From Deltaproteobacteria bacterium (GTDB taxonomy: Bacteria > SAR324 > JACQKK01): a stretch of 64,000 nucleotides of DNA. The notes below the pieces were generated by a model, which was not told the origin of the DNA, searched no databases, and saw only the letters and a program-made list of their open reading frames with translations. The position numbers and the translations under genes were made by a program. Positions 1-64,000 of this stretch are shown here, one piece after another (position 1 is the first letter of the stretch; the number at the start of each line of letters is the position of its first letter). The DNA is taken from the NCBI GenBank assembly GCA_029858505.1, contig JAOUEW010000002.1:230851-294850 (forward strand), given 5' to 3'.

Positions 1-1
1 C

Positions 2-76
2 TATATTCCCCGCTTTGTGGCCATGCTGCAGGTGGCCAAAGAAAAATACCCCCACTTGGTGGAAGGCCGCTGGTAG
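2..76 (+). CDS. C-terminal end of an unidentified protein (partial)
   Basis: Only the last 24 codons are inside the window, read in the frame that closes at the TAG at 74-76. The visible tail is YIPRFVAMLQVAKEKYPHLV followed by EGRW. It is moderately basic and looks like an ordinary amphipathic C-terminal helix. I do not recognise the family from this fragment. The reading frame is supported by the absence of stops and by coding-like third-position G/C, but the identity is unknown and the gene may begin far upstream of the window. Confidence 0.5.
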   Translation, partial: YIPRFVAMLQVAKEKYPHLVEGRW

Positions 77-187
77 GGCGCAGGTTTTCTCTAGCCCATC
101 CTTTTTGCCCCCTTTTCATGCCCGCCGGTTTGCCGCATGATAAGCACAGGTTTGCTTGTCATCGGCTGAACTTCCTTCCCCCATCCC

Positions 188-841
188 ATGCTGAAAACCC
201 TTGAACAATGGATGACCCGTGGGGCCAGCACCACCCGAGCGGCGGGGCTGTTGCTGGCCGCCTGGGTGATGTTGGCCGCCAACCCGTTGGCCTTGCCCTG
301 GGGGCTGCTGTGCCGGGTGGAAATGCCCGGGGGGGTGGGCCAACTGCTGGACAGCCGGTTCTATGCCCCCGATGAGGCCATGTGGGTGTTGAACGGCATT
401 AGCGAGCCCTGCCAGCAGGCTTATATCCGGTTCTTGTTGTCGTGGGATGCCTTGCTGCCCCTGGTGTATGGGCTGGGTTTGGCCATGGCGCTGATTCTGC
501 TGCGGCCCCCCGCCACTGGGGTGTTGAAATATGCCCCCTGGCTGCCGCTGTTGGCGGCGGGGACCGATTATGCTGAAAACGGGTTGTGGCTGTTGATGCT
601 ATGGCAATATCCAGACGCATCCGGCTGGGCCTCGGCCCTGTCTCCCTGGGCAACGTTGGTCAAATGGGTTCTGCTGGCGGCGGTGATGGGGTTGGGGGGC
701 TGGCTGGGGTGGCGGCGGTGGGCCGGAAAACCCGCCCCCAGCCCAAAGCAGGGTGCCACGACAACACCCAAGGTTAAGAAAACCATTAAGAAAAGCCCAA
801 AAGCAGCGTTAAAAGAAGCCGTCAAAGAAACAACAGAATAG
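188..841 (+). CDS. Hypothetical four-helix inner-membrane protein with Lys-rich tail
   Basis: A 217-residue protein that I cannot assign to a named family. About four hydrophobic segments are visible, near residues 17-38, 86-106, 115-138 and 153-173, so it should be an integral membrane protein. The last 40 residues form a cytoplasmic-looking tail rich in Lys, Pro and Thr (for example KVKKTIKKSPKAALKEAVKE). Acidic and Cys residues between the first two helices (residues 37-75) could form a periplasmic loop. It sits alone, 94 bp ahead of rph on the same strand, so co-transcription with rph is possible. It resembles small uncharacterised membrane proteins of the DUF type; no catalytic motif is seen. 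Confidence 0.75.
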   Translation: MLKTLEQWMTRGASTTRAAGLLLAAWVMLAANPLALPWGLLCRVEMPGGVGQLLDSRFYAPDEAMWVLNGISEPCQQAYIRFLLSWDALLPLVYGLGLAMALILLRPPATGVLKYAPWLPLLAAGTDYAENGLWLLMLWQYPDASGWASALSPWATLVKWVLLAAVMGLGGWLGWRRWAGKPAPSPKQGATTTPKVKKTIKKSPKAALKEAVKETTE

Positions 842-934
842 TCACTAAAAAAATGGGGAAAGTGCATAGGCGCTTGGGGGCGGACCCCCTTTTCATGCTC
901 GTGGGTTTCACGCATCATGGATGTTTAGGCATTC

Positions 935-1747
935 ATGCCGTCTGTTTCTAAGCACCCTAGCTGGAACAACCCCGTGCCCGTGAACAAGTCGTCTCAGCCA
1001 AGCCAGCCAGGTCACCCCCCCGTGACCCGCAGTTATCAACGGGGGTGGGCCGACCTGCGGCCCCTGGTGATTACCCCCGGCGCCATGCCCCAGGCCGAAG
1101 GGTCGGCCCTGGTGGAGATGGGCAACACCCGGGTGATGTGCGTGGCCTCGCTGGAGGCAGGCGTGCCCCCCTTTAAAAAGGGCACCGGCGGGGGGTGGGT
1201 CACCGCCGAGTACGGCATGTTGCCCCGCTCGACCTCTACCCGCATGCGGCGGGAGGCCAGCGCCGGCAAGCAAGACGGCCGCACCGTGGAAATCCAACGC
1301 CTCATCGGGCGGTCGCTGCGGGCGGTGGTGGACCTGTCGGCCATGGGCGAACACACCATCACTGTGGACTGCGATGTGCTGCGGGCCGATGGTGGCACCC
1401 GCACCGCCGCCATCACTGGCGGCTGGGTGGCCCTGGCCATGGCACTCGGCACCCTGCAGGCCCAGACCAACCTGGTGCGCTCGCCCCTGCTGGGGCAGGT
1501 GGCCGCGGTAAGCCTGGGGGTGAAGGATGGGCAGGTGCTGCTGGACCTGGATTACGCCGAAGACCGCACCGTGGACGTGGACATGAACGTGATTATGACC
1601 GGAAACCTGGACCTGGTGGAAGTGCAGGGCACCGCCGAGGGCGCCCCCTTCCCCAGAAACCTGCTGAATCAAATGCTGGACACCGCCCAGGACGGCATTC
1701 AGCAACTGCTGGCCGCCCAGCGGAAAGCTCTGGCGCCGGGGGCCTGA
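935..1747 (+). CDS. rph: Ribonuclease PH (tRNA 3'-end processing exoribonuclease)
   Basis: RNase PH is a phosphorolytic 3'-5' exoribonuclease that trims tRNA precursors. Family-defining stretches are present: [56 protein letters not shown] and the C-terminal VEVQGTAEG. The ATG start gives 270 residues, about 30 more than the usual 238-240. The extension is low-complexity (Ser, Pro, Asn, Lys) and has no homology to the E. coli N-terminus. A GTG at 1022 would give 241 residues beginning at TRSYQRGW, close to the family start, though neither site has a strong Shine-Dalgarno. The tRNA-Pro gene follows 9 bp after the stop and could be a substrate or part of the same transcript. Confidence 0.97.
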
Positions 1748-1756
1748 CAACACAAT

Positions 1757-1830
<74 letters not shown>

Positions 1831-1882
1831 TTATCTATCCGCCGTTTTACCCGCCGCTTGACAAATACTCAGCCCACAACAC

Positions 1883-1916
1883 AGCCCCCCGTGCCAATGC
1901 GCGGGGGGCTTTTTTG
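1883..1916 (+). terminator. Intrinsic terminator after tRNA-Pro
   Basis: An 8-bp G/C-rich stem pairs AGCCCCCC at 1883-1890 with GGGGGGCT at 1903-1910 around a 12-nt loop and runs straight into a T tract (1910-1915, with more T after one G). This is a classical rho-independent terminator for the rph/tRNA-Pro transcript. It separates the housekeeping unit from the AT-rich gene that follows. Confidence 0.9.
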
Positions 1917-2013
1917 TTTTGGGGCGGGTGGCGTGAATCCATTTGCCTTCTGGCAGGGGGGGAATTAGATTGGGAAGAACCGATAGATATTTCACGAAAA
2001 CAGGATGATGGTT

Positions 2014-3303
2014 ATGGGATTAGTAAAAATACTAGACTTGGTGTTGGGATTTTTTCATTCTCTGCCCACTTCTCGCCGTGCTGTCGAGGAAAAATCGCCA
2101 AAACGGATTATCAATCGGGTAGAAATTCCTAGCGAACTGGAACCAGTCCGCCTTAAAGCACTCAAAGCGATTGCCCCGATTCGCCAATGGGACGAATCCA
2201 CATCTGTACCGGCTGATTTCTGGGATAAAGCAGGGAGAACAATAGCGGGCAGGGAATTACCAAATCCCCAACTGATTTATTTTTTACTGGTCGATTTGTT
2301 GGGATTTTCTAATCTCGGTAGGCGGGAAAAAGTGGCTTGGATAGTTCCTGTTGACTTCCATGGGGTCGGATTCGTTATAGAGCATAGAAAACTTGGTGTT
2401 GGTGTTTTTATCCCAAACCCAGGTCATAACGAGGAAATGGCCAGGGCCATTGTAGAGTTGATTAAAAAAGGGGTAGCTACAGCGGAACCGTTTTTCGATT
2501 GGATGGCGAAAAATGCCATTCAAGAATCAAAAGTGAATGTGTGGAACCATAGCTCCAATCTTTTCGATAGGCTAGAGATGTTCATGCAAATGTATAAATC
2601 TTCGGTAGCAGATGTGGAAAAATTTTGCGATAGTTTTGATGAAAATGCACCAAAAAAAGATATGGACGATTTAGTTAAACTTTTAAATCTTCTTCATGAA
2701 AAACATATCAAACAACTCGAATCTAGCTGGATTGGGTTGGCGGTAATTGAAGCATTCTTCAGTTGGACAGAGCATGTTTTTGTACTGCTTGCTATCATCG
2801 AAGGAAAGATTAAAACCGCCCTGGAGGTTTCGAAACTATCGGAAGCGCCCTGGGGTGAAAAGTACAAAACCGTGTTAAATATCAGTGACCAAAAGAGTAA
2901 ATTATATTTAGATGAGATGTTAATCATACGAAAGCAACTGCGAAACTTTGTGGCCCATGGAGCATTTGGAAAAAAGGGCGAGGCGTTTTTGTTTCACTCT
3001 CCAGTTGGCGCCATACCGGTTCGTTTGCCTCGCATCGTTGAACAACAAATTTTCAAGATATCTGGAGAAAATGAATTTATCGAAGAGAAAGCGATAAAAC
3101 TTATCGAAGAGTTCATTGATTATTTATGGTCAGGTGACCGCGAACCAGCTAAACTTTACATTCAAGATTCGATGCTCCCCTTGGTTCTGCCATGGGTTTC
3201 TAAGGGAAGGTACAAGCGTGCAATGGGCTCCATCGAAGAAATGGAGGCGTTTATCATGGGCGTTAATAGGCACCTAGAAATTGTTGAAAATATGGACTGG
3301 TGA
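2014..3303 (+). CDS. AT-rich accessory protein with C-terminal HEPN-type RX4H motif
   Basis: A protein of 429 residues. The start at 2014 is preferred because AGGA at 2002-2005 lies 8 nt upstream; ATGs at 2005 and 2008 are in the same frame. Base composition is clearly more AT-rich than every neighbour. Near residues 310-315 is the segment LRNFVAHG, which fits the RX4H signature (polar residue after Arg) of HEPN domains, a helical fold found in many toxin and defence RNases. It sits in a helical context (LDEMLIIRKQ before it). The N-terminal half has no motif I recognise; it is acidic and helical. HEPN assignment rests on this short motif and is inference. No antitoxin-like small gene lies beside it. 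It stands alone between the tRNA-Pro terminator and pgl, which suggests an acquired gene. Confidence 0.75.
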   Translation: MGLVKILDLVLGFFHSLPTSRRAVEEKSPKRIINRVEIPSELEPVRLKALKAIAPIRQWDESTSVPADFWDKAGRTIAGRELPNPQLIYFLLVDLLGFSNLGRREKVAWIVPVDFHGVGFVIEHRKLGVGVFIPNPGHNEEMARAIVELIKKGVATAEPFFDWMAKNAIQESKVNVWNHSSNLFDRLEMFMQMYKSSVADVEKFCDSFDENAPKKDMDDLVKLLNLLHEKHIKQLESSWIGLAVIEAFFSWTEHVFVLLAIIEGKIKTALEVSKLSEAPWGEKYKTVLNISDQKSKLYLDEMLIIRKQLRNFVAHGAFGKKGEAFLFHSPVGAIPVRLPRIVEQQIFKISGENEFIEEKAIKLIEEFIDYLWSGDREPAKLYIQDSMLPLVLPWVSKGRYKRAMGSIEEMEAFIMGVNRHLEIVENMDW

Positions 3304-3421
3304 ATTTGATTGTAACGGGTTGCATATCAGGGCAAAGCGTATTTCTTAAGGGTTCCCATGCTGCCCTGGTTTAACGGGGAAATCTCCATACATTTTTCTT
3401 CTCCCCCTCCTCCCTTCCCCC

Positions 3422-4153
3422 TTAGGCAAACTTTCCGGCGGCGGCGGCGTCGAGAATCAGGTGTACTTCGTGGCCGGGCTGGGGATTGGGGTTACGCAGG
3501 AACAACTGCGCCGGGTAGAGCTTGGGGTTGTAGGGGCCGGTCATCATGGCTTCCAGCACGGCGGCTTTTTCTGCCCCGTTGGTGATGAACACCACCTTGC
3601 GGGCCTGATGAAAGAACGGGGCGGTGCAGGTGAGTCGGGGGGTTCCGTCGGGCTTGGCGGTGGGCACGCACAGCCGAGAGGTTTCATCCAGGCTGGGCAT
3701 GCCTGGCAGCAGGGTGGCGCAGTGGCCGTCGCCGCCCATGCCCATGAAGGCGGTGTCGATGCTGCCCTGTTTGCGGATGTGATCGGCCAGCAGGTTGTGA
3801 TAGGCCTCGGCGGCTTGTTCTGGGGGGAGTTCGCCTTGCATGCGGTGATAGTTCGACTTGGCCAGCTTGGGGCCCAGAATGTCTTGCACCATTTTATGGG
3901 TGCTTTCGGCGTGGTCGGGCCCGGCGGCCCGTTCGTCTCCAAAAAAGAAATCCACGCGGGCCCAATCCAGGGCTGTGCCACGGCTGAGCACCTGGTAGAG
4001 GTTTTTGGCGGCGGCGCCCCCGGCCAGGGCCATGGAAAATCGCCCGCGCTGGGCCATGGCTTCTCCCGCCCAGGCTTCCAGCAGCCCCTTGGCCAGGTAG
4101 CCCGCTTCTTGGGGGGTGGGGGCCGTGTGAAATTGTGGGTGAAGGGTGGTCAT
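3422..4153 (-). CDS. pgl: 6-phosphogluconolactonase
   Basis: Hydrolyses 6-phosphoglucono-lactone in the oxidative pentose phosphate pathway, in the cytoplasm. The 243-residue length is normal for the DevB/SOL family. Diagnostic blocks are VDFFFGDERAAGPDHAEST (equivalent of the FFGDER...SN block) and AFMGMGGDGHCATLLPG, which contains the catalytic-loop G-x-G-x-DGH-x-A pattern. The usual early GGSTP loop is LAGGAAAKNL here, so the phosphate-binding Ser-Thr pair is replaced by Ala-Ala. A Shine-Dalgarno-like GGAG lies about 8 nt before the ATG. No zwf or gnd lies nearby; the gene stands alone. Confidence 0.93.
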   Translation of the reverse strand: MTTLHPQFHTAPTPQEAGYLAKGLLEAWAGEAMAQRGRFSMALAGGAAAKNLYQVLSRGTALDWARVDFFFGDERAAGPDHAESTHKMVQDILGPKLAKSNYHRMQGELPPEQAAEAYHNLLADHIRKQGSIDTAFMGMGGDGHCATLLPGMPSLDETSRLCVPTAKPDGTPRLTCTAPFFHQARKVVFITNGAEKAAVLEAMMTGPYNPKLYPAQLFLRNPNPQPGHEVHLILDAAAAGKFA

Positions 4154-4200
4154 GGGGCGTCTCCAGAAAGGTGGGGGGTGCTACCCTGCAGCGGGGTTCT

Positions 4201-4221
4201 TCCTTCCCAGCAAGGGAAGGA
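4201..4221. repeat. Perfect 8-bp inverted repeat upstream of pgl
   Basis: TCCTTCCC (4201-4208) and GGGAAGGA (4214-4221) flank a 5-nt AGCAA loop. It lies in the 117-bp gap between the SNase-like gene and pgl, both on the minus strand, that is downstream of pgl's ATG on the upstream side. No T run follows on either strand, so it is not a standard terminator; it could be a leader hairpin of pgl's neighbour or an operator. Confidence 0.4.
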
Positions 4222-4270
4222 CAACAGAAGATACTGTAAGTGGGGGATTTTCTCAACGCCTGGGGCAGGG

Positions 4271-4738
4271 TTACCGGCACCAGTTTTTGGTTTTGGTGCC
4301 GCCGTCGTAGGGCACGGCTAGCCCCTGTTGAATCAGGTGGTCAGAAACGTTTTGGCCATCGGCCAGCACCACGGCGTCCAGCCGAAAGTATTTGTCGCGG
4401 GAGGGGTTTTGCAGGTCAATCTTCCGGGCCTGGGAGAGCCTGCGTTCCAATTCGGCCTTGGCCTGCTGGGCCAGGGCTTTTTCTTTGGGGCACTTGCCGT
4501 GAATTTCGGGGGTGTCTATCCCAGGTGTGCGCACCAGCAGCTCCCGGCTGAACACCGGGGGCAGGGTTCCGGCGGGGTCGTTCAGGTTCACTTTAATGGT
4601 GTCGCCGTCCACCACGTGGATCAGTTCCACCCCCTCAAAGGGGTTGGTGCCGCTGGCGGGCGGGTGGGCCACCATGGCGCCCCCGGCGCCGCTGCCTGCC
4701 ACCAGGGCAGCCAGCATCAGTTTAGAAATTTGGGGCAT
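4271..4738 (-). CDS. Secreted thermonuclease-like (SNase domain) nuclease
   Basis: A 155-residue protein with an N-terminal signal-like segment (residues 1-24, Ala/Gly-rich after a Lys) and one staphylococcal-nuclease domain. Family positions are visible: VVDGDTIKVNL (first metal Asp), LVRTPGIDTPE (Arg, Asp-Thr and catalytic Glu region) and DKYFRLDAVVLADGQ followed by NVSDHLIQQGLAV. The Arg of FRL corresponds to the second catalytic Arg, so the enzyme is probably active on DNA or RNA. Compared with staphylococcal nuclease the core is the usual length. It ends with KNWCR, a typical C-terminus for this family. It is 68 bp upstream of the ABC permease gene's stop and reads in the same direction, but no functional link is evident. 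Confidence 0.88.
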   Translation of the reverse strand: MPQISKLMLAALVAGSGAGGAMVAHPPASGTNPFEGVELIHVVDGDTIKVNLNDPAGTLPPVFSRELLVRTPGIDTPEIHGKCPKEKALAQQAKAELERRLSQARKIDLQNPSRDKYFRLDAVVLADGQNVSDHLIQQGLAVPYDGGTKTKNWCR

Positions 4739-4805
4739 AGGGTTAAGTTTAACGAAGAAAGTGGTGAGAAATATTGTTGGTGTGCTCGATCATCCAACCC
4801 CTTTC

Positions 4806-5981
4806 CTACGACCGTCTTCGGGCGTGAAGCCTTCCGGCGTACATCAGAATGAATAGGGTGACCAGGAAGAACCCGGTAAGGATGAGAATTTGCGGCCACG
4901 CTTCCCATAGGCGCATGTCTCGCAGAATCATGCCCCGCATGGCCTGGTTGGCGTGGGTCATGGGCAGCACCCACGAAATCCCTCGCAGCACGGCGGGGAA
5001 AGAGCGGATGTCCCAGATCATGTCCGAGAGAAACACCTGGGGCAGAATGACCAGGGGGATGAACTGCACGGCCTGGAACTCGTTGTGGGCCAGGAACGAG
5101 GCCAGCAGGCCCATCATCAGGGCCACCAGCATCATCAGCAGGGCCATGAACAAAATGGCGCCGATTTGCCCCCACGACACGGGGAACGACAACAGGGCCA
5201 GCACATACCCCACCACAATCACCGTTTGTAGCACCGAGAAGAAGAAGAACCCCCCGATGTACCCCAGAACCACCTGAGAGAACCCCATGGGGGCCACCAT
5301 CAGCCGGTCCAGGGTGCCCCGCACGCGTTCTCGCTGAAAGGTAATGGCCGAGATGATGAACGTGAGGAAGAAGATGATGAACGGGGGGATGACCGGCAGG
5401 AAGTAATCCACCGAGCGGTAGTCTTCCGACCCGTACACGTAATGTTTTTTCAGTTCCATGGGCTTGATGTTCACTGAATTGGCGCAGAAGGCCGAGCAGG
5501 AGGCGTCAATCACCACCCCCATGTCGTTGGCCAGGTCGTCCATGCTTTCGGCAATGCCCCCCAAAATAATGGCGTTCAGGGTGGGCCGTTCTCCCTGCAC
5601 GTACACATGCAGGTTGCCCCGCCGCCCGGCGAACCGGTCGACAATCAGTTGCTCGTCCATGTACAGCACGCCTTCCGCCTGGCCCTCCCCCAGGGCCTTG
5701 TGAATGGCCTGTTCAATGGCGGCCGGGTCGGTCAGGTCGTCGGGGATGTCGAGAGGAACGATCACCAGATCCTCGGTTTCCTCCAGGGAGCGGATGAGGG
5801 TGGCGTCGTACATGCGGGCCAGCCCCCGGGTCACCACCCCCAGCCGGGCGGTTTCATCGCCCAGCATGGCATAGTAAATGAGGGTCATGATGGCGATGGG
5901 CACCAGCACGAAGAACGCCACGGTGCGGCGGTCCCGCCGCATTTCTTGAATAATCCGCAAGGCCACCCAGCGCGCGATCAT
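4806..5981 (-). CDS. ABC-2 type transporter permease (YhhJ/YbhR-like)
   Basis: A 391-residue ABC-2 permease. One N-terminal helix (about residues 20-40) is followed by a long periplasmic domain (about 45-205), then five hydrophobic segments to the C-terminus. The conserved segment FQRERVRGTLDRLMVAPMG, found just after the second helix, is typical of the ABC-2 membrane family used for drug, lipid or polysaccharide export. Two Cys residues near 160-165 (SCSAFCANS) could form a disulphide in the periplasmic domain. Its ATG overlaps the stop of the ATPase gene by 4 bp, so the two are translationally coupled and encode one exporter. The substrate cannot be deduced. Confidence 0.93.
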   Translation of the reverse strand: MIARWVALRIIQEMRRDRRTVAFFVLVPIAIMTLIYYAMLGDETARLGVVTRGLARMYDATLIRSLEETEDLVIVPLDIPDDLTDPAAIEQAIHKALGEGQAEGVLYMDEQLIVDRFAGRRGNLHVYVQGERPTLNAIILGGIAESMDDLANDMGVVIDASCSAFCANSVNIKPMELKKHYVYGSEDYRSVDYFLPVIPPFIIFFLTFIISAITFQRERVRGTLDRLMVAPMGFSQVVLGYIGGFFFFSVLQTVIVVGYVLALLSFPVSWGQIGAILFMALLMMLVALMMGLLASFLAHNEFQAVQFIPLVILPQVFLSDMIWDIRSFPAVLRGISWVLPMTHANQAMRGMILRDMRLWEAWPQILILTGFFLVTLFILMYAGRLHARRRS

Positions 5982-6703
5982 GGGGTGCCTCCTTTCCGGC
6001 TGGTGGCTTTCACAAAGGCTTCCTCCAGGTCTTGGCTGCCATAGCGGGCCATCAACTCACGGGGGGGGCCTTCTTCCAGCCGCTTGCCCTCCCGCAGAAA
6101 CACCACCTTGGCGCAGCGCACCGCCTCTGAAATGTGATGGGTCGTGATGAGGATGGAGGAGCCGCGCTGGACCAGTTGGGCCAGCCAGTCCCAAAACTTC
6201 AGCCGCAGTTCGGGGTCCACCCCCACCGTGGGTTCGTCTAGAATCAAAAACCGGGGGCGGTGAATGAGGGCGGTGAGCAGCATGGTGCGCCGCACCATGC
6301 CCCCCGACAGGGTTTCGACCACGCTGTCTTTGCGGTGGGTCAGTTCCACCAGTTCCAGGTCTTCCTCCATCCGTTGGGAAATCACGGTTTCGGGCACGCC
6401 ATAAATGCGGCCAAAGAAGCGGACGTTTTCGGCGATGGTCAGCCCTGGATACAGCGCCGCGTCTTGGGGCATGTAGCCCACCTGGCGGCGGATCTCCATG
6501 TCGGTGGGGTCCTTAGAGCCCAGCAGGGTGATGGTGCCAGAGGTGGGGGGCAGCAACCCGGTGATGATGCGAATGAGGGTGGACTTTCCCGCGCCGTTTG
6601 GCCCCAGCAGCCCAAAGATTTGCCCTTCCGGCACGGCCAGGGTCAGTTCATCCAGGGCCTTCAGCTTTCCAAACTGTTTGGTCACACGGTCAACTTGCAG
6701 CAT
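5978..6703 (-). CDS. ABC transporter ATP-binding protein
   Basis: A 241-residue ATPase with every nucleotide-binding motif: Walker A GPNGAGKST (about 35-43), Q-loop GYMPQDAAL, signature LSGGMVRR, Walker B FLILDEPTVGVDP and the switch His in ITTHH. It belongs to the CcmA/NodI-like class that partners ABC-2 permeases. It is the upstream gene of a two-gene unit with the permease (ATGA overlap). The signature Met-Val-Arg-Arg variant is common in this class. Nothing identifies the cargo. Confidence 0.95.
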   Translation of the reverse strand: MLQVDRVTKQFGKLKALDELTLAVPEGQIFGLLGPNGAGKSTLIRIITGLLPPTSGTITLLGSKDPTDMEIRRQVGYMPQDAALYPGLTIAENVRFFGRIYGVPETVISQRMEEDLELVELTHRKDSVVETLSGGMVRRTMLLTALIHRPRFLILDEPTVGVDPELRLKFWDWLAQLVQRGSSILITTHHISEAVRCAKVVFLREGKRLEEGPPRELMARYGSQDLEEAFVKATSRKGGTP

Positions 6704-7012
6704 GGGGCCATTTGGGTTGAAGGAAGGATGGCGGAGGAGGTTGGTGTTTCGATGCTGTCACCACAAAGTCTTTGTCTCAGGATTCTATTCTTGCTTATAG
6801 CATTTACATGCCTCAAATAAAAGGCGAGGCCGGGGGCTTCGCTCTGCTTGCTTTCGAAAACACAAAACCTGGGTCACGTCTTAAAGCATGAGTCAACGTA
6901 TGGGCAGCGTTGTCCCGGAAAACAAAAAGGAGGAATAGAAAATTTAGGGAGGGGGGGGATCACAGCAAAGAAAATAATGAGTAGAGAACAAATAACGGGA
7001 ATGGAAGAAATC
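6704..7012. other. Gene-free stretch of about 310 bp
   Basis: This gap lies between the ABC ATPase start and the stop of the lipoprotein gene, both on the minus strand. The 6880-7000 part is A-rich. A ribosome-binding-like AAAGGAGGAATAG occurs on the plus strand at about 6926, but the open frame after it runs antisense through the lipoprotein gene and looks unlike a protein. No RNA gene, terminator or repeat could be supported here; it should hold the ABC unit's promoter on the minus strand. Confidence 0.5.
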
Positions 7013-7597
7013 TTAAAAGAACGAATCCACTTCTTTTTGCAGCTCTTTGGGGGAGGCCACCTTGGAGAGGATACGATATTTTCCGTCGGGGCGAATCAAC
7101 AAAAATCCACCCGGCGGGGGGAGTTCTTCGGTGTTGATCTCCGCTACTTCTCCCACGGGGGTCACCACGGTCATGGGCTCTGGCAGGAAATCCTGCACGG
7201 AATATCCTTGGGAGGCCAGGGTTTTCAACAGGTCCTGGTAGCCTTCGGGGAACTTCATTTTGGGGGGTGTGCGAACCGTTCCCCCCACCGTTTGCCGGGG
7301 AAACAACACCAACCCCCGCCCCTGGGGGCCCAGCAAAGCCGGGTGGTTCAGAGCCACCTGAACAAAGGGATTCAACACCGGGGGCCGGGTGATGGTTTCA
7401 ACGGGGGCTTCGACCTCTGGGGCGGGCACCCCATGAAATATTTCCCGATGATGATCCGCTGGCGTGCAGCTCACCAAGCCTGCCAGCAACAAGACTCCAG
7501 ACCTCAGGCCAAGCCGCCAGGGGGCACGCCGAGCCAAACCCAAAGTGTGGCGTGGAGAAGACGCCATGGGTTCCAACGGGCTGGTCATGGGCTCCAT
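7013..7597 (-). CDS. Hypothetical lipoprotein
   Basis: A protein of up to 194 residues. After a basic N-terminal region comes a hydrophobic stretch ending in LLLAGLVSC, an acceptable lipobox, so maturation at Cys near residue 44 and envelope anchoring are likely. The mature part is Pro-rich early (about 50-75) and then contains a compact region ending in GFLLIRPDGKYRILSK. No known domain is recognised. In-frame ATGs at codons 4 and 11 could be the real start; the first start leaves a long n-region. It lies 5 bp downstream of the CPBP protease gene and so is probably co-transcribed with it. Confidence 0.7.
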   Translation of the reverse strand: MEPMTSPLEPMASSPRHTLGLARRAPWRLGLRSGVLLLAGLVSCTPADHHREIFHGVPAPEVEAPVETITRPPVLNPFVQVALNHPALLGPQGRGLVLFPRQTVGGTVRTPPKMKFPEGYQDLLKTLASQGYSVQDFLPEPMTVVTPVGEVAEINTEELPPPGGFLLIRPDGKYRILSKVASPKELQKEVDSFF

Positions 7598-7602
7598 CCC
7601 GC

Positions 7603-8325
7603 TTAGGGGCTAAGAGTGGACAAGTTGAACAACGCGTGAAGCAACGCAGCCGGAACAAACCGAGGTTTGTGGAGAAACATGAGGGATAGAACCGTGCCGC
7701 CCAGGCCCGACACCAAAATCATATCTCCCCCCTTGGAAAGGTGCAACAGGCCAAATGCCGTATTTACCGACACCATCCACACGGCCCCATTAAGAAGAAA
7801 ATATGTTGTTTTAGGCAAGGGATGGGTTTTCCCCCGCAATATCCTTAGCCCGTGGTAAAAAAAACCAGCCCGGAAGATCCACTCTTCAGCGGCGCCACCC
7901 CCGGCCCGGTGGAGCCATTCTCCTGGGGAGAGGGAGGCAGATTCCCTTAGGGCTTCCAGGGAGGGCAGGGCCGCCAGGGAATCGGCCCAAGAGGCGGGGG
8001 GCCAGGCCCTCAGCAGTTCCGACACCCCCAGCACCGGCAGAAACAGGGCCGCCCCCAGGCTTAGGCTGGAAAGCCAAGCTCTCCTGCCCTGGGGGAACAT
8101 GTCTCGCAGACTGCCGTTGTGAAACATCAGCCCACAAACCCCCAATCCCCCCACCCCGTATAAGCCGGCCAAATGCCAGCCCAGGGGCATGGCCCCCATT
8201 GTTTGCTCCCAGGCCGTTAGGCCAGCCAGCCAAACCGCCAAGACGAGCCAGCCAGCCGAAAGGGGAAACAGCCAGGGGTGAATGATGGCATTCGCTTCAA
8301 AATACCCGGTTCTGTTCTGTTCCAT
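7603..8325 (-). CDS. CPBP-family intramembrane metalloprotease (CAAX-like)
   Basis: A 240-residue integral membrane protein of six to eight hydrophobic segments. The three CPBP/ABI motifs appear in order: AAEEWIFRAGFFYHG (EExxxR), AFGLLHLSKG (FxxxH) and LLHALFN (HxxxN/D). These Glu and His residues form the active site of the Rce1-like glutamyl intramembrane protease fold. In bacteria such proteins process peptides, self-immunity factors or sorting substrates; which applies here is unknown. The downstream lipoprotein gene, 5 bp away, is a candidate partner by position only. Confidence 0.9.
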   Translation of the reverse strand: MEQNRTGYFEANAIIHPWLFPLSAGWLVLAVWLAGLTAWEQTMGAMPLGWHLAGLYGVGGLGVCGLMFHNGSLRDMFPQGRRAWLSSLSLGAALFLPVLGVSELLRAWPPASWADSLAALPSLEALRESASLSPGEWLHRAGGGAAEEWIFRAGFFYHGLRILRGKTHPLPKTTYFLLNGAVWMVSVNTAFGLLHLSKGGDMILVSGLGGTVLSLMFLHKPRFVPAALLHALFNLSTLSP

Positions 8326-8439
8326 CGCTCAAATCCAAAAAGGGATGCGTTTGCTTCCCTCCAGTCTATATCTTTCTGAACGGATGAATCGAGCAATGGA
8401 TTCGAGTCTTGTTCCGCTCCCACTGTATGGCTCGGGTAG

Positions 8440-8492
8440 GGGCAAGCGGGATGGTGTGTGGTTGGGGTGCCCGCAGGGCGCTGGGGGGCTGT
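8440..8492. repeat. Dispersed G/C-rich intergenic repeat, partial copy
   Basis: The segment GTTGGGGTGCCCGCAGGGCG followed by CTGGGGGG (8461-8488) closely matches GTTAGGGTGCCCGCACGGCT followed by GGGGGG at 37234-37259, with a similar G-rich approach on the left side (GGGATGGTGTG against GGGAGGGGTGATG). It lies in the 270-bp gap between gap and the CPBP gene. I regard it as a degenerate copy of the same family as the element at 37038-37231. Confidence 0.45.
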
Positions 8493-8527
8493 CCTTTGGG
8501 CGGGCGAAGCCTTTTTTGTAAGGTATG

Positions 8528-8563
8528 AAAAAAAACGGCGCCGCCCCCTGAGGAGCAGCGCCG
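8528..8563 (-). terminator. Intrinsic terminator of gap
   Basis: Read on the minus strand, the stem CGGCGC (8558-8563) and GCGCCG (8536-8541) is followed directly by eight T residues (8535 back to 8528). It begins 35 bp after the gap stop codon, fitting a rho-independent terminator for that gene. Confidence 0.85.
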
Positions 8564-8597
8564 GTCATCCATGGAACAAAATTGGAGAAACGCGAAA

Positions 8598-9593
8598 TTA
8601 CAGCAGCCGGGTGGCCACATCCACCATCCGGTTGGAGAATCCCCATTCGTTGTCGTACCAAGACAGCACTTTGATCATCTTGCCATCGCCAATCACGGTG
8701 GTGCAGTCGGCATCCACAATGGAAGAGTGGGGGTTGCCCCGGAAATCCACCGACACCAGGGGCTCGTGGGTGATGGACAGCACGCCCTTCATCGGGCCGT
8801 TGGCGGCTTTTTCAATGGCGGCGTTGATTTCTTCCTTGGTGGTGCTTTTCTCCACGGTGGCGGTCAGGTCCACCACGCTCACGGTGGGGGTTGGAACGCG
8901 GATGGAGAAGCCGTCGAGTTTGCCCTTCAACTCGGGCAGAACCAAGCCAATGGCCTTGGCGGCACCCGTGGTGGTGGGGATCATGGACAAAGCGGCGGCA
9001 CGGGCCCGGCGCAGGTCGCTGTGGGGCATGTCCAGGGTGCGCTGGTCGTTGGTGTAAGAGTGAATGGTGTTCATCAGCCCGTGAACGATTTTGAAGTTTT
9101 CGTTCAGCACTTTCACCAGGGGGGCCAAACAGTTGGTGGTGCAAGAGGCGTTGGAGATCATGTGGTGTTTGGCTTTGTCGTACTTGTCAAAGTTCACGCC
9201 GTATACCACGGTAATGTCTTCTCCTTTGGCGGGGGCCGAGAAAATCACTTTTTTGGCGCCAGCGGCCAAGTATTTTTCTCCGCCTTCCCGGGTGTTGAAC
9301 CGGCCGGTGCATTCCAGGGCAATGTCTACGCCCATTTTGCCCCAGTTCAGTTTGGCGGGGTCCAGTTCGCTCGACACCGGGATGCGTTTGCCGTCCACGA
9401 TCAGGGCGTTGTCTTCATAGCCTACCTCTCCGGCGTATTGGCCGTAGGTGGAATCGTATTTCAGCAGGTGTGCCAGGGTTTTGGCGTCGGTGACGTCGTT
9501 GATGGCCACCACTTCAAAGTCTTTGCGTCCTTTGGCCGCGCGGAACACCATCCGCCCGATCCGTCCAAACCCGTTGATACCGATTTTCGCCAT
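8598..9593 (-). CDS. gap: Glyceraldehyde-3-phosphate dehydrogenase, type I
   Basis: Converts glyceraldehyde 3-phosphate, NAD and phosphate to 1,3-bisphosphoglycerate in glycolysis/gluconeogenesis. The chosen ATG gives 331 residues beginning [20 protein letters not shown], the normal family start with the Rossmann dinucleotide motif. An AGAGG lies 9-10 nt upstream. An in-frame upstream start at 9782 would add 63 residues with no family similarity and is rejected. The catalytic Cys is C151 in SNASCTTNC; the downstream [13 protein letters not shown] and [12 protein letters not shown] blocks are also intact. The gene is monocistronic with its own terminator; pgk is not adjacent. Confidence 0.97.
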
Positions 9594-9660
9594 GGTATTG
9601 AATCCTCTCATAGGTGATACACAAGGCCGCAGGGAGAATCCTCCAGCCGGGTTGCCTCTT

Positions 9661-9690
9661 TTTTTCCAATCTATGTTTTTCCAATCGATG
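9661..9690. repeat. 15-bp tandem duplication in the gap leader
   Basis: TTTTTCCAATCTATG (9661-9675) is repeated immediately as TTTTTCCAATCGATG (9676-9690), one mismatch. It lies 70-100 bp upstream of the gap start codon, inside its likely promoter or 5' leader. Confidence 0.8.
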
Positions 9691-9821
9691 TCCGGTCCGT
9701 CGGGGGAGCCAGGCGAAAGAAAAACAGATGGGTTTTCCCAGGGCAATTCCTGGAAGAATATCACAGGAAAAGTTTGGTGCAAACCCCCCGCCGGGAGAGC
9801 CCTGGGCCGGATGAAAATGCG

Positions 9822-11060
9822 TCAGGGGTGGGAGGGTTCGTTGGGGTTGGTATCTTCAGAAGGGCGCGCGCGCCGCTGCAGCGAGAATTGGCGCACGCCG
9901 GTGGTCTCGGTGTCTTCCGAGGTAGAAGACGTGCCGATCACCCGCCAATAGGCTTCCGTGGCGTTGTAGCGGTCCATCAGGGCAGTCAACATGCCGGGCA
10001 ATTCCCCAGACAGGGGGGTGATTTCCTGCTCCTCCGCCCATTTGTCTCCCTGGGGAAGATCGAAAAACTTTTCGGGATTTTCAAAGTTTGGGTCTACCCC
10101 CACCTGAACCTTGAACCGATCGAATTTTCGGCTTTCCCAGCGGAACAGGAACATGCCGGTTTCCTCGAACCGGTCGTTTTCCTCCGGGTACACCAAATTC
10201 AGGTAACTGATTCGGATGGCGTTGGGGGACACGAACCGATTATTTTTTTTGGTCAACTCAAGAATTTTATTGCCCGGGTCCGCCACCAACACCACTTTGT
10301 AATCTCCCGTCATGGTGTTTTCCGGAACGGTGAACCCCAATTCCAGCTCGATTTTGTCTCCGGGGGCCAGCACAGAGACCTGCCGGTTGGCCAGGGGCAA
10401 CATTCGGTTGGGCAGCTTCACGTTGAAGATCATGGCCCGCACCTGAATGTTACGGGCCACGTCTCCCCCAATGTTCACCAAGTCCACTCGCAAAACGCCC
10501 TTCCCGCCTTTCAGCCAGCCGTTGGCCTTTAAGGAGGACCGGGACCAAGTGAGGTCTGGTTTTTTAAACCGCAAAGAGGAACGGCCCGCCCAGGGCGCGG
10601 TTTCGCCCCCCGCTACCAGAAACCATTCCTGCAGTTCGTCTCCGGGAAGATTCAGGGGCTTTTTGGACCCGTGGGCATACAGGTTCAGGTCTACCTGATA
10701 GCTCCCCTCAAAGATCAACTCTTGGGTTTTGAAAAAGACCCGCTGGTGTTCATCAGGGGCCAGCCGTACCTCTCGGCTCATCGTTCCTTCCAGGGGTTCC
10801 CCCTGGCTAGACAGCCGGAGGACCAGGCGGACGGTTTGAGCGACGCGGGCAGGGTTGTGCAGGTTCACTTGAATGATCTGTGCCGTTCCGGCGGGCAGCC
10901 GCGGCTCCCCGATTTCCAAATGCTCCACCGTGACGGGAGGCTGGGCCATGGCCAAGCCCGCTCCCCACGCCAACGCCCAGGCCATCAACCAGGGCAGGGT
11001 CCGGCCCTTGGCGTTCCGTAAAAAACTGGCGCGGTTCAGTGGGCGTTGTTGGGGGGTCAT
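9822..11060 (-). CDS. Secreted protein with CARDB-like domains
   Basis: A 412-residue exported protein. A signal peptide is visible at residues about 18-39 (LPWLMAWALAWGAGLAMAQ). Two immunoglobulin-like beta-sandwich stretches resemble CARDB domains: residues about 45-150 (IIQVNLHNPARVAQTVRLVL) and about 190-285 (GVLRVDLVNIGGDVARNIQV, then MTGDYKVVLVADPGNKILEL, a hallmark CARDB ending before a N/R-rich strand). The C-terminal part (about 300-400) contains FLFRWESRKFDRFKVQVGVD, reminiscent of a fibronectin-like strand pattern. It is encoded 30 bp downstream of the FG-GAP protein gene on the same strand, so the two are probably produced together as surface or periplasmic partners. The domain call is by pattern, not by search. 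Confidence 0.82.
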   Translation of the reverse strand: MTPQQRPLNRASFLRNAKGRTLPWLMAWALAWGAGLAMAQPPVTVEHLEIGEPRLPAGTAQIIQVNLHNPARVAQTVRLVLRLSSQGEPLEGTMSREVRLAPDEHQRVFFKTQELIFEGSYQVDLNLYAHGSKKPLNLPGDELQEWFLVAGGETAPWAGRSSLRFKKPDLTWSRSSLKANGWLKGGKGVLRVDLVNIGGDVARNIQVRAMIFNVKLPNRMLPLANRQVSVLAPGDKIELELGFTVPENTMTGDYKVVLVADPGNKILELTKKNNRFVSPNAIRISYLNLVYPEENDRFEETGMFLFRWESRKFDRFKVQVGVDPNFENPEKFFDLPQGDKWAEEQEITPLSGELPGMLTALMDRYNATEAYWRVIGTSSTSEDTETTGVRQFSLQRRARPSEDTNPNEPSHP

Positions 11061-11090
11061 GGGGTTCAGGGTAAGGGTTAAGGATGGGAG

Positions 11091-14069
11091 TTAGGGGTGA
11101 GGGGCTTCTTGAACCTGGGCGTTGGCATCGTTGGGATACAGGTACATGACCCCGCCGTCGGTGCCCACCAGCAGGTCCACGTCACCATCGGCATCCACGT
11201 CCACCAAGCGGGGCGAGGTGCCCCTGGGGAAGACCAGTTTCTTCAGCAGGGCATCGTTCTTGGCCCAGCCACCGGGCAGTTTTCCCGTCCCGGTTTTTTG
11301 ATACAAGGTCAGATTGCCCTGGTCCGACCCGATGATCAAATCGGGTTTGCCATCACGGTCCAGGTCTCCCACAAAGGGTGCCGCCCCCAGCCCCACGTCA
11401 ATCCCCAAGAAGCGCCGGTCGGCCAGGGAGAACTGGGGCTTTTTGCCGGGCCCCAAGTTTTTGTAGAGGATCAGATTGCCGTTGAAGTTCCCCACCAGCA
11501 GGTCGGGCAGGTCGTCTCCGTCCATGTCGGCCACGGCGGGCTGGGCGTTGCGCCCCACGAATATCCCTTGGGTCATCTCGGCGTCTAGGGTAAAGGGCGT
11601 CTCCGGGGTTTCTGGGGTGTTTCGGTACACATACACATGGCCGTCTTCGGTGCCCACCACCAGGTCCGGCTTACCGTCGGCGTCCATGTCTGCCAGCACC
11701 GGGGAGGGGTTCCGGCCTTTGTCGTATCCGGAAAATTTATCACTCGCTTTCACAAAATTGGCCAGTTGGGGGGTTCCTTCGTTGCGGTAAAAGAGCAACT
11801 CTCCCTTGGCCGTTCCCACCACCAGGTCCAAGTCGCCATCGCCATCCAAATCGGCCAAAGCCACTACTATCCGCGATCCCCATTCCAACCCGCCGAATTT
11901 CTTTTCCACCCGCTCAAACTCCGGGGGCAGGGGGCCGGTGGGGGGGGGTGCCGCAGCGGCCTGGGTTTCGGCGAAAAACAGTTCTTTCTTGTCTTTGTCT
12001 TCCGAGGGGGGCAGGGCTTCCCCTGGGGTCACCTCTTCGGATTCGGTTTTGACCACCGGCGCGCCGGCTTTCGGCCGGAGCGTTTGTTTGGCGCTCAAGT
12101 TGTATTGCAGGGTGATGTTTCCCGCTTCATCCCCCATCAGCAAATCGGGGCGCCCATCGCCGTTCAAGTCGGCGAAATGGGGGAAGGCATGGCCGTCTAC
12201 CCACAGGTCTTCCCAGAAGGGCGTTTTTTCCATCCAATCTCGATAACCCGGAACCTTGCTGTCTGGCTTGTTCAGGTTGAGAAATAGCAGCAACTTGCCT
12301 TTGGCCGTGCCCATCATCAGGTCTGGGCGTTTGTCTTGGTCCCAAAAGAAAAACACCGGCACCGAATCCTTCCCGCCTTCTGCCCGGGCAAACCGGGTGG
12401 TTTTTAGCACATACCGAAATTCTTCTCGGGTGCCCTGGTTTTCGTAATAGACCACCACCCCTTTATGGTTTCCCACGAACAGGTCCAAGTCGCCGTCAGC
12501 GTCAATGTCGAGGAAGGCAGGAACGCTGTCGGCCCCCACATCCACCCCCCCCAGGGCCGAGCTTTCGGGGCGCCAGTCGGGCTTTTTGGCGCTGCCTTGG
12601 TTTTTAAAGTAAATCAGGCGGCCGTTGTGGTTACCCACCACCAAGTCCAAATCGCCATCGCTGTCCAGGTCAATCAGCATGGGCACGGCGTTGCGGCGGT
12701 TGGGGTCTGGCATCAGGTCTTCCTTTGCCAGGTGCCAGGAAGGTTCTTTTTTGTTGCCCGTGTTTTCCAGCCAATACAACACGCCCTTGGCGTCCCCCAA
12801 AATCATGTCCAGGTCCCCATCGCTATCCACGTCACCCGTGGCAATGGCCACCCGGCTGATGGGCCCCCCCAGCCGCTTCACCTCCAGGTAATTGTTGTCC
12901 ATCTGATACAAATCCATGGGGTTTTGGGTCTCTTTGTAGGTGTAGACATACACTTGGTGAGACCCGCTGCCAGAAATCAACTCTGGCCTGCCATCGCCGT
13001 TTAAGTCTAAAAACGCTGGCGTGGCATACCCCCCCGCGTCAATGGCTAAAAACTTCCGCTGCACCAGAATCCAATGAGGAGAGGTCCGGTTGCCGTCATT
13101 TTTCAAATAGGCGATGGCGCCGTCTTTTTGCCCCACAAACAAATCCAAAAACCCGTTGCCGTTCCAGTCGGCCATGGCGGGGGCGGCGTTGGGCATGGGC
13201 CCCAGGTTGGCCACCACCCGGGGCAGAAATTTGCAGGCCTGAGGGGGGGCGGGGTAGTTTTCGGTGCAAAAAGCCCCCCGGCGCAGGTCGCCCTGGTTGA
13301 TGACCAAGTACACCTGCCCCCGCTGGTTGCCCACCATAAGATCCAGGTCACGGTCGCCGTCCACATCGGCCAGAAAGGGTACCAGGTCCTTGCCCAGTTC
13401 TTTTTGAATGATGGGCTTGGGGTCCAATTCAAACGAAGGCAGGAAGCGGTTGCCAATGTTGCGGTACAGCACCAGCGATCCATCGGCTGCCCCCACCACC
13501 AGGTCCAGGTCTTTGTCCTGGTCAATATCCGCCAGGAAGGGCGCTGCGTTTTTTCCGCGGGCCATCACCCGCACCACCCGTTGGTCCTCTTCGCCAGTTT
13601 TTTGGGTTTCAATGCCCCGCAGGTTTTCTTCGATCAGCAGCCATTTGGGAACCGAGGCCGTGCCGATATTCCGGAAATAACTGATCCGACCATCGGCTTT
13701 GCCCAGCAGCAGGTCTGGCCGTCCGTCGCCGTCCAAATCGCCAAAGGTTAAACGCCCCCGAGACGTGGTGCTGGTGTATAACAGGCCGGGCTTTCCCTCC
13801 AATCGTCCGTAATAATGTTTTTCCCAGCGGTAAGCTACTTCGATCCGCTCGGGGTTTTTATCCATCTCTTCGTTTTCGTCGGCGGGGGGTGCCGGGTCCG
13901 TGGGCTGGCCCATGGTGGTCAGCGGCATGAGGGCCCCCCACGCCAGACAAATCACCAGCACCGCCCGCCAAGGGAAGGAGAACCATGGGCGCCAAAGGTA
14001 GAAAGTGCTGGATGGAATCATGGAGGTGAAGAATACGGGTTGGAAAGAGGGAGGATAGGGATCATCCAC
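11091..14069 (-). CDS. Large secreted FG-GAP/VCBS repeat protein
   Basis: A 992-residue protein with a hydrophobic export segment near residues 31-55. It then carries about 15 repeats of the form xDxDGDGxxDLxxG, for example FGDLDGDGRPDLLLG, LIDLDSDGDLDLVVG and LVDVDADGDVDLLVG. Such Asp-rich loops bind calcium in integrin-alpha-type beta-propellers, so two seven-blade propellers separated by a Pro/Glu-rich linker (about residues 670-720) are likely. Blade sequences continue with YxNxG motifs (LxYFRNIGT, VYLVINQGD). An AAGG just before the first ATG supports the 14069 start, although a second ATG at 14021 gives a tidier signal peptide. The protein probably acts at the cell surface in adhesion or matrix assembly; its partner is likely the CARDB-like protein downstream. 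Confidence 0.92.
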   Translation of the reverse strand: MDDPYPPSFQPVFFTSMIPSSTFYLWRPWFSFPWRAVLVICLAWGALMPLTTMGQPTDPAPPADENEEMDKNPERIEVAYRWEKHYYGRLEGKPGLLYTSTTSRGRLTFGDLDGDGRPDLLLGKADGRISYFRNIGTASVPKWLLIEENLRGIETQKTGEEDQRVVRVMARGKNAAPFLADIDQDKDLDLVVGAADGSLVLYRNIGNRFLPSFELDPKPIIQKELGKDLVPFLADVDGDRDLDLMVGNQRGQVYLVINQGDLRRGAFCTENYPAPPQACKFLPRVVANLGPMPNAAPAMADWNGNGFLDLFVGQKDGAIAYLKNDGNRTSPHWILVQRKFLAIDAGGYATPAFLDLNGDGRPELISGSGSHQVYVYTYKETQNPMDLYQMDNNYLEVKRLGGPISRVAIATGDVDSDGDLDMILGDAKGVLYWLENTGNKKEPSWHLAKEDLMPDPNRRNAVPMLIDLDSDGDLDLVVGNHNGRLIYFKNQGSAKKPDWRPESSALGGVDVGADSVPAFLDIDADGDLDLFVGNHKGVVVYYENQGTREEFRYVLKTTRFARAEGGKDSVPVFFFWDQDKRPDLMMGTAKGKLLLFLNLNKPDSKVPGYRDWMEKTPFWEDLWVDGHAFPHFADLNGDGRPDLLMGDEAGNITLQYNLSAKQTLRPKAGAPVVKTESEEVTPGEALPPSEDKDKKELFFAETQAAAAPPPTGPLPPEFERVEKKFGGLEWGSRIVVALADLDGDGDLDLVVGTAKGELLFYRNEGTPQLANFVKASDKFSGYDKGRNPSPVLADMDADGKPDLVVGTEDGHVYVYRNTPETPETPFTLDAEMTQGIFVGRNAQPAVADMDGDDLPDLLVGNFNGNLILYKNLGPGKKPQFSLADRRFLGIDVGLGAAPFVGDLDRDGKPDLIIGSDQGNLTLYQKTGTGKLPGGWAKNDALLKKLVFPRGTSPRLVDVDADGDVDLLVGTDGGVMYLYPNDANAQVQEAPHP

Positions 14070-14120
14070 CTTTTAATACGTTTCCCCCCATGTTACAAAA
14101 AATAGAGAAAAAAAGGGGAT

Positions 14121-14819
14121 TTAGGCTTTGGGGTACACCAATTCGTAATAGGTAAACAGGGCCCCACAAAAAAGGTCAAAGGTTTCCGCCGCGGGGTAGC
14201 GGGCAATTTCCTCCAGGGTGGCCATCAAGTGGTCCCAACTGGACAAATACCCATAGGCTTCATACACCTTCACTCGGATGCCGTTTTGGTGCAGATGGCG
14301 GGCCAAGTCTTCCACCTCTTGCTTGAAAGAGGCCGGGTTTTCCCGCAGCCGCCCCAAAACCGAGGCAAAAAACTGGTTGACCAACGCGGGCAGACGGCGC
14401 AAGTTGGCGGCCAACCCTTCTGGCCGCTGCCAGGGGGTGTGGGGCAGCCCCCCCTTGGCCGATGGCGGGGGGAGGGGGTGGCTTAGGCTTCTGCGGCGGT
14501 AAGGGGCCGCCACATTTACTGGCCCAACGCCGTATTGGTTTCCCCCCACCAACAGCCGCAGCAGCTTTAGCTGGCGGTCTGGCTCCGCAGGGGAAATCTG
14601 GGGGCTTTCTCCCTGGTGGGCTTCGGGGGGGGGTGCCCCTGGGGAAGGCACCGGGGCCAGCGCCCGGCGCAGGTGGGGGTTGCGGGTGTTTCGGTATAAC
14701 TTGTACACCGCCGCGTAGGGGTCGTAGTCGGCCCCATAGGCTTGCTGGAACTCCCGTTCCAGCACAAACAACCAAGGAAGGTTCCTGTTGTCCTGTTCAT
14801 TCTCCGCCATCGGCCCCAT
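14121..14819 (-). CDS. Hypothetical cytoplasmic protein
   Basis: A protein of 232 residues (start at 14819; ATG 14810 is equally possible). A longer open frame back to 15155 exists but lies antisense in the transglycosylase gene and has no protein-like sequence. The mature-looking region begins NRNLPWLFVLEREFQQAYGA. The middle (about 65-105) is Pro- and Arg-rich and low-complexity; the C-terminal third is helical (VNQFFASVLGRLRENPASFKQ) and ends with a hydrophobic, aromatic segment (LFCGALFTYYELVYPKA). No signal peptide or known motif is seen. It ends 52 bp before the FG-GAP gene start on the same strand, so it may be the first gene of that three-gene unit. Confidence 0.65.
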   Translation of the reverse strand: MGPMAENEQDNRNLPWLFVLEREFQQAYGADYDPYAAVYKLYRNTRNPHLRRALAPVPSPGAPPPEAHQGESPQISPAEPDRQLKLLRLLVGGNQYGVGPVNVAAPYRRRSLSHPLPPPSAKGGLPHTPWQRPEGLAANLRRLPALVNQFFASVLGRLRENPASFKQEVEDLARHLHQNGIRVKVYEAYGYLSSWDHLMATLEEIARYPAAETFDLFCGALFTYYELVYPKA

Positions 14820-14943
14820 CCTGGGAATATTTCGGGTATCACAAGAGGTTTCCTCGGGTGTACCAGGAAACCCGTCCGGTCTCAATGGTTTCCGCAAAGG
14901 TCCGCCATTCGGTTGGGGTGCTAGGTCTAAAGGGCCCTGGTGG

Positions 14944-17187
14944 ATGAGGCCGGGACCCTGGGCCGGGATATGGGCCGTGCTGCTGGTGGGGGTCCTGATC
15001 GCCTCTGCCTCCCAGGCCCAAGCCCGAAAGCAACGCCGCCACCCCGCCCCGCCCCCAACCGAAGCCCGCAAGCCTCCGGCTGTTTCTCCCGCGGGTGGCT
15101 GCTCTGCCACCACGGCCCGCCGGGCTTCTCCCTGGCCAGCCCCCCTGGAACCCAACCTGGAAGACGCCCGGGACCATTACTTTGTGGGGCTGTGCCACCA
15201 CCAAGCCGGGCGGGAAGACCAAGCCCAGGACGCCTTTCGCCAGGGCATGGCCCGGGAGCCCGCCCTGGCGGAATTGTGGAACCTGCGGCTGTTGGAATCG
15301 GCGTTGATTCTGGGCGAGGAAGAAGAAGCCCTGACGTTGGCGGCTAGCTTGGCGCCCACCCTCAACCGGCCGGTCCGTCAAAAGCTGCGGGAATTGCTGA
15401 CGGGGGTGGCCCTTCCTCCGGCTGGCAGCACGGTCCGGGTGTATTCCCCTGAGTTTCAGTTGCGCCTGCTGACCGCCTATGGGGAACACGCTCCGCTGAA
15501 TGGGTATGACGGCCCCCTGATGGAGCGGCTGAAAACGCTGGCCGGGCAGCTGGGCCAGGCTTCAAGTGCCAGGCTGGCGGCGGTGGCCCTGTGGGCCAAC
15601 CCCAAGGACCGCCTTTCCGCCCAAACCAGTTGGCGGGAAATCCCTTCCCAAGGGCCAGGAGGCTCTTTGGCGGAGTTGCCCTGGCTGGATCGGGCTCAAC
15701 GATTGAAGGTGTTGGGGTTGCACAGCCAGAACGTTTCAGAAATTCCGGCGGCTCCGTTGGAGGCCCTGCCAGAGGAGATGACCCGTGAGCTGGGGCGCAT
15801 CTATATTTCTGCGCTGATGAGCAGCCGCGCCTACTCCCGGGCCGAAGCCGAAGTGGAGCGCTCGACGATTCTGGGCCGGTTTCGGCTGCCCCAGGCCGAT
15901 GCCACCGGGCTGATGGCCCGGGGATACCTGGCCCACCGGCGCCTGCCCCAGGCCGAGGCGGCCACCCACCGGCTGGAAAAAATGGCTCCTGGCCATCCAG
16001 ATCTGGCCGACCTGTATGCCTACTTCATGCGGCAGTCCCAGGACCAAGAAAAATACACCACCATGGCCCGCTGGTCCGAGGCCCTGATCGCGGCGTTTCC
16101 GGAAGACCCTGATGTGGCCGATGCCTATTGGTACCAAGTGTGGGCCAAATACAAGCAGGAAGATTTTGAGGGAGCGGCGGTGGTGGTGGAGAAAGCCATT
16201 CTGGCCACGGGCCAGTTGGGGGCCGAAAACCACTCGCGGCTGTATTACTGGCAGGGCCGGATTCTCAAACACCTGGGGAAGGAAGCCGAAGCGGCCCAGG
16301 CCTGGGAGCAGTTGCGCCAGAAATATCCCTCTACCTTTTATGGTCTGTCGGCGGGGGACCAAACCCTCACCCAGCGGTTGACCCCTCCCCCGGCTTCGGC
16401 CTGGGGAGATCCTCCTGTGCCTCGGATTCCCTCTCTGTCGGCGGTTTGGCAGGTGCCCTCGCTGCGGCGGGTGTTGTTTTTATACTCGGTGGGAGAAGAA
16501 GAACTGGCCGACGCTGAAATGGACCAGGTGATGGGCAAGGTGCTGCCCCAAAGCGTGCTGGATGAAATGTTTTTGGTGTTTGAATACTTGCACAAGCCGT
16601 TTTTTCAGCAGCGGATCGTTTCGGCTTATTACACCGGGCGGCTGAAGGGGACGGTGGTGTCCTCGGCGCCGCTGTGGCGGTATGCCTTTCCCAAGGCCCA
16701 CTGGAGCTTGGTGACCCGTTACTCACGGGGCACCCGGTTGGATCCGTATTTTGTAATGGGCATCATGCGGGAGGAAAGCCACTTTCGTCACCAAGTGGAC
16801 TCTGTGGTGGGGGCCCAAGGGCTGATGCAGCTGATGCCAGACACCGGCCGCTGGCTGGGCCGCCAAGCCGGGGTACGGGTGACGGCGGTGAACTTGTACG
16901 AGCCAGCGGTGAACATTCGGCTGGGGGTGTTTTACCTGAACCGCCTGATGGATGATTTCGACAGCCGCCCCGTGCTGGTGGCCGCTGCCTACAATGGCGG
17001 ACCTACCTCTGTGCGTAAATGGGTGCGCAAGTTTGGTCATTTGCCGGCCGATGAGTTTATAGAAAGCATTCCTTTCCCCGAGACCCGCCGCTACGTGATG
17101 AAAGTGTATTCTTCCTACATCATCTATCGTAAGTTGTATGGGGGAGCGCAACCTGGGGAGTTGACAGACCCAAAGGGGTTTCAATAG
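14944..17187 (+). CDS. slt: Soluble lytic murein transglycosylase (Slt70-like)
   Basis: Cleaves the MurNAc-GlcNAc bond of peptidoglycan with 1,6-anhydro product formation, in the periplasm. The chosen ATG gives 747 residues with a good signal peptide (AGIWAVLLVGVLIASASQ then AQA). In-frame starts further upstream (14788) would place non-signal sequence ahead and run across the divergent gene, so are rejected. Residues about 55-560 form a TPR/superhelical ring (repeated helix pairs such as LPQAEAATHRLEKMAPGHPD). The C-terminal SLT domain starts near 585; the catalytic Glu is E611 in GIMREESHFRH, followed by GAQGLMQLMPDTG and AAAYNGGPTSVRKWV, then the closing ETRRYVMKVYSSYIIY. Longer than E. 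coli Slt70 by roughly 100 residues. Confidence 0.95.
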   Translation: MRPGPWAGIWAVLLVGVLIASASQAQARKQRRHPAPPPTEARKPPAVSPAGGCSATTARRASPWPAPLEPNLEDARDHYFVGLCHHQAGREDQAQDAFRQGMAREPALAELWNLRLLESALILGEEEEALTLAASLAPTLNRPVRQKLRELLTGVALPPAGSTVRVYSPEFQLRLLTAYGEHAPLNGYDGPLMERLKTLAGQLGQASSARLAAVALWANPKDRLSAQTSWREIPSQGPGGSLAELPWLDRAQRLKVLGLHSQNVSEIPAAPLEALPEEMTRELGRIYISALMSSRAYSRAEAEVERSTILGRFRLPQADATGLMARGYLAHRRLPQAEAATHRLEKMAPGHPDLADLYAYFMRQSQDQEKYTTMARWSEALIAAFPEDPDVADAYWYQVWAKYKQEDFEGAAVVVEKAILATGQLGAENHSRLYYWQGRILKHLGKEAEAAQAWEQLRQKYPSTFYGLSAGDQTLTQRLTPPPASAWGDPPVPRIPSLSAVWQVPSLRRVLFLYSVGEEELADAEMDQVMGKVLPQSVLDEMFLVFEYLHKPFFQQRIVSAYYTGRLKGTVVSSAPLWRYAFPKAHWSLVTRYSRGTRLDPYFVMGIMREESHFRHQVDSVVGAQGLMQLMPDTGRWLGRQAGVRVTAVNLYEPAVNIRLGVFYLNRLMDDFDSRPVLVAAAYNGGPTSVRKWVRKFGHLPADEFIESIPFPETRRYVMKVYSSYIIYRKLYGGAQPGELTDPKGFQ

Positions 17188-17266
17188 GATTCGTTTAAAT
17201 AGGATTCTTTGAACCGATCCTCCCTCCCCGTGATCTAAAATAGATCTAAGATATGTTTTAAGATAC

Positions 17267-17288
17267 GGGCGGGCCGTGAATCCCGCCC
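17267..17288. repeat. 7-bp G/C inverted repeat between slt and the Gld-like operon
   Basis: GGGCGGG and CCCGCCC are separated by 8 nt (CCGTGAAT). No T run follows, so a classic terminator is doubtful; it may be a weak terminator of slt or part of the 5' leader of the ABC operon that starts at 17320. Just before it are two AGATCTAA/GATCTAA half-sites (17231-17250). Confidence 0.35.
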
Positions 17289-17319
17289 AACTTTACATCT
17301 CAACTCTCTGGAATTTCCC

Positions 17320-18258
17320 ATGATTGACGTTCAAGATTTGGTGAAAACCTTTGGCTCTCACCGGGCGGTAGACGGCGTGTCGTTTCAGGTGAACCGGGGG
17401 GAGGTGCTGGGCTTTCTGGGGCCAAACGGGGCGGGGAAATCCACCACCATGCGGGTGATTACCGGCTTTCTGCCGCCAGACGGTGGAACCGTGCGGGTGG
17501 GCGGCCACGATGTCCGCTCTGACAGCCTGCGGGCCAGGGAGTTGGTGGGCTATTTGCCGGAAAGCTCTCCCACCTATCCAGAAATGACCGTGGAGGAATT
17601 TTTGCGGTTCATGGCGGAAGCAAGAGGGTTTCTGGGGGCCGATGTTTCTCGGCGGGTGGACCGGGTGGTGGAGCAAACCTCCCTGGGAGATGTCCGCCGC
17701 CAGATCATTGAAACCCTGTCCAAGGGATACCGCCAGCGCACCTGCCTGGCCCAGGCGTTGATTCACGACCCGCCGGTTCTGATTTTAGATGAGCCCACTG
17801 ACGGCCTGGACCCCAACCAAAAGCACGAAGTGCGGGATTTGATCCGCGCCATGAGCGCGGAGAAGACCATCATTTTGTCTACCCATATTTTGGAAGAGAT
17901 GGAAGCCGTGTGCACCCGGGCGGTGGTGATTGCCAAGGGCAAAATTCGGCTGGACGGTACTCCGTCTCAACTGGCCGCCCAAAGCCGCTGGCATCAGGCG
18001 GTCACCTTCCTGGCCGCCCAAGACGACGGCGGAAAATGGAAAGAACCCCTGCAGGCCCTGAAAGACGTGGACAGCGTGGCCTACCGCCCGGCGGGAGCGG
18101 CTGGCCCCGCCGCCTACACGGTGTTTCCGGCCAAGGGCGCGGTGATTCAGCATCAGGTGGGGGAGTTTCTGCGAGAGAAAAAAATCGCCATCGACCAGTT
18201 GTTCGTGGAGCGGGGCCGGATGGACGAAGTGTTCCGCGGTGTGACCGTGGAAGATTAG
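17320..18258 (+). CDS. Gld-type ABC transporter ATP-binding protein
   Basis: A 312-residue ATPase. Walker A GPNGAGKST (about 33-41), signature LSKGYRQRT, Walker B LILDEPTDGLDPNQ and switch ILSTHILEEME are present. The LSKGYRQR signature variant is characteristic of GldA/NosF-like ATPases. About 85 extra C-terminal residues (AVTFLAAQDDGGKWKEPL onward) form the usual regulatory tail. It is the first gene of a four-gene plus-strand module with a permease, a GldG-like protein and a DUF4340 protein. In Bacteroidetes such proteins serve gliding; outside them the module's cargo is unknown. Confidence 0.93.
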   Translation: MIDVQDLVKTFGSHRAVDGVSFQVNRGEVLGFLGPNGAGKSTTMRVITGFLPPDGGTVRVGGHDVRSDSLRARELVGYLPESSPTYPEMTVEEFLRFMAEARGFLGADVSRRVDRVVEQTSLGDVRRQIIETLSKGYRQRTCLAQALIHDPPVLILDEPTDGLDPNQKHEVRDLIRAMSAEKTIILSTHILEEMEAVCTRAVVIAKGKIRLDGTPSQLAAQSRWHQAVTFLAAQDDGGKWKEPLQALKDVDSVAYRPAGAAGPAAYTVFPAKGAVIQHQVGEFLREKKIAIDQLFVERGRMDEVFRGVTVED

Positions 18259-18308
18259 CCTGGCTGAACCCAACTTTTTCAACCCTAGGATGACAACCCA
18301 AGGACAAC

Positions 18309-19187
18309 GTGACCACGGAAAATAAGTCTGCCGAAAAAAAACCTAAAAAGTCCGCTGAAAATAAATCTGCGGGAAAAGAATCGGCCTCCCTGCGGGCCAC
18401 GGTGACCCGCTGGGTGGGAATACTGGAAGACCGCCTCAACCGATCCGAGCAGTACCGCCACCTGATGCCCATTCTCAAGCGGGAACTGTTCAGCTACTTC
18501 CGCTCGCCAGTGGCTTACGTGTTTATCGTGGTGTTTTTAATGGCCACCACCGGGGCGGCTTGGTACCTGGGAGACTTCTTCCAATCCAACGAGGCCGGTC
18601 TGGAAATCTTCTTCTTCTTCCACCCCTGGCTGTATTTGTTTCTCATCCCCGCGGTGGGAATGCGGTTGTGGAGCGAGGAGCGGCGGGGCGGAACCATTGA
18701 GTTGCTGCTTACCCTGCCGGTGAGCCTGCTGACCGCTGTGCTGGCCAAGTTTCTGGCGGCTTGGCTGTTTGTGGGGGTGGCTTTGTTCCTCACCTTTCCC
18801 TGGGTCATCACGGTGTATGTGCTGGGCAGCCCCGACCTGGGGGTGATGGTGACGGGGTATCTGGGCAGTTTCTTGATGGCCGGGGCCTATTTGGCCGTGG
18901 CCTCCTTCACCTCGGCTCTTACCAAAAATCAGGTCATCAGTTTCATCACCAGTTTCATGGTGTGCTTGCTGCTGGTGCTGCTGGGGTGGGGCGTGCTGGG
19001 AGAAACCCTAACGAGTCTGTTCCCGGTGTGGCTGGTGGATTTCATCACCGGCATGGGGTTTACCACCCACTTCGACGGCATTCGCCGGGGATTGGTGGAG
19101 TTCTCCGACTTGGTGTATTTCTTCTCCATCATCACGGTTTTGTTGCTGGCCACGGTGATTGTGTTGGAAAACCGCAAAGCGAATTAA
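18309..19187 (+). CDS. ABC-2 permease of the Gld-like module
   Basis: A 292-residue protein starting at GTG, with AAGGA 5 nt upstream. The first 45 residues are a Lys/Ser/Glu-rich charged tail (SAEKKPKKSAENKSAGK), unusual for the family. Then six hydrophobic segments follow, beginning LFSYFRSPVAYVFIVVFLMA, which is the typical GldF/NosY-like entry helix, and including the WSEERRGGTIELLLTLPVS block that couples the permease to the ATPase. The C-terminus ends with a helix (IITVLLLATVIVLENRK). It is 50 bp downstream of the ATPase gene and is its partner. Confidence 0.92.
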   Translation: MTTENKSAEKKPKKSAENKSAGKESASLRATVTRWVGILEDRLNRSEQYRHLMPILKRELFSYFRSPVAYVFIVVFLMATTGAAWYLGDFFQSNEAGLEIFFFFHPWLYLFLIPAVGMRLWSEERRGGTIELLLTLPVSLLTAVLAKFLAAWLFVGVALFLTFPWVITVYVLGSPDLGVMVTGYLGSFLMAGAYLAVASFTSALTKNQVISFITSFMVCLLLVLLGWGVLGETLTSLFPVWLVDFITGMGFTTHFDGIRRGLVEFSDLVYFFSIITVLLLATVIVLENRKAN

Positions 19188-19335
19188 AGACAGGGCATCC
19201 AAGATTCTTCACGGGGTTGTGCTGGGCCATGGTCCAGCCATGAAACCGAAGCCCGTGTAACCCAAGCCCGAAAAACCCAACCCCACATTGTCACTTGGGA
19301 GCGGGGAATGGGAAAAAGGGGAATTGGGAAAAAAC

Positions 19336-19361
19336 ATACCTCCAACGAATACCTCCAACGA
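19336..19361. repeat. Perfect 13-bp tandem duplication ahead of the GldG-like gene
   Basis: ATACCTCCAACGA occurs twice head to tail (19336-19348 and 19349-19361), 8 bp before the ATG of the GldG-like gene. It occupies the position where the ribosome-binding site would be, and neither unit contains a G-rich Shine-Dalgarno; the CCTCC within it is the complement of one. Confidence 0.85.
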
Positions 19362-19368
19362 AAGAGTC

Positions 19369-21348
19369 ATGACCGATACCCCAAACACTCCCAACACGGA
19401 ACAACCCCCCAAACCGGGGTTCAACGCCCGGCTTCATGCCGCGGTGGACCGGCTGGCCAAAACCCATGCCGCTCGCCCTGCCGCCGGGCTGGCCCTGTTG
19501 CTGTTGATTTTGTTGGCGGTGAACGTGGTGGCAGGGTGGATTCCCTTGCGGTTCGACATGACTCAGGGAAACCAGTACAGCCTGTCGGAGGGCAGTGAGG
19601 CCATTCTGGAGGGAATGAAGGAACCGGTGACGGTGAAGCTGTTCTACTCGAAAAGTCTGCCCGATGTGCCGGTACCTCTCAAACAGTTTGCCGGGCGGGT
19701 AAAGGAACTGCTGAAGCAATACAAATCGGCCTCTGGGGGTAAAATAACGTTGGAGTTTCTGGACCCCAAGCCGGACAGCGAGGAAGAAGAATGGGCCAAA
19801 CGCTATGGCCTGCAAGGTCGGCGGCTGGCTCAGGGCGATGCGTTCTATCTGGGCGCGGTGTTGTCTTCCGGGGGGCGAGAGTCCGCCATTCCGGCCTTCG
19901 ACCCCGGCCGTGAACGGTTTTTGGAGTATGACATATCCGACGCCTTGTCTCGGGTGATTCACCCGGCGAAGAAACGAATTGGCGTGTATGGCACCCTGCC
20001 GGGCAGCCAGGGAGGCGGGTTCTCGTTCATGGGCGGGGCACCCCAGGAGTGGGTGATTTTTCAAGAGCTCCGGCGGGCCTACCAGGTGGAACAACTGAAC
20101 GCCCAAATGACGGAAGTACCGGATGGCATGGCCCTGGTGGTGCTGGTGCATCCCAAGGGGCTGCCAGAAAAAGCCCAATACGCCCTGGATCAGTTTGTGC
20201 TGCGGGGCGGGCGCGTCATGGTGTTCCTCGACCCCTATGCCCGGGTGGAGGGCGGCAGTGGCATGCCGGGCGGCCCCCAAGACCGCTCCAGCAATCTCCC
20301 CACCCTGTTAACGGCCTGGGGGGTGATGGCCCAGACCAACCAAATCGTGGCCGACCGAAACTTGGCCACCCAAGTGCAAACACCCCAGGGGCCCATGCCG
20401 TTTCCCCTGTGGATGTCCATTACCGGCGCAACCTTGAACCACGACGCGGTGATTACCGCCAATTTGGAGCAAATGGTGATCATCGAAGGGGCCGCGCTAG
20501 AAAAAATTCCCGGGTCCACCACCACGTTTACCCCCTTGCTGTCCACATCGGACCAATCCGGAACTCTGGAAGGATTCATCGCCCAGTTCTCCCCGTCGCC
20601 GTTAGATTTGATCCGCTCGGTGCAGTACGACGGCAAAAAGAGGGTGATGGCGGCGTTGGTTACCGGCCGGTTTAGCAGCGCTTTTCCCCAGGGCGCACCC
20701 AAAGAGCCCAAGCCCGCCAAACCCGCTAAGCCTGGCAAGCCCGGCGAAACCATCGCGCCACCCAAAGCACAGCCAGCCCACTTGGCCCAGGCCCAGCAAG
20801 ATTCTGCCGTGCTGGTGGTGGGTGATGCCGACATGCTGGCCGATATGTTTACCATTCAGGCCGTACCCATGCAGGGGGGGCAGACGGTGTACCGGCCCCG
20901 CAACGACAACCTGATCTTTTTCTTGAACGCCGTGGAGTACCTGACTGGCAGCCAGGAGTTGATCCAAATTCGCTCACGGGGAATGGCGAGCCATCCCTTC
21001 ACCACGCTGCAATCCTTCCTGCGCAGGGCCCAGGAACGATATATGGAGGAAGAGCAAAGCCTGCGAACCGAATTGAACGACGTGCAGCGGCGGTTGCAAG
21101 AGTTGCAACAGCAAAACCAGGGCAACGCACTCACCCTAACGCCGGAAGTCATGGCCGAAATTCAACGAATTCGGGATAAAGAAGCACAAACCAAACAGGC
21201 CCTGCGGGAGGTCCGCAAGGTGCTTCGCCAAGAAATTGAATGGCTGGATAAAGCGTTGCTGGCCTTTAACCTGTTGCTGGTACCCTCGCTGGTGCTTGGG
21301 TTTGGCATGTGGGGCTACCGCCGCCGCACCAGGGAGGGGGGCCGATGA
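19369..21348 (+). CDS. GldG-like ABC transporter auxiliary protein
   Basis: A 659-residue membrane-anchored protein of the GldG family. One N-terminal helix (about residues 38-60, LALLLLILLAVNVVAG) is followed by the characteristic GNQYSLSEGSEAILEGMKEPVTV segment in split form (FDMTQGNQYSLSEGS, then EPVTVKLFYSKSLPDVP), a large periplasmic ABC-type auxiliary domain, a Lys/Pro/Ala linker (about 445-470), a coiled coil (about 560-620) and a last helix (LLAFNLLLVPSLVLGFGMW). The ATG at 19369 is chosen because the sequence before it is not protein-like. The stop overlaps the next gene's ATG (ATGA). It should act with the upstream ATPase and permease. Confidence 0.92.
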   Translation: MTDTPNTPNTEQPPKPGFNARLHAAVDRLAKTHAARPAAGLALLLLILLAVNVVAGWIPLRFDMTQGNQYSLSEGSEAILEGMKEPVTVKLFYSKSLPDVPVPLKQFAGRVKELLKQYKSASGGKITLEFLDPKPDSEEEEWAKRYGLQGRRLAQGDAFYLGAVLSSGGRESAIPAFDPGRERFLEYDISDALSRVIHPAKKRIGVYGTLPGSQGGGFSFMGGAPQEWVIFQELRRAYQVEQLNAQMTEVPDGMALVVLVHPKGLPEKAQYALDQFVLRGGRVMVFLDPYARVEGGSGMPGGPQDRSSNLPTLLTAWGVMAQTNQIVADRNLATQVQTPQGPMPFPLWMSITGATLNHDAVITANLEQMVIIEGAALEKIPGSTTTFTPLLSTSDQSGTLEGFIAQFSPSPLDLIRSVQYDGKKRVMAALVTGRFSSAFPQGAPKEPKPAKPAKPGKPGETIAPPKAQPAHLAQAQQDSAVLVVGDADMLADMFTIQAVPMQGGQTVYRPRNDNLIFFLNAVEYLTGSQELIQIRSRGMASHPFTTLQSFLRRAQERYMEEEQSLRTELNDVQRRLQELQQQNQGNALTLTPEVMAEIQRIRDKEAQTKQALREVRKVLRQEIEWLDKALLAFNLLLVPSLVLGFGMWGYRRRTREGGR

Positions 21349-22460
21349 ATCTGAAAAAACTTTCTTGGGCCGCCCTGGGGTTGGTGGGGCTGGTGGTTGT
21401 GATCATGGGCGGCCGACTGGGGCTGGATTGGTGGAACAGCCACAATGCCGGCCACCTGCTGGACCCTGCCGTGGTGGCCAGGGCCGCGCGGGTGGTGTTG
21501 TCTGGCCCCCAGGCCGAGGCCGAGTTTCCACCGGGCTTCCCCCAAAGGCCAGGGCCGAAGCCGATCTCTGACCAACCGAAAACGGTGCTGACCACTACCC
21601 TGGTAAACAAAGACGGCATGTGGGTGGTGGCCGACAAAAACGGCTTCCCCGCCGACACCCAGGGTTTAACCCGGCTGCTGTTGGAATTGAGCCAAGAGAA
21701 AACAGGCGAAGTGGTGGGGGAAGGGCTGGAAACCCTGGCCGATCTTTCTTTGCTGCTGCCAGAAGAAGCCGTGGGGTCCTACACCCCGGCGGAGGTGGGC
21801 ACCCAGCTGACGGTGCTGGATGCCGCGGGTAATCCGATATATCGGCTGGTGATGGGCCGGGGGCGGGGGGGAGACACCTCGGGAGAAGCGGGCAGCGCTG
21901 GGGGAACCTACATTCGATTTGCTGACGAAAAAACCGCCCGGCTGGTGTTTTCTAACCTGCATTTGGAAACCGACCCCAACCGGTGGCTGGCGGCCTCTCC
22001 CTGGAGGTTCAATGGTGACCAGGATGTTATCCGGCTGGAGCTGCGCCCGGCGGGGGGCGGAACCCTGGTGTTTACCCGCAAAGATCCCAAGTCTGAATGG
22101 AGTTCTCCTCAGGGTACCCCGGCTGGCGCGGTGGTGAGAAACTCCGCGGGGCAAATGGGACAAACGGCCCTGCGGGGCCTGTGGAGCGGCGCTCCGTTGC
22201 CCGCCAAAATCAGCCAGATTGAGGTGGAATTGACCGACGGACGGATTTACCGGATGACCCTGGGGGGCAAGGCCGATGCCCAGGGCCGCATGGCCGCCAC
22301 CCTAGAGGCCGCCCTGGCCGAACGGGTGAAAGACAACAAAGACATGAAGGCCCAGGCCGATGCGTTTAACCGGGGCTTCAAAGGGCGGCTGGTGGCGGTG
22401 GATGCCTACACGCAACAAACGTTGTTCCCCCCCAGCAAAGACTTGCTGAAAGCCAAATAG
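21345..22460 (+). CDS. DUF4340 domain protein of the Gld-like module
   Basis: A 371-residue protein with one N-terminal helix (about residues 8-26, LGLVGLVVVIMGGRLGLDWW) and an extracytoplasmic body. The family pattern includes WVVADKNGFPADTQGLTRLL near residues 90-110 and, later, a beta-rich stretch with LSLLLPEEAVGSYTPAE. DUF4340 proteins are almost always the last gene after GldG-like genes, and here the genes overlap by 4 bp, so translation is coupled. The molecular role is unknown; the context suggests a periplasmic component of the same ABC system. Confidence 0.88.
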   Translation: MNLKKLSWAALGLVGLVVVIMGGRLGLDWWNSHNAGHLLDPAVVARAARVVLSGPQAEAEFPPGFPQRPGPKPISDQPKTVLTTTLVNKDGMWVVADKNGFPADTQGLTRLLLELSQEKTGEVVGEGLETLADLSLLLPEEAVGSYTPAEVGTQLTVLDAAGNPIYRLVMGRGRGGDTSGEAGSAGGTYIRFADEKTARLVFSNLHLETDPNRWLAASPWRFNGDQDVIRLELRPAGGGTLVFTRKDPKSEWSSPQGTPAGAVVRNSAGQMGQTALRGLWSGAPLPAKISQIEVELTDGRIYRMTLGGKADAQGRMAATLEAALAERVKDNKDMKAQADAFNRGFKGRLVAVDAYTQQTLFPPSKDLLKAK

Positions 22461-22871
22461 AGACTTTTGAACAACCCAGGGTTTTGCCGTGAAAAGGGGG
22501 AATGGGGGGCTTTGCACCCCAATAAAATCATCCCCCTTCCCCCAGGGAAGGGGGCAGGGGGATGGGAAAACATAGGTGATGCAGAGGTCTCAAATAGTTT
22601 TGTGTAACGTGATGAAACTGAGGGCTTGCCTGACAGGACGAAGGCGCACCTGTGCGCTTGATCTTTCCCCCCCATATCAGGTAGAAGCAGGGAGAAGATC
22701 ACGGTGAATGGTTTTCTGGGCTTGTTGGTTGTTTGGGATCGTTTCTTTAGGATGGCGTATATGTATAAATCTTATCGCGTTACCTGGGGGCAGAGATTCG
22801 TGCTCTAAACCCAGGGCTGATTTTCCTAAAACCATCGAAATCGTTTTCTCACCATCTCACTCCATTTCCCC
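22461..22871. other. 411-bp intergenic region with hairpins
   Basis: No protein gene is supported. It contains the G/C-rich repeat described separately (22501-22566). Further right, GGCGCACCTGTGCGC (22643-22657) is a short palindrome, and GATCTTTCCC...GGGAGAAGATC (about 22660-22700) can form an imperfect stem. These might belong to a small RNA, but I see no signature of SRP RNA, tmRNA or RNase P RNA. The last 120 bp are AT-richer and should hold the promoter of the next gene. Confidence 0.5.
22532..22566. repeat. Dispersed G/C-rich palindromic repeat, copy at 22.5 kb
   Basis: A perfect 10-bp stem CCCCCTTCCC/GGGAAGGGGG with a 3-nt CCA loop (22532-22554) continues into AGGGGGCAGGGGGATGGG (22549-22566). 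This last motif recurs as AGGGGGCAGGGGGGTGGG at 51641-51658 and, on the other strand, at 37038-37056. Just upstream, GGGGGGCTTTGCACCCC (22504-22520) matches the arrangement GGGGCGAAGCCCCC at 51591-51605. Confidence 0.6.
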
Positions 22872-23198
22872 ATGAGCAAAACACTTCCCGCCGGAGCCTA
22901 CCGGTTCGACTTTTCGGCCCCCTACACTCACCTCACCATTCCCCGGTCGTTCCTGGTGTTTTCCTCCCTGCCCGAGCGCGTGTGGGCCAAGGTGGTGGTT
23001 TTGGCGGGAGACGTGGACGTGGTGTTTCAAAAAGGACAGCGGGTGAAGGTGACCCCCGCCGCGGAAGCCGTCATCGCGCCGGGAGACATGTTTCAACTGG
23101 CGGCCACCGGTCGGGCCGCCCAGTTTTACCTGGAGTATTTCCACGAGGCCAAAGCCGCCGACCCGGCAACCATTTTGGCCGGGCTGCGCAGCGCCTGA
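22872..23198 (+). CDS. DUF1971-like (cupin-type) small protein
   Basis: A 108-residue protein whose pattern matches the DUF1971 domain also found at the end of TehB-like proteins: LPAGAYRF, HLTIPRSFLVFSSLPERVW, VVVLAGDVDVVF and VIAPGDMFQLAATGRAAQF followed by YLEYFHE. The family forms a small double-stranded beta-helix. The usual H near the G-W motif of the family is not obvious here, so metal binding is uncertain. It is convergent with asd, their stops lying 5 bp apart. Function unknown. Confidence 0.75.
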   Translation: MSKTLPAGAYRFDFSAPYTHLTIPRSFLVFSSLPERVWAKVVVLAGDVDVVFQKGQRVKVTPAAEAVIAPGDMFQLAATGRAAQFYLEYFHEAKAADPATILAGLRSA

Positions 23199-23202
23199 CG
23201 GC

Positions 23203-24201
23203 TTATAGCAGTTCGGCGATTTGCACGGCGTTCAAGGCGGCGCCCTTCAGCAGTTGGTCCGACACCAGCCACAGATCCAGGGTACGGGGCTGCGATTGAT
23301 CCCGCCGAATGCGCCCCACCAGCACGGGGTCCTTTCCCGATACGTCCACCGGGGTGGCCCAGCGGTTTTTGCCCCGCTCTTCAAAAATTTCCAATCCAGG
23401 GGCTTTCTTCAGCACCGCGTAGGCTTCCTCGGGGGAAGGGTCTCCCTCAAATTCGATGTTCAGCGCCTCGGAATGGGCCCGCAACACCGGCACCCTTACG
23501 CAGGTGGCGTTCACCCGCAGGCCGGGCTCGTTCATGATCTTGCGGGTTTCCTTCACCATTTTCATTTCCTCCTCGCAATAGCCATCATCCAGCAGGGGGC
23601 TGTTGTGGGGGAACAAATTGAAGGCGTATTGCACCGGAAAGATTTCCCGCTGAAAGGGCCGCCCTTCCAGCACCGCCCGGGTTTCCTCCCGCAGTTCTTC
23701 CATGGCGGCGGCACCGGCCCCGCTGGCGGCCTGGTAGGTGGTGGCGTTCACCCGCTTCACCCGGAAAGCCTTGTGCAGGGGGAACAAGGGCACCACCATG
23801 GCAATGGTGGAGCAATTCGGGTTGGCAATGATGCCTTGGTGGTTTTTGACCTCCTGGGGGTTGATTTCTGGCACCACCAGGGGGACCTTGGGGTCCATGC
23901 GGAAGGCGGAGGAGTTGTCGATCATCACCGCCCCGGCGTCTACGGTGGCCTGGGCGAATTCTTTGGAGCGGCTGCCCCCCGCGCTGAACAAGGCGATGTC
24001 TACCCCCTTGAACGAATCGGCCTTTAACTCTTCCACCCGCAGGGTTTCTCCCCGAAAGGTCATGGTTTTTCCCACGCTGCGGCTGGAGGCCAGCAGAGTC
24101 AGGTTTTTCACCGGAAAGTTCCGGTGTTCCAGCACGTTCAGCATTTCTTGGCCGACAGCCCCGGTGGCTCCGGCGATGGCAACGTTTTTGGGAGAGGTCA
24201 T
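23203..24201 (-). CDS. asd: Aspartate-semialdehyde dehydrogenase
   Basis: Reduces aspartyl phosphate to aspartate semialdehyde, the branch point to lysine/diaminopimelate, threonine and methionine. At 332 residues it is normal length. NADP-binding GATGAVGQEML (about 11-21), the acyl-enzyme Cys C130 in IANPNCSTIAM, and the substrate block ATTYQAASGAGAAAMEEL are intact. The short spacing around the Cys and the SSAFRMDPKVPLVVPEIN block place it in the Gram-positive-type/USG-1 subclass. It is divergent from rsmH across 107 bp; the DAP it helps make is used in the wall synthesised by the FtsI encoded nearby. thrC, another user of its product, lies 8 kb away. Confidence 0.96.
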   Translation of the reverse strand: MTSPKNVAIAGATGAVGQEMLNVLEHRNFPVKNLTLLASSRSVGKTMTFRGETLRVEELKADSFKGVDIALFSAGGSRSKEFAQATVDAGAVMIDNSSAFRMDPKVPLVVPEINPQEVKNHQGIIANPNCSTIAMVVPLFPLHKAFRVKRVNATTYQAASGAGAAAMEELREETRAVLEGRPFQREIFPVQYAFNLFPHNSPLLDDGYCEEEMKMVKETRKIMNEPGLRVNATCVRVPVLRAHSEALNIEFEGDPSPEEAYAVLKKAPGLEIFEERGKNRWATPVDVSGKDPVLVGRIRRDQSQPRTLDLWLVSDQLLKGAALNAVQIAELL

Positions 24202-24308
24202 GGGATACGAGGTTCGGGTGGAAAACAGGGGATGATCCGCTCATCGATTCCATCATATTTCCCTCCCGGCGCCTTGCCAAGGGGGTAAGCCCCCGATAAC
24301 GTAATTTC

Positions 24309-25346
24309 ATGACCCGAAACCCTGCCCCCCCACCCCGACCGCCCGAAAGCACCCCCCCCGCAAGCGCGTCCGGCCCGTTTGTTCACACCCCGGTGCTGCT
24401 GGACCAGGTATTGTCGCTGGTGCCCCCCGGCGCCCGGCTGGCGGTGGATGCCACCGCTGGCGGGGGGGGCCATGCCCACGGCTTGCTGACCCGCTTTCCA
24501 GGGCTTTCTCTGGCGGCCTTTGACCGGGACCCGGAGGCGGTGGAGGCCGCTCGTGCACGGCTGGTGGCGTTTGGGGAGCGGGTACGGGTGAAGCACGGCA
24601 GTTTTACCCAATTGGGCCGCCAAGTGGTGGCCGGAACGGTGGATTTTCTGCTGGCGGACCTGGGGGTGTCGTCTCCCCAGGTCGATCAGGGAGAGCGAGG
24701 GTTTTCCTTTACCCGCAGCGGCCCCCTGGACATGCGCATGGACCGCCAAACCCCCGGCCCCACCGCCGAGGAACTGGTGAACCAGTGGGACGAAGCCCGG
24801 CTGCGGGATGTGTTCTTTACTCTGGGGGAGGAAAAATTCTCGGCCCGGGTGGCTCGGGAGATCATCCGAGAGAGAAGCCGAGGGGCAATCACCACCACCG
24901 GCCAGCTGGCAGAGGTGGTGGCCCGGGCCGTGCCCATGGCCACCCGCCGACCGGGAAAACATCCGGCGACCCGGGTGTTTCAGGCCTTGCGTATGGCGGT
25001 GAACCACGAATTGGAACAGTTGGAGAGCCTGCTGGATGCCGCCCTGGGGTTGTTGGCCCCGGGGGGGCGGCTGGCGATCATCACCTTTCATTCGCTGGAG
25101 GACCGGCTGGTGAAGGACCGCTTTCGGGATTGGGAGCACCCCTGCCAATGCCCCCCCGATATTCCCTACTGCGTGTGCGGGAAGGTTCCCCTGGGGCGGC
25201 GACTGACCAAAAAGCCGCTGACGCCAGAGGAGGAAGAGCAGGCCCAAAACCCCAGGGCTCGCAGCGCCAAACTGCGGGCGTTTGAGAAAACCACGGGACA
25301 TTCCTCCTCCCAGGAATCCCCCCGCGGCCAGGGTGATTTGCCATGA
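24309..25346 (+). CDS. rsmH: 16S rRNA (cytosine(1402)-N4)-methyltransferase
   Basis: RsmH (MraW) methylates N4 of C1402 in the decoding centre of 16S rRNA using SAM. Motifs: HTPVLLDQVLSLV near residues 26-38, SAM-binding DATAGGGGHAHGLL, DLGVSSPQVDQGERGFSF, and ITFHSLEDRLVKDRF. At 345 residues it is longer than the 310-320 norm because of a Pro/Ala/Ser-rich stretch of about 20 residues before HTPVLL. No Shine-Dalgarno is visible. It starts the gene string rsmH-ftsL-ftsI, the left part of the dcw cluster, but mraZ is missing upstream. Its stop overlaps the ftsL start (ATGA). Confidence 0.96.
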   Translation: MTRNPAPPPRPPESTPPASASGPFVHTPVLLDQVLSLVPPGARLAVDATAGGGGHAHGLLTRFPGLSLAAFDRDPEAVEAARARLVAFGERVRVKHGSFTQLGRQVVAGTVDFLLADLGVSSPQVDQGERGFSFTRSGPLDMRMDRQTPGPTAEELVNQWDEARLRDVFFTLGEEKFSARVAREIIRERSRGAITTTGQLAEVVARAVPMATRRPGKHPATRVFQALRMAVNHELEQLESLLDAALGLLAPGGRLAIITFHSLEDRLVKDRFRDWEHPCQCPPDIPYCVCGKVPLGRRLTKKPLTPEEEEQAQNPRARSAKLRAFEKTTGHSSSQESPRGQGDLP

Positions 25347-25717
25347 AAGACCAAAAAATTCATCGCGGCCCGCCCCCACCCCGGCCCACCCAGAGCTTGG
25401 TGGTGCTGGTGGCGGTGTTTCTGGGGGTGTTGAGCGCCCTGGGGGCCGTGTTGTTTGTGTGGGAACGGTTTGAATACTTGCAACTGGGCTACGAGGTTTC
25501 AGCCCTACGCCAGCAAGAGCGGCGGATGCTGGAGGACCTGCTGCCCCTGGAGGTGGAGGCCCAGTATTTGTCTCGCCCAGAACGCGTTGAGTCCTTGGCC
25601 CGGGAACGCTATGGCATGGGGCTGCCCGCCCCCGGTCAGGTAAAGGTGTGGAAGCAGGTTCCCCTGGAGTCGGCCCCCCCGGAACTGCGCTCCCAGCAGC
25701 AGGGGGCCCAGCCATGA
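25343..25717 (+). CDS. ftsL: Cell division protein FtsL
   Basis: A 124-residue bitopic membrane protein: a short cytoplasmic N-terminus, one helix (about residues 19-42, VVLVAVFLGVLSALGAVLFVW) and a periplasmic coiled-coil-prone region (YEVSALRQQERRMLEDLLPLE) ending with the RVESLARERYGMGLPAPGQV motif common to FtsL. Position between rsmH and ftsI with overlaps on both sides strongly supports the call, since FtsL diverges strongly. It acts with FtsB and FtsQ in activating the septal wall synthase. Confidence 0.88.
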   Translation: MKDQKIHRGPPPPRPTQSLVVLVAVFLGVLSALGAVLFVWERFEYLQLGYEVSALRQQERRMLEDLLPLEVEAQYLSRPERVESLARERYGMGLPAPGQVKVWKQVPLESAPPELRSQQQGAQP

Positions 25718-27498
25718 AAGACCTGAAGAACCTGCTCACCCCAGACTCCGGGCCAGCCGGGGGGAATCCCCCGCTCTCTCCCCCTGGCCAAGTCAACCCC
25801 CGCATTCGGCTGGTGGTGACCCTGCTGGCCCTGGCCGGGCTGGTGATGGCCCTCCGGGCCTTTCATCTGATGGTGATTCAGCAGGGCCGGTTGTCGGGTT
25901 TGGCCCGCCAACAATACCAACGGGCCATGCAACTGGAGGGGCGCAGGGGCCCCATTCAGGACCGGGAGGGAGGAGCCCTGGCGGTTTCTTTGGCCAGCGA
26001 ATCCATTTTCATCAATCCCGCGCAGCTGACCGACACCGCGGGTGCGGCCTGGGCCCTGGCCCGGATACTGGGAATGGACCCCCGCCATTTAACCAACGAG
26101 CTCAGCCGGGATCGGGCGTTTGTGTGGGTGAAACGCCAAGCGGGGCCGGAGGAAGTTCGGCGGGTCAAAGCCTTGAATTTGGCGGGGGTGGGTTTTCTCA
26201 CCGAATACCGGCGGGTGTACCCCCGGCGAGAACTGGCTGGGGCCGTGGTGGGGTTCACGGGGGTGGACCACAACGGGCTGGCGGGGGTGGAGTACGCCTT
26301 TGATTCGGTGCTGCGGGGCACCCGGGTGGAGCGGCTGGTGGACCGCGATGCCCTGGGCCGCACCGTGGTGGCGGCCGGGGGCGGCGAACCCGACTCGGGG
26401 GGCAGCGTGCGGCTGACCCTGCATCCGGCCATTCAGTGGATTGCCGAACAGGAGTTGAACAAGGCCGTGGCCCAGCACGGGGCCCTGGGGGGGGTGGCGG
26501 TGGTGATGGATGTGTCCACGGGCGAAATCCTGGCCTTGGCCAACGCCCCAGGCTTCGACGCCAATCGTTTTCAAGAGTACTCCCCCGCCCACCTGGGGAA
26601 CCGCGCCGTGACCGACGGCTACGAGCCCGGCTCTACCTTTAAGATCATCACCCTGGCCGCGGCCCTGGAAGAAGAGGCGGTGACGCCAGATTTGAAATTG
26701 TTTTGCGAAAACGGCACCTTTCCGGTGGCCGACAGTGTGATCCACGATACGTCAGCCCATGGCTGGCTGGGGCTGGAGGACATGCTGGCGGTGTCTTCCA
26801 ACATTTGCATGGCCAAGGTGGGGATGATGATTCCCAAGCCGGCGTTTCACGATTACATGGAGGCCTTTGGGTTTGGCCAGCGGGCGGGGCTGTTTGTGGG
26901 ACAAGACGGCCGGGTGTGGTCGGCAGAGGCCACGGGAGACCTGCCGCCGCCCGAGAAGTGGACCCAGGTAGACTGGGCGGCGCTGTCGTTTGGCCATGGG
27001 CTGCTGGTGTCGCCGGTGCAAATGACCGCCGCGGTGAACACGGTGGCCGCCGGGGGAGAATGGGTGCGGCCCCGGCTGGTGGCTGAACTGCGCAACCGCC
27101 GGGGAGAAGAAATTTCCTTTGGCCAGGTCACCCGCCGCCGGGTGATTTCTCGCCAAACGGCGGCCTGGGTGGGGCACGCCATGACGGTGGTGGTGGAGCG
27201 GGGCACCGGCACCCAGGCCCAGGTGTACGGCTACCCCGTGGCGGGGAAAACCGGCACCACGGAAAAATTTGAATTCGAGGCCAAGGGATATTCCAAAACC
27301 CGGCAGATTGCTTCGTTCGCGGGGTTCCTGCCGGCCGACCACCCTCGCATCACCATCTTGGTGGTGGTGGAAGAACCCCAGGAGGGACGCTCCGGGGGCG
27401 CGGCGGCGGCTCCGGTATTCCGGGAGATCGCCCGCCGAACTCTGCCGCTGTTGGGGGTACCCCCCGTTGGAGCCCGGATGGCGGGCGGAAGGCCCTAA
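25714..27498 (+). CDS. ftsI: Septal peptidoglycan transpeptidase FtsI (PBP3)
   Basis: A class B penicillin-binding protein of 594 residues, crosslinking septal peptidoglycan. The ATG at 25714 overlaps the ftsL stop and is preferred over an upstream in-frame start. One N-terminal helix (about 29-49) is followed by the pedestal domain with GRRGPIQDREGGALAVS. Catalytic motifs are S307 in PGSTFKII, SxN as S361-S-N363 in VSSNICMAK, and KTGT starting at K512 in VAGKTGTTEK. In other genomes murE usually follows; here the convergent argC stop is only 4 bp away, so the dcw string ends abruptly. Confidence 0.96.
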   Translation: MKDLKNLLTPDSGPAGGNPPLSPPGQVNPRIRLVVTLLALAGLVMALRAFHLMVIQQGRLSGLARQQYQRAMQLEGRRGPIQDREGGALAVSLASESIFINPAQLTDTAGAAWALARILGMDPRHLTNELSRDRAFVWVKRQAGPEEVRRVKALNLAGVGFLTEYRRVYPRRELAGAVVGFTGVDHNGLAGVEYAFDSVLRGTRVERLVDRDALGRTVVAAGGGEPDSGGSVRLTLHPAIQWIAEQELNKAVAQHGALGGVAVVMDVSTGEILALANAPGFDANRFQEYSPAHLGNRAVTDGYEPGSTFKIITLAAALEEEAVTPDLKLFCENGTFPVADSVIHDTSAHGWLGLEDMLAVSSNICMAKVGMMIPKPAFHDYMEAFGFGQRAGLFVGQDGRVWSAEATGDLPPPEKWTQVDWAALSFGHGLLVSPVQMTAAVNTVAAGGEWVRPRLVAELRNRRGEEISFGQVTRRRVISRQTAAWVGHAMTVVVERGTGTQAQVYGYPVAGKTGTTEKFEFEAKGYSKTRQIASFAGFLPADHPRITILVVVEEPQEGRSGGAAAAPVFREIARRTLPLLGVPPVGARMAGGRP

Positions 27499-27501
27499 GG
27501 C

Positions 27502-28530
27502 TTACAGCAGCCCGGCGGTTTCTTCCAGCCCCAGCATCAAGTTCATGTTCTGCACCGCCTGCCCCGAAGCCCCCTTCAGCAAGTTGTCAATAGCCGTCAG
27601 CACCACCCAGTTTTTCCCCGTGGGATCTCCATGCAGGCTGATCACGCAGCGATTGGTGTGCTGGGCCATGCGCAACTCGGCGCCGTCTCCCTCTGGCAGC
27701 AACCGCACAAAGGGCTCTTTCTGGGCAAATGCCTGGTAGCGGGCGCGCAGTTCTTCTTTTGAGACCGCCCTTTGAAACCGCAGGTATATCGTACTTAGAA
27801 TTCCCCGAAACACCGGCAGCAGGTGGGGGGTGAAAATCACATCCCCCTGCTTTCCGGCCTGGTAGGGGGTCAGGTCGGAGAAATACTGGGCGATTTCGGG
27901 CAGGTGCTGGTGGGAAAACACCTTGTAGGCTTTGAAGTTCTCGTACACGGTGTGGAAACTGGTGGAGTCGTCCTCCACCCGCCCTCCCGCGCCAGACACC
28001 CCGGATTTGGCGTCGATGATGGGCGGGGAGGCGAGGTCACGGGCCAGTTCCCCCAGGGGCAGCAGCCCCAGCAGGGCGCCGGTGGGGTAACAGCCTGGGT
28101 TGGCCACCAACCTGGCCTGGGCCAGCTGGGCGCGGAAGGCCTCTGGCAGGCCAAACACCGCCTGGGCCATCAAAGCCGGGGGCGGGTGGGGCAGCTTGTA
28201 AAACGCTTTGAACACCTCTGGGTCCCGCAGGCGGAACACCCCCGACAAATCAATCACCCGCAGCCCTTGTTCCATCAACCGGGGGGCGGCCTCTAGGCTG
28301 GCTTGGTTGGGCACCGCCAGAAACACCACCTGGCAGCCGCTCAAGGGGGCATCGTGCCGCTGAAAGGTTAGGGAACAGCCCTCCAGTTCGGGGAATACAT
28401 CCGCCACCGGCTGCCCGGCGTATTTGCCAGAGGTCACGGTGGTTAGGGCCACTCCGGGGTGCCGGGTGAGCATGCGAATCAGTTCGAGGCCGGACAATCC
28501 CGCCGCCCCGATCACGGCGACCTGAGTCAT
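27502..28530 (-). CDS. argC: N-acetyl-gamma-glutamyl-phosphate reductase
   Basis: Third step of arginine biosynthesis: NADPH-dependent reduction of N-acetylglutamyl phosphate to the semialdehyde. The ATG at 28530 gives 342 residues starting MTQVAVIGAAGLSGLELIRML with the Rossmann motif; upstream in-frame starts add a non-homologous leader that crosses the divergent gene. The active-site Cys is C147 in VANPGCYPTGALL, and SGVSGAGG and HQHLPEIAQYF blocks follow. No other arg gene is adjacent. The stop codons of argC and ftsI are 3 bp apart. Confidence 0.96.
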   Translation of the reverse strand: MTQVAVIGAAGLSGLELIRMLTRHPGVALTTVTSGKYAGQPVADVFPELEGCSLTFQRHDAPLSGCQVVFLAVPNQASLEAAPRLMEQGLRVIDLSGVFRLRDPEVFKAFYKLPHPPPALMAQAVFGLPEAFRAQLAQARLVANPGCYPTGALLGLLPLGELARDLASPPIIDAKSGVSGAGGRVEDDSTSFHTVYENFKAYKVFSHQHLPEIAQYFSDLTPYQAGKQGDVIFTPHLLPVFRGILSTIYLRFQRAVSKEELRARYQAFAQKEPFVRLLPEGDGAELRMAQHTNRCVISLHGDPTGKNWVVLTAIDNLLKGASGQAVQNMNLMLGLEETAGLL

Positions 28531-28735
28531 GGGTTTTTCCTGGTGAGGGTGGAGGGTTTTTGTTCTGTTCTGCCTTGGAATCCCAGGGTATCCGGTTTTT
28601 TTGGAAAATAAACCTGGCTTCAATGAATCGCCATGGAGCCTCTGGCGCGGGATGAACGTTATAACTGTGTGGGGGAACGAGGAGGGGAAAAGGATTGGTG
28701 AGATTTCGTTAACCCCAGGCATCCGGGAGGAACCC

Positions 28736-30916
28736 ATGGCCCATCCCACACCCCCTCCAGGCAACGGTCATCCCGCGCAGCTCCTGACCCTGGCCACCCT
28801 GGCGGGGGGGAAAAAAAATATTCCATCACCCGGTGCGTTCACCCCGGAAACCGGTTGGCTGCAAGGGGCCCTGGAATCCCTGGAGCGCCAGACCCGGATG
28901 GGGTCGTTTCTGTGGCATATCCCCACCAACATGGTGGACTTAACCCCCCAATCTTTACGGTTGTTTGGCCTGCCCCCCCAATACCGCCAAGTACCGTTTT
29001 CTCAATACCTTTCGCAGGTGTACTTGCCGGACCAGGCCCGGGTGCTCGACACCATCCATCAAGTGATTGCCTCCAAGGTTCCCCTTAAGTTGGTGCACCG
29101 GATTGTGATGCCGGGGGGGGCGATTAAAACCATCCTGCTGCGGGGAGAGGTGGCCCTGGACCACCAGGGGAAAACCCTGGGCCTGTCCGGCATCATCCAA
29201 GACGCCGAGGAATGGCTCCGCACCGAAGGAAAACTGAAACTTTGGGAGAAAGCTTTTCAATCTTGCAAAGAAGGCATTCTGGTGACGGATGCCCGGTCGA
29301 TTATATTGGACGTGAACACGGCGTTTCTGTGGATTACCGGCTATACCCGGGAGGAAGCCCTGGGAAAAAATCCTTCTTTCATGAAGTCTGGCCTGCACGA
29401 CAAAGACTTTTACCGCCGCATGTGGCAGTCCATTCAAACCCACGACGGCTGGAGCGGAGAAATTTGGGACCGCAAAAAAAACGGCGAGGTGTTTCCCAAG
29501 TGGATCAACATCCAGGCCATCCGAGACATTACCGGAGAGGTGTCGAATTACATCGCGGTGTTTTCCGATTTATCGAAGGCCCGGGAGGCCGAGAAACAAC
29601 TGATGTTCCTGTCTCAGTTCGACCAGCTGACCAAACTGCCCAATCGGGCGCTGTTCATGGAACGGTTGCGCGACGCCATCCGCCGGGTGGGCGACAGCCA
29701 AAAAATGGCCGCGGTGCTGGCAGTGGATTTGGACGACTTCAAGGAAGTGACCGAAGTGATGGGCCACGACACCGGCGACGCGGTGCTGATGGAGGCCGCG
29801 AAGCGCGTTCAAGCCGTGGTGGGCGACAAGGGCTTGGTCAGCCGGCCGGGGGGCGATGAATTTTTGGTTCTGCTGGAGGATGGCGTCACGGTGGATTCTG
29901 CCACGGGATTGGCCCAGAAGGTGATCGGCGAGTTGTCGCGGCCGGTGTTTTTAGGGGGGCGGGATATTCAAATGGGGGCTTCGGCGGGAATTGGCATGTT
30001 TCCGTTTGACGGTGAGGATGAGTCGTCGCTGTTAAGCCATGCCGACGCGGCCTTGGCCCAGGCCAAGCGGGAAGGGGGCGGGGTGTTTCGCCTGTACGCC
30101 CCAGAATTGATGAACCGGGTTACCCAGCGAAAAGAACAGGTGGCCTTGCTGCGCCGGGCCCTGGCCAACCAAGAGTTTGAACTGCATTACCAGCCCAAGC
30201 TCGATTTAAAATCCAAGGGGATTACCGGCATGGAGGTGCTGGTGCGCTGGAACAACCCGGAGTTTGGTTTGATTGGCCCCGATCAATTTATTCCGCTGGC
30301 GGAGGAAACCGGCCTGATTATGCCCCTGGGAGAGTGGATTCTTTCCACCGCCTGCGCTCAGGTGGAATCTTGGCGCCAGGGGGGGATGGGTTCCCTGCGG
30401 GTCGCGGTGAATATGTCGAGCCGCCAGTTTGAAACCCTGGACCCCACCGACATCGTTCGCCGGGTGCTGCGAGAAACCGCCCTGCCGCCCGAGGCGTTGG
30501 AACTGGAACTGACCGAAAGCGTGGTGATGAGCAACGCCAAGCGCAACGTGGCCACCATGAACGGCTTTCGCCGGATGGGAATTCATTTGTCGATGGATGA
30601 CTTTGGGACGGGATATTCGTCTCTTAGTTACTTGAAAAAATTCCCGCTGAATTCGTTGAAAATTGACAAGTCCTTTGTCACGGACATTGACTCGAACCCG
30701 GATGACCTGGCCATTGCCGAAACCATTATCGCCATTGGTCACACCTTGAACCTGAAGGTGGTGGCCGAGGGGGTGGAAAAACAGGAGCAGTTGGAACTGC
30801 TGGAAAGCAAGGGCTGTGATTCGGTGCAGGGGTATTTGGTAAGCCACCCCCTGCCCCCAGAGCGGTTTGAGACGTGGATGGCCGACATGAACGGAAAGGG
30901 CTGGCGGGTGAAATAG
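28736..30916 (+). CDS. PAS-PAS-GGDEF-EAL c-di-GMP signalling protein
   Basis: A 726-residue soluble protein. The ATG at 28736 has a perfect GGAGG 5 nt upstream, so upstream starts (28601) are rejected. Two PAS-like regions lie at about 40-155 and 165-290 (ILVTDARSIILDVNTAFLWI and GYTREEALGKNPSFMKSG). The GGDEF domain has an intact active-site loop SRPGGDEFLVLL (372-376) but no RxxD inhibitory site. The EAL domain begins MEVLVRW (EVL at 500-502) and has NMSSRQF, LELELTES, MDDFGTGYSSLSYL, LKIDKSFV and AEGVE, so all metal-coordinating residues look present. It is therefore probably a bifunctional cyclase/phosphodiesterase, or a GTP-regulated phosphodiesterase. It is divergent from argC. Confidence 0.95.
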   Translation: MAHPTPPPGNGHPAQLLTLATLAGGKKNIPSPGAFTPETGWLQGALESLERQTRMGSFLWHIPTNMVDLTPQSLRLFGLPPQYRQVPFSQYLSQVYLPDQARVLDTIHQVIASKVPLKLVHRIVMPGGAIKTILLRGEVALDHQGKTLGLSGIIQDAEEWLRTEGKLKLWEKAFQSCKEGILVTDARSIILDVNTAFLWITGYTREEALGKNPSFMKSGLHDKDFYRRMWQSIQTHDGWSGEIWDRKKNGEVFPKWINIQAIRDITGEVSNYIAVFSDLSKAREAEKQLMFLSQFDQLTKLPNRALFMERLRDAIRRVGDSQKMAAVLAVDLDDFKEVTEVMGHDTGDAVLMEAAKRVQAVVGDKGLVSRPGGDEFLVLLEDGVTVDSATGLAQKVIGELSRPVFLGGRDIQMGASAGIGMFPFDGEDESSLLSHADAALAQAKREGGGVFRLYAPELMNRVTQRKEQVALLRRALANQEFELHYQPKLDLKSKGITGMEVLVRWNNPEFGLIGPDQFIPLAEETGLIMPLGEWILSTACAQVESWRQGGMGSLRVAVNMSSRQFETLDPTDIVRRVLRETALPPEALELELTESVVMSNAKRNVATMNGFRRMGIHLSMDDFGTGYSSLSYLKKFPLNSLKIDKSFVTDIDSNPDDLAIAETIIAIGHTLNLKVVAEGVEKQEQLELLESKGCDSVQGYLVSHPLPPERFETWMADMNGKGWRVK

Positions 30917-30936
30917 GGGGGCTGCCAAAGCGTGGG

Positions 30937-31236
30937 TTAAAACTTGCCGAACAGGGTTTCTAATTTTTTGCGGGCGGCGTCTTGGGCGGGTTGATCTCCT
31001 GGCTTTCCTGGGTTGGTCAGCAGGCGGAAATCATCACAAAAGTTGGCCTGTTCTTTTTCCTTCACGGGTTCAATGGAGGGCTCGCGGCAGCTGTTGGCCG
31101 CTTTGGGGTCGTACCACTGGCACTGGCGGCAGGAATGCAGGTCCGCCAGGCATGCCGGGCAGCTTTCCCGGCGGCCCAAAGGCAGCGGTGGGGTTAGGGC
31201 TTTTCCGCACTTCCAGCAGTGAATGTCCGCGCTCAT
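30937..31236 (-). CDS. Small Cys-rich zinc-ribbon-like protein
   Basis: A 99-residue protein with an N-terminal CWKCG, then CPACLADLHSCRQC, WYDPKAANSCREPSIEPVKE and KEQANFCDDFRLL. The four CxxC-type pairs (two CxxC units plus two single Cys) suggest a structural Zn site. The block C-x-x-Y-D-P...C-R-E-P...E-x-V...K-E-x-A-N-F-C-D-x-F recurs in a conserved but uncharacterised family that I recognise only as a pattern. The rest is a charged helix ending KKLETLFGKF. It is convergent with the GGDEF-EAL gene, 20 bp apart. Function unknown. Confidence 0.75.
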   Translation of the reverse strand: MSADIHCWKCGKALTPPLPLGRRESCPACLADLHSCRQCQWYDPKAANSCREPSIEPVKEKEQANFCDDFRLLTNPGKPGDQPAQDAARKKLETLFGKF

Positions 31237-31487
31237 GGTGATTTCCCTTTGCAGCCGAAAAGTCTCCCTAGCCCCTGCCTAACGTGTTTTTCCTAATCCA
31301 TGTTTTCCATGGGGGGCGTTCCTCCCTTTTTCTCAATATCACCAATCTTCTCAATTACCCCAACCCCCGTAAAAAAACTTGATGTTGCCAAGGTTTCAAT
31401 CCGTGTGGGGTACAGTTTCTCATCCAACCCTCACAGAATATCTCCCCAACATCCAGGTGACAGGGCTTTCCGCTCCTCCCCAAAACT

Positions 31488-31808
31488 CTAGTTCTCCATC
31501 TGCCCGGTTTGCTCGCCCAATTGCCGCAGAGAGCGAAACGTATAGAGCCCAGTTCCATGGCCGTCGCTCCAGTGCAGCCGCAGGGCATAGTTCCCCACGT
31601 AGTCGGCCCGTTTCAAGTGAATGTCTGGGGGAATGGTGGCGGGGTCCAGGGTTTTCTGGCCGCTCAATTCATCCACGCAGGCGGCGCAGGGGCAGGCATC
31701 CCGCAGGGGCAGGTAAGGAATGCGGTGGGTCACCCCGTCTTTCCATTGAATCACCAGCCGGTCATCAAATCGAATGTCGGCTGGTTTGTGGCGTTTGGTG
31801 TTTTCCAT
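31488..31808 (-). CDS. DUF971 (GBBH-like N-terminal domain) protein
   Basis: A 106-residue protein whose ATG overlaps the stop of the thioesterase gene (ATGA), so the longer frame is rejected. The DUF971 fold is recognised by IRFDDRLVIQWKDGVTHRIP, PLRDACPCAACVDELSGQ (three Cys and an Arg/Asp), and GNYALRLHWSDGHGTGLYTF. The Cys cluster and the late His-Asp region are the conserved features of this domain, found alone in bacteria or at the N-terminus of gamma-butyrobetaine hydroxylase. It has been linked by gene context to Fe-S assembly factors elsewhere; no such gene is here. Confidence 0.85.
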   Translation of the reverse strand: MENTKRHKPADIRFDDRLVIQWKDGVTHRIPYLPLRDACPCAACVDELSGQKTLDPATIPPDIHLKRADYVGNYALRLHWSDGHGTGLYTFRSLRQLGEQTGQMEN

Positions 31809-32302
31809 CACGGTTGTTCTTCCGTTAAGGTGTTGGACTGGGGCTTTTGGTCTCCATTGGTTAAAATTCGGAACACCGCCATACCAGTGGCCAGCAGTTG
31901 GTTTTCCATGTCGAGAAATTCCATGCGGCAGGTGGCCAGAGACTTCCCCCGGCGCAGCACCTCCGCGCGGCACACAAAGCGTTCTCCCCGGCCCATCCGC
32001 AAAAAGTCGGCCCGCATGTCTACGGTGGTCAGGTCCTTCATGTGGCGGAAGGATTCCATGGAAGACACCACCGCCGCCCCGGCGGCCACGTCCATCATGG
32101 TCATGATGACCCCCCCGTGCACGGCCCCCAAAAAGAAATTGCCCATCAGGTCCGGGCGGTTTTCCACCCCCAACTCCACCCGCCCGTGTTCCACCTTCAG
32201 CACCTTCACCCCCACCAACCGATTAAAGGGAATCATTTCCTCCAAAATGTTCCGGGCCAAAGCCTCTTCCCGGTTGGGCTGAACTTCCGTCGGGCTTCCC
32301 AT
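31808..32302 (-). CDS. PaaI-type hotdog-fold acyl-CoA thioesterase
   Basis: A 164-residue single hotdog domain. The family blocks are IPFNRLVGVKVLKVEHGRV, FFLGAVHGGVIMTMMDVAAG (the HGG helix containing the catalytic Asp), TTVDMRADFLRMGRG and ATCRMEFLDMENQLLATGMA. This matches YigI/PaaI-type thioesterases that hydrolyse acyl-CoA esters. The C-terminus has a short hydrophilic tail. It is translationally coupled to the DUF971 gene and 41 bp downstream of thrC, so the three may form one minus-strand unit. Confidence 0.88.
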   Translation of the reverse strand: MGSPTEVQPNREEALARNILEEMIPFNRLVGVKVLKVEHGRVELGVENRPDLMGNFFLGAVHGGVIMTMMDVAAGAAVVSSMESFRHMKDLTTVDMRADFLRMGRGERFVCRAEVLRRGKSLATCRMEFLDMENQLLATGMAVFRILTNGDQKPQSNTLTEEQP

Positions 32303-32342
32303 GCACAGACTCTCTCAAAGGGATGAAAGGGCAGGATCCTGG

Positions 32343-33761
32343 TCAGGGTGTTTTGCCCGCCAGGGTTTGCCGCATGAAGGCTTCTACGGCATCTGCGTTG
32401 GCCGGCATCACATGCTTGCGGGCGGGCAGGTGGTCTAACTGAGCAATGGCCGGCGGCACGGGGGGCGGAAAGCCCACCGCCCGCTGAATGGCTTCGCCAA
32501 ACTTGGCTGGATGGGCCGTGGCCATGCACATCACCGGCGCTTCCCCAGTTTGGCTTAAATGGTCCAAGGCCGCCCGGAACCCCACGGCGGTGTGAGGGTC
32601 CAGCAAGTAACCGTGATCCCGATGAACCTCTCGGATGGTTTCCAGAATGGCCTCATCCTCCACCGAAGAAGACGAAAATTCTCCCCGCATTTTATCCAAG
32701 GCCTCAGGGGGCAGGGTAAGCCGACCGGTGCGGTCGAAGTCCTCCAGCCAGCGGCGCAGCAGGGCGCTGTCTCGCCCGGCCAGTTCAAACAAATAGCGCT
32801 CAAAATTGCTGGCCACTTGAATATCCATGGAGGGGCTGATGGTGTGAACCGTGGACAGTTTGCGGTATTCGCCCTGGGTTAAAAAACTGTGCAGGTTGTT
32901 GTTGGCGTTTACCGCCAGCAGCAACCGGCCCACGGGCAAGCCCATGGCCCTTGCCATGTGACCCGCCAAAATATGGCCAAAGTTTCCGGTGGGAACGGAA
33001 AACCAAGCGGGGTCCCCCATCTTCATGCCGGGGTGCATGGCCAACATGCGGAAGTAGCCATGGAAGAAGTACACCGTCTGCACCATCACCCGCACCCAGT
33101 TGATGGAATTCACCGCTCCCAGCTGGGCTTCTTCGCGGAAGGCGGGGCGGCTGAACAGGGTTTTCACGATGGCCTGGGCGTCATCGAAGGAACCTTCCAG
33201 GGCCAGGTTGTGAACGTTGGGGTCGGTGACGGTGGTCATCTGTCGTTCCTGCACAGGGGTCACCCGCCCGTTGGGGTGCAGAATGAACACCTCAATTCGT
33301 TCTTTTCCCCGCAGGGCGTGGATGGCCGCGCTGCCGGTGTCTCCCGAGGTTGCCCCCAGCACGGTTAAGTGCCCGCCGGTTTCTTTCAGCAGGTATTCAA
33401 ACAGGTTCCCCAGAAACTGCAGGGCCAAGTCTTTGAAGGCCAGGGTGGGTCCATAAAACTGCTCGGCCACGTACACCGGGCCCACCCGGCGCACAGGCAA
33501 AATGGCCGGGTCGGTGAACTTCAAATAACTTTTGTCCACCAACTCGCGCAACACATGGGGGGGAATTTCATCCCCCGTAAACAAGGAGAGAATCTCTTTG
33601 CATAGTTCTGTGTAGGGCAGGGCGGCCCAGGCCGACAGGCGGTGCTCTACCCGGGGCAGGTGTTCTGGGATGAACAAGCCACCATCTTCGGCCAGACCGG
33701 CCAGCACGGTGGAGCGGAATCCGCGGGCAGGGCTTTGGCCCCGCGTGCTCATGTAATTCAT
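32343..33761 (-). CDS. thrC: Threonine synthase
   Basis: PLP enzyme converting O-phosphohomoserine to threonine. 472 residues, the long type. It starts MNYMSTRGQSPARGFRSTVL with the usual AEDGGLFIPEHLP next. The Schiff-base lysine is K110 in GPTLAFKDLALQ; GATSGDTGSAAIHAL is the phosphate-binding loop, and SVPTGNFGHILAGHMARAMG is also diagnostic. The gene is divergent from the fur-like gene across 291 bp. asd, in the same pathway, lies about 8 kb away but no hom or thrB is in the window. Confidence 0.96.
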   Translation of the reverse strand: MNYMSTRGQSPARGFRSTVLAGLAEDGGLFIPEHLPRVEHRLSAWAALPYTELCKEILSLFTGDEIPPHVLRELVDKSYLKFTDPAILPVRRVGPVYVAEQFYGPTLAFKDLALQFLGNLFEYLLKETGGHLTVLGATSGDTGSAAIHALRGKERIEVFILHPNGRVTPVQERQMTTVTDPNVHNLALEGSFDDAQAIVKTLFSRPAFREEAQLGAVNSINWVRVMVQTVYFFHGYFRMLAMHPGMKMGDPAWFSVPTGNFGHILAGHMARAMGLPVGRLLLAVNANNNLHSFLTQGEYRKLSTVHTISPSMDIQVASNFERYLFELAGRDSALLRRWLEDFDRTGRLTLPPEALDKMRGEFSSSSVEDEAILETIREVHRDHGYLLDPHTAVGFRAALDHLSQTGEAPVMCMATAHPAKFGEAIQRAVGFPPPVPPAIAQLDHLPARKHVMPANADAVEAFMRQTLAGKTP

Positions 33762-33898
33762 CGTTGGAAATGGGCTCCAGTGATATAGGCTTTAGGGTGA
33801 AGGGCACAAGCACCCATCATACCGGCGGTGGTCTGCCAAAGCCAACCACCCCTTTGGTGACAAGGTCACAAATAAGACGCTCAAATGGTTGTTTAGGA

Positions 33899-33935
33899 AT
33901 GATTATTGTAAAAAGCATTGTAATCATGCTATTTT
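33899..33935 (+). promoter_or_regulatory. Promoter with Fur/PerR-like palindrome upstream of the fur-like gene
   Basis: ATGATTA (33899-33905) and TAATCAT (33921-33927) form an inverted repeat with 15-nt spacing; the sequence between repeats ATTGTAA. Within it TTGTAA (33906-33911) and TATTTT (33930-33935), 18 nt apart, could serve as -35 and -10. The arms resemble half-sites of Fur-family operators (TGATAAT-like). Overlap of promoter and palindrome suggests autoregulation, which is inference. Confidence 0.45.
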
Positions 33936-34052
33936 AGATCGTATTTGTTTATTTCATTGACATTTCAGCCGATTGTAGTAAAACTGAGCAAAGAAGGTTG
34001 TTCTTTAAGCATTCAAGTTTCTATTTTTCAACCATTCAAGGACGAGGGCCCC

Positions 34053-34517
34053 ATGATGATGGAACCGGCAGAAATCAATCAAATGATTGAAACCTTCCCT
34101 ACCCGCTGCCGGGCAGCCGGGCTGAAGGTAACGCCACAACGGGTGGCCGCGTTTTCCATGCTGGCTCATTCCGATGCCCATCCCACGGCGGAAGACGTAT
34201 ACATGGCTATTCGCCACCAAATTCCCGCGGTATCTTTGGGAACGGTTTACAAAATTTTGGACACCCTGCACCAGCGGGGTTTCTTGCGCAAGGTGGCCAC
34301 CCAGGGCCAAACCGCCCGCTACGATGCCCGCCTGACCCCCCACCAACACGGTGTTTGCACCGAGTGCGGCACCCTGGTGGACCTGCCCGCTGAAACCATG
34401 CCCGCGGCCTTATGGGACATCCCCAAAAGCGCGGGGTTCCATGCCGAAGCCTGCGAAGTGTTGTTTCAAGGCACCTGCGCTCATTGTGCCGACGCCAAAG
34501 CCAGCAGGGCTTCGTAG
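34053..34517 (+). CDS. Fur-family regulator, PerR-like
   Basis: A 154-residue winged-helix regulator. The ATG at 34053 follows GAGG by 5-6 nt; the longer frame from 33945 is rejected. DNA-binding half: LKVTPQRVAAFSMLAHSDAHPTAEDVY, then SLGTVYKILDTLHQRGFLRK. C-terminal metal half: RYDARLTPHQHGVCTECG (Asp, His-x-His, first CxxC) and the final CAHC, so a structural Zn(Cys)4 site and a regulatory site with Asp/His ligands are visible. This arrangement fits the PerR branch that senses peroxide by His oxidation, though Fur or Zur-like roles are not excluded. The AT-rich promoter with palindrome upstream supports self-repression. Confidence 0.92.
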   Translation: MMMEPAEINQMIETFPTRCRAAGLKVTPQRVAAFSMLAHSDAHPTAEDVYMAIRHQIPAVSLGTVYKILDTLHQRGFLRKVATQGQTARYDARLTPHQHGVCTECGTLVDLPAETMPAALWDIPKSAGFHAEACEVLFQGTCAHCADAKASRAS

Positions 34518-34617
34518 CCAGCGGCGGGTGGTTGGCTTATCCAAAAATAAAATCTTCCGTAAAAATTTCGATAAAATTTGCTGTAAAATGATGGACAGTA
34601 AAAATAAATCAAACAAA

Positions 34618-34652
34618 ACGGCCCGTGGGGAATCCCGCGGGCCGTTTTTTTG
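34618..34652 (+). terminator. Intrinsic terminator of the fur-like gene
   Basis: Stem ACGGCCCG (34618-34625) and CGGGCCGT (34638-34645), with a 12-nt loop that can itself pair (GGG/CCC), followed by TTTTTTT. It lies 100 bp after the fur-like stop and before rarA. Confidence 0.93.
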
Positions 34653-34759
34653 TTTTTTGTGTATCTGGATGGGGTGATCTCCCTAAGGTTTTTTAGTGTT
34701 TGTCACGTTGTGTTGCTTTTTTAAGGGCTGGCTGGCTTAAAATCTGGTAATTGTTCTCC

Positions 34760-37003
34760 ATGGACCTGTTCGATCACGCCCGAGAAAAACGATTGGAACA
34801 AGCGGGGCCCCTGGCCGCCCGGATGCGCCCCCGCACCCTGGAAGAATACTGCGGTCAGCGGCATATTTTGGGGCCGGGGCGCCTACTGCGCCGGGCCATT
34901 CAGGCCGACCAGTTGTCTAGCCTGGTATTTTATGGCCCCCCTGGGGTGGGTAAAACCACCCTGGCTCGCATTATCGCGGGCACCACCAAGGCTCACTTCG
35001 CGGCGTTGAACGCGGTGCTGGCTGGCGTGGCCGACATCCGCCGAGAGGTGGAAGGGGCCAGGGAGCGGCTGGGATCCCACGGCCAGCGCACCATATTGTT
35101 TGTGGATGAAGTTCACCGGTTCAATAAAGCCCAGCAAGATGCCCTGCTGCCCCATGTGGAAAGCGGCATGGTCATCTTCATTGGGGCCACCACCGAGAAC
35201 CCCTACTTCGAGGTGAACAAGACCATCCTCAGCCGCTCCCGGGTGTTTCAGCTGCGCCCCCTGGAGGACGCTGACCTGGAAGAATTGATGGCACGGGCCC
35301 TGATGGACCCAGAACGGGGATACGGCCGCCTGCGGGTGCGGGCCGACCCCGAGGCCATGAAACACTTGGCCAAGGTGGCCAACGGAGATGCCCGGGCCGC
35401 CCTGAACGCCCTGGAACTGGCGGTGGAAACCACGGCCCCAGGGCCTGATGATGTCCGTCAGATCACCCTGGAGGTGGCGGAGGAGTCTATTCAGGCCCGC
35501 AGCGTGTTGTATGACAAAGACGGCGACGCCCACTTTGACACCATTTCCGCTTTCATCAAATCGTTGCGGGGGTCGGACCCCGACGCGGCGTTGTATTGGA
35601 TGGCCCGCATGATTCACGCTGGAGAGGACCCCCGGTTTCTGTTCCGCCGAATGGTGGTGTTCGCCTCGGAGGACGTGGGGCTGGCCGACCCCTCGGCGTT
35701 GGGAGCGGTGGTGGCGGCTTCGCAGGCCTATGACTACGTGGGGATGCCCGAGGGGAGATATCACTTGTCTCAGGCCTGCTTGGTGCTGGCCCTGGCCCCC
35801 AAAAGCAATTCCACCATGGGGTTCTTTGATGCCCTGGCGGCGGTGGCCCAAGAACGGCACGGCGATGTGCCCGCCCACCTGAAAGATGCCAGCCGAGACG
35901 CCGAAGGATTCGGCCACGGCAAGGGCTATCAATATCCCCATGCTTACCGCGACCATTGGGTGGCTCAGCAATATTTGCCCGACAACCTGAAGGGGAGGGT
36001 GTTTTATCAGCCGGGGGAATTGGGACACGAGGGCGCCCTGCGAGAGCAAATCACCCGCCTGCGAGAGGCCCAGCTGGCTGCCTGGGAGGAAGGGTTTGAC
36101 CAACAATGGGGAGATGGGTTTGGCGGAGAGAGTTCTCCGGCAGAGTTGGCGGGTACGCACCGCAGAGAAACTGAATTCCGGCGGAGGGGAGAAACCGCTC
36201 TGGGCGCTCACCTGGGGGCGGTGCGGGATCGTCTGTTTGAATGGGCCCGGGTGGAGCGCCACCATTTGCTGCTGGACCTGGCGGCTGGTTCGGGACTGTT
36301 GGTGTGGGAGGCCCAGCGCCGGGCGGCGGAGGGAGGCGTTTGGTGCCGGGTGGAATCGGAGCGGGAAGCCCGCTTGTTGGCGGAACAGGCCGCCCGGTTG
36401 GATGATCTTTCCCGCCCGGTGGTGCTCACGGGACCGCTGCAGCGGTTGCCTGAAATGATCGCGGCCCATCGTTCCGCCACCGGGTTGGGGCCCAACGAAA
36501 CCCTGGGCTTTGACCGGATTCTGGGGAGGGGGGTGCTGGGGCGGGAAGACAAACCCCAGCGGCTGGCCGAATGGGCCGAATTGCTGGCGCCCGGTGGCTG
36601 GCTGGTGCTGGCGGAACCCATTCCCCGGCTGGGGCAGCCCCCCCTGGCAGGGTTGGACCCCACGGGGTTAGAGACCACCGCCCACCAAGCCCTGCTTCGG
36701 GCCGAACAAGAAGCTTGGAACAACCCCCAAGACCCCCGGGTGAATTGGGATGACGAGGACTTGGCTCGCTGGCTGGAAGCCGCCGGGCTGGTGGTAACTG
36801 ATCGAGAGAGAAAGACCCACCGTGTAGGTTTACCGGTGGACGGTCCCCTGTTAGAACGCTGGTTTGGACCGGGGGGCGATACTCTTGGCACAAGGCTGGG
36901 GGAGCACAAGGAAGCCGTAAAGAGATGGCTGGAAACGCATTGGAAGGGGAAAGCGATTCCTCGCAGCCTAGTAACAGCCTTTCTGGTGGCGGTGAAAAAA
37001 TAG
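34760..37003 (+). CDS. rarA: RarA/MgsA AAA+ ATPase fused to a methyltransferase-like domain
   Basis: A 747-residue fusion. Residues 1-430 form a RarA (MgsA) replication-fork clamp-loader-like ATPase: Walker A FYGPPGVGKTTLAR (59-66), Walker B ILFVDEVHRFNKAQQDALLP, sensor GATTENPYFEVN and the C-terminal RarA blocks KDGDAHFDTISAFIKSLRGS and PKSNSTM. From about residue 480 a class-I methyltransferase-like fold appears: HHLLLDLAAGSGLLVWEAQR (SAM loop), an acidic strand end (RVESE) and LAPGGWLVLAEPIPR. This joined architecture is known from several bacterial groups, including cyanobacteria, as a RarA-plus-unknown-domain fusion. The enzyme's methylation target is unknown. It stands alone; the long gap after it carries a repeat element. 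Confidence 0.93.
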   Translation: MDLFDHAREKRLEQAGPLAARMRPRTLEEYCGQRHILGPGRLLRRAIQADQLSSLVFYGPPGVGKTTLARIIAGTTKAHFAALNAVLAGVADIRREVEGARERLGSHGQRTILFVDEVHRFNKAQQDALLPHVESGMVIFIGATTENPYFEVNKTILSRSRVFQLRPLEDADLEELMARALMDPERGYGRLRVRADPEAMKHLAKVANGDARAALNALELAVETTAPGPDDVRQITLEVAEESIQARSVLYDKDGDAHFDTISAFIKSLRGSDPDAALYWMARMIHAGEDPRFLFRRMVVFASEDVGLADPSALGAVVAASQAYDYVGMPEGRYHLSQACLVLALAPKSNSTMGFFDALAAVAQERHGDVPAHLKDASRDAEGFGHGKGYQYPHAYRDHWVAQQYLPDNLKGRVFYQPGELGHEGALREQITRLREAQLAAWEEGFDQQWGDGFGGESSPAELAGTHRRETEFRRRGETALGAHLGAVRDRLFEWARVERHHLLLDLAAGSGLLVWEAQRRAAEGGVWCRVESEREARLLAEQAARLDDLSRPVVLTGPLQRLPEMIAAHRSATGLGPNETLGFDRILGRGVLGREDKPQRLAEWAELLAPGGWLVLAEPIPRLGQPPLAGLDPTGLETTAHQALLRAEQEAWNNPQDPRVNWDDEDLARWLEAAGLVVTDRERKTHRVGLPVDGPLLERWFGPGGDTLGTRLGEHKEAVKRWLETHWKGKAIPRSLVTAFLVAVKK

Positions 37004-37473
37004 AATGATGTTTGGTGGTTTCTTTTGGATCCAACAGCACCCCTCCCCTGCCCCCTGACGGGGGCATCCCCTCCCCTTCGTGGAGGGGAAATAAATCGAA
37101 GCCTATGGTTGATGTGATTGCTTCCTTCAGGCTTCATCAACTGAACGGATTTTATCTTCACTCCTTGGCTTAGCCGTAATTGTCCCTCCACGATGGGGAG
37201 GGACGGGGGGCGCAGCCGCCAGGGAGGGGTGATGTTAGGGTGCCCGCACGGCTGGGGGGAGGTGTTGTTGAAGCGGGAAGCAACCACCCAACCCACCGGA
37301 TGCGAACCCTGGTGATGCAGGGCGAAGCAAGGGAATCGCAGATTTAGAACGGGAGATTTCATGTGACACTCTCCAGGGTTTCGGGTAGGATAAACCACCT
37401 GGTTCAACAGGGGAGTTGCTAGGCGTTTTATTCCATACTTTCCACACAATCCAAACATTCCAAACAAGCCGCC
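37004..37473. other. 470-bp intergenic region filled by repeats
   Basis: No gene is supported here. Positions 37038-37231 hold the repeat element described separately; 37234-37260 a second family motif (GTTAGGGTGCCCGCACGGCT). The remaining right-hand 200 bp lead to the sensor kinase gene and contain two short TCCAAACA repeats just before its ATG (37450-37468). No RNA gene signature was recognised. Confidence 0.6.
37038..37231. mobile_element. MITE-like palindromic element, about 195 bp, no coding
   Basis: The left end reads CACCCCTCCCCTGCCCCC (37038-37055) and, reversed, the right end reads CACCCCTCCCTGGCGGC (37231 back to 37215). Further in, CTCCCCTTCGTGGAGGGGA (left, about 37071-37089) matches the reverse of the right end CTCCCCATCGTGGAGGGAC. 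The ends thus align as imperfect inverted repeats of about 55 bp. The 80-bp centre encodes nothing. Inside the left arm are hairpins GCCCCC-TGAC-GGGGGC (37050-37065) and CCCCTCC/GGAGGGG. No target duplication was found, so transposition is not shown. Confidence 0.55.
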
Positions 37474-40400
37474 ATGGGGTTCTTTCTCGGGAAAAACCGT
37501 TTTCGGTTACTGGCCGCCCTGGGGGGCGTCACCTTGGCCATGGGCCATCTGATGTTCCTTCCCTTTGAGTTTTCCATGCATGCCCTGGGTACCTGGGGCT
37601 TGGTCATGGGCACGGGGGCGGCCATGGGGGCGCTCTTGGTGTGGGCGGGAATTCGCTGGGGGGCCGCCTCCGCCGAAAACAAAGCCCTGGGCAATCTCAC
37701 CTTTCACCAAACCCTGCTCGACGCCTCCATTGAAGGCATTGTGGTGTATCAGGGCACCAGATATGTGTATGCCAACAAAATGGCTGTTCAAATGTTTGGA
37801 TACAAATCTCCCCTGGATATTCTTAAGCTTTCCGCCATCACCGACCTGGTGGCCCCGGTGGACCGGGCCTTGATTCTGGAGCGGGCCATGGCCCGCCAGC
37901 GGGGTGAAAAAGTCCCGGATCGTTATGACATTCGGGCATTGACCGCGGACGGCAAGGTGTTTTGGCTAGATGCCAAATTCAGCCTAACCCTGTGGGATGG
38001 CCAGCCGGCCGTTCAGATCACCGCGGTGGACATTACCAAATATAAACAAGCCGAAGCAGCGCGGGTCTCCAGCGAATCTCAGTTCCATCGAGTGCTGGAG
38101 GAATCAGCCATTCCCACCTTGATCCACCGGGATTTCAAACCGTTGTTTGTCAATCAGGCGGCCTGCGATTTGATGGGGGTGGCAACCCCCCAAGACGTAT
38201 ATGCTCTGCCCACTGTGGGGGCACTGGTGGCCCCGGAGTACCGGGAATCGGTGCTGACGGAACACCGGAAGCGCATGGCGGGGATGGTGAAAACCGCGAT
38301 CTCTGAATTTCAGGCGATAAGTTTTTCTGGCAAGTCACTGTGGCTTTCTGGAACGGCCAGCGTGGTGACCTGGCAGGGGGAGCCTGCCAGCATGGTATTT
38401 TTGGTGGACGTGACCCAGCGCAAAGAAGCGGAAGAGGCCCTGCAAGCCAGCGAAGCCCAGTTCCAGCGGATTATCAACGAAGCCTCCACCGGAATTTTGA
38501 TTCATCAGAACTTCAAGCCGATGTTTGTGAACGAAGCCATCTGCCGGATGGTTGGGTTAGAAACCACGGAAGAGGCCTATGCTCAATCCAGTCTGGTGGA
38601 GTTTATCGCCCCAGAATATCGGGCCATGGTGGCCGACTACCACCAGGCACGCTTGCAGGGGCTGTCTGTTCCAGGGACCTATGAATTCAAAGCCATCTCC
38701 AAATCTGGCCGGACCATGTGGATTTCGACCACTTCCTCGCTGGTGAATTGGAAAGGCAAGCATGGGGTGTTGTCTACCCTGGTGGATATTACCCAGCGCA
38801 AAGAGGCCGAAGAATCGCTGAAAGCCAGCGAGGCTCAGTTCCGAAAAATCATGGAAGACGCCCAAGTAGGGATCGTTATCCATCGGAGGCTAAAACCCTT
38901 GTATGCGAACAAGGCCTTCTGTCGGATGCTGGAGTATGACTCTCCAGAGGAGGTGCTGGCGCTCTCTTCCCTTGCGGTGTTCATGCCGCCCCACGAACAA
39001 AAACGGATGTTGGGTTATGGAGAAGCCCGGCTGCGTGGAGAAGAAACCCCCAGCCAGTATTCATTCGAGGCCATCACTCGGAAGGGGAAGCATATTGTGA
39101 TCAGCGCGGCGGGATCTCTGGTGATGTGGGAGGGAGAGCCTGCCCAGTTTGGCAGTTTGGTAGACATTACGGAAATGCAACACATGGAAGCCGTGATGAA
39201 ACAGCAGCAAGAACAATTCAGCCGCATGGTGGCCAACGTGCCGGGGTGGCTGTATCGGTTTCGCTTCCGTGCCGATGGCACCACCTCGCTGGAGTACATC
39301 ACCGGGCGCCAGTTGCAAACCATGTCTCCCCATTCTCCCAAAGAGATGGAGCAAAATGGTTTCCTGCTGTTTTCCATGATTCACGCCGAGGACTTCCCCA
39401 CCCTGGAGGCGATCTTCTCCTCGAAAACCCTGGAAGACCGCCCTTATTACTGGGAGGGACGATACCGCCCCGCCGATGGCAGCCTGCGCTGGACCCAGAT
39501 TTCGGCCCGGCCCACCCTGCAAGACAATGGCGATGTGGTGTGGGACGGCATGATTCGGGACATCACCCGGCAGAAACACATGGAAGAAGAACTGGTGAGG
39601 GCCCGCAAAATGGAGTCTGTGAGCCTGATGGCCCAGGGTCTGGCCCATAACTTCAACAATATTCTCACGGCCATCAGTGGAAACTTGGCCATGGGGGCTT
39701 TGGAAGCGGCCGAAGGAAACGTCCAGGAACTTTCCGTGCTGCTTACCGAAGCCGACCGGGCCTGCCACCAAGCCAAGGAGTTGACCCAACAATTGCTCAC
39801 CTTTGCCAAGGGCGGCGAACCGGCCAAAGAGGCGGCTCCTCTGCAAGACTTGGTGCAGCACGCGGTGACCTACACCCTGCGGGGAACCCGGGTGGTTCCC
39901 CATGTGTCGATTCCAGACAACCTGCCTCCGGTGCATGGCAACCCGGCCCAGATTGAGCAGATCGTGAACAACTTGGCGCTAAACGCCGCCCAGGCCATGC
40001 CAGAAAAGGGAAATTTGTGGGTGCGGGCAGACACCATCACGGTCGATGGGCGGAATCCGATCGGAGACTTGGCGGATGGAGAATACGTTCGGCTGACCAT
40101 ACGGGATGACGGAGCGGGGATTTCCAAAGAGAACTTGTCCCGTATTTTCGACCCCTACTTCACCACCAAAGCCACGGGCACGGGGCTGGGGCTGACCACC
40201 ACCCTTTCCATGGTGGCCAAGCACAAGGGGTGGATCATGGCCGAATCGGAACAGGGAAAGGGGGCCATGTTCACGGTCATTTTGCCCATCAGTGACCAGA
40301 CCCTCCGGGTTAACGCCCATGTCGCGGCTCTTCCTTCCAAACCGGCGCCTTTGGCCATGACTGGAGAAGAACGCCGGGTGTTGCTGATGGAAGACGAGGA

Positions 40401-40749
40401 GATGGTGGGGCAGGTGCTGGCCCAACTTTTGAACAAACTTGGATACCAGGTGGATCAAACCCGCAGCAGAAAGGAAACCCTGAAGGCTTTTCAGGCGGCC
40501 AAGAACGGCGGAACCCCCTACCAAGCCGTTGTTTTGGATTTGTATCTGCAGGGCCAGCGCGACGGCATTGAAACCCTGCTGGAACTGAAAGAGGTGGACC
40601 CCGCCATCCGGGCCATTGTCTATTCGGGCGATCCCTCGGATCAAGTCTTTACGAAGTTCAAGGAAATGGGATTTCAGGCGGCCCTGAACAAGCCCTTCCG
40701 CGTGGGCGAATTAAAACAAGCCCTGGAAGAAACCATGGTTAAGGCCTAG
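37474..40749 (+). CDS. Membrane hybrid histidine kinase with five PAS domains and a receiver
   Basis: A 1091-residue sensor. Two N-terminal helices (about 10-32 and 38-60) have almost no periplasmic loop, so sensing is probably intramembrane or cytoplasmic. Five PAS-type regions follow (about 80-195, 205-320, 330-445, 455-570, 585-705); the second to fourth are near-copies of each other, each ending in a VDITQRKEAEE-like line. The kinase core has H725 in QGLAHNFNNILTAISGNL, N-box VNNLALNAAQAM, DDGAGIS, and TGLGLTTTLSMV, so it should autophosphorylate. The C-terminal receiver has an acidic pair in LLMEDEEM, phosphoacceptor D1022 in VVLDLYL and KPFR. The H-box HNFNN class usually signals through its own receiver or a phosphotransfer protein. 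No response-regulator gene is adjacent. Confidence 0.95.
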   Translation: MGFFLGKNRFRLLAALGGVTLAMGHLMFLPFEFSMHALGTWGLVMGTGAAMGALLVWAGIRWGAASAENKALGNLTFHQTLLDASIEGIVVYQGTRYVYANKMAVQMFGYKSPLDILKLSAITDLVAPVDRALILERAMARQRGEKVPDRYDIRALTADGKVFWLDAKFSLTLWDGQPAVQITAVDITKYKQAEAARVSSESQFHRVLEESAIPTLIHRDFKPLFVNQAACDLMGVATPQDVYALPTVGALVAPEYRESVLTEHRKRMAGMVKTAISEFQAISFSGKSLWLSGTASVVTWQGEPASMVFLVDVTQRKEAEEALQASEAQFQRIINEASTGILIHQNFKPMFVNEAICRMVGLETTEEAYAQSSLVEFIAPEYRAMVADYHQARLQGLSVPGTYEFKAISKSGRTMWISTTSSLVNWKGKHGVLSTLVDITQRKEAEESLKASEAQFRKIMEDAQVGIVIHRRLKPLYANKAFCRMLEYDSPEEVLALSSLAVFMPPHEQKRMLGYGEARLRGEETPSQYSFEAITRKGKHIVISAAGSLVMWEGEPAQFGSLVDITEMQHMEAVMKQQQEQFSRMVANVPGWLYRFRFRADGTTSLEYITGRQLQTMSPHSPKEMEQNGFLLFSMIHAEDFPTLEAIFSSKTLEDRPYYWEGRYRPADGSLRWTQISARPTLQDNGDVVWDGMIRDITRQKHMEEELVRARKMESVSLMAQGLAHNFNNILTAISGNLAMGALEAAEGNVQELSVLLTEADRACHQAKELTQQLLTFAKGGEPAKEAAPLQDLVQHAVTYTLRGTRVVPHVSIPDNLPPVHGNPAQIEQIVNNLALNAAQAMPEKGNLWVRADTITVDGRNPIGDLADGEYVRLTIRDDGAGISKENLSRIFDPYFTTKATGTGLGLTTTLSMVAKHKGWIMAESEQGKGAMFTVILPISDQTLRVNAHVAALPSKPAPLAMTGEERRVLLMEDEEMVGQVLAQLLNKLGYQVDQTRSRKETLKAFQAAKNGGTPYQAVVLDLYLQGQRDGIETLLELKEVDPAIRAIVYSGDPSDQVFTKFKEMGFQAALNKPFRVGELKQALEETMVKA

Positions 40750-40842
40750 CAAAATCTGGACGAAAAATGGAGGGAGGGGGGCGATGGGTGGACGTCGCGC
40801 GAATGGAAAACGAGAAAGAAAAAAAACTGCGAATTCCAACGA

Positions 40843-41904
40843 TTACACGGCGGAGGCCAGGGGGGTGTTCATGAGCTGGCGAGCGGCCAACTGCCCGCAA
40901 GCGGCCTCAATATCCTGCCCCTTCGGCATTCGCAGCGTGGCCACAAACCCCCGGTCGAGCAGCACTTGCTGAAACGCCCGCACCCCTTCCGGGTCGGGAG
41001 ATTGATACGGGCTACCGGGCACCGCGTTGAAGGGGATCAGGTTTACTTTGCACTTTAACCCGTGCAGCAGCTTCACCAGTTTGCGGGCGTCTTGGGGAGA
41101 GTCGTTTACCCCCCTTAGCAGCAAATATTCAATGGTCACCCGGATGCGGTTGTCTTGGGGCATGCCGCGCAGGGTTTCCATCAGGTCGGCGATTTTCCAG
41201 CGTTTCCCCACCTTCATCAGTTTTCCCCGGGTGTCATCGTCCACCGCGTGCAGCGACAACGCCAAGTTGGCTTTCACTCCGTCTGCAATAAACCATTTCA
41301 TGGGGGTCACCAGCCCGCTGGTTGAAACCGTGATCCGCCGCTGAGAGAACCCAAACCCCATGTCTTCCGACAGGGTCTCAATGGCCCGCACGGTGTGGCC
41401 GTAGTTGTGTAACGGCTCTCCCATGCCCATGAACACCAAGTTGCGGATGAAATTGCCCTCCTCCACGTCGCGGTAAGCCTCGACCACCTGCTGAACGATT
41501 TCTCCCGAGCTTAAATGGCGCGACAGCCCCATGGTGGCCGTGTGGCAAAACGAACAACCCATGGCGCAGCCAGCCTGGGTAGACACGCACAGGGTATAAT
41601 GATCCGAACTGGGCATGAGCACGCTTTCAATAAGGTGCCCGCCCGCCACCCGCAGGGTGTATTTTCTCGTGCCATCGGCCGACAGCCGACAAGAGGTCCG
41701 CTCCAACAGCCCCAGATGAAAGTGCCGAGACAACAGATCGCGCAGGGATTTGGACAGGGTGGTCATGTCTTCCCAGCGGTCGGCCCGCTGGTGATACAGC
41801 CAATGGAATACCTGGCGGGCCCGGAAGGGTTTTTCCCCGTGGGCGGCCATCCACTCTTCCAAACCCTTCAGGGGGTAGTCTTTGATGTTTTCCAGTTCGG
41901 TCAT
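40843..41904 (-). CDS. rlmN: Dual-specificity rRNA/tRNA adenine-C2 methyltransferase RlmN
   Basis: A 353-residue radical-SAM enzyme that makes 2-methyladenosine at A2503 of 23S rRNA and at position 37 of some tRNAs. The Fe-S cluster Cys are C113, C117 and C120 in TQAGCAMGCSFCHTATMG. The catalytic second Cys is probably C336 in IEAACGQLAARQL. GMGEPLHNY, TVSTSGLVTPM and LALSLHAVDD are further landmarks. Its ATG overlaps the psd stop by 4 bp, so it is the downstream gene of a psd-rlmN unit. Confidence 0.96.
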   Translation of the reverse strand: MTELENIKDYPLKGLEEWMAAHGEKPFRARQVFHWLYHQRADRWEDMTTLSKSLRDLLSRHFHLGLLERTSCRLSADGTRKYTLRVAGGHLIESVLMPSSDHYTLCVSTQAGCAMGCSFCHTATMGLSRHLSSGEIVQQVVEAYRDVEEGNFIRNLVFMGMGEPLHNYGHTVRAIETLSEDMGFGFSQRRITVSTSGLVTPMKWFIADGVKANLALSLHAVDDDTRGKLMKVGKRWKIADLMETLRGMPQDNRIRVTIEYLLLRGVNDSPQDARKLVKLLHGLKCKVNLIPFNAVPGSPYQSPDPEGVRAFQQVLLDRGFVATLRMPKGQDIEAACGQLAARQLMNTPLASAV

Positions 41905-42761
41905 GGTTTTTCTTTGAGTAACCGCCCAATGCTCTGGCCCATCCGCACCGGGGTTCCCGGTGACAGGGGGTTCAGTGCCGCTTGGCCGGGCTTAAACAAC
42001 AAGATCACCGTGGAGCCAATCTCGAATCGACCCAATTCTTCTCCCTTGTTTAAAGGATAGGGCCGGGAGAGAACTTCGAATCGGCCGGGTTTGTGTTGCC
42101 GGGTGGCAGCCGGGCCGTACACCACTTTCACCCGCCCCACCACGGTGGCCCCCACTTTGACCAGGGCCATTTCGCCGGCGGTGGTGCGCAGGAACGAGAT
42201 CAGCCGTTCGTTTCGGGCAAACAGGCCCGGAACCCCCCGCACCCCCAGGGGGCTCACCGTCCACAGGGCCCCAGGCACATAGCCCCAGCGGGTCACCTGG
42301 CAGGCCAGGGGGGTGTGTATCCGGTGATAATCTCGGGGGCTTAGGTACAGGGTGAGAAACTGCCCGCCCTCGTACTCTCGCCAGGAGGAGTCCCCCCCCA
42401 GCAGCTCCTCCAACCGATAATCCATTCCCTTGGCTTGAATCAGCCGCCCTTGGGTAATGGCCCCCCCCATGGAGACCCGCCCATCCACCGGTGACACCAC
42501 CGATTGGGGAGAGGCATCGACCGGGCGGGCCTGGGGTTTTAACCCCCGGGCAAAAAACTCGTTGAACCGGCGAAAATCCCCCACAGGCTGGGCGCATTCC
42601 GCCAAGTCTATGGCAAACCACCAGGCATAAGCCCGAATGCCCCAGCCCAGCAGGGGCTGGGGCCAGGGGGTGTCGGCCACCTTGCCCATCAAACGGGTGA
42701 AGGCGTTTTTGGGGAACAGAACAAAAACAAAACGATAAAGGCTTGGAAGCATGGCGGCCAA
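41901..42761 (-). CDS. psd: Phosphatidylserine decarboxylase proenzyme
   Basis: Decarboxylates phosphatidylserine to phosphatidylethanolamine at the inner membrane after self-cleavage at a Ser that becomes the pyruvoyl group. The cleavage site is S250 in FEIGSTVILLF (LGST is IGST here). Family blocks include PVGDFRRFNEFFARGLKPQA, VSPVDGRVSMGGAITQGRLI, LTLYLSPRDYHRIHTPLA and LFARNERLI. 286 residues, normal for the short proteobacterial type. The gene lies 28 bp downstream of ftsH and overlaps rlmN by 4 bp. Confidence 0.95.
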   Translation of the reverse strand: MAAMLPSLYRFVFVLFPKNAFTRLMGKVADTPWPQPLLGWGIRAYAWWFAIDLAECAQPVGDFRRFNEFFARGLKPQARPVDASPQSVVSPVDGRVSMGGAITQGRLIQAKGMDYRLEELLGGDSSWREYEGGQFLTLYLSPRDYHRIHTPLACQVTRWGYVPGALWTVSPLGVRGVPGLFARNERLISFLRTTAGEMALVKVGATVVGRVKVVYGPAATRQHKPGRFEVLSRPYPLNKGEELGRFEIGSTVILLFKPGQAALNPLSPGTPVRMGQSIGRLLKEKP

Positions 42762-42788
42762 ACGAGAGGGCGGGGATAGGGAGGCCGA

Positions 42789-44579
42789 TCAAGCCGGCTG
42801 AGGCTGCACCAGTTGTTTCATTTCTTCGGCGTTGACGGTTTCCTGATCCAGCAGCATTTTGGCCAGCCGCTCCAGCATGTCTCGGTTGGCGGCCAGCAGG
42901 GTTTTGGCCTTTTCATAGGCACCCTTCACCAAACCGGCCACTTCTTCGTCAATAATCTCGGCGGTGTTTTCGCTGTATTGGGGCTCTTGGCCCATGTCGC
43001 GCCCCAGAAAATGCTGGGTTTCTCCATCCGATAGCATTACCGGCCCCAGCCGTTCGCTCATGCCGAATTGGCACACCATCTGGCGGGCGATGCGCGTGGC
43101 GCTTTCGATGTCTCCTTGGGCTCCGGTGGAAACATCGTTGAACACCAGTTCCTCTGCTGCCCGGCCGCCCATGGCCACGGCGATGCGGGTTAGCAGGTAT
43201 TCTTTGTCGTGGTTGTGCAGTTCTTCCTGGGGCAGGGTGGCCGTCAGCCCCAGGGCCATGCCCCGGGGAATGATGGTGACCTTGTGCACAGGGTCGGCCT
43301 TGGGCAGCAGGGCACCCACCAGGGCGTGACCGGCTTCGTGATAGGCGGTGTTGTTTCGTTCCGTGTCGCTCATCATCATGCTGCGGCGTTCGGGACCCAT
43401 CATCACTTTGTCCCGGGCCCATTCCAGGTCGGACAAGTCCACCTGGATTTTATCGTTGCGGGCGGCCCGCAGGGCGGCTTCGTTCACCAAATTCCGCAGG
43501 TCCGCCCCGGAAAATCCGGGGGTTCCGCGGGAAATGGTTTGAAAATTCACATCGGGGCTCATCTTTACCTTGCCCCCGTGGATGCGGAGGATTTGTTCCC
43601 GCCCCCGCATGTCGGGCAGGGGCACCACCACTTGGCGGTCGAAACGCCCAGGGCGTAGCAGGGCCGGGTCCAGCACGTCGGGCCGGTTGGTGGCGGCGAT
43701 CACAATCACCCCATCGCTGGTGTCAAAGCCGTCCATCTCCACCAGCATCTGGTTCAGGGTTTGTTCCCGCTCATCATGGCCAGAGCCTAGACCGGCTCCC
43801 CGTTGGCGGCCCACCGCGTCAATCTCATCAATAAACAACAGACAGGGGGCATTCTTGCGGCCTTCCTCGAACAAATCGCGCACCCGGCTGGCCCCCACCC
43901 CCACGAACATTTCCACAAAGTCGGAGCCGCTGATGGAAAAGAACGGTACCCCGGCTTCTCCCGCCACGGCCTTGGCCAACAGGGTTTTGCCCGTGCCAGG
44001 GGGGCCAACCATCAGCACCCCCTTGGGGATTTTTCCTCCCAGCCGCTTAAACCGGGTGGGGTCTTTGAGAAAATCGATGATTTCCACCAAGTCTTCCTTG
44101 GCTTCCTCTACCCCAGCCACCTGGGAGAAGGTCACCCGCACGGCGTCTTCCTCCAACCGCCGGGCCCGGCTGCGCCCCAGGGAGAACAGGCGGTTCCCCC
44201 CCTGCATCCGGCGCATCAAGAACACCCAGATCACGATAATGAGAATGATGGGGCCCCAGTGCAAAAGCAGCGAGGCATACCAGGGGGGGCCGGTGTCGGG
44301 GCGAATGTGAACAGTGACCCCGCTTTTCATCAGGGTGGCCACTAGGTTGCGGTCTTCCGGTGCCAGGGAGGTAAACCGAGAACCATCATGCCGCTCTCCG
44401 CGGATGACATAGCCCTCGAGGATGATGGTTTTAACTTGCCCCTGGCGCACCTGGAGGAGGACATCGGAATAGGGCAGATCCGATGACGGGGTGCGGGGGC
44501 CCCCCAGACTGTTCATCATTAGGAGGAACACCAGCAACAACATCATGACGATGAGGAAGTTTTTATTCCGATTGTTCAA
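42789..44579 (-). CDS. ftsH: ATP-dependent zinc metalloprotease FtsH
   Basis: Membrane-anchored AAA+ protease for membrane-protein quality control and regulator turnover. 596 residues. Two helices (about 8-24 and 106-123) flank a small periplasmic domain. Walker A is VGPPGTGKT (192-199), Walker [10 protein letters not shown], second region of homology [20 protein letters not shown], and the Zn site HEAGH at 414-418, with the third ligand Asp in the [14 protein letters not shown] block. It is upstream of psd; no tilS, folP or glmM genes that often neighbour ftsH are present here. Confidence 0.97.
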
Positions 44580-44615
44580 GGGGGAACCTCGGTGGGCAAA
44601 AAGAGCGGTGCAAGA

Positions 44616-44636
44616 TTACGCTGTTTTTTAGCGTAA
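44616..44636. repeat. Perfect 7-bp inverted repeat between ftsH and fabF
   Basis: TTACGCT (44616-44622) and AGCGTAA (44630-44636) flank a GTTTTTT loop. It lies 37 bp upstream of the ftsH start and 48 bp after the fabF stop. As a fabF terminator it lacks a T run after the stem on the minus strand, so an operator or leader hairpin for ftsH is as likely. Confidence 0.45.
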
Positions 44637-44684
44637 ATTGGTTTTTCACGTATTTCAACAGTTTACCCCCACACTCCGGCCAAG

Positions 44685-45944
44685 TCAAAATCGGCGGAAC
44701 AGGGATACGGCGTTGTGGCCGCCGAAACCGAAGGCGTTGGACATGACCGTATCCACCTTGGCTTCCCTCGGTTTTAACGGCACGTAATCCAGGTCCAGCT
44801 CGGGGTCGGGTTCGTGCAGGTTGATGGTGGGGGGAATGACCCCTTTCAGCAGGGTCATGACCGAGGCCACGGCCTCGATGCCTGCGGCGCCCCCCAAACT
44901 GTGGCCCACCATGGACTTGATGGAACTGATGGGGGGGGCTTGCCCCGCCCCGCCGAACACCCGCTTCACCGCCAGGGTTTCCACTTGGTCGTTCAATGGG
45001 GTAGAGGTGCCATGGGCGTTGATGTAACTCACTTGCTGGGGAGAAATCCCCGCCTCCCGCAGGGCCTCGCTCATGGCCCGGACGGCGCCGTGGCCCTCCG
45101 GGTCGGGGGCGGTCAGGTGGTAGGCATCGGAACTCATGCCTACGGCGGCCAGCTCGGCCAATATTTCCACGCCCCGGGCTTTGGCCGAATCCAGGCTTTC
45201 CAGCACCACCACCCCGCCGCCTTCGGCCAACACAAAGCCATCGCGCCCCAGGCTGAAGGGACGGCTGGCCCCTGCGGGGTCGTCGTTGCGGGTAGACAGG
45301 GCCTTTAACTGAATGTAGCCGTTCAGGGCAAAGGGAGACAGGGTGGATTCCACCCCGCCCGCCAGCACCGCGTCGGCCCGGCCAGCCCGGATCATGTCGA
45401 GCCCGGCCCCCAAACTATGGTTGCCAGTGGCGCAAGCCGAGGTAACGCAGTAGTTGGGGCCCTTCAGCCCAAACATCAGGCTCACGTTGGCCGCCGCCAT
45501 GTTGGCGATGATGATGGGGACGGTGAGGGGGTGAAACTTGCCCGCTCCCCGCTGCAGAAACTTGGCGTGCTCTTCCTCCAACATGGGGAACCCACCGATG
45601 CCGGTGCCCACGGTGACTCCTACCCGGTCCGGGGCCAAGCCCCCCTGCCCGGGCTGGGCCAGGGCGTCTTCCCTCAGCAGACCGGCCTGGGCCAGGGCCT
45701 GGGCGGCGGCACTGACGGCAAACTGGGAAAACCGCTCCAGCCGTTTAGACTGGTGGGGCGGCAGGGAAAACCCCTGCACATCTCCGGCGATGCGGGTTTT
45801 GTAGGGAGAGGCATCGAAGGCGGTGATGGGGCGGATGCCAGAGCGGCCCGCCATCAGGCTGTCCCAGAACGAGGAGACGTCTAGGCCGATGTTGGATACC
45901 ACGCCCAGGCCGGTGATGACCACCCGTTTTTCATTGAACGACAT
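44685..45944 (-). CDS. fabF: 3-oxoacyl-ACP synthase II
   Basis: Condenses malonyl-ACP with acyl-ACP in fatty-acid elongation. 419 residues, usual length. The catalytic Cys is C171 in CVTSACATGNHSLGAG; the two His are in NAHGTSTPLND and KSMVGHSLGGAAG. The N-terminal VVITGLGVVSNIG is typical. acpP, which normally precedes fabF, is absent; instead queA ends 188 bp upstream in the same direction. The leader 46000-46100 is strongly purine-rich on the transcript strand. Confidence 0.97.
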   Translation of the reverse strand: MSFNEKRVVITGLGVVSNIGLDVSSFWDSLMAGRSGIRPITAFDASPYKTRIAGDVQGFSLPPHQSKRLERFSQFAVSAAAQALAQAGLLREDALAQPGQGGLAPDRVGVTVGTGIGGFPMLEEEHAKFLQRGAGKFHPLTVPIIIANMAAANVSLMFGLKGPNYCVTSACATGNHSLGAGLDMIRAGRADAVLAGGVESTLSPFALNGYIQLKALSTRNDDPAGASRPFSLGRDGFVLAEGGGVVVLESLDSAKARGVEILAELAAVGMSSDAYHLTAPDPEGHGAVRAMSEALREAGISPQQVSYINAHGTSTPLNDQVETLAVKRVFGGAGQAPPISSIKSMVGHSLGGAAGIEAVASVMTLLKGVIPPTINLHEPDPELDLDYVPLKPREAKVDTVMSNAFGFGGHNAVSLFRRF

Positions 45945-46132
45945 GACCGGTTTGCTCCATGGGGATGACGCGGTTGTGATTTCGTTTGATCGTGTTTTCT
46001 TTTTCTGTTTTCTTTTTACCGATCTCTTTCCAGTTCATTTTTTAACTTATTTTCCTGTTCTCTTGTTTTCCTGATCTCCCCCCTACCATCCGCTCCCATA
46101 TGGTTTACTTTTCTTTGGGGTGATCCATTCTC

Positions 46133-47206
46133 TCACAACCGGCTTGGGGGGAGAATCAGCATACAGTCTCCATAACTGAAAAACCGGTATTCCTTCTCCA
46201 CGGCTTCATGATAAGCCGCCAACAGCCGCTCTTGCCCATGGAACGCCGCCACCAGCATCAACAGGGTACTGCCTGGCAGGTGAAAGTTGGTCAGCAGCCC
46301 GTCTGTCAATTGAAACTTGAAGGGCGGGCGGATAAACAGGGTCGTCCAGCCCTGCTGCCGCTCATCCTTGCCGCCCCAGCTTTCCAGGGCCCGCACCGCA
46401 GTGGTTCCCACCGCCACCACCGGCCGCCCCTCCCGGCGGGCTGCCAAAATTCGGTGGCTGGCCTCTTCCCCCACCTGGTACCACTCCCGGTGCATGGTAT
46501 GGTCATCCAGTTGTTCTGCGCGGATGGGCTGAAAGGTGCCCGCCCCCACATGCAGGGTCACCTCCACCCGCTCTATTCCTGCCTGCTCCAATTGGCCCAG
46601 CACCTGGGGGGTAAAGTGCAGCCCAGCGGTGGGGGCGGCCACGGCACCGGCTTGCCGGGCGAATACCGTCTGGTAAGCCTTGCGGTCGGCTTCGGCCTGG
46701 GCGGTGGTTTCGGGGCTAGGTACGTCCTCCACCACCCGCCGAATGTAGGGAGGCAAGGGGGGGTAGCCGTGGGATTCCAGCACCGGGCGCACTTGACCGG
46801 GGTTTTGGAAGACCAGGAACCAAGTTCCCTCTGGCCCCCGGCTTTCGGCCTGGGCCAAAAGCCTGCCCCCCAGGAAGGGAATCTCCATGCCGGGTTTTAG
46901 CCGCCGGGCCCCTTTAACCATGGCCTCCCAGCGGCCAGGGGTGGATTCTTCCAGCAGCAAGGCTTCGACCTGGCGGCCATTGGGCAACCGCCCGGCCAAC
47001 CTGGCGGGCAACACCCGGGTGTTGTTCACCACCAGCAGGGTTCCAGGGGGCAGCAAATCTGGCAGTTGGGTAAACTGCCCGTGATCCCATCCCTCTTTCC
47101 CCCGCTGAAGCACCATCATCCGGGCCTGATCCCGCCGGGTCAGGGGCTGTTGCGCAATCAGGCGGCTGGGCAGGGGAAAGTGGTAGTCACCAGGGCCGGA
47201 CGACAT
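46133..47206 (-). CDS. queA: S-adenosylmethionine:tRNA ribosyltransferase-isomerase
   Basis: Transfers and isomerises the ribosyl group of SAM to make epoxyqueuosine in tRNA. The start at 47206 gives 357 residues beginning with SGPGDYHFPLPSRLIAQQPL; a longer frame to 47254 overlaps the preceding gene and is less likely. Family landmarks: LPPGTLLVVNNTRVLPARL, AAPTAGLHFTPQVL, VTLHVGAGTFQPI, and the C-terminal TNFHLPGSTLLMLVAAFHG followed by RFFSYGDCMLI. The gene begins 2 bp after nothing but the stop of the zinc-ribbon membrane protein gene, so the two share a transcript. Confidence 0.96.
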   Translation of the reverse strand: MSSGPGDYHFPLPSRLIAQQPLTRRDQARMMVLQRGKEGWDHGQFTQLPDLLPPGTLLVVNNTRVLPARLAGRLPNGRQVEALLLEESTPGRWEAMVKGARRLKPGMEIPFLGGRLLAQAESRGPEGTWFLVFQNPGQVRPVLESHGYPPLPPYIRRVVEDVPSPETTAQAEADRKAYQTVFARQAGAVAAPTAGLHFTPQVLGQLEQAGIERVEVTLHVGAGTFQPIRAEQLDDHTMHREWYQVGEEASHRILAARREGRPVVAVGTTAVRALESWGGKDERQQGWTTLFIRPPFKFQLTDGLLTNFHLPGSTLLMLVAAFHGQERLLAAYHEAVEKEYRFFSYGDCMLILPPSRL

Positions 47207-47208
47207 GA

Positions 47209-47802
47209 TCAGTTGGCCAACACAGGGTCTTGGTCGTGGCCGCAGTGGGGGCAAACCTGAGCCGACAGTTCAATGGCCCGCTCGCAATTGGAACAGGTCT
47301 TGGAATCCCATCCCTTGTACTCTTTGGGCTTCAGGGCCGCCAGCAGGCGGTGCTCCTCACCCTTGGTGCTTCGGATGGACTGACGGCGGATCAACTCCCG
47401 CAGGCGGGTGGTGGCTTCCTGGTAGTAGCGTTGATAGGTGTGGAATTCGGCGATGGTGCGGGAGAACCCCAGCAGCAGCACCCCTTGGGTAATGACCAGC
47501 ATGGCCGTGAGCCAGGAGGGGGTGGAGGGGTCGGACCAAATGAACAGGCTGAGACTGAGCAGGATGAGGAAGAACGCAGCAAACCCGGCGATGCTGATGC
47601 GGTAGATGCCAAGAATCACGCGGTTTTGGGTTTCTTGCAGTTTTAACAGGCCTTCACCCCGTCCCAGGGGCAGGTCGTCCTCGGAGTCGGCGTTCACGTC
47701 TACCCGTGGCATGATAAACCCCACCAGCACCGCTTTGACCCTGCCTGGAAGAAGCGTCTTCACCAGGTGAATCAACGGTGGAAGGAAGGGTTGAGACTTC
47801 AT
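47209..47802 (-). CDS. Hypothetical two-helix membrane protein with C-terminal zinc ribbon
   Basis: A 197-residue protein. Two hydrophobic segments are visible at about residues 68-88 (ISIAGFAAFFLILLSLSLFI) and 96-114. A short N-terminal helix (VKTLLPGRVKAVLVGFIMPR) precedes them. After a charged coiled region the C-terminus holds CSNCERAIELSAQVCPHCGH, a four-Cys zinc ribbon facing the cytoplasm. Nothing known links it to queuosine, but it is directly followed by queA with no spacing. Function unknown. Confidence 0.75.
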   Translation of the reverse strand: MKSQPFLPPLIHLVKTLLPGRVKAVLVGFIMPRVDVNADSEDDLPLGRGEGLLKLQETQNRVILGIYRISIAGFAAFFLILLSLSLFIWSDPSTPSWLTAMLVITQGVLLLGFSRTIAEFHTYQRYYQEATTRLRELIRRQSIRSTKGEEHRLLAALKPKEYKGWDSKTCSNCERAIELSAQVCPHCGHDQDPVLAN

Positions 47803-48056
47803 GGGAGTCCGCGGAAAAATGACTTGAAAAACACGGCGGGGGTGCGGCAGCCGAGTTTGGAAATGGAAAGCAAAACAGAGTGATACTTGAACGAACCCAT
47901 CTTACCCGATCCAGGTGGGTTGGGCAAGCAGGCGGGCCCACGGAGGAACCATTGACAACCTTTGGCCGCCCGTTCAGGGTTATAGTTCCTGGCGAGTGTT
48001 TCGCCTGCCGTTTCACCCGCATCCATGATCCCTTTTGAAGGTTGGCCTCCATTCTC

Positions 48057-49058
48057 ATGACCCGTTCCGCTCCCCCATCCAAAACCAAATCCCGTTCTTC
48101 CGTTTCTTCCTCTACTTCTGCCTCTGCCAAGAGTTCGCCCGAACGGGTGGTGGTGATGATTCCCTGCTATAACGAGGAACTGACCGTGGAGAAAGTGGTG
48201 ACCGATTTTCGGCGGGCGCTCCCCAAGGCCGATATCGTGGTGTTCGACAACAACTCCACCGATCAAACCGCCGAGTTGGCCCGCCGGGCGGGGGCCCGGG
48301 TGATTTTTGAGAAACGCCCAGGCAAGGGGTTCGTGGTGGATGCCATGTTCCGCCGCTTGGAGGCCGACTATTACGTGATGGTAGACGGCGACGCCACCTA
48401 TTCGGCCAAAGACGTGGAGAAACTGTTGGCCCCCCTGCGCGCTGAGCGGGCCGACATGGTGGTGGGCACCCGGCTGAAGCAATACAAAGAAAAATCTTTC
48501 CGCCCCCTGCATGTGCTAGGGAACCGCTCGCTGACCGGGCTGGTGAACTGGATCTTTCAAACCCGCCTGGGCGACATGATGTCGGGCTATCGGGCCATGA
48601 CCCGGGACCTGGTGAAGTCGGTGCCCATTTTATCGGGGGGGTTCGAGGTGGAAACCGAACTGACCATTCGCACCCTGGAGCGGCGGTTCGTGATCCACGA
48701 AGTGGCCCTGCCCTATCACGAGCGCCCCGAGGGCAGTTTCTCCAAACTGCGCACCTTCCACGATGGTTTTCGGGTGGCGTTCAGCATTTTGCGCATCACC
48801 CGCACCTACAAGCCGTTTTTCTTTTTCGGGGCCATTGGGTTGGGGTTTGCCGGGCTAGGTTTGGGGGCGGGCTGGCTGGTGGTGCAGGAATACCTGGAGA
48901 CCCAATTCATTACCCACGTGCCTTTGGCGATTCTGGCCACGGGCTGCATGATTCTTTCCTTCGGCTCCGTGGGGATTGGCATCATTCTGAATTCCATCAA
49001 CCAACGCATTGCCGAAATTACCCACCTGCTGCGGGAGGATGGGCATGTCCGCCCCTGA
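48057..49058 (+). CDS. Family 2 glycosyltransferase (DPM/DPG synthase-like) with C-terminal helices
   Basis: A 333-residue protein from the ATG at 48057; a TTG at 48042 is in frame. A Ser/Lys-rich N-terminus (about 25 residues) precedes the GT-A domain: VVVMIPCYNEELTVEKVV, FDNNSTDQT, the metal-binding DGDATY (DxD-type), and MMSGYRAMTR. The segment VALPYHERPEGSFSKL resembles dolichol/undecaprenyl-phosphate hexose synthases. Two C-terminal hydrophobic hairpins (about 250-275 and 290-315) anchor it. The acceptor is likely a polyprenyl phosphate. The stop lies 14 bp inside the PAP2 gene's frame, so both are co-translated; a shared role in lipid-linked sugar metabolism is inferred. Confidence 0.9.
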   Translation: MTRSAPPSKTKSRSSVSSSTSASAKSSPERVVVMIPCYNEELTVEKVVTDFRRALPKADIVVFDNNSTDQTAELARRAGARVIFEKRPGKGFVVDAMFRRLEADYYVMVDGDATYSAKDVEKLLAPLRAERADMVVGTRLKQYKEKSFRPLHVLGNRSLTGLVNWIFQTRLGDMMSGYRAMTRDLVKSVPILSGGFEVETELTIRTLERRFVIHEVALPYHERPEGSFSKLRTFHDGFRVAFSILRITRTYKPFFFFGAIGLGFAGLGLGAGWLVVQEYLETQFITHVPLAILATGCMILSFGSVGIGIILNSINQRIAEITHLLREDGHVRP

Positions 49059-49983
49059 CCGTTCCCGGATGTTCAGCCCGCCGCTATCTCGGCGGGAGCG
49101 CCTGGGCTTAGGCCTGGCGGCGGCGGGGACGTTGGTGGCCTTGGCGGCGATGGCCCCCTGGGACAGACCCTGGAGCGATGCCCTGCGGGGCCGTGAGATT
49201 CCCGGTGGGTTGGCATGGTTCAATCACTCCCTGGCCAATGGGGAACCCCTGGGGTTTTCCGATGTGGCGACCCTGGCTTTTGTGGGGGTCTGGGGGTTGT
49301 ATCTCGGCACCTTTTGGATTCCTCGCCTGCCATCTAGCGGGGCTCTTCGCGCTCAAACCGGCATGGTGGTGGCCAGTGGGGTGGTGACCGCCATTTTGGT
49401 GCAGGGCTTGAAATTGATTGTCTCCCGCCCCCGGCCCAATCATCTGCTGTCCGATGTGTCTCCCTCTTTCTCTTACTCTCCCTGGTACCTGCCGGGGGAT
49501 TTGCCCCCCTGGTTCCACGGCCAGACCGGCAGTTTTCCCAGCGGCCACACCGCCACGGTGGCGGTGCTGGCGGCGTTTTGGTTTCTGCTGGCCAAGTCTC
49601 GGCGGGCCCCGGTGTGGCTGCTGGGGCTGGCGCTGTTGCTGCTGGCTGGGATGGTGCTGCTGATGGGGTGGGGGCGGCTGGCTGCTGGAGAACACTGGCC
49701 CACCGATATTGTGGGGGGGGCGGCCCTGGGATGGGCGGTGCCTTGGGCCTTGCAGCGGGCGGGGGGCGGCAGGGGGGCGGGCGCCTGGAACACCCACCCG
49801 GCGGGGCAGGGTTGGTGGGCCATGACCTTGTGCGGAAAATGGCTGGGGGTGTGGCTGCTGGCGGTGGGGGCGGTGGCCGCCCTGCGGTTGGGGGGCAGCG
49901 CCCCCTGGGTGGCCAGTGTGGCCGGGATGGGACTGGCTGCCCTGGGATTATGGTGGCTAGTGGGCAAACCGGGCCATAAGTAG
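49045..49983 (+). CDS. PAP2-family membrane phosphatase
   Basis: A 312-residue polytopic membrane protein. The start at 49045 has GGGAGG about 6 nt upstream. Around six to eight helices are visible. The three phosphatase motifs are present: KLIVSRPRP (KxxxxxxRP), SFPSGHTATVAVLAAF (PSGH) and GWGRLAAGEHWPTDIVGG (SRxxxxxHxxxD, with Gly-Arg instead of Ser-Arg). Such enzymes dephosphorylate undecaprenyl pyrophosphate, phosphatidate or lipid A. Coupling to the glycosyltransferase suggests it handles a polyprenyl carrier. The C-terminal 60 residues add two helices beyond the usual core. Confidence 0.9.
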   Translation: MSAPDRSRMFSPPLSRRERLGLGLAAAGTLVALAAMAPWDRPWSDALRGREIPGGLAWFNHSLANGEPLGFSDVATLAFVGVWGLYLGTFWIPRLPSSGALRAQTGMVVASGVVTAILVQGLKLIVSRPRPNHLLSDVSPSFSYSPWYLPGDLPPWFHGQTGSFPSGHTATVAVLAAFWFLLAKSRRAPVWLLGLALLLLAGMVLLMGWGRLAAGEHWPTDIVGGAALGWAVPWALQRAGGGRGAGAWNTHPAGQGWWAMTLCGKWLGVWLLAVGAVAALRLGGSAPWVASVAGMGLAALGLWWLVGKPGHK

Positions 49984-50015
49984 ACCGGGCGGGTATTCCG
50001 ATGCAGCCCTTACCC

Positions 50016-50456
50016 TTATCCAGCCAACGCTTGGCGGGTTTGGGCGCGGAGAACCTTGCGCTCCAGGTCTTCCAATCCGGCTTGGTCCAGTTCTTTTTCT
50101 TTGGCCGCCAGCAATTCGCCCATCAGCCGGTTGGCTTCCTCTTCCGACTTCACTGCCCGCTCGCGGTTGATCTGGTCTTTGGCCTCCACGGCCTGGGCCA
50201 GAATGGTCACCCGGTTGCGGTCCACCTGAAAGAACCCGTCGTGCACCGCCAGCACGTCTCGTTGGCCCTGCTCGGTTTCAAAAGAAAGCACCCCAGACAC
50301 GATGGTGGAAAGCACCGGGGCGTGGTCGGGCAGAATGCCCAGTTCGCCCTCGGCACCGGGAATGTTCACCCAAGCGGCGGGGGTGTCTAAAATCACCCGG
50401 GCGGGGGTGACGATTTGCAAATGCAGGGCGGAGGAATCAGAGGGAGCTTTGGCCAT
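50016..50456 (-). CDS. atpC: ATP synthase epsilon subunit
   Basis: A 146-residue F1 epsilon subunit. N-terminal beta-barrel: LHLQIVTPARVILDTPAAWV, then IPGAEGELGILPDHAPVLST (the conserved GE-x-G-x-L-P-x-H-AP signature) and VHDGFFQVDRNRVTIL. The C-terminal helical hairpin begins EAKDQINRERAVKSEEEANR. The protein is normal in length. No atpD, atpG or atpA lies beside it: the adjacent upstream gene (50739) is unrelated and separated by a terminator. It is therefore encoded away from the other F1Fo genes, at least within 14 kb on the upstream side and 50 kb on the other. Confidence 0.95.
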   Translation of the reverse strand: MAKAPSDSSALHLQIVTPARVILDTPAAWVNIPGAEGELGILPDHAPVLSTIVSGVLSFETEQGQRDVLAVHDGFFQVDRNRVTILAQAVEAKDQINRERAVKSEEEANRLMGELLAAKEKELDQAGLEDLERKVLRAQTRQALAG

Positions 50457-50564
50457 GGTGAACGCTGTCGGGCGAAGGTTGAAAGGGAGTCAAATACCAA
50501 TTGCTGAATCCTTCCAGGTTGCCAGAAAGCAACCGCCGGGGCAAGAGGGGCACATGGCCCAACC

Positions 50565-50669
50565 GGGGGGCGGAAAGGGAACGCGGGGATGGAGGGGGAG
50601 GTGGTAGGGCGAGGGGCAGGAGGGGGAACTGGGGGGATGGGGGAAAGTAGGGGGGGGAATTGGGAACCC
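50565..50669 (+). repeat. G-run-rich polypurine tract
   Basis: About 105 bp with more than a dozen runs of three or more G and very few pyrimidines on the plus strand (for example GGGGATGGAGGGGGAGG at 50584-50600). It lies between the atpC start and the terminator of the small lipoprotein gene, so on the minus strand it is a C-rich 5' leader or spacer for atpC. The composition could allow G-quadruplex or triplex structure. Confidence 0.7.
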
Positions 50670-50683
50670 AGAGGATTGCCAGA

Positions 50684-50716
50684 CAAAAAAACAGGGCTCT
50701 CGTTCAGAGAGCCCTG
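50684..50716 (-). terminator. Intrinsic terminator of the CX4CH lipoprotein gene
   Basis: On the minus strand CAGGGCTCTC (50716 back to 50707) pairs perfectly with GAGAGCCCTG (50701 back to 50692), with a 5-nt loop, followed by eight T-type positions (A run at 50685-50691 on the plus strand). It starts 22 bp after the stop at 50739. Confidence 0.93.
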
Positions 50717-50738
50717 GACGATAGGCAAGGATATCGGA

Positions 50739-51167
50739 CTAAAACGGAATGGCGGGGTCGTTCAGGTAAGCCGCAATATCATTGACCCAGACGGGATTAG
50801 CGGCTTGGCAGGAGGCCGACGCACCTTTGCAGGTTGTCAGGTAATAAGTCCCCATGTTGCCTTTGTTGTTGTCAATCCACTGCTCGGTTTTTAAAGCGGT
50901 ACGGGTAATAACCGGCTGCCCACCCACCGGCATGTGGCACCCAGCGGTGGAACAGGAGATTGAAAGGGTAATCGGGGTCCCAGCGGAATCATTCCCACTA
51001 CCCTGGTTATACAGGGCACAACCGCTTTGTACCGCAGCGCTGCTCGCGGCGTAATTCGCACAGTTATCTGGCGTTCCGGCAACACCGCCGCCCCCACCGC
51101 CACCGCAAGCGGAAAGCAAGACCACCGAACCCGCCGCCAGCAACAACGTCATCATGGACTTGACCAT
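50739..51167 (-). CDS. Small lipoprotein with atypical CX4CH c-type haem motif
   Basis: A 142-residue exported lipoprotein. The ATG at 51167 has AGGAG 8 nt upstream. The signal (LLLAAGSVVLLSAC) ends in a clear lipobox with C21 followed by seven Gly. The mature part contains ISCSTAGCHMP, i.e. C72-x4-C77-H78, a spacing that departs from the normal CXXCH haem site but is known in some cytochromes c3. Further Cys are at 36, 50 and in the region TTCKGASASC. The final WVNDIAAYLNDP matches the C-terminal helix of class-I cytochromes c. I read it as a possible monohaem c-type cytochrome, with an alternative of disulphide-bonded non-haem protein. It has its own terminator. Confidence 0.75.
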   Translation of the reverse strand: MVKSMMTLLLAAGSVVLLSACGGGGGGGVAGTPDNCANYAASSAAVQSGCALYNQGSGNDSAGTPITLSISCSTAGCHMPVGGQPVITRTALKTEQWIDNNKGNMGTYYLTTCKGASASCQAANPVWVNDIAAYLNDPAIPF

Positions 51168-51710
51168 GAAACAATTCTCCTGAAAGGTGAACCGGATTCC
51201 GCCCCGCAAGACCGCAGGGGTTCCCCCCTGGCCGGATCCCTCATTCCGGCGGCGGATGTTGGTTAAAACATAAGGGATTGAAAAACCGGTACGGATGCTT
51301 TTTGAATCGTTTTGCGTTTGCCCAGGCTGCTCGCCCGGCAGAATCCAACACCCCCAGGAACGGGAATTGTTAGGATATGGTTAGATTTTACCATGCCCAG
51401 CCAAGTTGGCAAGAGGGGAACAGGGTTTAAGAATATTTGTCTTGAAGAATCAGCGGGATAAGCGTGGGGGTTGGAACGAAATGCGGGGGTGCCAATTTCC
51501 CCTGAGGCTGGGAAGCCAGGGGAAATGGCTGTTTAAGGGATATGTATGATCGAAATTATTACCGTGGCCTGAGGGATTGGGGGGAGAAAGGGGCGAAGCC
51601 CCCAAGTCATGAGGCTTCCCCTAGGGAACGGATAAAGAGAAGGGGGCAGGGGGGTGGGTAGAAAACAGGGGAATGGAAAAAAGAAAAAAGAAGGGGTGAG
51701 TCAGAGAGTT
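51168..51710. other. 543-bp intergenic region
   Basis: No protein gene is supported in this stretch between the CX4CH lipoprotein and the cNMP/GGDEF gene. The part at 51210-51550 is ordinary mixed sequence with no motif that I recognise; it should contain the lipoprotein promoter on the minus strand. Positions 51583-51660 hold the dispersed repeat given separately. No tRNA, small RNA or att-like repeat is seen. Confidence 0.5.
51583..51660. repeat. Dispersed G/C-rich repeat, copy at 51.6 kb
   Basis: The order GGGGCGAAGCCCCC (51591-51605), CATGAGGC, TTCCCCTAGGGAA, then AGGGGGCAGGGGGGTGGG (51641-51658) parallels the 22.5-kb copy, where GGGGGGCTTTGCACCCC precedes CAT and the CCCTTCCC hairpin. 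The match is degenerate in the middle. It sits just after the stop of the GGDEF gene on that gene's downstream side. Confidence 0.5.
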
Positions 51711-54422
51711 CTACTTGGCCAGGGCTTTTTCGTCGGATTTTTTCCGCTCGTCTTCTTCCCGTGATTCATCCTCGCGGCGGTCCGCCTTGCGGCGGTTGGA
51801 GGGGGCAGACTTAAACAACCCTGGGGCTTTCACCACGTTGTTGCGGCCCTGTTCTTTGGCGATGTACAGGCATTTGTCGGCGGCCTGCAGCAGGCCTTCT
51901 CCCGTTTCGGCGTCTTCGTTAAAGGTGGCCACCCCAAAACTGGCCGACACCATGCCTAGGGGCTGCTTCTCGCCGTTGGGGAAGGGGGTTTCCATCAGGG
52001 TGCGGCGGACCTTTTCGGCAATCACCACGGCCATGTCTTTGGCGGTTTCTGGCAGCACCACCACGAACTCCTCTCCACCGTAACGGGCGGCCAGGTCAGA
52101 GGCCCGCACGGCGTGGTTCAGCACCCTGGCCACCCCCCGCAGCACTTCGTCTCCCAGCTGGTGGCCGTTCGTGTCGTTGTAGTGCTTGAAGTTGTCGATG
52201 TCGAGCATGATCAGCGAGCAGGGCTTGTGGGTCTGGCGAGAGTAATTGACCTGGGTTTCCAAAAAGCCGTCGAAGTTTTTGCGGTTGGCCAGTTTGGTCA
52301 ACCCGTCGGTGAAGGCCTGCTTTTGGGCCTGGTCCATGTTTTGATGCAACGACTCTTGCCGCCGATGAGATTGAATCAGGGAACTGACCTTAAAGCGGAT
52401 GTCGAAGATGGAATAGGGCTTGGCCAAAAAGTCGGAAACGCCCCGCTCGGCGGCGATGGTGCGCTCGGCAAAATCGGTATACAGGCTGCTCACCGCCAGC
52501 ACGGGGCACACGTGGCGCCGGTCGGCCACCAGCGAGGCCACCAAGCGGTGGTTGCCCCATCCGGGTTCGTCTAGTTTGGGGTCCATCACCACCAGGTCGG
52601 GGCGGAAGTCCTCGTAGTTCTCCAAAAACTCGAAGGGGTCATCGGTTTCCAGCAGCACCGCGTCGTGCCACAGGTGCTCGATCACCCCGCGGATAATCAG
52701 CCGATCCATGTCTTGTTGGTCCAAAATCAGCACCCGGTTGGGGCGGTCTTCCCCTTCTTTTTGGGTGCGGGGCAGCAGGATAGACACCCGGGTGTGGTTG
52801 CGGTCCCGCAGGAACTGCAGAGAACCCTGGTATTGAGAAATCACTTTGCGGGCCAGGGGCAGGCCAATCAGAATGCCCATTTTGCCGTCTTCCGAGGAAT
52901 CTCGCCCCACCGAGGTAAGGGCCGGGCCAATGTAGCTGATCTCCAGATGGATCTGCTGGGCTTTTTCCATCAGCGACCCGCGAATTTTCAGGGGGATGCC
53001 CGGCTGGGCCGCCACGATGGCCTGCTCGAACAACAGATTGAACATCACCCGAAACCGGTCCGGGTCCCCCACCAGCAACAGGGGCTTTTTGGGGAATTCC
53101 ACTTCAATCGGCACGCCTTTTTTGGTGGCCCTAGCCCTGGTTTCTTTCAACACATCGGTGACCAGGTCTCCCAGGTTCAACTGGGTTTGGGTGCTGGCGG
53201 CATGGTTTACTTGCAGGTCAATCAGGTGGTTGATGTTTTCGGTGATGCTCTTCAGGTATCCCGCTTGTTCTTGGATCACTTCCAGGTGCTGCTGGGCGAT
53301 GTTGTCGTGGCGCAGGGTGTCGCGCTCGATGAGTTTGTTGACGTTGGAAACGATTTTTCGGATGGGGGAAGAAAGCTCGTCGGAAATAACGGTGAGGCTT
53401 TCCATTTTCAATTTGTCCGACCGCTGGAGTTCCTGGTAGGTGGCTTCCAGGTCCATTAGGGCTTTGCGAATTTCTTCGTTCTTGGTGGTGATGGCCTGCT
53501 CTTGGGCTTTTTGCAACGAGATATCGTTCAGCAGCAGGGCCACGGCCAAAAGCTCGCCGTCGGTGCCCAAAATGGGAGACACCGTGGTGTAAAAATAGAT
53601 GGGGTGGTCATCGGTTCCGCGAAAGACCCATTCGCCCTCCCACCCTTCCCCCAGTTTGTGGCGGGCGAAATCTCCCATGTCGAATTCTTTGAACAGCTCC
53701 GACAACCGGCGCCCAAGGGGGTTTTTAGAAACCGAATTGAAAAAATGATTGGCCGCGGGGTTGATGCGCTGAACGATACCCACCGGGTCGGTAATCAGCA
53801 CATAGTTCCGGCTGGTTTCCACTACCTTGGAGTACAGCAGCACTTCGTTCAGCCGTTCGGTGACTTCTCCCTCCAGCCGCATTTTGCTGCTGGACAACTC
53901 CTGGGCTTGGCGCACGGCGTCTTCATACAGTTTGGCCCGCAGAGAGGTCTCTTGCAGTTTGGCGGTCATGATGTGGGCGAAGGCCGACAGCAAATGGGCG
54001 GCCTGAATCGGCTTTTCGTTGATGGATTTCACCACCAGCGACGAAATGCGGATCAGTTGAGCGGGGCGTTCGGTGACCACATCGGCGGAACGGGGCTTAG
54101 AGCTGATCAGCGACAGCTCGCCAATCACGGACCCCAGGGTGTTGATGCGGATGATGAACTTGCCATCGGAGCGGACGGCCAGAGAGCCTTCCAGCAGAAA
54201 ATAGATATCTTCATCCACCTGACCTTCGCGGATGATGGTGTGCCCTTTGGGCACACTCATCCAAACGCCTTGGGCCAACACGCCTTGCAGCACATCCCGG
54301 CCCATGGTGTGGAAATAGGGACTCTGAATCAGGAGGGAGACACACTCCTCCAGCAGAACGGGGTCTTGATTCAGGTTTTGTTCCTGCACGGTCATGTGGT
54401 TTTCGCTTGAAGCAGGTGACAT
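51711..54422 (-). CDS. cNMP-binding/PAS/degenerate kinase/receiver/GGDEF signalling protein
   Basis: A 903-residue soluble protein with five modules. A cyclic-nucleotide-type domain (about 30-150: VPKGHTIIREGQVDEDIYFL, GSVIGELSLI), a coiled coil, a PAS (about 195-300), a kinase-like region (about 335-555), a receiver (about 570-690) and GGDEF (about 715-860). The H-box reads VISDELSSPIRK: Asp (D348) replaces the phosphoacceptor His, and the N-box has NLLFEQAIVAA, so the kinase core looks inactive. The receiver has LDQQDMD, an Asp in VVMDPKLD and FLAKPY, so phosphorylation by another kinase is possible. GGEEF (782-786) is intact with an RASD inhibitory site. The ATG at 54395 is also possible. 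A likely diguanylate cyclase responding to several inputs. Confidence 0.93.
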   Translation of the reverse strand: MSPASSENHMTVQEQNLNQDPVLLEECVSLLIQSPYFHTMGRDVLQGVLAQGVWMSVPKGHTIIREGQVDEDIYFLLEGSLAVRSDGKFIIRINTLGSVIGELSLISSKPRSADVVTERPAQLIRISSLVVKSINEKPIQAAHLLSAFAHIMTAKLQETSLRAKLYEDAVRQAQELSSSKMRLEGEVTERLNEVLLYSKVVETSRNYVLITDPVGIVQRINPAANHFFNSVSKNPLGRRLSELFKEFDMGDFARHKLGEGWEGEWVFRGTDDHPIYFYTTVSPILGTDGELLAVALLLNDISLQKAQEQAITTKNEEIRKALMDLEATYQELQRSDKLKMESLTVISDELSSPIRKIVSNVNKLIERDTLRHDNIAQQHLEVIQEQAGYLKSITENINHLIDLQVNHAASTQTQLNLGDLVTDVLKETRARATKKGVPIEVEFPKKPLLLVGDPDRFRVMFNLLFEQAIVAAQPGIPLKIRGSLMEKAQQIHLEISYIGPALTSVGRDSSEDGKMGILIGLPLARKVISQYQGSLQFLRDRNHTRVSILLPRTQKEGEDRPNRVLILDQQDMDRLIIRGVIEHLWHDAVLLETDDPFEFLENYEDFRPDLVVMDPKLDEPGWGNHRLVASLVADRRHVCPVLAVSSLYTDFAERTIAAERGVSDFLAKPYSIFDIRFKVSSLIQSHRRQESLHQNMDQAQKQAFTDGLTKLANRKNFDGFLETQVNYSRQTHKPCSLIMLDIDNFKHYNDTNGHQLGDEVLRGVARVLNHAVRASDLAARYGGEEFVVVLPETAKDMAVVIAEKVRRTLMETPFPNGEKQPLGMVSASFGVATFNEDAETGEGLLQAADKCLYIAKEQGRNNVVKAPGLFKSAPSNRRKADRREDESREEDERKKSDEKALAK

Positions 54423-54504
54423 AAAGCCAATTATTCAACTTATCATAATGAATAAAAATACTCAATTCTTGAAAGATGTTCCAGGTTTTTCTTTCGTAGT
54501 CCTT

Positions 54505-54552
54505 CCAATCTTCATGCCAATGTTCGTGCCAATCTTCATACCAATGTTCATG
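54505..54552. repeat. 12-bp tandem repeat, four units
   Basis: Four consecutive units of CCAATcTTCATg type (54505-54516, 54517-54528, 54529-54540, 54541-54552) in which positions 6, 10 and 12 vary; the pattern alternates, so it may also be read as two 24-bp units. It lies in the 284-bp AT-rich gap between the GGDEF gene start and the epmA stop. It is in frame with 12-bp periodicity and would code for a 4-residue repeat on either strand, but no credible gene contains it. Confidence 0.85.
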
Positions 54553-54706
54553 CCTATTCCGTTTATATTATATATTCTGACTAACCCTGTTTTTGCGGGT
54601 ATCCGTGGGGGGGCGCCAGACAGGATTCCAAGGGAAAGTTCTGGATCAGGGGTGGAATTCCGTTGCTGGGGGGGCCTGATCCAACCAAGATTTCCCCCCA
54701 ACTCGG

Positions 54707-55804
54707 TTAACGCTCGTCCCAGCCAAAGGTCATCACCTGCCCCACCGTTTGGGCGCCCCCCAACAGCATCACCAGCCGGTCCACCCCCAGCGCCATTCCA
54801 GCGGCGGGGGGCAGGCCTTCCTCCAGGGCCGCCAAAAAGCGTTCGTCCAGGGGCAGGGGGGGCATTCCCAGCCGCTGGCGGTGTTCCAGGTCGGCCAGGA
54901 AGCGGCGGCGCTGTTCGGTGGGGTCGGTCAGTTCTTCAAACCCATTGGCCAGTTCCACCCCGGCGATCAGCCATTCCATTCGTTGGGCGGTGTGGGGCTG
55001 ACCGGGGGTCAGTCGGGCCAAGCTGGCCAGGGGGGCGGGCCAATGGGTGACCAGCAGGGGGGCTTCCAGGCCCAGCCGGTGCTCCAAACGGTTCCAAAGC
55101 CGGAAGAAAGCCTGCTCAAAGTCCAACGGAAGGTCTTCTGTCATGCCAGCCTGCCGGGCGGCGGCCAGCAGTGCCGGGGCATCTACCGCTCCGTTTAAGG
55201 CGATTCCCAGGTGCTGGCGGAACAGGGCGTCCACGGTGACCTGGGCCATGGGGGGGGCAAGGTCTACCTCCACCGGTTGAGAGGACCGGACTCCACCCGC
55301 GGGCAGGTGCCAATGGCCGGGCACCACCTTCAGCCAGCGGCCGTCGCGGGCAGCCAGGGCCAGGGGGGCCAGCCTGGTGGTCAGGGCTTCCAGGTCGGCG
55401 GCCAGGGCATCCAGCCCCTCCCCGGCCCGGTACCACTCCAGCATGGTGAATTCTGGGTTGTGCAGGGGGCCCATTTCCCCCCCACGGAAAACCGGCCCCA
55501 GGCGGTACAGGCGGGGAAATCCCCCCACCAGCATTCGCTTTAGTTGAAACTCAGGGGAAGTGATCAGGTACTCCTGACCGCAGGAAAGGGGGGAAAATTG
55601 CGGCTCGGGGCTGGGGGCTTTCACCAGGGCGGGGGTGTCTACTTCCAGAAAACCCTGGCTGTGAAACCAAGCCCGGATCTCTCGGAGGATGTCTCCCCGC
55701 AGTTGCAACAGGGTTTGGCGGGTGGGCAGGCCAGCGCCCGCCGGTTGGTTCCAGCGGCGGGCGTCTCCCTGGGGCAAGGGGCGGGGGGGGAGGGAGGATG
55801 GCAT
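54707..55804 (-). CDS. epmA: EF-P lysine ligase (EpmA/PoxA/GenX)
   Basis: A lysyl-tRNA-synthetase paralogue without anticodon domain that attaches (R)-beta-lysine to EF-P. 365 residues from the ATG at 55804; a TTG at 55816 is in frame. Class II motifs: FLEVDTPALVKAPSPEPQF, PEFQLKRMLVGGFPRLYRLG then FRGGEMGPLHNPEFTMLEWY (motif 2), and GMALGVDRLVMLLGGA (motif 3). The short C-terminus with no anticodon-binding part separates it from LysS. It follows efp by 21 bp on the same strand, which fits the ligase-substrate pair. epmB (lysine 2,3-aminomutase), which supplies beta-lysine, is not in the window. Confidence 0.95.
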   Translation of the reverse strand: MPSSLPPRPLPQGDARRWNQPAGAGLPTRQTLLQLRGDILREIRAWFHSQGFLEVDTPALVKAPSPEPQFSPLSCGQEYLITSPEFQLKRMLVGGFPRLYRLGPVFRGGEMGPLHNPEFTMLEWYRAGEGLDALAADLEALTTRLAPLALAARDGRWLKVVPGHWHLPAGGVRSSQPVEVDLAPPMAQVTVDALFRQHLGIALNGAVDAPALLAAARQAGMTEDLPLDFEQAFFRLWNRLEHRLGLEAPLLVTHWPAPLASLARLTPGQPHTAQRMEWLIAGVELANGFEELTDPTEQRRRFLADLEHRQRLGMPPLPLDERFLAALEEGLPPAAGMALGVDRLVMLLGGAQTVGQVMTFGWDER

Positions 55805-55825
55805 GGTGCCGGGCAAGGAATGGGG

Positions 55826-56389
55826 TTATCCCTTCACCCGTTCCACGTATTCTCCGGTGCGGGTGTCGATCTTGAGCTTGTCGCCGGTTTCCACGAACAG
55901 GGGCACGCTGATGATGGCGCCGGTTTCTAGGGTGGCGGGCTTCTTGGCGCCGGTCACGGTGTCTCCCTTCACGCCGGGGTCGGTTTGGGTGACCAGTAAA
56001 TGCACAAAGTTGGGGAAGGACAAACTGACCGGCTGGCCCTTAAACAGCAGCACCATGATGACCATGTTCTCTTGCAAGAACCGGTAGTCTTCATCCACCA
56101 CTTTTTCCGGAACGGCGTATTGCTCGAAGTTCCCTTGATCCATGAAGTGGAAGCCCTCTTCATTTTTATACAGGAACTGCATTTCCCGTTCTTCCATGTC
56201 GGCGGGCTTGAGTTTTTCGCCGGATTTGTAAGTCTTATCAAGCACCGATCCGGTAACCAGGTTTTTGATCCGGGTGCGGGTGAAGGCGTTGCCTTTGCCA
56301 GGCTTGACGAATTGGAAGTCCACCACCACATAGGGGTCGCCGTCAATTTCAACTTTCAGCCCTTTGCGGATATCGGAAGTTTCGTACAC
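55826..56389 (-). CDS. efp: Translation elongation factor P
   Basis: Relieves ribosome stalling at polyproline stretches. The GTG at 56389 gives the canonical YETSDIRKGLKVEIDG start and 187 residues, with AAGGA 6 nt upstream; an ATG at 56449 adds 20 non-homologous residues. The modifiable lysine is K32 in FVKPGKGNAFTRTR, in the tip loop and in the same context as the beta-lysylated K34 of E. coli EF-P. GDTVTGAKKPATLETGAII and VDTRTGEYV appear in the C-terminal domains. Paired with epmA downstream. Confidence 0.96.
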   Translation of the reverse strand: MYETSDIRKGLKVEIDGDPYVVVDFQFVKPGKGNAFTRTRIKNLVTGSVLDKTYKSGEKLKPADMEEREMQFLYKNEEGFHFMDQGNFEQYAVPEKVVDEDYRFLQENMVIMVLLFKGQPVSLSFPNFVHLLVTQTDPGVKGDTVTGAKKPATLETGAIISVPLFVETGDKLKIDTRTGEYVERVKG

Positions 56390-56499
56390 GGAAGGTCCTT
56401 GGGTAGGGGTGTGTTCAAGGGTGACCCTATATTCACCCATAAATTTCACGGGCTTTCAATGGGTATTTTTGCTTGGGGCCAATCTGGGGTTTGCTTGGA

Positions 56500-57147
56500 T
56501 TATTGGGGTTGAAAGGCCCCAGACCCGTCGAATCCGTTGCATAATTCCAGGGGTTTTCCCGGCAAGGTGGGCTTCCAGCCCACCTCTACGTCTTGGGCGT
56601 TCAACTGCCGCCGGATTTCTCGAAACAGCTCAAAGCTGTCTCCCGTGACCCAGAAAAAGTAGTAAAACCGCTGGCGGGGAAACTCTTTTTGGAAGCGGCT
56701 CCAGCGGCTGCCGGGTTGTTGGGCGGCCAGCCAGGTTTCTCCGGCCTGGGGGCGGGGAACCATTTCTAGGCAGTACACATGGTTGGTCACGGGAAAAAAA
56801 CGGATGGACATTTCGTCTTGGGTGAATTCCAGGGGGTATTGTTCTCCCTTGCCGGTGTGGGCGGCCAGCTTGGTGAACATGGGGCGAAGGTCTAGGGCCA
56901 ATACGCGGTTCCCCCGAATAAAGAAATACACCGGGCCTTTGTGGGTGGGGTGAGACCAGGGCACATCCACCAGCACTGGGGGGGCCTCTTGGGGAGAGGA
57001 GGTGTTTTCTCCGCTGCCAGCTCCCTCGTGCATGGCCAGCAGGGCCATGAACACCGCCAAAATGATGAGAATCCCCACGTTGTTGGTGACAATATCCACC
57101 AGGGAATCAAGGCCAATCAGGGTGTGTTTGTCTTTGCGGCGGCGCAT
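56500..57147 (-). CDS. ExbD/TolR-like protein, first of two
   Basis: A 215-residue protein. A single N-terminal helix carries the proton-site Asp: D18 in LDSLVDIVTNN, followed by VGILIILAVFMALLAM. In ExbD/TolR/MotB stator subunits that Asp conducts protons together with the ExbB-type partner. The periplasmic region (about 40-215) is unusually long and has an aromatic-rich segment (RQRFYYFFWVTG) and no peptidoglycan-binding motif. Coded 4 bp from the second ExbD-like gene, in the operon order exbB-like, second, first. The ATG at 57147 is chosen over 57210, which would overlap the other gene. Confidence 0.78.
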   Translation of the reverse strand: MRRRKDKHTLIGLDSLVDIVTNNVGILIILAVFMALLAMHEGAGSGENTSSPQEAPPVLVDVPWSHPTHKGPVYFFIRGNRVLALDLRPMFTKLAAHTGKGEQYPLEFTQDEMSIRFFPVTNHVYCLEMVPRPQAGETWLAAQQPGSRWSRFQKEFPRQRFYYFFWVTGDSFELFREIRRQLNAQDVEVGWKPTLPGKPLELCNGFDGSGAFQPQ

Positions 57148-57151
57148 GGGT

Positions 57152-57757
57152 TCAGCCCGATAGGTTGCGGTAGGGGATTTCCCAGCCTTCCAGCATGGGT
57201 TCAAGCCCAACCTTCAGGCGGCTGGTGGTTTCCAGCAGATAGGCCGCTAGGTCGTAGGTCTCGGTGCCGTCGGAGAACACCAGCAGAATGGGGTAGGATT
57301 CCTTGCCCTGGGACCTCCGCCAGCGGATGTTGTCCAGCTCGATGTCTTGCAGCTGGCGGGTAAACGAGTGATCGAAGGCGCTTTCGTTTTGAATCATGCT
57401 TTTCAGCACCAGCCATAGTTGAAAGCGGTCGGCCCCCCGCCCCAGTTGGCGCATGCCTTCGGCTTCCAGGGTTTTCACCAAGCGGGCTTCCCTCCGCAAG
57501 GCGTCGAGGCTGAACTGCACGGGCTTTCCCTGGGGAGAGTGGATAACCAGTCGGTCCTTTCGGCATTCCACCAACACTGGCTGCACGTATTCCGGGGCGC
57601 CGACCCAGCGCACTTTCACCGGCCTGGGGCGCTCGTGGGCCGAAGACTGGGCCTTGCTGATCATCAAAAAGGTGATGGCCAGGAAGGAAAGAATGCCCAT
57701 GGTGTTCAGCAGAACACTAAGAAACGGGAACAGGGATACCGGATTCCGGTGGCGCAT
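57152..57757 (-). CDS. ExbD-like protein lacking the membrane Asp, second of two
   Basis: A 201-residue protein of the same architecture as its neighbour: a short positive N-terminus, one helix (SLFPFLSVLLNTMG then ILSFLAITFLMI), and a periplasmic domain of about 160 residues. At the position of the proton-carrying Asp it has Ser (S14 in FPFLSVLLN), so it cannot take part in proton transfer. The periplasmic domain includes LWLVLKSMIQNESAFDHSF and a C-terminal FSDGTETYDLAAYLLETTS. It starts 9 bp downstream of the ExbB-like gene's stop. Confidence 0.75.
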   Translation of the reverse strand: MRHRNPVSLFPFLSVLLNTMGILSFLAITFLMISKAQSSAHERPRPVKVRWVGAPEYVQPVLVECRKDRLVIHSPQGKPVQFSLDALRREARLVKTLEAEGMRQLGRGADRFQLWLVLKSMIQNESAFDHSFTRQLQDIELDNIRWRRSQGKESYPILLVFSDGTETYDLAAYLLETTSRLKVGLEPMLEGWEIPYRNLSG

Positions 57758-57765
57758 GGGAGAGC

Positions 57766-58884
57766 TTATTCCGCCGAGGGGTCGGCGGCTGAACGAGGGG
57801 GCCGGGGGTCTCCCAGGCCGTCGGTAAAGTCTTTAATCAGGTGTTGGGCGCCTTCCATTTGGCTGGAGAGCATCTGGGTTTTCAGGGTTAACCCTTGAAC
57901 CACCGGCTCCATTTGCCCCAGCCAAGTTTGAGAAAGCCGCACCAGGCGCTCCAGGTGGTCGTTGTAGGCTTCGGCCACCGGTTCGGCAGAGGGGTGCAGG
58001 TGCAGGTTGGGCATGACCTGCCCCAAGCAAAATTCTTCCGCGGCCATCAGCAGTTCTTCTTCATCGCGTTGCAGCAAAGAAGCCGCCAGCATGACTGGAA
58101 TGACCAGCACCAGGGCCACGAAGGTGGTGTTGAAGGCCACCGCCAGCCCAGAGGTCACCCCCCCCAGGGCGGTGCGCATTTGGGTGGTAAACTGGGCGCC
58201 GCCCTCGGCGGTTTGGATGAAGGAAGAAAACTCAGCCACGGCGTCGGCAATCCCCAGCACGGTGCCAATGAACCCCAAGATGGGAATGGCCCAAATAAAC
58301 ACGTTCACGATGGCATAGGCGCTTTCCATCTTCCGCAGGTCAATTTCTCCCTGATAGCTGAGCAGACCGCTCAGGCCGTCTTTTCCTGGCATGCCCCGGG
58401 CATCGTGCACCATGCGGGTCACCCGGCGGAAAAAGACCGAGTCACGGTAGCGGCCGCGCACCGAGGCCCCCAGAATCCGGTCCAGTTCTTCCAATTGGGC
58501 ATCTAGGGTTTTGGCGTAAATTCCTGGCGCCAGCAGGGCGGTGACTTCCTTGCTTTGAAAGGCTTGGCGCACGGCCACTTCTTGGCGGAAGGCCCGCCAC
58601 ATGAAGAACACGGTGAACAGGCTCCACAGGGTCAGCCACAAAATGGTTTGCGAGACCCAGTTGTCGAACAATCCGAACACCCATTTGCCCTCCAGCAGGG
58701 GCATGGGAAACACCTCGAAGATCACGGCGGTGGCCACCAGGGCCAGAAAAAACCCCTTTACCAAGCCCATCCGGTCAAACCCCCGCTCTTCTCCGGGAGA
58801 ATGCGTGGGGCGGCGGGAGCCGCCCGTCAGACGGCCAAGGCGCCCAAGGGCGGCGGAAAGAAACGAAGCGCGGGAAGTGTTCAT
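57766..58884 (-). CDS. MotA/TolQ/ExbB-family proton channel
   Basis: A 372-residue polytopic protein. It starts at the ATG at 58884; 58926 is in frame. Helices at about 42-60 and 75-95, then a cytoplasmic region (about 96-200), then the family's double helix: IVNVFIWAIPILGFIGTVLG and GLAVAFNTTFVALVLVIPVM, where ILGFIGTVLG and GLAVAFNTTFVAL are the conserved MotA/TolQ/ExbB blocks. A long C-terminal coiled tail follows. It forms a unit with the two ExbD-like proteins downstream. Upstream, only 46 bp separates it from fliQ on the same strand. Confidence 0.9.
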   Translation of the reverse strand: MNTSRASFLSAALGRLGRLTGGSRRPTHSPGEERGFDRMGLVKGFFLALVATAVIFEVFPMPLLEGKWVFGLFDNWVSQTILWLTLWSLFTVFFMWRAFRQEVAVRQAFQSKEVTALLAPGIYAKTLDAQLEELDRILGASVRGRYRDSVFFRRVTRMVHDARGMPGKDGLSGLLSYQGEIDLRKMESAYAIVNVFIWAIPILGFIGTVLGIADAVAEFSSFIQTAEGGAQFTTQMRTALGGVTSGLAVAFNTTFVALVLVIPVMLAASLLQRDEEELLMAAEEFCLGQVMPNLHLHPSAEPVAEAYNDHLERLVRLSQTWLGQMEPVVQGLTLKTQMLSSQMEGAQHLIKDFTDGLGDPRPPRSAADPSAE

Positions 58885-58929
58885 GGGCGGTGCGGGATGG
58901 TTGGGCTGAAGGTTTGGGCCTGCCAAGCG

Positions 58930-59199
58930 TTACCGGACGATCTGGGGGATCATCCGAAACACGTTTCGGGTGAAAGTGGTGATGGTATCGAGCAGCCAGG
59001 GAAAGGTGACCAAAATGGCCAGCATCACCCCAATCATTTTGGGAATGATGGCCAGGGTCATTTCTTGAATTTGGGTGACGGCCTGAAACAGCGAGACCGC
59101 CAGCCCGATCACCAGGGCCGCGGCCAGGGGGGGCAACGACAGCAAGAAGGCCACCCACATGGCCTCTCGCCCAAAGTTGATCACGAATTCTTGGGTCAT
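58930..59199 (-). CDS. fliQ: Flagellar export protein FliQ
   Basis: An 89-residue two-helix component of the flagellar type III export gate. It matches the family start FVINFGREAMWVAFLL and the conserved middle LAVSLFQAVTQIQEMTL and IIPKMIGVMLAILVTFPWLL. Helices at about 16-37 and 50-72. Encoded 68 bp downstream of fliP, in the classical order. fliR, which usually follows, is missing; the ExbB-like gene comes next. Confidence 0.95.
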   Translation of the reverse strand: MTQEFVINFGREAMWVAFLLSLPPLAAALVIGLAVSLFQAVTQIQEMTLAIIPKMIGVMLAILVTFPWLLDTITTFTRNVFRMIPQIVR

Positions 59200-59267
59200 G
59201 GGCGGGTTCGGGTTGAACGGTTGGGTGTAGGGCCGAGTGGTCTACGGGTTGTTTTGCTGGCGGTTGC

Positions 59268-60113
59268 CTACCCGCCCCGCACCATGAAACTTTCGGCCAA
59301 GGATCCAATGATCAGGTTCCAGCCATCCACCAGCACAAACAGCATTAATTTGAGGGGGAGGGATATCATGACCGGCGGCAGCATCATCATCCCCATGCTC
59401 ATCAACACCGAGGCTACCACAAGATCCACCACCAGAAAAGGAATATACAGAATGAACCCGATTTGGAAGGCGGTTTTCAACTCGCCGATCATGAAGGCTG
59501 GCACCATCACGTAAAACGGAACGTCGGACACGTTTTTGGGCCGGGGGATGTTGGCCAGCCGGATAAACAGCGCCAAGTCTTTTTCCCTGGTAAACCGCCC
59601 CATGAATTTCTTCATGGGATCGGCGGCTTTGTCTAGCGCTTCGGATTGAGAGATGCGTTTGTCGAGATAGGGCTTCAGGGCGTGTTCGTTCACGTCGTTC
59701 CAGGTGGGCTGCATGATGAAGAAGGTGAGGAACAACGCCAACCCGGCCAGCACCTGGTTGGGGGGGGTTTGCTGGGTGCCCAGGGCCTGGCGCAGAAACG
59801 CCAGCACAATGATGATGCGGATGAACGAGGTGGTCATGATCATGATGGCCGGTGCCAGGGTGAGCACCGTCAACAGAAACACCACCTGCAGGGTAGAGGC
59901 CACCTGATCGGGGGAGTTGGCCTTTCCCACCGAGATGTTGATGCCGGGAATGGGGGTTTGGGCCAGGGCCGCCGGGGTGAACAACCACAACGATAGCAAC
60001 ACGATTCCAGCCAGGGTACCGGTCAGCCAAAGCCAAGGGGGCCCTGCCCGGTGAGGGGGGAACACACGGCTGGTGAAGAAACGGAAAATGGCGGCGATAG
60101 AGGATGGGATCAT
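59268..60113 (-). CDS. fliP: Flagellar export protein FliP
   Basis: A 281-residue export-gate core protein with a cleavable-looking signal (about residues 29-51, GTLAGIVLLSLWLFTPAALA) and four further helices. Diagnostic blocks are LAPAIMIMTTSFIRIIIVLA, LRQALGTQQTPPNQVLAGLALF, ENRPK-type VPAFMIGELKTAFQIGF, and MSMGMMMLPPVMISLPLKLM. The stop at 59268 leaves 68 bp to fliQ. The start at 60113 is 3 bp after the fliO stop. Confidence 0.96.
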   Translation of the reverse strand: MIPSSIAAIFRFFTSRVFPPHRAGPPWLWLTGTLAGIVLLSLWLFTPAALAQTPIPGINISVGKANSPDQVASTLQVVFLLTVLTLAPAIMIMTTSFIRIIIVLAFLRQALGTQQTPPNQVLAGLALFLTFFIMQPTWNDVNEHALKPYLDKRISQSEALDKAADPMKKFMGRFTREKDLALFIRLANIPRPKNVSDVPFYVMVPAFMIGELKTAFQIGFILYIPFLVVDLVVASVLMSMGMMMLPPVMISLPLKLMLFVLVDGWNLIIGSLAESFMVRGG

Positions 60114-60116
60114 GGG

Positions 60117-60986
60117 TTATTTCATGGGCTTCAGTCGGCGGATTCGTTCCCGCAGGGCATCGGCAAAGCGTTGGGACCGGTCTTTCCCCGAACGGGTTAG
60201 GAGGGGGGAAGAAGGCAAGGGGGTTTCCGGGGCCAGCAGGTTGCCCCCAGAGACATCCTCAGCATGGCCGGAATCCCCCAGGCGGGTCAAGAAGGAGATT
60301 TGCTGAGGGGTGACCCCCAGTGCTACCCGTTCTCCGTCGATGTCTAAAATGACCACCCGCTGGCGGGGCCCCAAGGCAAAGGAACCCAGGTAATGGATGG
60401 GCACCCGCCCAGAGCGGGGGGTGATTCGCCCGGCCAATACCTTGTTATAAAAAAACACCATGCCATACAACACCCCCAGCACCACCCCCAGGGAAAGCAC
60501 CATGGTGAACATGGTTTTGGCCCAGGGAATGTCTTCTCGTCCCAAGTGGGGCTCGTCCGTTAAAGCCCCTGGTTCCGTTAGGGGGCTGTCTGAAGGTAGG
60601 GGGCTGTCTGAAGGGGGTTGACTGGCGGAGGGGGGCAGTTCCGAGAGCAGACGTTGATTTTCCGGAAGGACCGTTGGTCTGGGGGCATCGGCCTTCACGG
60701 TCATCCCTGGGCGCACGGCCACCCGCGCCAAGTCATTCTTCACCTCCACCGACGCTTGGTTTTTCACCGATAGGGTGGGGGGGCGGTCCACGGTTTGGCT
60801 AAAACGCAGTTGATACAACTCCCCATCGGGGATGGAGAATCCCTTGATTTCCGTGAGTGGCCGGGTGAACCCCTGCCCCAGGGCTGGATTCTGCCAGGTT
60901 CCCATCAGCACCCCCAATACCGTCGATAGGGCTGCGTACCATAAGGCGGCGGGGGGGATGCGGATCGACATGGGGGGGAAAGCCAT
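60117..60986 (-). CDS. fliO: Flagellar biosynthesis protein FliO, with long periplasmic extension
   Basis: A 289-residue protein from the ATG at 60986; 60971 and 61055 are alternatives. N-terminal signal-like helix (ALWYAALSTVLGVLMGTW), a periplasmic domain (about 35-100) that resembles an AMIN-type beta domain (IPDGELYQLRFSQTVDRPPT), a Pro/Ser linker with a perfect 6-residue repeat PSDSPL twice, one helix (about 168-188, MVLSLGVVLGVLYGMVFFY), and the cytoplasmic FliO region (VPIHYLGSFALGPRQRVVIL, then GVTPQQISFLTRLG). FliO assists FliP assembly. FliO is usually 100-150 residues, so the extension is unusual. 38 bp after the fliN stop. Confidence 0.85.
   Translation of the reverse strand: MAFPPMSIRIPPAALWYAALSTVLGVLMGTWQNPALGQGFTRPLTEIKGFSIPDGELYQLRFSQTVDRPPTLSVKNQASVEVKNDLARVAVRPGMTVKADAPRPTVLPENQRLLSELPPSASQPPSDSPLPSDSPLTEPGALTDEPHLGREDIPWAKTMFTMVLSLGVVLGVLYGMVFFYNKVLAGRITPRSGRVPIHYLGSFALGPRQRVVILDIDGERVALGVTPQQISFLTRLGDSGHAEDVSGGNLLAPETPLPSSPLLTRSGKDRSQRFADALRERIRRLKPMK
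60579..60614. repeat. Perfect 18-bp tandem duplication inside fliO
   Basis: TAGGGGGCTGTCTGAAGG is repeated exactly at 60579-60596 and 60597-60614. In frame it duplicates the hexapeptide PSDSPL in the linker of FliO. Units of 18 bp keep the frame, so copy number could change without breaking the gene. Confidence 0.9.
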
Positions 60987-61023
60987 GGGGGGCCTGGGCA
61001 GAATGAAAAGGCCGAGAAAAGGT

Positions 61024-61461
61024 TTACAGCAGGGCCATTCGGTCGTGGGGGTCAATGACTTCGGTAATTCGTAGGGCGAATTTTTCGTTCACCACCACCA
61101 CTTCTCCCCGGGCCACCCGCTGGCCGTTGACCAACAGGTCCAGGGGTTCTCCCACCAGCTTGCCTAACTCGATGATGGAACCGTTGTTGTAATTCAGCAG
61201 TTCGTCGATGTAGGCATTGCGGCGGCCCACCTCTACGGTGACCTCCAGGTTCACGTCCATCAGATAACTGATGTCCATCCCCTCGCCCCCGGCGTGGGCT
61301 TTGGCCGGGGCGGCGCTCCCGCCCATGCCGGGAAACACTTCCTCGGAGGGAGCGGAGGGGGATCCGCCTGCTGGGCTATCGTCTTTGATTTCTCCTTCTA
61401 GCTCCGACCAGTCGAGGTCTTGGAGGTTGTCGAAGGAGTCGAAATTGACATCATCGGCCAT
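61024..61461 (-). CDS. fliN: Flagellar motor switch protein FliN
   Basis: A 145-residue C-ring protein. The ATG at 61461 has GAGGAA 7 nt upstream. The N-terminal 60 residues are acidic, Pro/Gly/Ala-rich and probably disordered; the C-terminal SpoA-like domain is MDISYLMDVNLEVTVEVG, RNAYIDELLNYNNGSIIELG, EPLDLLVNGQRVARGEVV and KFALRITEVI. This is the conserved FliN fold. fliM, usually next to fliN, is not here; fliL precedes it by 85 bp. Confidence 0.94.
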   Translation of the reverse strand: MADDVNFDSFDNLQDLDWSELEGEIKDDSPAGGSPSAPSEEVFPGMGGSAAPAKAHAGGEGMDISYLMDVNLEVTVEVGRRNAYIDELLNYNNGSIIELGKLVGEPLDLLVNGQRVARGEVVVVNEKFALRITEVIDPHDRMALL

Positions 61462-61546
61462 GGGTTTTTCCTCGCGGTTCTGGTGGGTACTTCTGGGCCC
61501 AGATGGGATGACGCAGGAAACGGTGCAAAACCCGTGCAATTCCAGA

Positions 61547-62113
61547 TTATTGAATAATAAATTCTGTCATCAGCACCCGTTTGATGGGCTGCCGGTCCTC
61601 CCACTCCACATCCTTGGTGGGCAGCAGGCTTTCAATTTTCTTTTCCAGCTGTTTTCGCAAGACTTCCCGTTCGGCAGGGTCGCGCAATTGCTCGGCGGTT
61701 TTCACCTGTAGTTCCGATAGAATCATGTCTTTCACCAGGGGCATTCGCTGGGTGAAGTACTCCACCACCTTCGGCGCGTGCTTTTCGCAGATCATCAGGG
61801 AGATTTCGGTTTTCAGGTGGTGCCGGCCATCGGCCAGGTTGACCACAAAGGCGGGGGTGATGGGCAGATAGGCCAGCATTTCGCTGGCGCACATGCGCTC
61901 ATCCAACACAATGTTCGGTTTGGGGGTATGGCCACCTCCCCCTTTGCCGCCTTCTCCCTCGGCGTCACCGTGAAGGAAATACATGGATGCGGCAATGCCC
62001 CCTCCAATCAACACCAGGGCTACCACGGCGATCATGATGATTTTTTTGATGGAGCCGCCCAAATTCATGCCGCCACCTCCTTTGCTGTATTTGACCTCGT
62101 TGACTTCGGCCAT
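61547..62113 (-). CDS. fliL: Flagellar basal-body-associated protein FliL
   Basis: A 188-residue bitopic inner-membrane protein at the stator. Cytoplasmic N-terminus with a Gly run, one helix (IIMIAVVALVLIGGGIAASM), a Gly-rich linker, then the periplasmic domain with the conserved segments FVVNLADGRHHLKTEISLMI and MILSELQVKTAEQLRDPAER and the terminal VLMTEFIIQ. It heads the flagellar string. The gap to typA (119 bp) contains GGAAGTATTTCACTTCTTCC, an inverted repeat, as a possible leader. Confidence 0.92.
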   Translation of the reverse strand: MAEVNEVKYSKGGGGMNLGGSIKKIIMIAVVALVLIGGGIAASMYFLHGDAEGEGGKGGGGHTPKPNIVLDERMCASEMLAYLPITPAFVVNLADGRHHLKTEISLMICEKHAPKVVEYFTQRMPLVKDMILSELQVKTAEQLRDPAEREVLRKQLEKKIESLLPTKDVEWEDRQPIKRVLMTEFIIQ

Positions 62114-62232
62114 GGCCTTCCCTGGGAAGTTGTTTGGGAAGAAGTGAAATACTTCCTTTTCGTCACCCCTGCCGGGCGAATAAATTCAGCATAATAGGGT
62201 TTCCCCTTGGCCGCAAGCGCCCGGTTTTCGGC

Positions 62233-64000
62233 CTAGCGTTTCCGCTTGTTTTGGTCCAACTCCCGGCAGCGGATGCGGATGGATTTGGGGGTCACCTCCA
62301 CCAGTTCCTCGTCGGAGATCCATTCCATGGCTTCTTCCAGGGTTTTGGGCTTCACCGGGGTCAGGCGAATGGCTTCATCGGCAGAAGTGGTGCGGACGTT
62401 GGTCAACTGCTTTTCGCGGGTAACGTTCACCATGATTTCCCCCGCTTTGTTGTAATCGCCCACCACCATGCCTTCATACACGGTGTCGCCCGCCTGAATG
62501 AACATCCGGCCCCGCTCTTCCAGTTTCCACAGGGCATAGGCCGTGGATTTTCCAGAGCGGTCGCTCACCAGCCGCCCAGTGACCCGGGCCTGAATGGGAC
62601 CCTTGTAGCTTTCGTAGCCCTCGAACTGGGTGTTCAGCAAACCCGTTCCCCGGGTGTCGGTGAGAAACTCGGAACGGTAGCCGATCAACCCACGGGCGGG
62701 AATGCGGAAGGTCATCCGCACGCGGCCCGACCCTTTGTTTTCCATGTGAGACATGATGCCTTTCCGCTCGCCCATTTTTTGGGCCACCACGCCGGTGAAG
62801 GACTCGGCCACGTCAACCACCGCCAGTTCCATGGGTTCCAATTTATGGCCCCCTTCTTCGCGGAAGATCACCGTGGGCTTGCTCACCAGCACCTCAAAGC
62901 CCTCTCGGCGCATCTGCTCCAGCATCACGCCCAACTGCAACTCTCCGCGGCCCAGGACCTTCCAGGTGTCGGCGTCTTTGGTGTCTTCCACCCGAATGGC
63001 CACGTTCACCAGGCGTTCCCGCTCCAGCCGTTCTTTGATGTTGCGGCTGGTGACCATTTTACCTTCTTTGCCCGCCAGGGGGCTGTTGTTCACGCTGACC
63101 AAAATGCCCACGGTGGGCTCATCCACCCGCAGCCGGGGCAGGGGGCGGGGGTCCGTCACCGAGGTTAGCGTGTCGCCGATGGAAATCTCTTTCAGCCCCG
63201 CCACCACCCCAATGTCTCCGGCGGTCACCTCTTGCACGGCCACCTGCTCGCTGGCTTTGAAGGCAAACAAGGCGGTGACCTTAAACTTCTCGTTGGATTT
63301 TTCGTGGGCAATCAGTACTTCGTCGCCCACTTTGATTTTGCCGGAACGCACCCGCCCTACCGCCAGCCGCCCCACGTAATCGTTGTATCCCAGGTTGGCC
63401 ACCAGCAATTGCAGAGAACCCTCGTGGTCTACCTTGGGCGGGGGGAAGTGGTCCACAATGTAGTCCAACAGGGGCCGCAGGTCCTTGCCTTCAGACAGTT
63501 TGTCCGGGTCCATCACGGCAATGCCGTCTCGGGCCACGGTGAAAATGGTGGTAAATTCGGCCTGTTCATCGTTGGCGTCTAAGTCCACGAACAAGCTGAA
63601 CACTTCGTCCACCACTTCTTTGATCCGCGCGTCGGGGCGGTCAATTTTATTCACGCACACCATGACCTTCAGGTTTTGCTGCAGGGCTTTTTGCAGCACA
63701 AAGCGGGTTTGGGGCAGGGGGCCTTCGCTGGCGTCCACCAGCAAAATGGCGCCGTCCACCATGTCCAGAATCCGCTCCACCTCGCCCCCAAAGTCGGAGT
63801 GGCCGGGAGTGTCTACGATATTCACCTTCACGCCTTTGTACACAAACGAGGCGTTCTTGGCGGCAATGGTGATCCCCCGCTCTTTTTCCAGGTCCATGGA
63901 ATCCATGTAGCGCTCCTCCACGTGCTCGTGAGAGCCGAAGGTGCCGGATTGTCTCAGAATGTGATCCACCAGGGTGGTCTTGCCGTGGTCTACGTGGGCA
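62233..64000 (-). CDS. typA: Ribosome-binding GTPase TypA/BipA (5' end outside window)
   Basis: A translational GTPase acting in ribosome assembly and stress responses. The gene runs off the right edge; at the border the sequence reads AHVDHGKTTLVDHIL, the G1 P-loop, so only about the first ten codons are missing. Then SMDLEKERGITIAAKNASF (G2), VDTPGHSDFGGEVERIL (G3) and VCVNKIDRPDAR (G4). C-terminal TypA-specific parts include ARGLIGYRSEFLTDTRGTG and the end EVTPKSIRIRCRELDQNKRK. About 589 residues are visible; family length about 605. It is upstream of fliL on the same strand. Confidence 0.97.
   Translation of the reverse strand, partial: AHVDHGKTTLVDHILRQSGTFGSHEHVEERYMDSMDLEKERGITIAAKNASFVYKGVKVNIVDTPGHSDFGGEVERILDMVDGAILLVDASEGPLPQTRFVLQKALQQNLKVMVCVNKIDRPDARIKEVVDEVFSLFVDLDANDEQAEFTTIFTVARDGIAVMDPDKLSEGKDLRPLLDYIVDHFPPPKVDHEGSLQLLVANLGYNDYVGRLAVGRVRSGKIKVGDEVLIAHEKSNEKFKVTALFAFKASEQVAVQEVTAGDIGVVAGLKEISIGDTLTSVTDPRPLPRLRVDEPTVGILVSVNNSPLAGKEGKMVTSRNIKERLERERLVNVAIRVEDTKDADTWKVLGRGELQLGVMLEQMRREGFEVLVSKPTVIFREEGGHKLEPMELAVVDVAESFTGVVAQKMGERKGIMSHMENKGSGRVRMTFRIPARGLIGYRSEFLTDTRGTGLLNTQFEGYESYKGPIQARVTGRLVSDRSGKSTAYALWKLEERGRMFIQAGDTVYEGMVVGDYNKAGEIMVNVTREKQLTNVRTTSADEAIRLTPVKPKTLEEAMEWISDEELVEVTPKSIRIRCRELDQNKRKR

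Follow-up and report, generated by a model that had tools for sequence, protein, structure and literature searches.

A conserved MotA/ExbB-type gene trio encodes one aspartate-bearing and one non-acidic rotor-type subunit and may form a motor with a single proton site

In a 64,000-nucleotide stretch of a SAR324 genome (the window, that is, the whole stretch of DNA that was analysed), we found a gene set coding for one MotA/TolQ/ExbB-type protein (B) and two single-helix rotor-type subunits, one of which (D) has the conserved aspartate of ExbD and TolR in its single N-terminal helix and the other (S) a serine at that position. B-S-D is probably a 5:1:1 version of the 5:2 motors in which the rotor is a heterodimer and one of its subunits is proton-active, and its best reading is that it energises an uncharacterised envelope task. 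Membrane proton motors of the MotA/ExbB kind drive nutrient uptake and swimming, and nature may here have built a motor that runs on a single proton site instead of the two of the known motors.

The three genes and the residues at their proton site

The three genes are closely spaced on the minus strand in the order B, S, D, with fliL, fliN, fliO, fliP and fliQ directly upstream of B (58930-62113, minus strand; Pfam for fliN, O, P and Q, and neighbour survey) and efp after the trio. B (57766-58884, minus strand) codes for a MotA/TolQ/ExbB-type protein of 372 residues, S (57152-57757, minus strand) for a non-acidic subunit of 201 residues with the helix start LFPFLSVLL, and D (56500-57147, minus strand) for a subunit of 215 residues with the helix start LDSLVDIVTNN, S and D being assigned by hhalign, AlphaFold2 (AF2) and family alignment. 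B and S are separated by 8 bases, S and D by 4 bases. The start of D was taken as the conserved ATG at 57147; the TTG at 57210 in the open reading frame list is not conserved and overlaps S.

Two other features of the window were recorded. An elongation factor P-like gene and then a stand-alone lysyl-tRNA-synthetase-like gene (Pfam tRNA-synt_2, EpmA-like) occupy positions 54707-56449, a pair that suggests EF-P lysylation. A protein of 903 residues (51711-54422) contains cyclic-nucleotide-binding, PAS, response-regulator and GGDEF domains above the Pfam cut-offs, with weak HisKA/HATPase matches.

B of the window scored 38.2 bits against the Pfam MotA_ExbB model (PF01618), above its curated cut-off of 22.9 bits, and B of Symploca 25.2 bits. 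The pore motif of B, WAIPILGFIGTVLGI ... VTSGLAVAFNTTF, contains invariant threonines, and T208, T244, T253 and T254 are invariant in a cross-phylum alignment of 17 sequences. B is predicted to form a pentameric proton-channel ring, the pore of which these threonines would line. No Pfam, NCBIfam or PADLOC family was matched by S or D, PHROGs likewise gave nothing credible, and neither did PDB sequence searches with S, D and B. With the Pfam ExbD model (PF02472), none of the S or D loci of 52 genomes was recovered at E <= 0.1. The initial annotation of the operon as ExbB plus two ExbD-like subunits overstated the membership of the two partners, which the Pfam ExbD model misses throughout these genomes.

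The equivalence of the two positions was established by profile-profile alignment of D (sequence MRRRKDKHTLIGLDSLVDIVTNNVGILIIL) and S (sequence MRHRNPVSLFPFLSVLLNTMGILSFL). The S family aligned with the D family at 98% probability (E=1.5e-13), the helices being ungapped with Ser14 of S (codon 57716-57718, minus strand) opposite Asp18 of D (codon 57094-57096, minus strand). Against a profile of 15 ExbD/TolR proteins of the same phylum, S gave E=5.9e-5 with FPFLSVL on TPLIDVI, which puts Ser14 where ExbD/TolR/MotB have their proton-carrying Asp, and a second S profile gave E=1.6e-4. D gave E=1.3e-3, a modest match limited to the helix, with SLVDIV on PLIDVL and Asp18 falling on the essential Asp of ExbD/TolR. 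FliL, used as a single-helix control, did not match any of the three profiles (E=0.61, 0.1 and 0.076). Ser14, Asp18 and the ExbD/TolR Asp share one column, and the reading first made from the DNA, that D keeps the Asp (LVDIVTNN) and S has Ser (FPFLSVLLN) at the equivalent place, is borne out by the alignments. An acid elsewhere in the helix of S would have spoken against it; the helix has no acidic residue. The ExbD-type Pro, three residues ahead of the site, is kept in S.

In the SAR324 alignments, the site is Ser in 16/16 S and Asp in 12/12 D proteins, and because of this invariance the difference is conserved and not due to chance. Nearly all D proteins have a second Asp at position -4 (DSxxD; Asp14, codon 57106-57108, minus strand, in the window), one helical turn before Asp18, which may cap the helix or belong to the proton path.

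AF2 monomers were obtained with a pLDDT of 88 for S (helix 10-41) and 82.5 for D (helix 13-41), and Ser14 and Asp18 are both near the cytoplasmic start of the long helix. The alignment of S with the ExbD profile runs from the helix into the ExbD periplasmic domain, and the strand order of the AF2 models is compatible with it. Since Foldseek searches of the S and D monomers against the PDB gave no match at E <= 0.001, the two lines of evidence for an ExbD-like fold of the periplasmic parts are the profile alignment and the strand order. Unusually large periplasmic domains in place of the ExbD tail had been proposed; the domains are indeed larger than in ExbD, but that of S can be aligned into the ExbD periplasmic domain and is for this reason better called an ExbD-like domain with inserts than a replacement.

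Occurrence in SAR324 and in other phyla

The phylum was covered by 52 genomes. Of the 41 that belong to the order, 39 have D and 36 have S; the 11 others have neither, and the distribution of B follows this pattern. Genomes of the order that lack one of the genes are mostly incomplete; the clearest exception is a genome of 89% completeness (G040) with D and a TPR protein but no S or B. In the neighbour survey, the window's family has the order fliL..Q-B-S-D wherever the contig permits: the fliL-N-O-P-Q synteny of the window recurred in 8 of the 9 further genomes, and in the ninth the contig breaks off within B. In another family (f2), four genomes carry B-S-D away from flagellar neighbours, and in most of the others D is at a separate locus, usually between a TPR gene and a gene that is RelA/SpoT-like by its sequence, B-S being then followed by another TPR gene with a signal that reads as lipoprotein-like. 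D is likewise unlinked from B-S in the marine genera, as in most SAR324 genera, yet it is retained. That D has been kept although the linkage was lost speaks for a functional connection of D with B-S.

In two f2 genera, genes for a MoxR ATPase and DUF58/vWA proteins were observed a few genes after B-S-D (L080:11500-13416 and L078). They are reminiscent of the vWA transducers that have been linked with TolQ-like motors (PMC12204202).

A TPR protein may be connected with the trio. In most genomes of the window's family, the gene after D codes for a TPR protein with a likely single helix, in several of them followed by a PrsW-type protease gene, and in sister genera the TPR-PrsW pair is directly after D. 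In the window genome, the TPR gene and a gene with likeness to PrsW proteases are side by side on contig C2 (L264:3187-5582), unlinked from B-S-D. Strong matches to the TPR protein were found in 37/41 genomes of the order; the other 11 genomes gave only weak TPR matches. In G130, a genome of an unrelated family, S-D lies on one contig, and the remainder of D is found with TPR and PrsW on a second contig that has D sequence in common with the first; the TPR proteins are similar (E=6e-10, a likeness that is partly repeat-driven). The TPR protein is a putative effector partner.

B, S and D recur in several phyla including Cyanobacteriota and Planctomycetota, usually in the order B-S-D. The genome scan with the S profile found the set in Symploca and Gomphosphaeria (cyanobacteria), in Gemmatales, in another planctomycete and in a Hydrogenedentota and a WOR-3 bin. 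When 331 genomes outside the phylum were screened, the D profile matched 6 and the S profile 8, and all 6 D genomes were among the 8; one of the two S-only matches was marginal. The trio is not a local quirk, since it occurs both in the SAR324 order and in other phyla. The initial annotation had proposed a survey of whether the Asp and Ser genes occur together in other genomes; the pair recurs across phyla and is co-inherited even when unlinked.

In the 38 adjacent S-D pairs from all fetched loci, D had Asp in 38/38, and S had Ser in 26, Ala in 10 and Thr in 2; FPF-type S helices were non-acidic in 67/67. These counts are biased by the seeding of the S-survey profile with non-acidic sequences. 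In the planctomycete survey, 19 of 199 genomes had S-type helices, the weakest of these being close to the threshold. The D-profile screen, free of the seeding bias, showed one exception, a divergent second planctomycete module (L207) with Asp in both subunits, and the asymmetry therefore does not hold throughout the wider family.

Divergent S-type helices from planctomycetes have the sequences FAFQD and FAFLD (L207:4754-6498 of genome G186; L242 of genome G400), the Pro of FPF being replaced by Ala and an Asp being present. The FPF and FAF helix classes may mark one-Asp and two-Asp motors, respectively.

A tree was built from 71 columns after removal of the Asp/Ser column; with so few data, many forks are open. 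D proteins of all phyla form one clade (100/98.6), S and D are set apart from ExbD, and S as one clade was not rejected (p-AU 0.28). The single D clade, together with a single S clade that is not rejected, fits one old duplication.

A possible one-carboxylate axle and the alternatives

A natural heterodimer with one proton-active subunit had been suggested from the DNA at the outset. The equivalent positions, the non-acidic S, the Asp of D and the co-inheritance all agree with it; the heterodimer itself, its stoichiometry, the proton path and the step size we infer from homology, residue equivalence, conservation and co-occurrence. Five B chains would form a ring with one D and one S helix in the pore as a two-helix axle. 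At the height of the conserved Thr ring of B, the only protonatable carboxylate would be Asp18 of D; S would be neutral at the site (Ser, or elsewhere Ala or Thr) while keeping the helix, the Pro and the ExbD-like periplasmic end. Protons would load and unload the single Asp as the axle passes the five B subunits, so that a turn would comprise five steps of 72 degrees, against ten of 36 degrees for a two-Asp axle. The differing periplasmic parts of S and D, with the TPR protein, would transmit the force to a target in the envelope. For the broader proposal, an ancient, obligate, multi-phylum class of B5:D1:S1 motors with one Asp per axle and half the proton steps, derived by a single ExbD-like duplication and loss of the carboxylate, we see an even chance.

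S and D could also act unpaired, with D in an ordinary B5D2 motor and S as a proton-dead homodimer that blocks unused channels or competes as a regulator. In the solved 5:2 motors, homodimers are the norm (PMC9389320, PMC12215075), and the separate loci of the marine SAR324 genera could allow the ratio of the two to be set separately. However, it is S and not D that stays linked to B in these genera, and a dispensable blocker would be expected to be lost more often than the driver, yet the co-occurrence is nearly 1:1; the gaps of just 8 and 4 bases in the window also speak against separate roles, and we consider this explanation unlikely. Hardly probable at all is an ordinary two-carboxylate motor whose second carboxylate comes from Asp14 of D (LDSLVD) and not from S, since Asp14, although conserved in almost every D protein, lies right where the predicted helix (13-41) begins, as would suit a helix cap, and is missing from the type seen in G364 and G230 (SFSFLD, HFSFLD).

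The place after fliQ, conserved in 8/9 other genomes of the family, would suggest a flagellar part, either an accessory stator or an export-gate energiser. This is highly improbable: FliP is present but the module absent in all 11 genomes of the SAR324 families f3 and f4, G040 carries D but lacks FliP, family f2 has the module apart from flagellar genes, and the module is carried by cyanobacteria, which are not known to have flagella. The window genome also encodes its own MotA-MotB elsewhere, on contig C14, where the sole MotB plug match of the genome adjoins MotA, as well as a separate TonB/ExbB/ExbD-like set. Because both are encoded separately, B-S-D is neither the flagellar stator nor the TonB/ExbBD-like set. 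A stator or export role was rejected as the main reading on the FliP of the 11/11 module-less SAR324 genomes and the separate MotAB, and the heterodimeric envelope motor is retained as the preferred one.

A third uncharacterised motor pair was observed near flagellar genes of the same genome (L004; contig C14, about 37.8 kb), where a MotA/ExbB-like protein of 484 residues adjoins an ExbD-like single-helix protein that keeps the Asp (GAIIAFIDLLFLLVG). The pair also adjoins a FliG-like start.

Relation to known motors

The known 5:2 motors have a pentameric ring with conserved Thr and two axle helices, the Asp residues of which are in different surroundings (PMC9389320, PMC12215075). Rotation models of ExbBD, TolQR and MotAB assume two Asp in asymmetric surroundings, one per axle chain (PMC12215075). 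No report of an ExbD/MotB heterodimer with one Asp, or of an Asp-less partner, was found in the open-access literature.

With ExbB-ExbD of the Ton system and TolQ-TolR of Tol-Pal, B-S-D has in common the MotA/TolQ/ExbB ring protein. S and D, like ExbD and TolR, are profile-alignable single-helix partners with a basic N-terminus and a periplasmic domain, the Asp being found in D and the Pro-x-x-site in S. They differ in being two diverged partner genes, one without the Asp, with periplasmic inserts, and no TonB or TolA gene was recognised beside B-S-D. In contrast to the MotAB flagellar stator, B-S-D has no partner gene of the MotB plug/OmpA type. ZorA-ZorB of Zorya also includes a MotA/ExbB-like protein, and B of cyanobacteria and planctomycetes has a long C-terminal tail as ZorA does; a Zorya identity was nevertheless rejected, as PADLOC matched ZorA in the window set only at E=0.028 and ZorB not at all. 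The vWA-linked TolQ-like motors (PMC12204202) may overlap with the planctomycete modules seen here; section 8 of that text mentions no missing Asp in the pair, and no vWA gene was recognised next to the modules of SAR324 family f1.

The uncharacterised envelope motor would be common to cyanobacteria, planctomycetes and the SAR324 clade, with axle proteins outside any Pfam family. A known counterpart in gene content is AglR-AglQ-AglS, the gliding motor of Myxococcus, which likewise comprises one MotA-like and two different MotB/TolR-like proteins, their heterodimerisation being given as unknown (PMC9389320). AglQ and AglS differ from the present pair in that the review gives both a conserved Asp, while S is without one (PMC9389320). 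A natural one-Asp axle, if true, would show that a motor can do without the second Asp and would settle which chain is active, opening proton stoichiometry, step size and symmetry to tests by structure and mutation. If S and D do share an axle, B-S-D differs from the 5:2 motors with an Asp on each axle chain in that S is Ser, Ala or Thr in 38/38 adjacent pairs.
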